22,522 nucleotides of DNA, from the NCBI GenBank assembly GCA_021796315.1, contig JAJYOH010000026.1:1-22522 (forward strand). Reading direction: 5' to 3'. This document shows positions 1-22,522 of the stretch, one piece after another. The DNA is from Chloroflexota bacterium. Lineage in GTDB: Bacteria > Chloroflexota > Anaerolineae > Anaerolineales > Villigracilaceae. Each line of letters begins with the position of its first letter. The first letter of the stretch is position 1. A program made the translations under genes and the position numbers. The notes beneath the pieces were generated by a model that ran no database searches, was not told the origin of the DNA, and saw only the letters and a list, made by a program, of their open reading frames with translations.

Positions 1-75
1 TGACCACCGCAACTCGCGCACCACTTCGTAGCACTTCTTGTCATCAACAAGATTTTTGATTTGGATGTTTAGCAT
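1..75 (-). CDS. IS1595/ISXO2-like transposase, N-terminal fragment (runs off left edge)
   Basis: Minus-strand reading from the ATG at 75-73 gives 25 uninterrupted codons to the window edge. The segment VDDKKCYEVVRELRW matches my memory of the N-terminus of IS1595 (ISXO2-like) transposases, where an 'xDExKCYexlrxLRWP' stretch precedes a CPHC zinc-binding module; that module would lie outside the window. A purine-rich AAGGG lies just before the ATG. The insertion-sequence end should lie between about 76 and 126, next to the terminator hairpin, but no terminal inverted repeat can be confirmed with only one end visible. The catalytic DDE-type residues cannot be seen. The family call rests on a short match, so a related zinc-ribbon protein is possible. 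Confidence 0.55.
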   Translation of the reverse strand, partial: MLNIQIKNLVDDKKCYEVVRELRWS

Positions 76-125
76 GCCCTTATCTTACCAACTTTTGAGC
101 AACTCCTTGAAACTACTCAAGAGCC

Positions 126-157
126 AAAAAGATTATCTTGTCAGATAATCTTTTTTT
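126..157 (-). terminator. Rho-independent terminator, probably bidirectional
   Basis: Perfect 8-bp stem GATTATCT (131-138) / AGATAATC (143-150) with loop TGTC. It is flanked by A5 on the left and T7 on the right, so the stem can extend and either strand ends in a U-tract. It lies 40 bp past the stop of the minus-strand lipoprotein gene ending at 197, and between that gene and the transposase fragment. Confidence 0.75.
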
Positions 158-196
158 GTTTAACCGATGTTATCAACTTTTATAAACAGAGAACAG

Positions 197-679
197 TCAA
201 GGTCCAGGGGTCATGACCGGCAATTTGGATAAATCTCGGGCAGGGTCAATTTCAAGTTGAGAAGCTTCTATCCAGCATGGTTTGTGAAAGTAAGGGTTTA
301 CGATAATATACCAGCCTGGCACACTTCCAATGCCGAGTATTTCGACTCTCTCGGCATTCTTGATATTGCTCTCCAGCACATAGGTGGGACCCGGTCCAAA
401 CCAACACCCTGCAAAGTTCCGAAGAACAGTCGGCTTGAGAGCGCCCTTGGTCGGCGTAATGGTCGCAGTATCGGTTGGACTCGGTATCGGCGTATTAGTG
501 GGCGGAGGCGGAGTAGGCGAGAAAGAAGCTGCGGTTTGAGTCAAGAGATCGGATGCTGCGCGAGCTACAGCAGTTGCCATTACATCCACCGGGGGCGGAG
601 TTGCCTTAGGCATACACGCCGCGCCGATTAAAATGATAGCGACACCAATCACTGTTAGACGCAAAAAGCCTGGATTCAT
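197..679 (-). CDS. Secreted lipoprotein with Thr/Pro linker and possible SH3-like C-terminal domain
   Basis: 160 aa. The N-terminus is a lipoprotein signal: MNPGFLRLTV, a hydrophobic core, then a lipobox ending IGAAC with the modified Cys at residue 22. Residues about 45-80 form a low-complexity Thr/Pro/Ser linker typical of exported Chloroflexota proteins. The remaining ~75 residues (NFAGCWFGPGPTYVLES ... ILGIGSVPGWYIIVNP ... PCWIEASQLEI) resemble a bacterial SH3-type wall-binding fold, with a possible disulfide between the two Cys; this is inference from pattern. The start is supported by GGAG about 7 nt upstream of the ATG. It is a single-gene unit: 153 bp of gene-free sequence (680-832) lies upstream, with a -10-like TATTAT but no convincing -35. 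Exact function unknown. Confidence 0.75.
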   Translation of the reverse strand: MNPGFLRLTVIGVAIILIGAACMPKATPPPVDVMATAVARAASDLLTQTAASFSPTPPPPTNTPIPSPTDTATITPTKGALKPTVLRNFAGCWFGPGPTYVLESNIKNAERVEILGIGSVPGWYIIVNPYFHKPCWIEASQLEIDPARDLSKLPVMTPGP

Positions 680-832
680 TTTAACTCCATCAAGGATAAT
701 AGATAATACAAATTCAGCAACGATCGTACCGGGAAATATATACTGCGATACTGAAACAGGACCGCTTAGATGTCACAACTTTGCCATTCGCGTCGACGCT
801 GTCGCGAAAGATGAAATTGCCAGTCAACAGTA

Positions 833-1318
833 TTAGTTTTTGCCCGGCCACTTATACGGAATCAGCAATAAAAATCCCAACGCAATAATAATCTGACCGA
901 TTAGAACACCAGTCGCCTGCCATGGGCCGAAATAAGGGACCTGAGGCGGAGGCTGTGAGCCCATTCCAAATACATCTGCCATGCCGGCAAAGACAGCAAT
1001 GACAAAACCAGTGCTAACCAATCGTAAACCAATATCAGCTGCAATCGTGCGAGACGCCCCTTTCCATAAAGCCAGCAGACTGATATAACCGCCAAGGCAA
1101 ATGAAAGCAAGGCCCACTAAAAACACTGCAATTTGAACGAATCCAACCACCGGACTGCGGTCCCAGCCGAACCAACCCGGTTTGGCTCCAACCGTGAAAA
1201 CAAAAAGCCCAATGAATGTGGTCGCCAAACCTGCCCGAATACGAGTCGGGGATGGTACGGTTGGAAAAAGCTGAGTTGCAGAGGGCAGCAAATCAGGACG
1301 GTCGGTCATATTATTCAT
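833..1318 (-). CDS. Small integral membrane protein, function unknown
   Basis: 161 aa from the ATG at 1318-1316. Four hydrophobic segments are visible: around ATTFIGLFVFTVG, GFVQIAVFLVGLAFICLGGY, GLRLVSTGFVIAVFAGMA, and ATGVLIGQIIIALGFLLLIPY. The N-terminus is polar, and loops contain GWFGWDRSP and GMGSQPPPQVPYFGPW. I do not recognise the family. An upstream in-frame start exists (1351), but the ATG at 1318 overlaps the stop of the dipeptidase gene in an ATGA arrangement and has an AGGAGA ribosome site about 10 nt upstream, so this start is preferred. It is probably translationally coupled to, and co-transcribed with, the dipeptidase. No catalytic motif is visible. Confidence 0.75.
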   Translation of the reverse strand: MNNMTDRPDLLPSATQLFPTVPSPTRIRAGLATTFIGLFVFTVGAKPGWFGWDRSPVVGFVQIAVFLVGLAFICLGGYISLLALWKGASRTIAADIGLRLVSTGFVIAVFAGMADVFGMGSQPPPQVPYFGPWQATGVLIGQIIIALGFLLLIPYKWPGKN

Positions 1319-2406
1319 GAGGGCAGACTCTCCTGCAGAAAATTCAGCCAATTCCCGCCCAGAATATTTTCAACATCGGTTTTTGAATAACCAAGTGCGA
1401 TCAAAAGCGGATACAGCTTTTGAAGATCTGCAATCGTGTCAATTTCAGGAGGAACGGATTGCAGGCCAAATCCGCCATCGAAATCAGACCCGATACCTGC
1501 GTGAGATGCATCACCAGCCAACTGGCAAACATGATCGATGTGCGCCGCCACTACATCCAATGGAACTTCTTCACGACGCGAGCCGCCCTGCCGTTTCCAA
1601 TCTGTCTTGAGGAATGTGTTAAGTGGAACGGCGCCAATTACTCCACCCCGCTCAATAATTTTTCGCATTGCGTGATCAGAAAAGTGGCGATTGGTCGAGA
1701 AACCGGGTAAAAGCGCCAAACAATTAACATGTGTAGCAATGATTGGACCTTCATAAAAGTCAAGCGCTTCAAGCGCAGCCTGCTCGTCCATGTGGCTCAG
1801 ATCGAGTGTGAAGTTGAAATCCGCCATCGCTTTCAACAGACGACGGCCGTCTTCAGTCAGCGGACCGGGTTCTCTTGTGCCGCCACAGTAACGAGTCCCT
1901 GCCCAGGCAAGGCCGATGATGCGAAGTCCCAACTCATGCCATTCACGAAGTTCATCGGGATTGCGGATACCGTCAGCGCCTTCCATCAATGGAACGAGGC
2001 CAACCGGATGACCATCTTTTGATGATGTTTGCCATTCAGTCATGTGGTGGCGCAAATCTTTTGTGCTGGAAAGCAGGCGGAAATGATCGGGGTTAGAGTC
2101 GGCCAATTGATGGTAGAGCCGCAACTGGTCCAGGTAGACGCGGTGCGCTTCATCGTACGTTGAATAGCAGACTTTTTCCCAATCCCCTACTTTGGCGCGT
2201 ATCGGTGAAGCGAACAACGTCGAGAAAACAATGGCAACCTGACCGCGCTGGTAATCAGGCCAACCGATCAGGCTATCGCCATTTTTTTCGGGGACAATGG
2301 TGCCTTTTTCAAGCCGACGCGTTTCAGATGCAGAACGCGTGTAGTCGCGCCCGAAGTTCAGCATGTTCCAAGCCAGATCACAATGAGAGTCTATTATCAG
2401 AGTCAT
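1315..2406 (-). CDS. Membrane dipeptidase (peptidase family M19, renal-dipeptidase type)
   Basis: 363 aa, near the usual family size of 330-400. M19 enzymes are binuclear zinc TIM-barrel hydrolases that cleave dipeptides. Visible motifs: DSHCD (H8, D10), LMEGADG (bridging Glu at 142), DLSHMDE (H205), ATHVN (H226) and GIGSDFDGG (D308, D310). The usual second-site His sits two residues before Arg in an HPRNLTD-like motif; here the segment reads TNRHFSD, so that position is Thr, with His just after the Arg. This could mean a modified metal site. The chosen start is the ATG at 2406; an in-frame GTG at 2424 lies inside the terminator stem and is unlikely. No signal peptide is present, so it is probably cytoplasmic. 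The downstream membrane-protein gene overlaps its stop codon. Confidence 0.88.
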   Translation of the reverse strand: MTLIIDSHCDLAWNMLNFGRDYTRSASETRRLEKGTIVPEKNGDSLIGWPDYQRGQVAIVFSTLFASPIRAKVGDWEKVCYSTYDEAHRVYLDQLRLYHQLADSNPDHFRLLSSTKDLRHHMTEWQTSSKDGHPVGLVPLMEGADGIRNPDELREWHELGLRIIGLAWAGTRYCGGTREPGPLTEDGRRLLKAMADFNFTLDLSHMDEQAALEALDFYEGPIIATHVNCLALLPGFSTNRHFSDHAMRKIIERGGVIGAVPLNTFLKTDWKRQGGSRREEVPLDVVAAHIDHVCQLAGDASHAGIGSDFDGGFGLQSVPPEIDTIADLQKLYPLLIALGYSKTDVENILGGNWLNFLQESLPS

Positions 2407-2413
2407 AATCACG

Positions 2414-2441
2414 AAAGAGCGCACCCTGGGGTGCGCTCTTT
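2414..2441 (-). terminator. Strong hairpin terminator after the S1 gene
   Basis: Perfect 12-bp inverted repeat AAAGAGCGCACC (2414-2425) / GGTGCGCTCTTT (2430-2441) with loop CTGG. It is 15 bp beyond the S1 stop codon. The U-tract is short on the minus strand (CUCUUUCG) and longer on the plus strand (TTTTTATT). It leaves almost no room for a separate dipeptidase promoter in the 50-bp gap. Confidence 0.8.
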
Positions 2442-2456
2442 TTATTCGGTCGCTGG

Positions 2457-3716
2457 TTAGCTACCCGATTCTGCAGAAGAATTCTCGTCGGCAGACGGCG
2501 TGTCATCATCGGACGATGAATGCCCGAACTCCTCGATGAGTTTCTTGTAATCTTTATCGGCATACGCGCCCGAGTCGACTTTGCGCAGGCTGAGGCCGAT
2601 GCGATGCTGGTCGGCGTCGATGCGAATGATACGCAATGCGCGCACTTCGCCTTCCTTCAAAGCTTCCTTGGGATGTTCGATGCGATGATCGGCGATCTCG
2701 GAAATATGAATCAAACCTTCGATATCGCCTTCGAGGCGGGCGAATGCGCCAAACTTGGTTAGGCGGGTAATGACGCCTTCGACCAGCTGGCCGATGGTAA
2801 ACTTCTCAACACGGGTTTTCCACGGGTCGTCGGCAAGGGCGCGGATCGAAAGTCCGATGCGTTTCTTTTCGCGGTCGATGTTGATAACCTTGACTTTGAC
2901 TTCCTGCCCGACTTCCAAAACTTCCTTCGGATGCTGGACACGATCCCACGAAATCTCAGAGAGATGGACGAGACCGTCAGCGCCATTGACGTTGACGAAA
3001 GCGCCAAAGTCAGACAGGCTGGTCACGCGACCGGTGTATGTCTTACCAACTTCAAGCTCATCAATGACACGCTCTTTAAGCGATTGGCGGGACTCAGTGG
3101 ACGCGGCGCGCTCAGACAAAATCAAACGGCGGCGTTCACGATCCACTTCGATGATGCGGACGGTGATTGGCTGTCCGACCATTTTTTGCCAGCGCTGTTC
3201 GGGCGTATCGCCGCTGGACTGAGAGCGGCGCGACGCGCTGATTTGTGACGATGGAATAAAGCCGCGCAATCCGCCGACCATGGCGATCAGACCGCCTTTA
3301 TTGAAGCCGACGATCTTGCTGTCATAAACGCGATCCTCTCCAACCATCTTTTCCACGTTCTCCCAGGAGATCTGCTCCTGAGCGCGTCGAAAAGAAAGGA
3401 CAACATTACCGTTCTCATCCTCAGGGTTGATAACGTAAACGGGGACTTCCGCACCAACCTTGAGCGCTTCGCGTTCTTCAGCCGACAATTGTTCGATCTC
3501 GCGGCCTGAAATAACGCCTTCGGACTTTGCACCGACGCTGACAAGAATCTGGCTTTGACTAATGCTTGCAATAACGCCTTTGCGGATTTCTCCGGTCTGA
3601 GGCATATCGACGCCGATATCCTCAGTTGCAAGCAAAGATTCCATACTCTGGGTGTTTTGGTCTCCCTGCTGATTTTTGTCGCTCCCCTGAGCTGGCAGGG
3701 CCTGATTCTGATCCAT
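2457..3716 (-). CDS. rpsA: 30S ribosomal protein S1 / four-S1-domain RNA-binding protein
   Basis: 419 aa. Four S1 (OB-fold) repeats are visible at about residues 43-112, 128-203, 222-292 and 307-379. The last two carry the strongest signature (GRVTSLSDFGAFVNV ... GLVHLSEIS and GVITRLTKFGAFARL ... GLIHISEIA). A Gln/Asp-rich N-terminal tail and an acidic Ser/Asp/Glu C-terminal tail (residues about 399-419) flank them. Four-domain S1 proteins are common outside Proteobacteria, where six domains is usual; they help mRNA bind to the 30S subunit during initiation. The start ATG at 3716 has CGGAG about 8 nt upstream and lies about 28 nt after the predicted transcription start. It is transcribed alone, with its own promoter and a strong hairpin after it. 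A general S1-domain regulator of similar layout cannot be fully excluded. Confidence 0.9.
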   Translation of the reverse strand: MDQNQALPAQGSDKNQQGDQNTQSMESLLATEDIGVDMPQTGEIRKGVIASISQSQILVSVGAKSEGVISGREIEQLSAEEREALKVGAEVPVYVINPEDENGNVVLSFRRAQEQISWENVEKMVGEDRVYDSKIVGFNKGGLIAMVGGLRGFIPSSQISASRRSQSSGDTPEQRWQKMVGQPITVRIIEVDRERRRLILSERAASTESRQSLKERVIDELEVGKTYTGRVTSLSDFGAFVNVNGADGLVHLSEISWDRVQHPKEVLEVGQEVKVKVINIDREKKRIGLSIRALADDPWKTRVEKFTIGQLVEGVITRLTKFGAFARLEGDIEGLIHISEIADHRIEHPKEALKEGEVRALRIIRIDADQHRIGLSLRKVDSGAYADKDYKKLIEEFGHSSSDDDTPSADENSSAESGS

Positions 3717-3750
3717 CTAGTTGACTCCGGTTAAGAAAAATGTAAGGGGG

Positions 3751-3779
3751 ATTATACAGTCGATTGCAGAAGTTGACAA
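3751..3779 (-). promoter_or_regulatory. Sigma-70 type promoter of the S1 gene
   Basis: On the minus strand: -35 TTGTCA (3779-3774), 17-bp spacer, consensus -10 TATAAT (3756-3751). The predicted start near 3744 gives a leader of about 28 nt containing GGAG before the ATG at 3716. Confidence 0.85.
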
Positions 3780-3821
3780 CCCTGCCCACCCCCACTAGAC
3801 AATATCATACAAAAATTAATT

Positions 3822-6101
3822 TTATAACGCGACCTTTAATGGCGCACTCATCTTGAGCGAATCATCCTTCCCGGGCTTTGTCAACGGAATCAACACGTGG
3901 AATTGGCTTCCAGGAAAATTGATCTCATCATATCCCGGACTTTCGACCCAGATGCGCCCACCGTGCGCTTCGATAATACCTTTGGAAAGGGCCAAACCCA
4001 ACCCGGAGCCTCCGCCTTTAAAACGGCTCTTACTGGTGGAATGTTTGGTCAAATCGCCCGGCTGATAAAATTTAGAGAAGATGATCTCACGATAGTTCGG
4101 GTCCACGCCCACACCGGTATCGCTGACAATGATCTCGACGCCGCCCTCAGGCAAATCATTCGAACGCGCATCCACCACACGACCGGTAATACTGATCTTT
4201 CCGTCATTGGGCGTGAACTTGATTGCATTATTAACCAAATGCTGAAAAACTTTTTGCAAGCTGGATGGATCAGCCTTAATATTTGGAAGGATGGGCAGGT
4301 CAATGGTCAATGCGAGATTCCGATCCTTGGTTTTGCTTTTGGCCGCCAGACTCACATCGCGCAAAACATCCCCCAGACTGATCTGCTGCAAATTCAATTG
4401 CATTGAACGCGCATCGATTTGGGCAATGTCGAACATCGAGTCCATGATCTCATGTAAACGAAGCGCTCCATCATGGATGCCTTTGATGACCGAACGGAAA
4501 TTTGGATTGAGACTGGTATCTTCCATGAGCATTTCGCTATAACCTTTGATAACCGTCAGCGGCGTGCGCAACTCATGCGACGCAATGCTAATAAAATCGG
4601 ACTTGGTTTTATCGAGCCGTTCAAGGTCGCGGTTGGTTTTTTCCAGATCACGGCGCGCCTGGCGAAGCTCAGTGTTGAGGCGCATCAGATTATCCACCAG
4701 ACGGGCATTCTCAAGAGCAACAGCAGTCTGGTTGGCAAGCGCACTGAGTGTGACCAGGTCTTCTTCGGTGTAGCGGTTTCCGCTCAGTTTGGAACCAAAA
4801 GCCAACAAGCCAATCCACTGCTTCTTTGAAAAGATCGGAATATAAACTTCGCTTTCGAGGCGGTTGAACCACTCACGCTCGAGCAGAGACGCGCCTCTAA
4901 ATGACGGAAGCAGGTCCAGGTCATATTGAAGAAGCGGACGGCCTTCCCTATTAAAGTAAGAAGCGATTGGCCCGTCTTCGGTCAGTTCAATCGCAAGTAT
5001 CTTACGCTCCCCCGCGCTGCGAACGGCACGCAATCGATAGAATCGATTACCCGAAGAGTTGTGATCCTGATCCACGAGGAACAGGAATCCGCGCTGGACT
5101 TGCATATTCTCCATGATGATACCGACAGCAACGGTCGCGAGGCGTTCCATCTCGAGAATATTACTGATGCTTTCACTGTATTCGTGAAGTGTGCGGCCAG
5201 CATTATATTGATCGAGCTTGAGCCAGCGATCCACCAGACGGCGGACAAAACTTAATAATGGCGTGAACAATAAAGCCAGGAAGAGCGAGATGCCCGCGCC
5301 GATCAACAACGGACTGTAACCGGGCGCGGCTTGAAAACCGATTTCCGCAATCGAGAAGCTGACCAAATAAAAAACCATGATCAGCAGGGCGGTAATAATA
5401 TAAACAAGAACGCGGCGCACCATTTGCCGAACATCGCGCAGATCGTGCGTAAGCGCCACGTAGGCGATCAGGCAGGCGGCGATCAACCGAAGCGGGTTTC
5501 CGATAATCGCGTTGCCGGCCAGGATCATTCCATCATTGATCGCGATAAGAATAAAAGTTGGAAACCAATACGTCAGACGGTTACGCAGAAGAGGCTGCCG
5601 CGTTTGCGAGTACGCGCCGATCACAGACAAAGCCGCGCCGATGGTAAACACCAGCCAGCCCAGCAAAGCCCAACTGACAGCCAGGCGATCACGCGTCAAC
5701 GTCCAAACGCCGCTCGACCAAATCGTATGCGGAAATTTTGGCTCATCAATGGCAATGATTGCCATTCCAAGAGCGATCACTATTGCTGCGCCAACCCATC
5801 CAACCGCAGGACGGCGCATAAAAACCTGCACGATCATTACAGTGAGAAAAGAGAGAACCAACGCACCGTACGTTTGAACATCCCCGAATGCCAGCACATC
5901 ATAACCCGGCAATCGCCCGTCCCGCCAGAAAGCCTCGAATACTCCCAGCCCCAAACCAGCAGTCGCATATAGACCCACTAAACCTGCCGCAGACTCCTGT
6001 CCATCACGGCGCAAAAGGGCGAAAAAGATCACGGGCAAATATAAAGCCGCGACCAAAGAGAGTAATGTAAATCTAATTAACGCTGGATCGAACGTTGGCA
6101 T
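3822..6101 (-). CDS. Membrane-bound sensor histidine kinase with GAF domain
   Basis: 759 aa. The N-terminal ~290 residues hold about eight or nine hydrophobic segments (for example 10-30, 74-95, 101-117, 141-163, 231-252, 262-285), resembling 7TM-type sensory input regions. A GAF-like domain follows (about 310-470, ending LSALANQTAVALENARLV), then a coiled coil (about 470-500). The HisKA domain has the phospho-acceptor H509 in SHELRTPL. The HATPase domain shows the N box (VNNAIKFT, about 623-630), DTGVGVD (661-667) and GSGLGLAL (698-704). It should autophosphorylate and pass phosphate to a response regulator, but none is encoded nearby, so it is an orphan kinase. On the minus strand, a -10-like TATACT (6118-6113) lies only 11 bases before the ATG, suggesting a very short leader. 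The signal sensed is unknown. Confidence 0.92.
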   Translation of the reverse strand: MPTFDPALIRFTLLSLVAALYLPVIFFALLRRDGQESAAGLVGLYATAGLGLGVFEAFWRDGRLPGYDVLAFGDVQTYGALVLSFLTVMIVQVFMRRPAVGWVGAAIVIALGMAIIAIDEPKFPHTIWSSGVWTLTRDRLAVSWALLGWLVFTIGAALSVIGAYSQTRQPLLRNRLTYWFPTFILIAINDGMILAGNAIIGNPLRLIAACLIAYVALTHDLRDVRQMVRRVLVYIITALLIMVFYLVSFSIAEIGFQAAPGYSPLLIGAGISLFLALLFTPLLSFVRRLVDRWLKLDQYNAGRTLHEYSESISNILEMERLATVAVGIIMENMQVQRGFLFLVDQDHNSSGNRFYRLRAVRSAGERKILAIELTEDGPIASYFNREGRPLLQYDLDLLPSFRGASLLEREWFNRLESEVYIPIFSKKQWIGLLAFGSKLSGNRYTEEDLVTLSALANQTAVALENARLVDNLMRLNTELRQARRDLEKTNRDLERLDKTKSDFISIASHELRTPLTVIKGYSEMLMEDTSLNPNFRSVIKGIHDGALRLHEIMDSMFDIAQIDARSMQLNLQQISLGDVLRDVSLAAKSKTKDRNLALTIDLPILPNIKADPSSLQKVFQHLVNNAIKFTPNDGKISITGRVVDARSNDLPEGGVEIIVSDTGVGVDPNYREIIFSKFYQPGDLTKHSTSKSRFKGGGSGLGLALSKGIIEAHGGRIWVESPGYDEINFPGSQFHVLIPLTKPGKDDSLKMSAPLKVAL

Positions 6102-6192
6102 AAGACGGCAAAAGTATACCCGAATTTTTTAAAGGGCACTTTGCAAATATGCAACCGCTTTGAGCCGCAAAAGAATCAGTCGGGATTAAAGA

Positions 6193-6221
6193 TTGAGACA
6201 GGCGAAAGTAAATGGTATATT
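6193..6221 (+). promoter_or_regulatory. Promoter of the GH13-like gene
   Basis: -35 TTGAGA (6193-6198), 17-bp spacer, extended -10 TGgTATATT (6213-6221). The predicted +1 is near 6228, downstream of the ATG at 6222 and 3 nt before the ATG at 6231. This supports 6231 as the true start with an almost absent leader. Confidence 0.65.
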
Positions 6222-6230
6222 ATGAACACT

Positions 6231-9125
6231 ATGAAAAAAATATTCGAATTCCACATTTCGCGGCGGGCGCGGCAAACATATCAATTCGATGAACCCCTTT
6301 TTGCGACCGATGGCCGCGTCGTTTTTGCGGACTTTGGAGCGGCTCGCCGTTTTGTGGAACGAATCCACGCTGTCAGCGGACGCATCGTCCCCGCCTCTGA
6401 CATTTACGCCATGGGTCTGATGGATGAGATTCTGCACATCATTATCCGCCAATACGAAAAACAGAATCCCGGCGTGATGACGCGCGCATTTGGAGATTTA
6501 CAATCGAAGCTTGGCGCGCGTTTGTATGAAACCATTGCGAAATTCACTGGCGAATTTCCACCCAACGCGGTTTATCAAGGTCAGCAGTCAGTCAACGAAT
6601 ATTTATCCGGTTCCACAGGAAATATTTCCCACAAACAAATTTCAATGGAAGAAATGTTGCTGGTTAATATCGCCAACAACAACCCGGCGCTCCAGCCTTA
6701 CAAGGAATTCTTCGACGATTCTGTTTTGCGTCCATCGGCCTACGATGATTCGCTCTGGCTATTAAACGATTTTTTCGCAAGGCAGCCGAAATTTGACACG
6801 CAAGATTCCATAAGCGGAAACTCAGGGGAAACATTATATGAAGTTCTCATTGCTCCATCCAAGGCTTCGCCTTATTCGCTGGAAGGTCAATTAAGATTTT
6901 TGTTGGATAGATGGGCGCCTTTGCTCGGCGCAGATTTCATCGAAAGGGTTTTGCGCAGCATCGACTTTGTCAAAGAAGAAATCATGCGCCACAAAGCCAA
7001 TTTCGATTTCCATCCAACATTGGATGCGCCAACTTTTGGCGGACACGATTATCAAGAGTATGAACGTTTCAGCCCCGACAAAGATTGGATGCCGCGCCTT
7101 GTTCTGCTCGCCAAAAATACTTATGTCTGGCTCGAACAACTCTCGAGAAAAAATCAGCGCTGGATAAAAACGCTCGACCAGATTCCCGATGAAGAGCTGG
7201 ATACGATGGCACAGCGCGGCTTCACCGGTCTGTGGTTGATCGGGCTGTGGGAGCGCAGCCGCGCCAGCCAGCGTATCAAACAACGCATGGGTGATGGCGA
7301 TGCGGTCGCCTCGGCATATTCCCTTCACGCTTACGACATTGCATCCGACCTCGGCGGCTGGGACGCGCTCAACAATCTGCGGGCACACGCCTGGCAGCGC
7401 GGCATCCGCCTTTCTGCCGACATGGTCCCAAACCACATGGGCATCGATTCGACCTGGGTCATCGAACATCCCGATTGGTTTCTCTCCGTTCCAACTCCGC
7501 CATTTCCTTCTTACACTTTCAATAGTGAAGACCTGTCTGATGATGGACGCGCGGGAATCGTTCTCGAAGATCATTATTACGACCACACCGACGCATCGGT
7601 TGTGTTCAAACGCTTCGACCGCGCTTCGGGTGAGACTCGTTATATTTATCACGGCAACGATGGCACATCCTTCCCATGGAACGATACTGCCCAGTTGGAT
7701 TATTCCAACCCGGTCGTGCGTGAAGCAGTTATCCAGGTCATCTTGCATGTGGCGAGAAATTTCCCAGTCATCCGTTTCGACGCGGCGATGACCCTGGCGA
7801 AGAAACATATCCAGCGTTTGTGGTTTCCCGAACCGGGCTCGGGCGGCGCGATCCCGTCCCGGTCTGAGCGCGGCCTGACCCGCTCCGAATTTGACGCGCG
7901 AGTCCCCGAAGAGTTCTGGCGCGAAGTCGTGGACAGAGTCGCAACCGAAGTCCCGGATACGTTGCTGCTGGCCGAAGCCTTCTGGCTGATGGAGGGATAT
8001 TTTGTCCGCACGCTGGGAATGCATCGCGTTTATAACTCGGCCTTCATGCACATGCTGCGCGACGAAGACAACGCCAAATATCGATTGGCGATCAAGAACA
8101 CGATCGAGTTCGATCCGCAAATTTTAAAGCGTTACGTTAACTTCATGAACAACCCCGATGAAAAAACGGCGGTCGAACAATTTGGCAACGGCGATAAATA
8201 TTTCGGCGTCGCGACTTTATTGGCGACCCTGCCTGGCCTGCCGATGTTCGGCCACGGACAAGTGGAAGGCTTCCGCGAAAAATATGGGATGGAATTTCGC
8301 AAACCAAAGCTGGATGAGATGCCGGACGAGGGCTTGATCCGCGGCCACGAGTGGAAGCTTTTTCCGCTCCTTCACCGCCGACACCTGTTCGCCGATGTGG
8401 AAAACTTCCTGCTCTTTGACTTTTTCACCGCCAATGGAAAAGTGGATGAAAATGTTTTCGCTTATTCCAACCGTCTCGACGACAAACGTGGGCTGGTCAT
8501 TTACCACAACAAATTCGCGGATACGCGCGGCTGGATCAAAACATCCGTGGCGTATCTCGACAAAGGCTCGGGCGAGTTGAGACAAAAGTCTCTCGCCGAA
8601 GGATTGGGGTTGCCATTTGAAGGTTTCGCCATTTTCAAGGATTACGTCACGCACTTGGAATACATTCGCTCCTGTGAAGAATTGTGGAGCAAAGGTTTAT
8701 ACGTTGGGTTGGGCGCGTACCAGCATCACGTTTTCATGGATTGGAAATTCGTGGACAGTGACGAATGGAAAGCGGTAAATGAAACACTGCGCGGCGCTGG
8801 CGTCGAGTCCATGCAAGCAAAGTTTAATGGGATGTTTGGTAAAAAAGAAGAAGTTGCAATTGAAGAAGTGAAGGTCAAAAAGCCAAGAAAGAAAGCAGGA
8901 AAGAAAGAAGTCGCTGAAAAGAAGCCTGCCGCTAAGGCAAAAAAATCCGCTCCAATGAAGAAAAAATCATCAAGCGCGAAAACCGGGTCCCAAAAAGCTG
9001 TCGCAAAGAAAGCGACAAAAATAGCCGCTCCAAAAAAGACATCCAAGCCTATAGCAATTACCAAGAAGAATCCTATTGCAAAGAAACCACGCGTTAGTAA
9101 AAAGACAGGCAAACATTCCAGCTAA
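6231..9125 (+). CDS. GH13-family (alpha-amylase-like) protein with Lys-rich histone-like tail
   Basis: 964 aa from the ATG at 6231; upstream in-frame starts at 6141 (TTG) and 6222 (ATG) fall at or before the predicted transcription start. Residues 1 to about 290 are an N-terminal region I do not recognise. The GH13 TIM barrel follows, with region I SADMVPNH (D397, H402), region II VIRFDAA (nucleophile D517, Arg two before it), region III LLAEAF (acid E582) and region IV NNPDE (D643). The catalytic triad is kept, but the usual region-IV His before the Asp is Pro. Enzymes of this clan hydrolyse or transfer alpha-glucans; the substrate here is unknown. Residues 871-964 form a Lys/Ala/Pro/Ser-rich tail like histone H1, absent from typical amylases and perhaps binding polyanions. 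No signal peptide is seen, so it is likely cytoplasmic. It is transcribed alone. Confidence 0.85.
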   Translation: MKKIFEFHISRRARQTYQFDEPLFATDGRVVFADFGAARRFVERIHAVSGRIVPASDIYAMGLMDEILHIIIRQYEKQNPGVMTRAFGDLQSKLGARLYETIAKFTGEFPPNAVYQGQQSVNEYLSGSTGNISHKQISMEEMLLVNIANNNPALQPYKEFFDDSVLRPSAYDDSLWLLNDFFARQPKFDTQDSISGNSGETLYEVLIAPSKASPYSLEGQLRFLLDRWAPLLGADFIERVLRSIDFVKEEIMRHKANFDFHPTLDAPTFGGHDYQEYERFSPDKDWMPRLVLLAKNTYVWLEQLSRKNQRWIKTLDQIPDEELDTMAQRGFTGLWLIGLWERSRASQRIKQRMGDGDAVASAYSLHAYDIASDLGGWDALNNLRAHAWQRGIRLSADMVPNHMGIDSTWVIEHPDWFLSVPTPPFPSYTFNSEDLSDDGRAGIVLEDHYYDHTDASVVFKRFDRASGETRYIYHGNDGTSFPWNDTAQLDYSNPVVREAVIQVILHVARNFPVIRFDAAMTLAKKHIQRLWFPEPGSGGAIPSRSERGLTRSEFDARVPEEFWREVVDRVATEVPDTLLLAEAFWLMEGYFVRTLGMHRVYNSAFMHMLRDEDNAKYRLAIKNTIEFDPQILKRYVNFMNNPDEKTAVEQFGNGDKYFGVATLLATLPGLPMFGHGQVEGFREKYGMEFRKPKLDEMPDEGLIRGHEWKLFPLLHRRHLFADVENFLLFDFFTANGKVDENVFAYSNRLDDKRGLVIYHNKFADTRGWIKTSVAYLDKGSGELRQKSLAEGLGLPFEGFAIFKDYVTHLEYIRSCEELWSKGLYVGLGAYQHHVFMDWKFVDSDEWKAVNETLRGAGVESMQAKFNGMFGKKEEVAIEEVKVKKPRKKAGKKEVAEKKPAAKAKKSAPMKKKSSSAKTGSQKAVAKKATKIAAPKKTSKPIAITKKNPIAKKPRVSKKTGKHSS

Positions 9126-9210
9126 CTTAATCGCGTTTTGTCGCGCGTGAATTTCGTTTCCGTGAATCTACCCCGCTACAAATCTTCTGCCATCCAACAC
9201 GAGCAGGGAA

Positions 9211-9564
9211 TTATTCAAGAATATCCTTCTTAAAAGTGAAGCCGATAAAAAACAGAACCGCAATCAGGGCCGGCACACCCGCCATTGTTAGAAATGCTCC
9301 CACATCAGGTCCGCCAACAGACACCATGTACCATACCGCGTAAATACCGAAACCAAATGTGCCGATCCATTCCCAGCGCCAGGCAAACGCCAAAATAATC
9401 GCCAGGAAAATGCTCCAACGAAGCTGCGCCAACAGACTAATAAATACATTCCAAGTTGGGTATGCGGCAAGAGTATTCAACACAGGCTTGCTAAGCAGGT
9501 AAATAAACAACAGGCCCAAAATACGCGGCGCCCCATACAGGGTTATCTTCAAGACATCTTTCAT
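9211..9564 (-). CDS. Small membrane protein, about four TM helices
   Basis: 117 aa from the ATG at 9564; in-frame starts also exist at 9591 (ATG) and 9609 (TTG). Hydrophobic segments cover ILGLLFIYLLSK, a central WSIFLAIILAFAW stretch, IGTFGFGIYAVWYMVS, and FLTMAGVPALIAVLFFIGF, followed by a short charged C-terminus (KKDILE). It resembles short hypothetical membrane proteins common in Anaerolineae (possibly the DUF7670 type), but I am not sure of the family. The 9564 start is preferred because the predicted promoter would start transcription near 9589, and GGGAT lies about 10 nt upstream of this ATG. It is convergent with the GH13-like gene and divergent from the PIG-L gene. No catalytic motif is visible. 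Confidence 0.65.
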   Translation of the reverse strand: MKDVLKITLYGAPRILGLLFIYLLSKPVLNTLAAYPTWNVFISLLAQLRWSIFLAIILAFAWRWEWIGTFGFGIYAVWYMVSVGGPDVGAFLTMAGVPALIAVLFFIGFTFKKDILE

Positions 9565-9595
9565 AAAGTCATCCCATAACCATAATAACATGGGA

Positions 9596-9623
9596 ATTTT
9601 AAGATGCAAACTCTGCCTGTCAA
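9596..9623 (-). promoter_or_regulatory. Promoter of the minus-strand small membrane protein gene
   Basis: On the minus strand: consensus -35 TTGACA (9623-9618), 16-bp spacer, -10 TAAAAT (9601-9596). It lies back-to-back with, and nearly overlaps, the plus-strand PIG-L promoter at 9633-9641. Confidence 0.65.
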
Positions 9624-9632
9624 GTGGTTCTG

Positions 9633-9641
9633 TGGTTAAAT
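9633..9641 (+). promoter_or_regulatory. Extended -10 promoter of the PIG-L gene (leaderless layout)
   Basis: TGgTTAAAT at 9633-9641. Exactly six bases separate the hexamer from the ATG at 9648, putting the start codon at predicted +1. No good -35 and no Shine-Dalgarno are visible. Confidence 0.5.
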
Positions 9642-9647
9642 ACTTTC

Positions 9648-10376
9648 ATGCGCTACATTTACCTATCCCCGCACCTTGACGATGCCATCCTTTCCGCAGG
9701 CGGATTAATTTATGAGCAGACCCAGTCTGGTGCTCCGGTTGAAATCTGGACTTTCATGTGCGGCTTTCCTCCCGAAGGCGAAATCTCACCGTTGGCGCAG
9801 AAGCTGCACACCGAATGGGGATTCTCGTCAGCCAGGGAAACCGTTGAAATGCGACGTTTGGAGAATTTGAATGCCACAGCTATTGTGGGCGCGAAAGCCG
9901 TCCAGTTTGATTTTTTGGATTGTATTTACCGCCGCGGCAAGAACGGCGACTGGCTGTATGCAGATAATATTTTCGATCCGCCCCACGCTGATGAAGCAGA
10001 CCTGCCCGCCGAGATCGCCAAGGTAATTGCGCCTCGCACCCAGCCGGACGATGTACTGGTTTGCCAACTAACCGTCGGCAACCACGTTGACCACGTCACC
10101 GTGCGAAAAGCCGCCGAGTTGCTGGAGCGTCCGCTGATTTATGATGCAGATATCCCGTATTTATTGAATCACCCTGACGAACTGAATCCAAAAACGGCCG
10201 GGATGAAAGCAAAAGCTCATTCGGTCTCCGAAGCCGGCCTAAAGGCGTGGCAGGAAGCGATAGCCGCGTACGCGTCCCAGATTGCGGTACTTTTTGAAAG
10301 TCCCGAATTGATGCAAGAAAAAATACAGGCTTATTGGTCCGAGCGCCGCGGTATCCGGTTTTGGGAATTTGAGTAG
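9648..10376 (+). CDS. PIG-L (LmbE-like) family deacetylase
   Basis: 242 aa, the usual family size. The zinc-site signature SPHLDDA (H9, D11, D12) is at the N-terminus, and the second part of the site, GNHVDHVTVRKA, follows in the C-terminal half. Family members are Zn-dependent N-deacetylases of N-acetylglucosaminyl compounds (lipid-linked sugars, mycothiol or bacillithiol intermediates); the substrate cannot be told from sequence. An in-frame upstream start at 9624 adds eight residues before the conserved beta strand and has no ribosome site. The ATG at 9648 fits both family alignments and the extended -10 promoter, which would make a leaderless mRNA. No signal peptide is present, so it is probably cytoplasmic. 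Transcribed alone. Confidence 0.88.
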   Translation: MRYIYLSPHLDDAILSAGGLIYEQTQSGAPVEIWTFMCGFPPEGEISPLAQKLHTEWGFSSARETVEMRRLENLNATAIVGAKAVQFDFLDCIYRRGKNGDWLYADNIFDPPHADEADLPAEIAKVIAPRTQPDDVLVCQLTVGNHVDHVTVRKAAELLERPLIYDADIPYLLNHPDELNPKTAGMKAKAHSVSEAGLKAWQEAIAAYASQIAVLFESPELMQEKIQAYWSERRGIRFWEFE

Positions 10377-10382
10377 ACAAAT

Positions 10383-10434
10383 AAGGGCGGGGCTTGATTC
10401 GCACCTGAATCCATGATATATTAAGCCCGCCTTT
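10383..10434 (+). repeat. Imperfect inverted repeat bracketing the greA promoter
   Basis: Arms AAGGGCGGGGCTT (10383-10395) and AAGCCCGCCTTT (10423-10434) pair with one bulged G and one G-T pair. The intervening 27 bases hold almost all of the greA promoter. In RNA from the PIG-L gene it could fold as a weak terminator (short U3 tail). Confidence 0.5.
10394..10422 (+). promoter_or_regulatory. Sigma-70 type promoter of greA
   Basis: -35 TTGATT (10394-10399), 17-bp spacer, -10 TATATT (10417-10422). The predicted start near 10429 gives a leader of about 70 nt before the ATG at 10500. Confidence 0.8.
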
Positions 10435-10454
10435 GGAATTCCAGAGGGACAACA

Positions 10455-10476
10455 TTGCATCCTATATAGGATGCAA
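10455..10476. promoter_or_regulatory. Perfect 22-bp palindrome in the greA leader (operator or hairpin)
   Basis: The half-site TTGCATCCTAT (10455-10465) is followed directly by its exact reverse complement (10466-10476). It lies about 26-47 bases after the predicted greA transcription start and 24 bases before the ATG. It could be a dimeric repressor operator or an mRNA hairpin with a TATATA loop. It has no U-tract, so it is not a classic terminator. Confidence 0.7.
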
Positions 10477-10499
10477 ATTCTTTAGTAGGGATGCCCACT

Positions 10500-10967
10500 A
10501 TGCCAACCAAATTCCTGACCAAGGAAGGCTTCCAAAAGCTTCAGGAAGAACTCGACCATCTGCGCACCGCAAAACGACAGGAAGTGGCCGAGCGCCTACA
10601 TGAAGCAATGGAAGGCGGGGAACTGATCGAGAATGCTGAATACGAGGCTGCCAAGAATGAACAGGCCTTTGTCGAGGGCCGCATTCAGGAACTTGAAATA
10701 CTGCTGGCCTCGGCGCATCTAATAGATGACGAAGACAAGAATCATAAAGGCGTCATCGCCATCGGTTCGACGGTAACCATTCAAGAACAAGGCTTCGAGG
10801 AAGAAAAATTTACCATCGTCGGTGCGGCGGAGGCCAACCCACGCGAAGGTAAGATATCGAACGAATCACCGATTGGCAAGGCCATTTTGGGCCATAAAAT
10901 CGGCGACGTGGTTCCGGTCGAGACGCCGAACGGCACATATAAAGTCAAGATACTAAAGGTCAAGTAA
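10500..10967 (+). CDS. greA: Transcription elongation factor GreA
   Basis: 155 aa (E. coli 158). The start ATG at 10500 is preferred over the in-frame ATG at 10491 because AGGG lies 9 nt upstream and the protein then begins MPTKFLTKEG, as in other GreA proteins. The N-terminal coiled coil (about residues 8-75) contains the tip segment ELIENAEYEAAK; E41 and E44 correspond to the acidic D41/E44 pair that coordinates Mg2+ at the RNA polymerase active site, with Asp replaced by Glu. The C-terminal FKBP-like domain ends SPIGKAILGHKIGDVVPVETP. GreA enters the secondary channel of RNA polymerase and stimulates transcript cleavage in backtracked complexes. It has its own promoter, a long leader with a 22-bp palindrome, and a strong terminator downstream. 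Confidence 0.95.
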   Translation: MPTKFLTKEGFQKLQEELDHLRTAKRQEVAERLHEAMEGGELIENAEYEAAKNEQAFVEGRIQELEILLASAHLIDDEDKNHKGVIAIGSTVTIQEQGFEEEKFTIVGAAEANPREGKISNESPIGKAILGHKIGDVVPVETPNGTYKVKILKVK

Positions 10968-10984
10968 GGGTTTATTTTTTCGCG

Positions 10985-11027
10985 GCCCCGCGCACCACGC
11001 CGCAAGGCGGGCCGCGCGGGGCTTTTT
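10985..11027 (+). terminator. Rho-independent terminator after greA
   Basis: GCCCCGCGC (10985-10993) pairs perfectly with GCGCGGGGC (11014-11022). An inner stem CGCC/GGCG (10998-11001 / 11006-11009) closes a GCAA tetraloop, and T5 follows at 11023-11027. It is 17 bp past the greA stop. Confidence 0.88.
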
Positions 11028-11046
11028 GTGTGCGGCTTTACCGCTT

Positions 11047-11067
11047 CCCTCTCCAAAATGGAGAGGG
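11047..11067 (+). promoter_or_regulatory. Hairpin overlapping the lysS ribosome-binding region
   Basis: CCCTCTCC (11047-11054) and GGAGAGGG (11060-11067) form a perfect 8-bp stem with an AAAAT loop. The right arm overlaps the purine-rich AGAGGGGGAG tract used as Shine-Dalgarno for the ATG at 11082. It may mask translation initiation, or may simply be a short dispersed palindrome. No clear promoter is visible between this and the greA terminator. Confidence 0.5.
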
Positions 11068-11081
11068 GGAGAAAAATCGAA

Positions 11082-12599
11082 ATGGCAGATTACAACTCTC
11101 TTGAAAAAATCCGTTTACAAAAAATAGAAGACCTGCGCGCGGAAGGCGTGGAGCCTTACCCCACGCGCGCCAGGCGCACGCACACCAGCGCGCAAGCCAT
11201 CGCTGAATTTGAAGCCGCGGAAAAAGAGGGTAAAGAAGTCAAAGCCACACTGGCCGGACGCATCCGCGCCGCGCGCGCCATGGGCAAGATTTCATTCGCC
11301 CACATCGAAGATGGTACAGGCAGGATCCAATTATTCTTCCGCATGAACGAGTTGACTCAGCCGCGCGTGGACTTCTTCAACAAGATGTTCGATATCGGCG
11401 ACTTCATCCAGGCTTCGGGAGTGATGTTCCGCACCAGGACCGGCGAGATCACGCTTCACGTCCACGACTTTAGCCTGCTCGCCAAATCCGTCAGCCCCCT
11501 GCCCGCTGACAAAGACGTGACCCAGGAAGATGGCACAGTTGTCCGTTACGCCGCCCTCGAAGACGCCGAACTGCGCGCCCGCCAGCGTTACGCAGACCTG
11601 GCCGTTAATCCCGAAGTGCGCGAGACGTTCCGCAAACGCGCCGCACTTGTCAAAGCTTTACGAACCTTCCTCGACGATCACGATTTTCTCGAAGTTGAAA
11701 CGCCCATCCTGCAACCGCTTTACGGAGGCGCGGCCGCGCGCCCGTTCGTGACGCATCACAACGAACTCGAACAGGATATGTATTTACGCATCTCGTTCGA
11801 ACTGTATCTCAAACGATTGCTGGTCGGAAATCTCGAACGCGTTTACGAGATCGGACGCGACTTCCGCAACGAGGGCGTCTCCTACAAACACAATCCGGAA
11901 TTTACCCAGCTTGAATTTTATTGGGCCTACGCGGACTATTTACAGGTCATGGAATTGACCGAGCAAATGGCGGCTTACGCCGCCGAAAAAGTGACCGGCT
12001 CGACCAAAGTTAAATTCGGCGAATACGAATTGGAATTCAAACCGCCCTGGCGCAGACTCGAAATGCGGCAGGGAATTCTGGAAGCCAGCGGCATTGACAT
12101 CGCCGAACACAAAACCGCCGCGGATTTATTCCAAGCCATCCGAACCAAACATCCAAATAAGACTCCCGATCCGCACGCAACGCGCGGCAAGCAGATCGAT
12201 TTTCTGCTCAGCGAATTCCTCGAGCCGACCTTGATCCAGCCGACCTTCCTCTACAATTATCCGCGCGATATTTCTCCGCTGGCAAAATCCATGCCCGGCG
12301 ATCCGCTGACCGTCGAGCGTTTCGAAGGTTACGTGGCCGGCTTTGAATTGTGCAACGCCTTCACCGAGTTGAACGATCCGCTCGATCAGGAACAGCGTTT
12401 CCTGGAAATGGGACGCGATTACACCGACAACGATGAAGAGAAACATCCGCTCGATGAAGATTATCTGCGTGCCATGCGTTATGGCATGCCGCCCAACGGC
12501 GGCTTCGGCATGGGCGTGGACCGTCTCGCCATGTTACTGACCAACAAACACTCCATCCGCGAAGTGTTGTTATTCCCGGCTTCAAGGAAACAAGAATAA
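11082..12599 (+). CDS. lysS: Lysyl-tRNA synthetase, class II
   Basis: 505 aa, normal for class II LysRS (E. coli 505). The N-terminal OB-fold anticodon-binding domain (about 45-150) contains LAGRIRAARAMGKISFAHIEDG. The catalytic domain shows motif 1 (DDHDFLEVETPIL), the LysRS-specific GGAAARPFVTHHN, motif 2 (GRDFRNEGVSYKHNPEFTQLE) and motif 3 (GGFGMGVDRLAMLLT). It charges tRNA-Lys with lysine in the cytoplasm. The ATG at 11082 is chosen because MADYNSLEKIRLQKIEDL matches the family N-terminus and a GGGGGAG tract lies about 11 nt upstream. Longer in-frame starts at 11028 and 11058 lie in or next to the greA terminator and hairpin. A DUF3054 gene follows 5 bp after the stop and is probably co-transcribed. 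Confidence 0.96.
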   Translation: MADYNSLEKIRLQKIEDLRAEGVEPYPTRARRTHTSAQAIAEFEAAEKEGKEVKATLAGRIRAARAMGKISFAHIEDGTGRIQLFFRMNELTQPRVDFFNKMFDIGDFIQASGVMFRTRTGEITLHVHDFSLLAKSVSPLPADKDVTQEDGTVVRYAALEDAELRARQRYADLAVNPEVRETFRKRAALVKALRTFLDDHDFLEVETPILQPLYGGAAARPFVTHHNELEQDMYLRISFELYLKRLLVGNLERVYEIGRDFRNEGVSYKHNPEFTQLEFYWAYADYLQVMELTEQMAAYAAEKVTGSTKVKFGEYELEFKPPWRRLEMRQGILEASGIDIAEHKTAADLFQAIRTKHPNKTPDPHATRGKQIDFLLSEFLEPTLIQPTFLYNYPRDISPLAKSMPGDPLTVERFEGYVAGFELCNAFTELNDPLDQEQRFLEMGRDYTDNDEEKHPLDEDYLRAMRYGMPPNGGFGMGVDRLAMLLTNKHSIREVLLFPASRKQE

Positions 12600-12604
12600 T
12601 TCTC

Positions 12605-12982
12605 GTGAAAAAATATCTTCCTTTCATTGGCGATATCCTTGCACACGCCATCGTCACCATTATCGGATTCACAACTCACGGCGAAGCAAACACTTCCTTC
12701 CTGCCGCGCATGGCCGCCGTATTTTTCCCACTTATCATTTCCTGGTTCGCCATCGCCCCGTGGTTTGAACTCTTCAATTCAGAAATCACATCCAACCCAA
12801 AACAACTCTGGCGGCCTGCGCTGGCAATGATATTTGCCGGGCCGCTGGCTGTTGTGATACGCGGATTAATTCTTAATGCACCTATCATCCCGATCTTTGC
12901 AGTTGTATTCAGCGCAACCTCCGCGCTTGGAATGACGATCTGGCGCTGGATTTATATTTTGATCTCGAAAAGAATCAAATAA
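12605..12982 (+). CDS. DUF3054 family membrane protein
   Basis: 125 aa with a GTG start 5 bp after lysS. Four hydrophobic segments are visible: FIGDILAHAIVTIIGF, MAAVFFPLIISWFAIAPWFELF, ALAMIFAGPLAVVIRGLIL and PIFAVVFSATSALGMTIWRWIYIL. The GD near the N-terminus, the PLAVVIRG segment and the C-terminal WRW fit DUF3054, a small membrane family of unknown function known mainly from Actinobacteria and Chloroflexota. The family call is from memory of the pattern. The nearest Shine-Dalgarno-like AAGGA is about 16 nt upstream, inside lysS, so translation may depend on coupling with lysS. A long inverted repeat follows the stop. Confidence 0.75.
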   Translation: MKKYLPFIGDILAHAIVTIIGFTTHGEANTSFLPRMAAVFFPLIISWFAIAPWFELFNSEITSNPKQLWRPALAMIFAGPLAVVIRGLILNAPIIPIFAVVFSATSALGMTIWRWIYILISKRIK

Positions 12983-13002
12983 TCCACCGACCAAAAAATC
13001 AA

Positions 13003-13050
13003 AAGACGCAAAGCGGCAAACCAGAAAGAATCTTCGCGGCTTTGCGTCTT
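13003..13050 (+). repeat. 12-bp inverted repeat, dispersed-repeat-like, possible terminator
   Basis: AAGACGCAAAGC (13003-13014) and its exact reverse complement GCTTTGCGTCTT (13039-13050) flank 24 bases. It follows the lysS-DUF3054 unit and precedes the sigma-factor promoter. No immediate T-run follows the right arm (a TTTTT occurs at 13062). The 'gacgcaaagc' word resembles a dispersed intergenic repeat, but only one copy is in this window. Confidence 0.55.
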
Positions 13051-13075
13051 CGCGTTAAATCTTTTTAATCGCCCA

Positions 13076-13084
13076 TGATAAAAT
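13076..13084 (+). promoter_or_regulatory. Extended -10 promoter of the ECF sigma gene (leaderless layout)
   Basis: TGaTAAAAT at 13076-13084, with six bases before the ATG at 13091, so predicted +1 is the A of ATG. A weak -35-like TTAAAT is at 13055-13060 (18-bp spacer). There is no Shine-Dalgarno. Confidence 0.6.
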
Positions 13085-13090
13085 ATCTAC

Positions 13091-13696
13091 ATGGACGAAA
13101 CCACCCTCATCAAAGAAGCCCAGAGCGGGGACCTGGACGCATTCAATACTCTCGTCCTTGCTTATCAGGATACACTTTTCAACACGGCCTTGCGTATTCT
13201 CGGCGATGAAGATCAAGCCGCCGACGCCACACAGGATGCGTTCCTTTCCGCGTTCAAAAGCATCAACTCATTTCGCGGCGGATCGTTCAAAGCCTGGCTC
13301 ATGCGCACCGTCACCAACGCCTGCTACGATGAACTGCGGCGCAGGAAACGCCGCCCCACCACGCCGCTCGAGCCCGACACCAGCGACGGCGACGAAATGG
13401 ATTCGCCGCGCTGGCTGGCCGATAGATCCATGAGCCCTGAGCAAAAGCTCGAAGCCGACGAACTCGAACACGCCATCCAACATTGTCTCGATGCGCTTCC
13501 CAGCGACTTCCGCACAGTGGTTGTGCTCGCCGATATTCAAGGTCTCGATTACACAGAAGTTGCCAGCGCCACACGCGTCCCACTTGGCACGATCAAATCA
13601 CGTTTGGCGCGCGCACGTCTTCGTCTGCGCGAATGTTTACAGGGCTTCTGGGAACTTCTGCCTGCTTCACTGCGTCTGGATAAGGAGCCGCAATGA
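13091..13696 (+). CDS. ECF-type RNA polymerase sigma-70 family factor
   Basis: 201 aa, usual for ECF factors. Region 2 (about residues 23-90) includes YQDTLFNTALRILGD, DATQDAFLSAFKSINSFRG and FKAWLMRTVTNACYDELRRRKRR. A variable acidic linker follows (about 93-115). Region 4 (about 128-185) includes LDALPSDFRTVVVLADIQG and the helix-turn-helix YTEVASATRVPLGTIKSRLARAR. It should direct RNA polymerase to a small regulon when released by its anti-sigma factor. Its stop overlaps the ATG of the anti-sigma gene (ATGA), so the two are translationally coupled. The promoter layout suggests a leaderless message. The -10 upstream looks like a housekeeping sequence, so autoregulation is not evident. Confidence 0.93.
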   Translation: MDETTLIKEAQSGDLDAFNTLVLAYQDTLFNTALRILGDEDQAADATQDAFLSAFKSINSFRGGSFKAWLMRTVTNACYDELRRRKRRPTTPLEPDTSDGDEMDSPRWLADRSMSPEQKLEADELEHAIQHCLDALPSDFRTVVVLADIQGLDYTEVASATRVPLGTIKSRLARARLRLRECLQGFWELLPASLRLDKEPQ

Positions 13697-14364
13697 CTTC
13701 CTTTCGAGACGTTGAACTTCTTTCTACTTATTTAGACGGACAATTAAGTCCGTCTGATTCTGCGCGACTGGAATCCCGCCTCTCTTCCGACCCAAACCTG
13801 CGCGCCGCCATGGATGATTTACGCTCAGCCCGAGGCTTGCTCCGCAAACTGCCGCAACGACGCGCTCCGCGCAACTTCACACTCACTCCAAAAATGGCCG
13901 GAATCAAAGCGCCCACACCGCGCGCTTATCCAACCTTGAGATTCGCAACCGTGCTGGCGACCCTGCTCTTCATCGCAACCTTCGCCATCAATGGGCTTGC
14001 TCCCGCTGCGACTTCCAGTTTCGCCGCGGCTCCAGCCCCTGCTCTTGGAATGGGCGGCGGCGGAGCAGAATCCGTTCAGGGACAAGCTCCCGTTGCAACC
14101 GAAGCGCCCATGCGCCCATTTGCAGCAATGTCGCCAACAGAAGTGACGCCATCCGCAGATCAGGCCATCACACCGACTGAGTCGCCATCCACTAAGAGCC
14201 TGGTACCCGAATTGAGTAATGGCGCCCCGGCCCGGGTCCAGAATGAAGCGCCTGTGCCGTTCGTCTGGCAAATCGGGCTGGCAATCATCGCCATTCTGCT
14301 CGGCGCATCCGCCTGGCTGCTGCGTCGTTCGAGCGAAAGAAAATTCCGAAAACAATGGAAATAA
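13693..14364 (+). CDS. Membrane anti-sigma factor (cognate of the upstream ECF sigma)
   Basis: 223 aa. The N-terminal ~60 residues (DVELLSTYLDGQLSP ... RLESRLSSDPNLRAAMDDL) match the helical anti-sigma domain that occludes ECF factors; no HxxxCxxC zinc motif is present. A transmembrane helix lies at about 82-103 (FATVLATLLFIATFAINGL). A Pro/Ala/Thr-rich, presumably extracytoplasmic, stretch follows, then a second transmembrane helix near the C-terminus (WQIGLAIIAILLGASAWLL) and a basic cytoplasmic tail. Two membrane spans with a low-complexity outer loop suggest signal reception at the envelope, perhaps by regulated proteolysis. It overlaps the sigma gene by 4 bases and the Nudix gene by 10 bases. 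Confidence 0.85.
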   Translation: MTSFRDVELLSTYLDGQLSPSDSARLESRLSSDPNLRAAMDDLRSARGLLRKLPQRRAPRNFTLTPKMAGIKAPTPRAYPTLRFATVLATLLFIATFAINGLAPAATSSFAAAPAPALGMGGGGAESVQGQAPVATEAPMRPFAAMSPTEVTPSADQAITPTESPSTKSLVPELSNGAPARVQNEAPVPFVWQIGLAIIAILLGASAWLLRRSSERKFRKQWK

Positions 14365-14837
14365 AATATTGCACGCGCTGCGGAGCGCAAATGGAATACG
14401 CCGAGCGCTTCGGGCGCGTGCGCCCCATTTGCCCGCAATGCGGCTGGATACATTTCACCAATCCGAAAGTTGCCGCGGCCGTTCTGGTTGAACAGGATGG
14501 CCGCGTGCTGTTGGTGCGGCGCGTGAACGAACCTTTCCGCGGACTGTGGACGCTGCCCGCCGGGTTCATTGACGAAGGTGAAGACCCCGCCCGCGCCGCC
14601 GAGCGCGAATGTGTTGAAGAGACCAACCTGACAATTCATTCAACAAAAGTATTGGATGTGATCGCCGGGCGCGAACATCCGCGCGGCGCTGACTTTATTA
14701 TCGTTTATCAGGGCGAAATTATCAGCGGTGAATTACGCGCCGGAGACGATGCAGACCTGGCCGATTGGTTCGATTATCACAACCTGCCCCCGCTCGCGTT
14801 CCGTGCGACTCAGGTTATCCTTGCATCCCGCCATTAA
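14355..14837 (+). CDS. Nudix hydrolase with N-terminal zinc ribbon
   Basis: 160 aa. The N-terminal zinc ribbon has CxxC pairs at C6/C9 and C26/C29, as in NADH pyrophosphatase (NudC)-like proteins. The Nudix box spans residues 70-92: G-x5-E-x7-RE-x2-EE with G70, E76, R84, E85, E88 and E89 all present; the Gly near the end of the motif is Asn (EETNL). It should hydrolyse a nucleoside diphosphate-X compound with a divalent metal; the substrate is uncertain, and it is shorter than full NudC. Its ATG lies inside the 3' end of the anti-sigma gene, so it is the third gene of the sigma operon. No separate promoter or ribosome site is obvious. Confidence 0.92.
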   Translation: MEIKYCTRCGAQMEYAERFGRVRPICPQCGWIHFTNPKVAAAVLVEQDGRVLLVRRVNEPFRGLWTLPAGFIDEGEDPARAAERECVEETNLTIHSTKVLDVIAGREHPRGADFIIVYQGEIISGELRAGDDADLADWFDYHNLPPLAFRATQVILASRH

Positions 14838-14862
14838 AAATATCGGCTCTCCGGGGTTTGCC

Positions 14863-14874
14863 GTGACGCGTCAC
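14863..14874. promoter_or_regulatory. 12-bp perfect palindrome upstream of the lipoprotein promoter
   Basis: GTGACGCGTCAC at 14863-14874, about 35 bp upstream of the predicted promoter. TTTG and CAAA flank it almost symmetrically. It is a possible transcription-factor site; no partner copy occurs before the paralogous gene. Weak evidence. Confidence 0.3.
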
Positions 14875-14899
14875 CAAATGTGCTGATTTATCACGGCGA

Positions 14900-14927
14900 T
14901 TCCCAATGAGCCTTATTTCTTTATAAT
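14900..14927 (+). promoter_or_regulatory. Promoter of the first lipoprotein paralogue
   Basis: Consensus -10 TATAAT (14922-14927) with a poor -35 TTCCCA (14900-14905, 16-bp spacer). The sequence from the -10 to the start codon closely resembles that before the second paralogue (TATAAT, TATAAAC, AGAGGAGA). Confidence 0.55.
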
Positions 14928-14956
14928 TTTATAAACCGAATCCAGAGGAGACTATC

Positions 14957-15571
14957 ATGAAAACTCGTGGTTATACATTTTTACTTGGTTTTGCAGTCTT
15001 CCTCATGGCTATTGGAATCGCTTGTAATATCGGCGTAACCCCTGCCGTTCAACCCATACAGCAACAACCACAATTCACACCGACTCCACCAAACAGTAAC
15101 ATCAATGACACTGGCAACAGCGGCGCCCTTGTCACTTTCACCGACCAGAATAAGTTCTATCAAATTGAAATTCCCGGTGACTGGATACATACATCCAATA
15201 GCGGCGCTTACGCTTATCTTGATCAATTCAAATCACCCGATGGGTACGCTTTGGTTGAGAACATCAGTTACCACGACGGGAAACCATTCACGGGCGCTGA
15301 CAACAGCCGAATGGCTCTTCATTTGCTACACCAGTTTTACAGCAGCGCCGGCAAGGAAGGCGACGTTCGCATCAGCGACGACAAGATTATGCAGGACGGC
15401 ACAGAACGCCTCACCTGGACTTCCAAAGGCCGAGGCTTTTCGGGCCTATCTTATTTTAGGGTTAGAGACGGCGTAGATTTCATGATGTTTACGGTCGAGT
15501 GGGCTAACGATCACCAAAGCCAATACGCAGATATTTTGGATAAAATATACACCAGCTACAAAATCCCTTAA
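14957..15571 (+). CDS. Secreted lipoprotein, PsbP-like fold (paralogue 1)
   Basis: 204 aa. The lipoprotein signal ends at lipobox IGIAC (modified Cys at about 23), followed by a Gln/Pro/Thr/Asn-rich linker to about residue 52. The ~150-residue C-terminal domain starts VTFTDQNKFYQIEIPGDWIH and ends DILDKIYTSYKIP; the pattern 'yxixiPxdW...' and the final helix resemble PsbP / DUF1795-like domains (inference). A strong GAGGAG ribosome site lies 6-8 nt before the ATG. About 70% of its mature domain matches the next gene by eye, so the pair arose by tandem duplication. The function is unknown; it is probably anchored to the outer face of the cytoplasmic membrane. Confidence 0.8.
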   Translation: MKTRGYTFLLGFAVFLMAIGIACNIGVTPAVQPIQQQPQFTPTPPNSNINDTGNSGALVTFTDQNKFYQIEIPGDWIHTSNSGAYAYLDQFKSPDGYALVENISYHDGKPFTGADNSRMALHLLHQFYSSAGKEGDVRISDDKIMQDGTERLTWTSKGRGFSGLSYFRVRDGVDFMMFTVEWANDHQSQYADILDKIYTSYKIP

Positions 15572-15614
15572 TCTGAACGAGTTATTTCGGGTTCGATAAT
15601 TTCAGGTTTTATTT

Positions 15615-15751
15615 AATATTACAGCGCAAAGTCGCGAGAAAGCCCTGCAGCCTTGAGCAGAATCCGCCAATCTACGCTAATCTGCGCGAATAAAATTAGC
15701 GAAGATTAGCGGACTCTGACCCTGCCCACACAAACCTTGCGCTGTAACATT
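15615..15751. repeat. Nested palindromic (MITE/REP-like) element between the lipoprotein paralogues
   Basis: Outer inverted repeats at 15615-15629 and 15737-15751 match at 14 of 15 bases (core TTACAGCGCAA / TTGCGCTGTAA is perfect). Inside them, a second inverted repeat at 15663-15683 and 15693-15713 matches at 18 of 21 bases (TCCGCxAATCTxCGCTAAT) around a 9-base loop. The 137-bp unit has no coding sequence and looks like a small non-autonomous mobile or dispersed element. It fills most of the 273-bp gap; the remainder is the downstream promoter. Confidence 0.65.
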
Positions 15752-15793
15752 ATTGCCGGAGAAAAATCAACCGAAAGTGCCAGCCTGTTTTAC

Positions 15794-15822
15794 TTGCATC
15801 TGATTATTTATTTTTATATAAT
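15794..15822 (+). promoter_or_regulatory. Promoter of the second lipoprotein paralogue
   Basis: -35 TTGCAT (15794-15799), 17-bp spacer, -10 TATAAT (15817-15822). The leader has GAGGAG before the ATG at 15851. Confidence 0.75.
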
Positions 15823-15850
15823 CGTATAAACTAACCTAGAGGAGATGCTC

Positions 15851-16486
15851 ATGAAAACCCGTAGTAATTTGTTTTTAATTGGCTTTATGGCTTTTGTGTT
15901 GACAGTAGGACTTGCGTGTAGTGCGCTTTCCGGTACCCCTACACAACCCGCGCCGCAACAACCGCAGCCCCAGCAACCGCCTGCACCGACAACCCAGCCG
16001 AACGATAACAGCAGCAACAGCAATACTGGCAGCAGCAGCGCATTGGTCACTTTCACCGACCAGAACAAGTTCTATCAAATCGATTTGCCCGGCGATTGGA
16101 TACATAAATCTGACAGCGGCACCCACTATTACATCGATCAATTTAAATCCCCCGATGGAAACGCTCTGGTCGAGAATATCGTTTACAACGACGGCACGCC
16201 ATTTACAGGCTCACAAAACGGGCAATTTGCCCTTCAATTGCTCCACCAGTTTTATAGCAACACGGGCAAGGAAGGCGACATCCACGTCAGCGATGATAGT
16301 ATTCAAAAAGATGGCAGCGAGCGTCTCACCTGGACATCATCAGGCGGCGGTTACTCCGGCCTATCGTACTTTGAGGTTCGGGACAAGTTGAATTTCCTGA
16401 TGTTCACTGTTGAGTGGTCGAACGATTATAAAGACACCTATCTCGATACGCTCAATCAAATCATTGCCAGCTACGTAGTCCCGTAA
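15851..16486 (+). CDS. Secreted lipoprotein, PsbP-like fold (paralogue 2)
   Basis: 211 aa. The signal ends at lipobox VGLAC (modified Cys at about 23), followed by a Pro/Gln/Asn/Ser-rich linker of about 40 residues containing Ser-Asn repeats. The C-terminal domain aligns closely with the preceding paralogue (LVTFTDQNKFYQIDLPGDWIH, DQFKSPDG, LLHQFYSNTGKEGDIHVSDD, ERLTWTS, GLSYFEVRD, FTVEWSND). The start at 15851 is chosen over the in-frame ATG at 15845 because GAGGAG ends 6 nt before 15851 and the paralogue's start aligns there. It has its own promoter and a perfect hairpin terminator. Function unknown; the two copies differ mostly in the linker. Confidence 0.8.
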   Translation: MKTRSNLFLIGFMAFVLTVGLACSALSGTPTQPAPQQPQPQQPPAPTTQPNDNSSNSNTGSSSALVTFTDQNKFYQIDLPGDWIHKSDSGTHYYIDQFKSPDGNALVENIVYNDGTPFTGSQNGQFALQLLHQFYSNTGKEGDIHVSDDSIQKDGSERLTWTSSGGGYSGLSYFEVRDKLNFLMFTVEWSNDYKDTYLDTLNQIIASYVVP

Positions 16487-16500
16487 CTACAAACAACGAC

Positions 16501-16532
16501 ATGAGACCGGTTTGAAACCGGTCTCATTGTTT
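16501..16532 (+). terminator. Hairpin terminator after the second lipoprotein gene
   Basis: ATGAGACCGGTTT (16501-16513) and AAACCGGTCTCAT (16515-16527) are exact reverse complements around a single G. In RNA the loop would open to about 3-5 nt. A short U-rich tail TGTTT follows. It lies 14 bp past the stop codon and overlaps the -35 of the next gene. Confidence 0.75.
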
Positions 16533-16554
16533 AATAATTCACCTGTGCTACAAT
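16527..16554 (+). promoter_or_regulatory. Extended -10 promoter of the MEMO1-family gene (leaderless layout)
   Basis: -35-like TTGTTT (16527-16532), 16-bp spacer, extended -10 TGcTACAAT (16546-16554). Six bases separate the hexamer from the ATG at 16561, so predicted +1 is the A of ATG. No Shine-Dalgarno is seen. Confidence 0.6.
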
Positions 16555-16560
16555 CATTTT

Positions 16561-17403
16561 ATGAACGTTGATCTTCGTCCCTCGCCCATCGCCGGGCTTT
16601 GGTATGAGGGGAACCCCAACTCTCTCGCCCGCAGTGTTGATCATTACATGGATAATGCACAACTTCCCAAATTGAACGGGGATGTGATGGCGGTCATTGC
16701 GCCACACGCGGGACACATTTATTCGGGCCCCGTTGCCGGATATGCTTTCTCCGCGCTTCGCGGCCGGGACCCGGAACTGGTCGCCGTTTTATCGCCTTTT
16801 CATAACTACCACAACGCTCCGTTTCTCACTTCTACACATAGTGGCTACGCGACGCCGCTCGGCCCTATTCAAATTAACCACGCCGCTGTCGATGCTTTGG
16901 ACGCCGAACTCAAATCCACGCTCGGCATCGGCCTGACGCGCATCGCCAACGACCCCGAACATTCTCTCGAAATCGAATTGCCTTTTTTGCAACGCGCTCT
17001 TAAATCAAACTGGAATCTTTTGCCAGTCATGTCGCGCGCGCATGACCCAAAGCTCGCCCACGGACTCGGCCTCGCCCTCGCAAAAATCCTAAAAGATAAA
17101 AATGCCATCCTCGTCGCAAGCACAGACTTGTCACATTACTACGATCAAAAAACTGCCAATCTTCTGGATGGGAATATGCTGGCAGAAATCGAATCCTTCA
17201 TCCCGGAAAAGGTTCTCGAAGCCGAAGCGGCCGGCAAAGGTTTCGCCTGCGGACTCGGCGCACTAACCTCCGTGATGTGGGCGGCGCGCGAACTCGGCGC
17301 AGACAAAGTCCAGATTTTGCATCACGCCACCTCCGGCGATGTGACCGGTGATTGCAGCGCAGTTGTCGGCTACGGCGCGGCGGCGATTTTAAGAACGAAA
17401 TAA
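16561..17403 (+). CDS. MEMO1-family protein (AmmeMemoRadiSam system protein B)
   Basis: 280 aa, the normal family size. Conserved segments: IAPHAGHIYSGPVAGYAF (H49), LSPFHNYHNAPF (H81), DPEHSLEIELPFLQ, ASTDLSHYYD and GFACGLGAL (C230). H49, H81 and this Cys correspond to the metal-ligand triad H49/H81/C244 of human MEMO1; the fold is related to class III extradiol dioxygenases. In many bacteria and archaea MEMO genes sit with AMMECR1 and radical-SAM genes, but neither partner is in this window, so this copy is isolated. The biochemical role of bacterial members is not established. The start follows the leaderless promoter and there is no Shine-Dalgarno. Confidence 0.92.
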   Translation: MNVDLRPSPIAGLWYEGNPNSLARSVDHYMDNAQLPKLNGDVMAVIAPHAGHIYSGPVAGYAFSALRGRDPELVAVLSPFHNYHNAPFLTSTHSGYATPLGPIQINHAAVDALDAELKSTLGIGLTRIANDPEHSLEIELPFLQRALKSNWNLLPVMSRAHDPKLAHGLGLALAKILKDKNAILVASTDLSHYYDQKTANLLDGNMLAEIESFIPEKVLEAEAAGKGFACGLGALTSVMWAARELGADKVQILHHATSGDVTGDCSAVVGYGAAAILRTK

Positions 17404-17414
17404 TTTTGCAGAGC

Positions 17415-17434
17415 AGACTTCGGAAGTCTATTTT
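17415..17434 (+). terminator. Short hairpin after the MEMO1-family gene, weak terminator
   Basis: AGACTT (17415-17420) pairs with AAGTCT (17424-17429) around CGG, followed by ATTTT. The short stem makes termination uncertain; it may be a small dispersed palindrome. No promoter could be recognised in the rest of the 58-bp gap before priA. Confidence 0.35.
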
Positions 17435-17461
17435 CTTGAAACGACAGAACCAAACTATTCC

Positions 17462-19120
17462 ATGACCGCATTTGTTCAACTTGCCATCAACGTCCCGTCC
17501 GTCGCGGGCGTTTTTGATTATGCCCTGCCGGAATCTTTGGCCGGGCAAATCGGCGTTGGGCATTTGGTTATCGCGCCGTTCGGAAAACAAACTGTGCAGG
17601 GAATCGTTCTGCGTTTTATTGACCAGCCTTCCGTCCCCGAAACAAAAGAAATTATCGAGCTGGTCGATTCGCAGCCGGTTCTGACGCAGGCACAAATTTT
17701 TCTCGCCGAATCTTTAGCCGAGTCCACACTTTCATCGCTTGCATCCATCGTCGGATTATTTTTGCCGCCCGGATTAAATCAACAGGCCGATGTTCTTTAC
17801 GAATTACGCAACACGCAACAAGCGCCTGAAAACGAAATACAAAAACGATTACTAAATCTGCTCAACACACGCGGCCCTCTGCGCGGCCGCCAGATCGACC
17901 GCCATTTCGCAAAAGTGGATTGGCGCAAAACCGCAAATGCACTCGTTAGGCGCGGCGTGCTCACGTCGAAATCCATTCTGCCGCCATCTACCATCCGGCC
18001 AAAATTTATCCGCACCGCGCAATTGGCTGTCGCGCCGGAAATCGCCGAAGAAGCGATGTCAATGCTTGGCAAACCGCAAACCATCGAACGCCGACAAAAA
18101 GCCCTACGATTTCTCATCAAGCAAACGGACGCGATCAACGTCTCGTGGGTTTACGCCGAAAGCGGATGCAACATTTCTGACCTGCAAGAATTGGAAGAAC
18201 GCCAGCTCATTATTTTGCGCGAGACGGAAATTTTCCGCGACCCATTGGAAAAAATTGAAAATCGGGAATTTGGAATCGGGAAATTGGTGTTGACCGATGA
18301 ACAGCAAAATGCCTGGCAAAAAGTTGATGAAGCGTTTCGTCAACTTGCCGAAGGAAAATCTGTCAAACCGTTTTTGCTTCAAGGCGTAACCGGCTCCGGC
18401 AAAACGGAAATTTATTTGCGCGCCACCGAAGAAATTTTGCAGCGCGGAAAGCAAGCCATCATCCTCGTCCCCGAAATCTCGCTCACGCCGCAAACCGTCC
18501 GCAGATTCATGGCGCGCTTTCCCGGCCAGGTCGGCATCCTGCATTCCAAACTTTCCGAGGGCGAACGTTACGATACGTGGCGGCGCGCCCGCGCGGGTCA
18601 ACTCAAGATCATCATCGGTCCGCGCAGCGCGCTATTTGCGCCGCTTCCAAACATTGGCTTGATCGTTGCCGATGAATGCCACGACAATTCTTACTATCAA
18701 AGCGAGCCGCCGTTTTATCATGCTGTCAGCGCCGCGCAAACGTATGCAAAAATTTGCGGCGCGCTGTGCATTTTGGGATCAGCGACGCCGAGCCTCATTC
18801 AACGGAATCAAGCTGAAGTCGGGGAAAGTGTCCGCCTGGAACTGACTCAACGCATCAGCACGGACCCGGTAACGGATTCCGCTAACAATTTGGATCTGCC
18901 CCCCGATCCACATCGTGGACATGCGCGAAGAATTGAAATCCGGCAACCGCGAAATCTTCAGCCGCGAATTAACGGATGCGCTCGGAAAAACTTTATCGCG
19001 CGGCGAACAGGCGATTTTATTTTTGAACCGGCGCGGAACCGCAACTTATGTTTTTTGCCGCGATTGCGGACACGTGGTGAAATGCCCGCGCTGCGACACG
19101 CCGATGACGGCCCATGTTGA
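17462..19120 (+). CDS. priA: Primosomal helicase PriA, N-terminal part (frame lost at the C-run at 18899-18904)
   Basis: PriA restarts collapsed replication forks as a 3'-5' DNA helicase. This frame encodes the N-terminal DNA-binding domain (QLAINVPSVAGVFDYALPE ... GHLVIAPFGKQTVQGIV), a winged-helix-like region, and helicase lobe 1: Walker A GVTGSGKTE, the Walker-B segment VADECHD (usually DEEH; here Glu is replaced by Cys), and LGSATPSL. It is PriA-like to about codon 479. A run of six C at 18899-18904 then shifts the frame, and the last ~70 residues to the stop at 19120 are out-of-frame and meaningless. The correct sequence continues in the overlapping frame (18915-19994). With one C fewer the product would be one 843-aa PriA. 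A 14-bp tandem repeat (18260-18287) adds extra residues before the Walker A region. No clear ribosome site is seen before the ATG. Confidence 0.88.
   Translation: MTAFVQLAINVPSVAGVFDYALPESLAGQIGVGHLVIAPFGKQTVQGIVLRFIDQPSVPETKEIIELVDSQPVLTQAQIFLAESLAESTLSSLASIVGLFLPPGLNQQADVLYELRNTQQAPENEIQKRLLNLLNTRGPLRGRQIDRHFAKVDWRKTANALVRRGVLTSKSILPPSTIRPKFIRTAQLAVAPEIAEEAMSMLGKPQTIERRQKALRFLIKQTDAINVSWVYAESGCNISDLQELEERQLIILRETEIFRDPLEKIENREFGIGKLVLTDEQQNAWQKVDEAFRQLAEGKSVKPFLLQGVTGSGKTEIYLRATEEILQRGKQAIILVPEISLTPQTVRRFMARFPGQVGILHSKLSEGERYDTWRRARAGQLKIIIGPRSALFAPLPNIGLIVADECHDNSYYQSEPPFYHAVSAAQTYAKICGALCILGSATPSLIQRNQAEVGESVRLELTQRISTDPVTDSANNLDLPPDPHRGHARRIEIRQPRNLQPRINGCARKNFIARRTGDFIFEPARNRNLCFLPRLRTRGEMPALRHADDGPC
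18260..18287 (+). repeat. 14-bp tandem repeat inside priA
   Basis: AATCGGGAATTTGG (18260-18273) is followed directly by AATCGGGAAATTGG (18274-18287), 13 of 14 identical. It lies in frame between the third-domain region and the Walker A region of PriA, coding for NREFGIGKL-like residues that have no counterpart I recall in PriA. Confidence 0.6.
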
Positions 19121-19994
19121 AAGTTCCAGGTCAAAGATTGAGGGAAAAGAATCTTTCAACCTTCAACCTTCAACCCTTCGACAAACTCAGGGCGACGCCT
19201 TTAAACTTCTTTGTCATCGTTGCGGATATACGCGAGCTATGCCGAAAAAATGTCCCGAATGCGGAAATGAAAATATTCGCGCCTATGGACTCGGCAGCGA
19301 AAAAGTGGAAAGCGAAGTGCAGAAATTTTTTCCGCGTGCAAAAACTTTACGCTGGGATTGGGAAACGACGCGCGAGAAGAACGCACACGAAATCATCCTG
19401 GCGCATTTTTCATCGGGGCACGCCGACGTTTTGATCGGCACGCAGATGCTGGCAAAAGGACTCGACCTGCCGCGCGTCACGTTGGTTGGAATCGTTTTCG
19501 CGGATGTTGGTTTGCACCTGCCTGACCCGTTTGCATCGGAAAGAGTCTTTCAATTGCTCACGCAAGTCGCAGGCCGCGCCGGTCGCTCGTCACGCGGCGG
19601 ACGCGTGGTGCTGCAAACTTTTTCACCGGAACATTATGTCATCCAGGCCGCGGCCAAACATGATGTCAATGGTTTTTATCAACAGGAAATTTCGCAGCGC
19701 AAACGCCTGGGTTATCCGCCGTTCGCTCGCTTGGCGCGGCTGGAATTCCGCCACCGGGATTCTTCGGCCGCCGAAAAAGAAGCGCGGAAATTCGCGGCAA
19801 AACTTCAAAGACAAATTGATGATTCAAATTTGAAGCAGGCAAATTTAATTGGCCCCGCGCCGAGTTTCTTCTCGAAGCTCAACGGCGAATTTCGCTGGCA
19901 GATCATTTTACGTGCGCTCAATCCCGTTTCGATTCTGCGCGGGAAAATATCCACCGGATGGCGGGTTGAGGTAGACCCGGTAAGTTTGCTATAA
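18915..19994 (+). CDS. priA: Primosomal helicase PriA, C-terminal part (+1 frame relative to N-terminal part)
   Basis: This reading frame continues PriA after the C-run: without the extra C, the junction would read LPPIHIVDMREELKSGN, a typical PriA segment. It holds helicase lobe 2 (LSRGEQAILFLNRRG, LIGTQMLAKGLDLPRVTLVGI, LLTQVAGRAGRSSRGG) and eight zinc-binding Cys in four CxxC pairs (CRDC, CPRC, CHRC, CPEC), then the C-terminal domain (GYPPFARLARL ... RWQIILRA). The ATG at 18915 is an internal Met with no ribosome site, so this is not an independent gene. The zinc module contains about 28 extra residues encoded by a repeat-like insertion (about 19116-19202). The stop codon overlaps the -10 of the next gene. 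Confidence 0.88.
   Translation: MDMREELKSGNREIFSRELTDALGKTLSRGEQAILFLNRRGTATYVFCRDCGHVVKCPRCDTPMTAHVESSRSKIEGKESFNLQPSTLRQTQGDAFKLLCHRCGYTRAMPKKCPECGNENIRAYGLGSEKVESEVQKFFPRAKTLRWDWETTREKNAHEIILAHFSSGHADVLIGTQMLAKGLDLPRVTLVGIVFADVGLHLPDPFASERVFQLLTQVAGRAGRSSRGGRVVLQTFSPEHYVIQAAAKHDVNGFYQQEISQRKRLGYPPFARLARLEFRHRDSSAAEKEARKFAAKLQRQIDDSNLKQANLIGPAPSFFSKLNGEFRWQIILRALNPVSILRGKISTGWRVEVDPVSLL
19116..19202 (+). repeat. Dispersed-repeat-like insertion inside the priA zinc module
   Basis: Begins with GTTGAAAG (19116-19123), paired to CTTTCAAC (19153-19160), then repeats CTTCAAC and ends in CCCTTCGACAAACTCAGGG (19174-19192), a word I know as a common dispersed palindromic repeat in environmental bacterial genomes. 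It is in frame (87 bp) and codes for about 28 residues (ESSRSKIEGKESFN then STLRQTQGD) between the second and third CxxC pairs, where PriA normally has a short loop. Confidence 0.65.
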
Positions 19995-19995
19995 T
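19966..19995 (+). promoter_or_regulatory. Promoter of the DUF6159 gene, overlapping the priA stop
   Basis: -35 TTGAGG (19966-19971), 18-bp spacer, extended -10 TGcTATAAT (19987-19995). The priA stop codon (19992-19994) lies within the -10. Predicted +1 is near 20002, giving a ~26-nt leader with AAGGAGATA before the ATG at 20028. Confidence 0.8.
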
Positions 19996-20027
19996 CGCTC
20001 AAACTTAGAAATTAGAAGGAGATAACT

Positions 20028-20933
20028 ATGCAATCGCTTTCACGTGGCTGGTCATTTATGCAGCAAGCCTGGCAAATGGCATTTAAAGATAAGGACTTGA
20101 TCAAGCCGTCCATTTATGCGTTGATCGTTGGAGCCATCGTCTCGGTCATTGGGTTGATCCCATTGATCGCGGTGGCCTTTCTCTTCGGCGGAGACAACAG
20201 TCTCGCCGGACAGATCGCGATGGGCATCATGGGTGCGCTCCTGATCTTTGCTCACTATGTGGTCAGTTATCTCTTCTCCGGCATGACCGTTTATCTGATC
20301 TACGGTTATCTGGCCGAGGGCGATGGCCGCATGGACAAAGCCTGGGCCAGAGTCCAGCACGAGTTCCTGAACATCATCGCGCTGGCCGCCGCATCCACCG
20401 TAGTCAATGTATTCACTAATCAACTTCGCAGGGGCCGCAACGGACGTGGAGGCAATCTTGTCGGCGGCATGGTCGCCGGATTAATTGATACCGTTTGGAC
20501 GGAAGCCTCCTATTTGATTCTGCCCGCCATGATGATCGAAAATGCCAATCTTGCCACTGGCGTCAAACGCGCTACACAGATCGCGAAAGGCAACCTGCTT
20601 CTGATCGGCGTCAGCACAGTCGGTGTGCGCTGGGTGACTGGGGCAATCAGCTTTGTGCTTGGATTGATTGGTTTGATCATCGGCTTTGCCATCGGCGGCG
20701 GAATGATAGCCATGCTTGGATCGAACAGCGTGGCGGTTGTGGTCATCGCCATCGCCATCGGCGCGATGGTCTTCTTCGCATTTGCGATGGTGGCAAGCGT
20801 AATCAGCTCGTACACGATGACCGCCTACAATACCTGCCTCTTCCTGTGGGCGCGTGATGTGGAAAAAGCACAGGTTGCTGGTCAGCCCATTCAGGTGGCT
20901 GCGCCTGCTCCGTTAGCCGCCGTATTGGGTTAG
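20028..20933 (+). CDS. DUF6159 family multi-pass membrane protein
   Basis: 301 aa. It starts MQSLSRGWSFMQQAWQMAFKDKDLIKPS, the 'G-W-x-F-x-x-x-W-x-x-x-x-x-D-K-x-L' opening typical of DUF6159 proteins (family call from memory). About six hydrophobic segments follow, for example around 29-53, 62-90, 192-235 and 240-266, with Gly-rich helices, and a short Ala/Pro-rich C-terminus. Function is unknown; related proteins are uncharacterised inner-membrane proteins. The ribosome site AAGGAGATA is the strongest in the window and, with the consensus promoter, predicts high expression. The phosphoribosyltransferase gene starts 7 bp after its stop and probably shares its transcript. Confidence 0.8.
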   Translation: MQSLSRGWSFMQQAWQMAFKDKDLIKPSIYALIVGAIVSVIGLIPLIAVAFLFGGDNSLAGQIAMGIMGALLIFAHYVVSYLFSGMTVYLIYGYLAEGDGRMDKAWARVQHEFLNIIALAAASTVVNVFTNQLRRGRNGRGGNLVGGMVAGLIDTVWTEASYLILPAMMIENANLATGVKRATQIAKGNLLLIGVSTVGVRWVTGAISFVLGLIGLIIGFAIGGGMIAMLGSNSVAVVVIAIAIGAMVFFAFAMVASVISSYTMTAYNTCLFLWARDVEKAQVAGQPIQVAAPAPLAAVLG

Positions 20934-20940
20934 CAATTTA

Positions 20941-21444
20941 ATGCAACCGGAACAACGCCGCGAAATGATAACCTGGGGTGAGGTGAATCGTCTCATCGAT
21001 CACCTTCTGCCGCAGTTCCGCCGCGAATTCACTGCGATGGTGATGATCACGCGCGGCGGCATTGTCCCCGGCGGGATGCTGGCCGAAGCAATGGACATCA
21101 CTCACGTTCTCACAGCAGCTGTAGATTTTCCGGCGCAGCTTCAAAAATCCACCATGATGGAATGGCCGGAATTCCTGCAATTCCCCGCCGACGATAAACT
21201 GCGCGGACGCCCGACCTTGATCGTGGACGATGTCTGGGGTTCGGGACGCACGATCACATCGGTCAAGAATCGAGTCTCGGCCGCGGGCGGTTTTCCCGAA
21301 ACGTGCGTGTTGCATTTCAATCCGTATCGAAATTTATTCGGCACGGTACGTCCCGATTATTACGCGGCGGTCACGGATGCCTTCATCGTCTATCCATGGG
21401 AGATAGACAGAGGCACTGACCAAATCCTTTTGGAACAACAATAA
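20941..21444 (+). CDS. Phosphoribosyltransferase family protein
   Basis: 167 aa. The PRPP-binding motif is at about residues 93-105: LIVDDVWGSGRTI, matching the PRTase pattern of hydrophobics, two Asp, then a small-residue loop ending G-x-T. An upstream ITRGGIVPGGMLAEAM segment (about 36-51) is the usual N-terminal strand and helix. It resembles the xanthine/hypoxanthine or GPT-like type I PRTases, which join a base to PRPP; some relatives are regulatory. The substrate hood cannot be assigned, so substrate is not called. The start ATG is 7 bp after the DUF6159 stop without an obvious ribosome site, suggesting coupling; an internal ATG at 20965 is an alternative. A bidirectional terminator overlaps the end. 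Confidence 0.85.
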   Translation: MQPEQRREMITWGEVNRLIDHLLPQFRREFTAMVMITRGGIVPGGMLAEAMDITHVLTAAVDFPAQLQKSTMMEWPEFLQFPADDKLRGRPTLIVDDVWGSGRTITSVKNRVSAAGGFPETCVLHFNPYRNLFGTVRPDYYAAVTDAFIVYPWEIDRGTDQILLEQQ

Positions 21445-21481
21445 AAAGAAGCGACGCGCTCATCACGCGTCGTTTCTTTTT
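21443..21481. terminator. Bidirectional terminator between convergent genes
   Basis: Arms AAAAAGAAGCGACGCG (21443-21458) and CGCGTCGTTTCTTTTT (21466-21481) pair over 16 positions with one G-T pair; the loop is CTCATCA. A- and T-runs at the outer ends give a U-tract in both directions. It serves the phosphoribosyltransferase (plus) and glycosyltransferase (minus) genes. Confidence 0.9.
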
Positions 21482-21502
21482 CTGAACTTCAAGCGGCTTC
21501 CG

Positions 21503-22522
21503 TTAATTGGGGTTATATCTCCGTCCTCGCCACGTCACCCCCTGCCCCGACAAAACTTTCCAGGCCGATGTAAACATCATCGCCGCGAAGACTGCCGCGC
21601 CGAGCGGCGTGGTCAACGCGTACCAGCGTGAAATTTCCATTTTGGATGCAACATTTGCACGCGCGTAGATCAGGTAACCCCAGAGTATCAACGCTTCGGC
21701 AATAATCCATAAAGCCAACCCATCGCCACCGTGCAGGAACCAAAACAATCCCAACAAAGGCCAGGCCGGAAGGAACAAGGCGGCAACTAAAGAAACAAAA
21801 GCGCCGAACGCGCCCAGCATCAACATGGCGGGATGATCGCGCAGACCGAGATAAATATTCTTCGTCCAGCCTTCCCACATCTCCGGCAGTGACGTGTACA
21901 TGCGCGTGCTCGCCACCTGCATTCCGTCCGCGACGATCAGACGATAGCCGCTCCACTTCACTTTTTCTGAAATGGCTTTATCTTCCACGATCTGGTCTTT
22001 GACGCTTTCATGTCCACCGATGGCATCATAAATATTTCGCCGGATCATGATGAATTGACCGTTGGCAATCGCATCGCGCGTTTTCGGGTCGTTGACTTTG
22101 CGCGGAGAAAATCCAACCGAGAGCGCGGTCAAAACCAGCGGCATGACGACTTTTTCCCAGAATGTGCCGGTGATTTGTTTGGTCATGATCGTGAACAGGT
22201 CGGCTTTTGTTTCGACGGCTTTGAGATAACAAGATGAAATTGCGTCCGGCGAGAGAAAAGTATCGGCGTCCACGAAACACAACCAGTCGCCTTTTGCAGA
22301 GGCCGCAGCCTGGTACAAAGCGTGGGGCTTTCCGGCCCAGCCCGAGGGCAGGTCTGAGCCGTGGATAATTTGCAGGCGAGCCTTGCGAAGGTTTCCAACC
22401 TTCGCAAGGCTTTCTAGAATCTGCGAAGTGGAATCCACCGAACGGTCATCCAAAACGATCAATTCAAAATTGGGATAAGTCTGCGCGAGAATTGCTTCGA
22501 CACAGGCGCGAATATTTTTTTC
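21503..22522 (-). CDS. Membrane-anchored family 2 glycosyltransferase, 5' end beyond window
   Basis: 339 residues visible, open to the right edge, so the N-terminus is missing. The frame at the edge (EKNIRACVEAILAQTYPNFELIVLDDRS) is the start of the GT-A fold: the C-x-x-S/A-I-L-x-Q-x-Y-P and DDRSxD motifs. A DxD-type metal site (FVDADTF) follows, then an EDK acceptor-region motif (QIVEDKAISEKVKWSG). About three C-terminal transmembrane helices anchor it to the membrane (LGAFGAFVSLVAALFL, LLGLFWFLHG / LALWIIAEALILWGYLIY, LGAAVFAAMMFTSAW). Such enzymes transfer sugars to lipids or polysaccharides; related types act on carotenoids or hopanoids, but the substrate is not evident. A 33-bp palindrome is embedded in frame near the N-terminus. 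Confidence 0.9.
   Translation of the reverse strand, partial: EKNIRACVEAILAQTYPNFELIVLDDRSVDSTSQILESLAKVGNLRKARLQIIHGSDLPSGWAGKPHALYQAAASAKGDWLCFVDADTFLSPDAISSCYLKAVETKADLFTIMTKQITGTFWEKVVMPLVLTALSVGFSPRKVNDPKTRDAIANGQFIMIRRNIYDAIGGHESVKDQIVEDKAISEKVKWSGYRLIVADGMQVASTRMYTSLPEMWEGWTKNIYLGLRDHPAMLMLGAFGAFVSLVAALFLPAWPLLGLFWFLHGGDGLALWIIAEALILWGYLIYARANVASKMEISRWYALTTPLGAAVFAAMMFTSAWKVLSGQGVTWRGRRYNPN
22379..22411. repeat. 33-bp palindromic repeat inside the glycosyltransferase gene
   Basis: AGCCTTGCGAAGGTT (22379-22393) and AACCTTCGCAAGGCT (22397-22411) are exact reverse complements around TCC. It is in frame and adds about 11 residues (SLAKVGNLRKA) between the helix after DDRSVDS and the strand before the LPSGWAGKPHAL segment, where related enzymes have a short turn. 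Confidence 0.8.

Follow-up and report, generated by a model that had tools for sequence, protein, structure and literature searches.

Gene-adjacent −10 elements and very probable leaderless initiation in a Chloroflexota bacterium and its Anaerolineae relatives

Promoter boxes and gene starts in the window

The window, a stretch of 22,522 nt from a Chloroflexota bacterium (contig JAJYOH010000026.1), carries genes that Pfam assigns to PIG-L, ECF sigma and Memo, together with S1, greA, DUF6159, GH13 and histidine kinase genes, two PsbP-like genes and an ORF at its left edge (Table 1). For PIG-L, ECF sigma and MEMO1 an earlier note had claimed one and the same arrangement (TGn, −10 hexamer, 6 nt, ATG) and no Shine-Dalgarno (SD) site. 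Direct reading bears this out: the hexamer-to-ATG gap, referred to below as the spacing, is exactly 6 nt in each gene at the coordinates of Table 1, and an SD-like site, sought upstream of the three ATGs, is absent in all of them.

Table 1. Promoter elements, gene starts and neighbouring features, with positions in the window
Feature	Positions	Strand	Remarks
Left-edge ORF, first 25 codons	1..75	−	Extends beyond window; relatives with IS1595-type zinc ribbon
Left-edge ORF, extended −10 element TGGTAAGAT	82..90	−	6-nt spacing; pattern scan; 3/3 relatives found
S1, TATAAT	3751..3756	−	34 nt 5′ of ATG, with GGAG
Histidine kinase, TATACT	6118-6113	−	11 nt before ATG 6101
GH13, TGgTATATT upstream	6213..6221	+	Spacing 9 to ATG 6231, 0 to ATG 6222
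PIG-L, extended −10 element TGgTTAAAT	9633..9641	+	Read in sequence; orthologs compared
PIG-L gene	9648..10376	+	ATG = predicted +1, 6 nt past hexamer; PF02585, E 2.2e-13
greA, TGATATATT	10414..10422	+	Long leader
ECF sigma, extended −10 element TGaTAAAAT	13076..13084	+	Read in sequence; orthologs compared
ECF sigma factor gene	13091..13696	+	ATG = predicted +1; PF04542, PF08281
PsbP1, TATAAT	14922..14927	+	29 nt 5′ of ATG, with AGAGGAG; leadered in 6 relatives where found
PsbP2, TATAAT	15817..15822	+	28 nt 5′ of ATG, with AGAGGAG; SD-like site in 6 relatives where found
Terminator-like hairpin, 12 pairs	16501..16527	+	PsbP2/MEMO1 intergenic
MEMO1, extended −10 element TGcTACAAT	16546..16554	+	Read in sequence; 71 orthologs compared
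MEMO1 gene	16561..17403	+	ATG = predicted +1; PF01875, E 4.4e-54
DUF6159, TATAAT	19990..19995	+	32 nt 5′ of ATG, with AAGGAG; GGAG in 10/10 relatives where found

A scan of both strands of the window for TGNTWNNNT-6-ATG gave four matches, with 1.42 expected from shuffles; four or more were reached by 4 of 100 shuffles, and the number of matches within the window is only mildly unusual. Their location at gene starts is not chance. The motif stands at 4 of 18 listed ATG gene starts and at none of the 712 remaining ATGs (Fisher 2.6e-7), in a list to which the left-edge ORF was added after the scan had flagged it and from which hyp132 was missing through a coordinate error; with hyp132 included and the left-edge ORF dropped, the counts are 3/18 and 1/712 (5e-5). 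The left-edge match, together with its ATG, spans 90-73 on the minus strand. Relatives of this ORF are encoded in 3 of 61 family genomes (92, 61 and 62% identity across 21-25 residues), and TGATAAnAT, 6 nt and ATG are found in all three. A profile scan that covered two of the three gave PF12760, the IS1595 zinc ribbon, above the cut-off in one (L286, E 2e-10) and just under it in the other (L285, 2.1e-5). The left-edge ORF is a fourth case of the 6-nt arrangement, which thus extends to a probably mobile gene.

The earlier note had also ascribed normal leaders to S1, greA, DUF6159 and both PsbP-like genes. This stands for S1, DUF6159 and the PsbP-like pair, which have a −10 at spacing 28-34 and an SD site; greA has a long leader and only a weak SD site. 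In a synteny comparison with stretches from 13 relatives (DUF6159 found in 10, greA in 13), the PsbP-like genes retain AGAGGAG or AAGGAG and greA retains its leader with a hairpin; no S1 ortholog occurs in these syntenic stretches. Within the genes compared, each retains its start mode, and the further claim that two initiation modes coexist is upheld in the relatives, where greA, DUF6159 and the PsbP-like genes are leadered. GH13 and the histidine kinase, near-leaderless according to the earlier note, carry the boxes it described (Table 1) and may or may not start in that way. The GH13 start is uncertain because an in-frame ATG (6222) follows the hexamer immediately, and in the two relatives found among the syntenic stretches the first GH13 residues are unaligned. 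No histidine kinase ortholog with a match from residue 15 or earlier was present in the syntenic stretches used.

Conservation in orthologs and the two modes of MEMO1

Among 120 family genomes, matches were found to MEMO1 in 106, to PIG-L in 111 and to ECF sigma in 120, and from these genomes 30 loci per gene were read for spacing. The best match to the window's MEMO1 protein has 74% identity (four genome loci found), and MEMO1, ECF sigma and PIG-L lie on one contig in G240 and G252, which are among the nearest relatives found. All 30 PIG-L and all 30 ECF sigma orthologs read have an ATG at the start residue of the window's gene. The best-scoring −10 falls at spacing 5-8 in 23/30 MEMO1, 18/30 PIG-L and 24/30 ECF sigma orthologs, compared with means of 3.0-3.2 of 30 in shuffled upstream DNA. 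It falls outside this range in 7 MEMO1, 12 PIG-L and 6 ECF sigma loci, L068 being scored in this count from its second ATG (spacing 10) with the first ATG at 7. Of the 12 outlying PIG-L cases, four are at spacing 4, three of which represent a register shift in GGTAAAAAT, one is at spacing 3 and seven are at 29-38. That the more distant −10-like site scores higher in these seven of 30 orthologs makes a second, leadered transcript possible. The 6-nt type of spacing is conserved in orthologs of PIG-L, ECF sigma, MEMO1 and the left-edge ORF, in agreement with the leaderless reading.

For MEMO1 the set was extended to 72 genes, the window's own and 71 orthologs (30 + 41 further) from the 106 genomes with a match. 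Forty-four of the 72 are leaderless by spacing, with the hexamer 5 (1), 6 (35) or 7 (8) nt from the start codon, which is GTG in two of the orthologs at leaderless spacing (L049, L050). An SD-like site is present in 24/72; in 20 of them TANAAT lies 16 to 40 nt before the start codon, and in four no TANAAT was found. The ortholog L066, which is without TANAAT and near an upstream gene, is counted here as SD. The remaining four belong to neither class: L073, with a −10 at spacing 10 and no SD site, is the sole MEMO1 of 72 with a −10 at 8-15; L247 and L255 have no TANAAT found; and in L054 the rule picked an ATG inside the promoter, the next ATG having spacing 7. MEMO1 switches from one mode to the other, and spacings in between are almost absent. 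The box GTGCTAnAAT persists in many of the SD-led MEMO1 genes, where it is followed by added bases and an SD site. When the mode labels are placed on the 72-row MEMO1 protein tree, 10 changes are counted versus a shuffled average of 23.9, which indicates that the mode is inherited, yet has changed several times.

Counts across relatives and the class

The earlier note had proposed a genome-wide search for the spacing, and such searches, run in relatives, found it enriched. In G001 and G240 we sampled 926 called genes, of which 608 are promoter-proximal and 247 operon-internal, with gene starts in these genome-scale tests taken from a simple codon-based caller whose start calls are imperfect. 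TANAAT stands at spacing 6-9 in 38/608 promoter-proximal versus 2/247 operon-internal genes. Across four-base windows it occurs in 1-10 genes at 0-5 and 10-21, and a leadered peak is seen at 26-29 (17 genes). The two placements differ in their SD-like sites, which are present in 5/38 genes with TANAAT at 6-9 versus 45/56 with TANAAT at 20-36 (p 6e-11). TGn precedes the hexamer in all three named genes of the window, yet in only 12/38 leaderless genes of the relatives, and the mean −35 match (of 6) in the relatives is 2.74 for leaderless genes, 2.90 for shuffled sequence and 2.69 for leadered genes. With the looser pattern TANNNT, no excess at leaderless spacing was found in G001 (34 vs 31, 38, 39), and in G240 the excess is small (32 vs 20, 27, 24).

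A joint EM analysis of G001 and G240, started from TGNTATAAT with the spacing left free, recovers TGnTAtAAT, most often at a spacing of 6 or 7. T, A and T are position-specific in the hexamer, and TG often precedes it. The estimate is 47.2 leaderless genes, or 7.8% of the 608 promoter-proximal ones (mean of shuffles 0.4%, maximum 1.0%) and ~5% of the 926 called genes; given the imperfect start calls, the latter share is probably a minimum. EM on G003 agrees but is small (97 genes, 12 confident leaderless, 0 with an SD-like site). On G001 alone EM ended up on the SD motif and not on the −10, and on G041 and G193 together it returned a poor motif; the figures of both runs are unused.

In 100 class genomes, TATAAT-N-ATG is found 3211 times for N1-4, 5173 times for N5-8, 4015 times for N9-12 and 3970 times for N25-28. 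The N5-8 count exceeds the mean of N1-4 and N9-12 in 78 of the 100; the other 22 show no such excess. N9-12 outnumbers N5-8 in G193, G092 and G041, and in full listings the modal spacing is 10 in G193 (20/33 at 9-11) and 7 in G158. The genes sampled from G041 and G193 show a lineage shift to spacing 10 less clearly: among 173 promoter-proximal genes, TANAAT lies at 7-8 in 9 and at 9-11 in 5, and TANNNT is commonest at spacing 10. A phylum count over 121 genomes covered a single spacing and carries no claim about the phylum.

Proposed initiation, alternatives and known systems

The motif, its spacing, its placement at gene starts, its conservation and the lack of SD sites are direct observations; where +1 lies and which route the ribosome takes we infer. 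As we picture it, sigma-70-type promoters would drive the three named genes and the left-edge ORF, and with the −10 so near the coding region RNA polymerase would start on the first base of that codon which opens the gene, or within 1-2 bases of it. The resulting mRNA would be leaderless and its translation would need a 5′-terminal AUG (rarely GUG) and initiator tRNA, with no SD site, while other genes of the same cell would be translated via SD leaders. Other bacteria are known to initiate on leaderless mRNA by way of 70S or IF2. That PIG-L, ECF sigma, MEMO1 and the left-edge ORF, each with a presumed sigma-70-type −10 close to its coding region, are initiated in this way appears highly likely.

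Among the other explanations, the one that deserves most weight, though we hold it to be unlikely, is that the boxes near the ATGs are minor promoters and that the main transcripts begin farther upstream and have leaders without SD sites. The seven PIG-L orthologs that favour a −10-like site at spacing 29-38 speak for it, and SD-free leaders may exist, given that an SD-like site is missing in 267/514 genes of G001 and G240 with neither −10 placement. It fits poorly with MEMO1, in which genes with a distant −10 carry an SD-like site and genes lacking such a site have the −10 at 5-7, and with the 38 genes at spacing 6-9, which stand out against the sparse four-base windows on either side.

We regard it as very improbable that the bias reflects contact of the ribosome with AT-rich or U-rich sequence close to the start codon, involving S1 binding or weak structure and no promoter element. 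The available part of PMC5397173 treats biases of this type in non-SD genes, but the present signal is a position-specific hexamer within a narrow spacing, and in SD-led MEMO1 genes the GTGCTAnAAT box is often still present farther upstream. Least credible of all is chance or composition, by which AT-rich upstream DNA would simply give −10-like hexamers near ATGs. The modest match count in the window and the loose TANNNT counts, without a clear excess, would suit it; placement at gene starts, a sharp spacing conserved across orthologs and the near absence of the signal from operon-internal genes do not, and it is already contradicted by the MEMO1 set, the ortholog −10 scoring and the G001 and G240 counts.

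On leaderless initiation as the preferred reading, it might further be that very short leaders are selected against, such that genes can only jump between a leaderless (5-7) and an SD-leadered state (16 or more) on one kept promoter, with the leaderless state itself moved to spacing ~10 in some Anaerolineae (G193; by counts G041 and G092). We offer this tentatively and consider it rather doubtful, the more so as the genes sampled from G041 and G193 do not show the shift cleanly. If true, a spacing near 10 would mean that RNA polymerase chooses its start site differently there, or that the ribosomes tolerate a 3-5 nt leader.

Similar systems are known. In Deinococcus-Thermus mutation and reporters established that leaderless expression is driven by a −10 motif located 6-7 bp from the ORF, and nearly one third of D. 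radiodurans genes carry such an ORF-adjacent motif, according to the portion of PMC12340547 available. That "-10-motif" is alike in having TANNNT ~6-7 bp from the ORF, leaderless mRNA and RBS-led genes alongside; the present case differs in its share (~5% of called genes in two relatives), in the form TAnAAT, often with TG before it, and in being a prediction from sequence. Figure S7 of that paper scans the bacterial domain by phylum and may include Chloroflexota, and its main text is without "Chloroflex". In mycobacteria RTG at +1 suffices, with +1 preferred over +2 to +5, and leaderless and leadered peaks are likewise both present; unlike here, leaderless genes are far commoner and were demonstrated via TSS mapping, ribosome profiling and N-terminal peptides (PMC4633059, as far as available). 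For Anaerolineae, the anti-SD CCUCCUUU is listed in the available part of PMC10783764. In the literature searched, which left most subscription papers outside, no 5′-end map for Chloroflexi, Anaerolineae or Chloroflexota turned up.

The closest precedent lies in the group itself. Zheng et al. (2011; PMC3160421, in the part available) examined 12 Chloroflexi genomes and report leaderless genes in four, amounting to 4.0-5.7% of genes and of TAtaaT type, and note a TG before the box in several low-GC genomes. The signal of their TA-led genes is identical to that of the present genes, which have a −10 ~6-7 nt from the start, no SD site and, judged from the counts in relatives, a single or operon-proximal position, and our leaderless frequency (~5%) is close to the published figure. 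Their study used genomes in RefSeq as of 2010; the present comparison takes in orthologs, 100 genomes of the class and switching from gene to gene. Several genes very probably lack a ribosome-binding leader and start their message at the start codon or within 1-2 bases of it, and the finding, to which the comparisons lend good support, is a further case of an initiation mode already known from other bacteria. What it adds is gene-level evolutionary evidence from a large group, most of it uncultured, that uses this start mode. The distance to the −10 can aid start codon placement in MAGs of Anaerolineae, and MEMO1 offers a natural series in which one gene uses both initiation modes, often with the same promoter box.

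Start-codon spacing at other loci

The arrangement seen at the left-edge ORF (Table) is found unchanged in three of its relatives (L285-L287), with the same −10 element and the same 6-nucleotide spacing to the start codon. On the strand opposite PIG-L, an ATG at position 9591 lies just 4 nucleotides past the TAAAAT hexamer of a divergent promoter-like sequence and opens an ORF that ends at 9211, possibly a further near-leaderless gene. Three of the genomes scanned from the class (G193, G041 and G092) have TATAAT-to-ATG distances of 9-12 more frequently than 5-8, a preference that is less clear when sampled genes are counted. The upstream regions of PIG-L orthologs (e.g. loci L084, L101 and L104) share an AGTkTACATGA-like element ~45-55 nucleotides 5′ of the start codon, and its sequence is possibly that of an operator.

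Features of the window
Feature	Position	Strand	Remark
Left-edge ORF and its −10	1-90	minus	kin of IS1595-type zinc-ribbon proteins
TTGACA-16-TAAAAT	9589-9623	minus	divergent from PIG-L
greA leader hairpin	10455-10476		perfect
Two PsbP-like lipoprotein genes	14957-16486		tandem paralogs
priA	17462-19994		split over two frames that overlap; the ORFs run 17462-19120 and 18915-19994

The priA region

In seven relatives (L162-L168, from genomes G229, G124, G257, G303, G317, G245 and G223), a −10-like box is found 6-8 nucleotides 5′ of the priA ATG, whereas priA of the window follows MEMO1 and has no such box. The frame split of the window gene could be a sequencing indel, and a run of six C is found at 18899-18904. 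The second ORF contains a repeat-like stretch with cccttcgacaaactcagggc at about 19110-19205.

Leadered genes and the greA hairpin

The two PsbP-like genes have similar promoters and Shine-Dalgarno leaders; a Pfam scan of the first protein, the one of the pair scanned, gave no match.

The greA leader hairpin is present in all 13 relatives in which greA was located, with 98.4% of alignment cells paired, five of nine pairs altered on both sides and a loop of differing length. Its covariation is 0.471 versus 0.176 in shuffled alignments, none of 500 shuffles scoring as high; however, 38 of the 500 had at least as many double-change pairs, and 419 at least as many pair types. An Rfam search of the window returned no match. 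The hairpin may be a structured leader or an operator.
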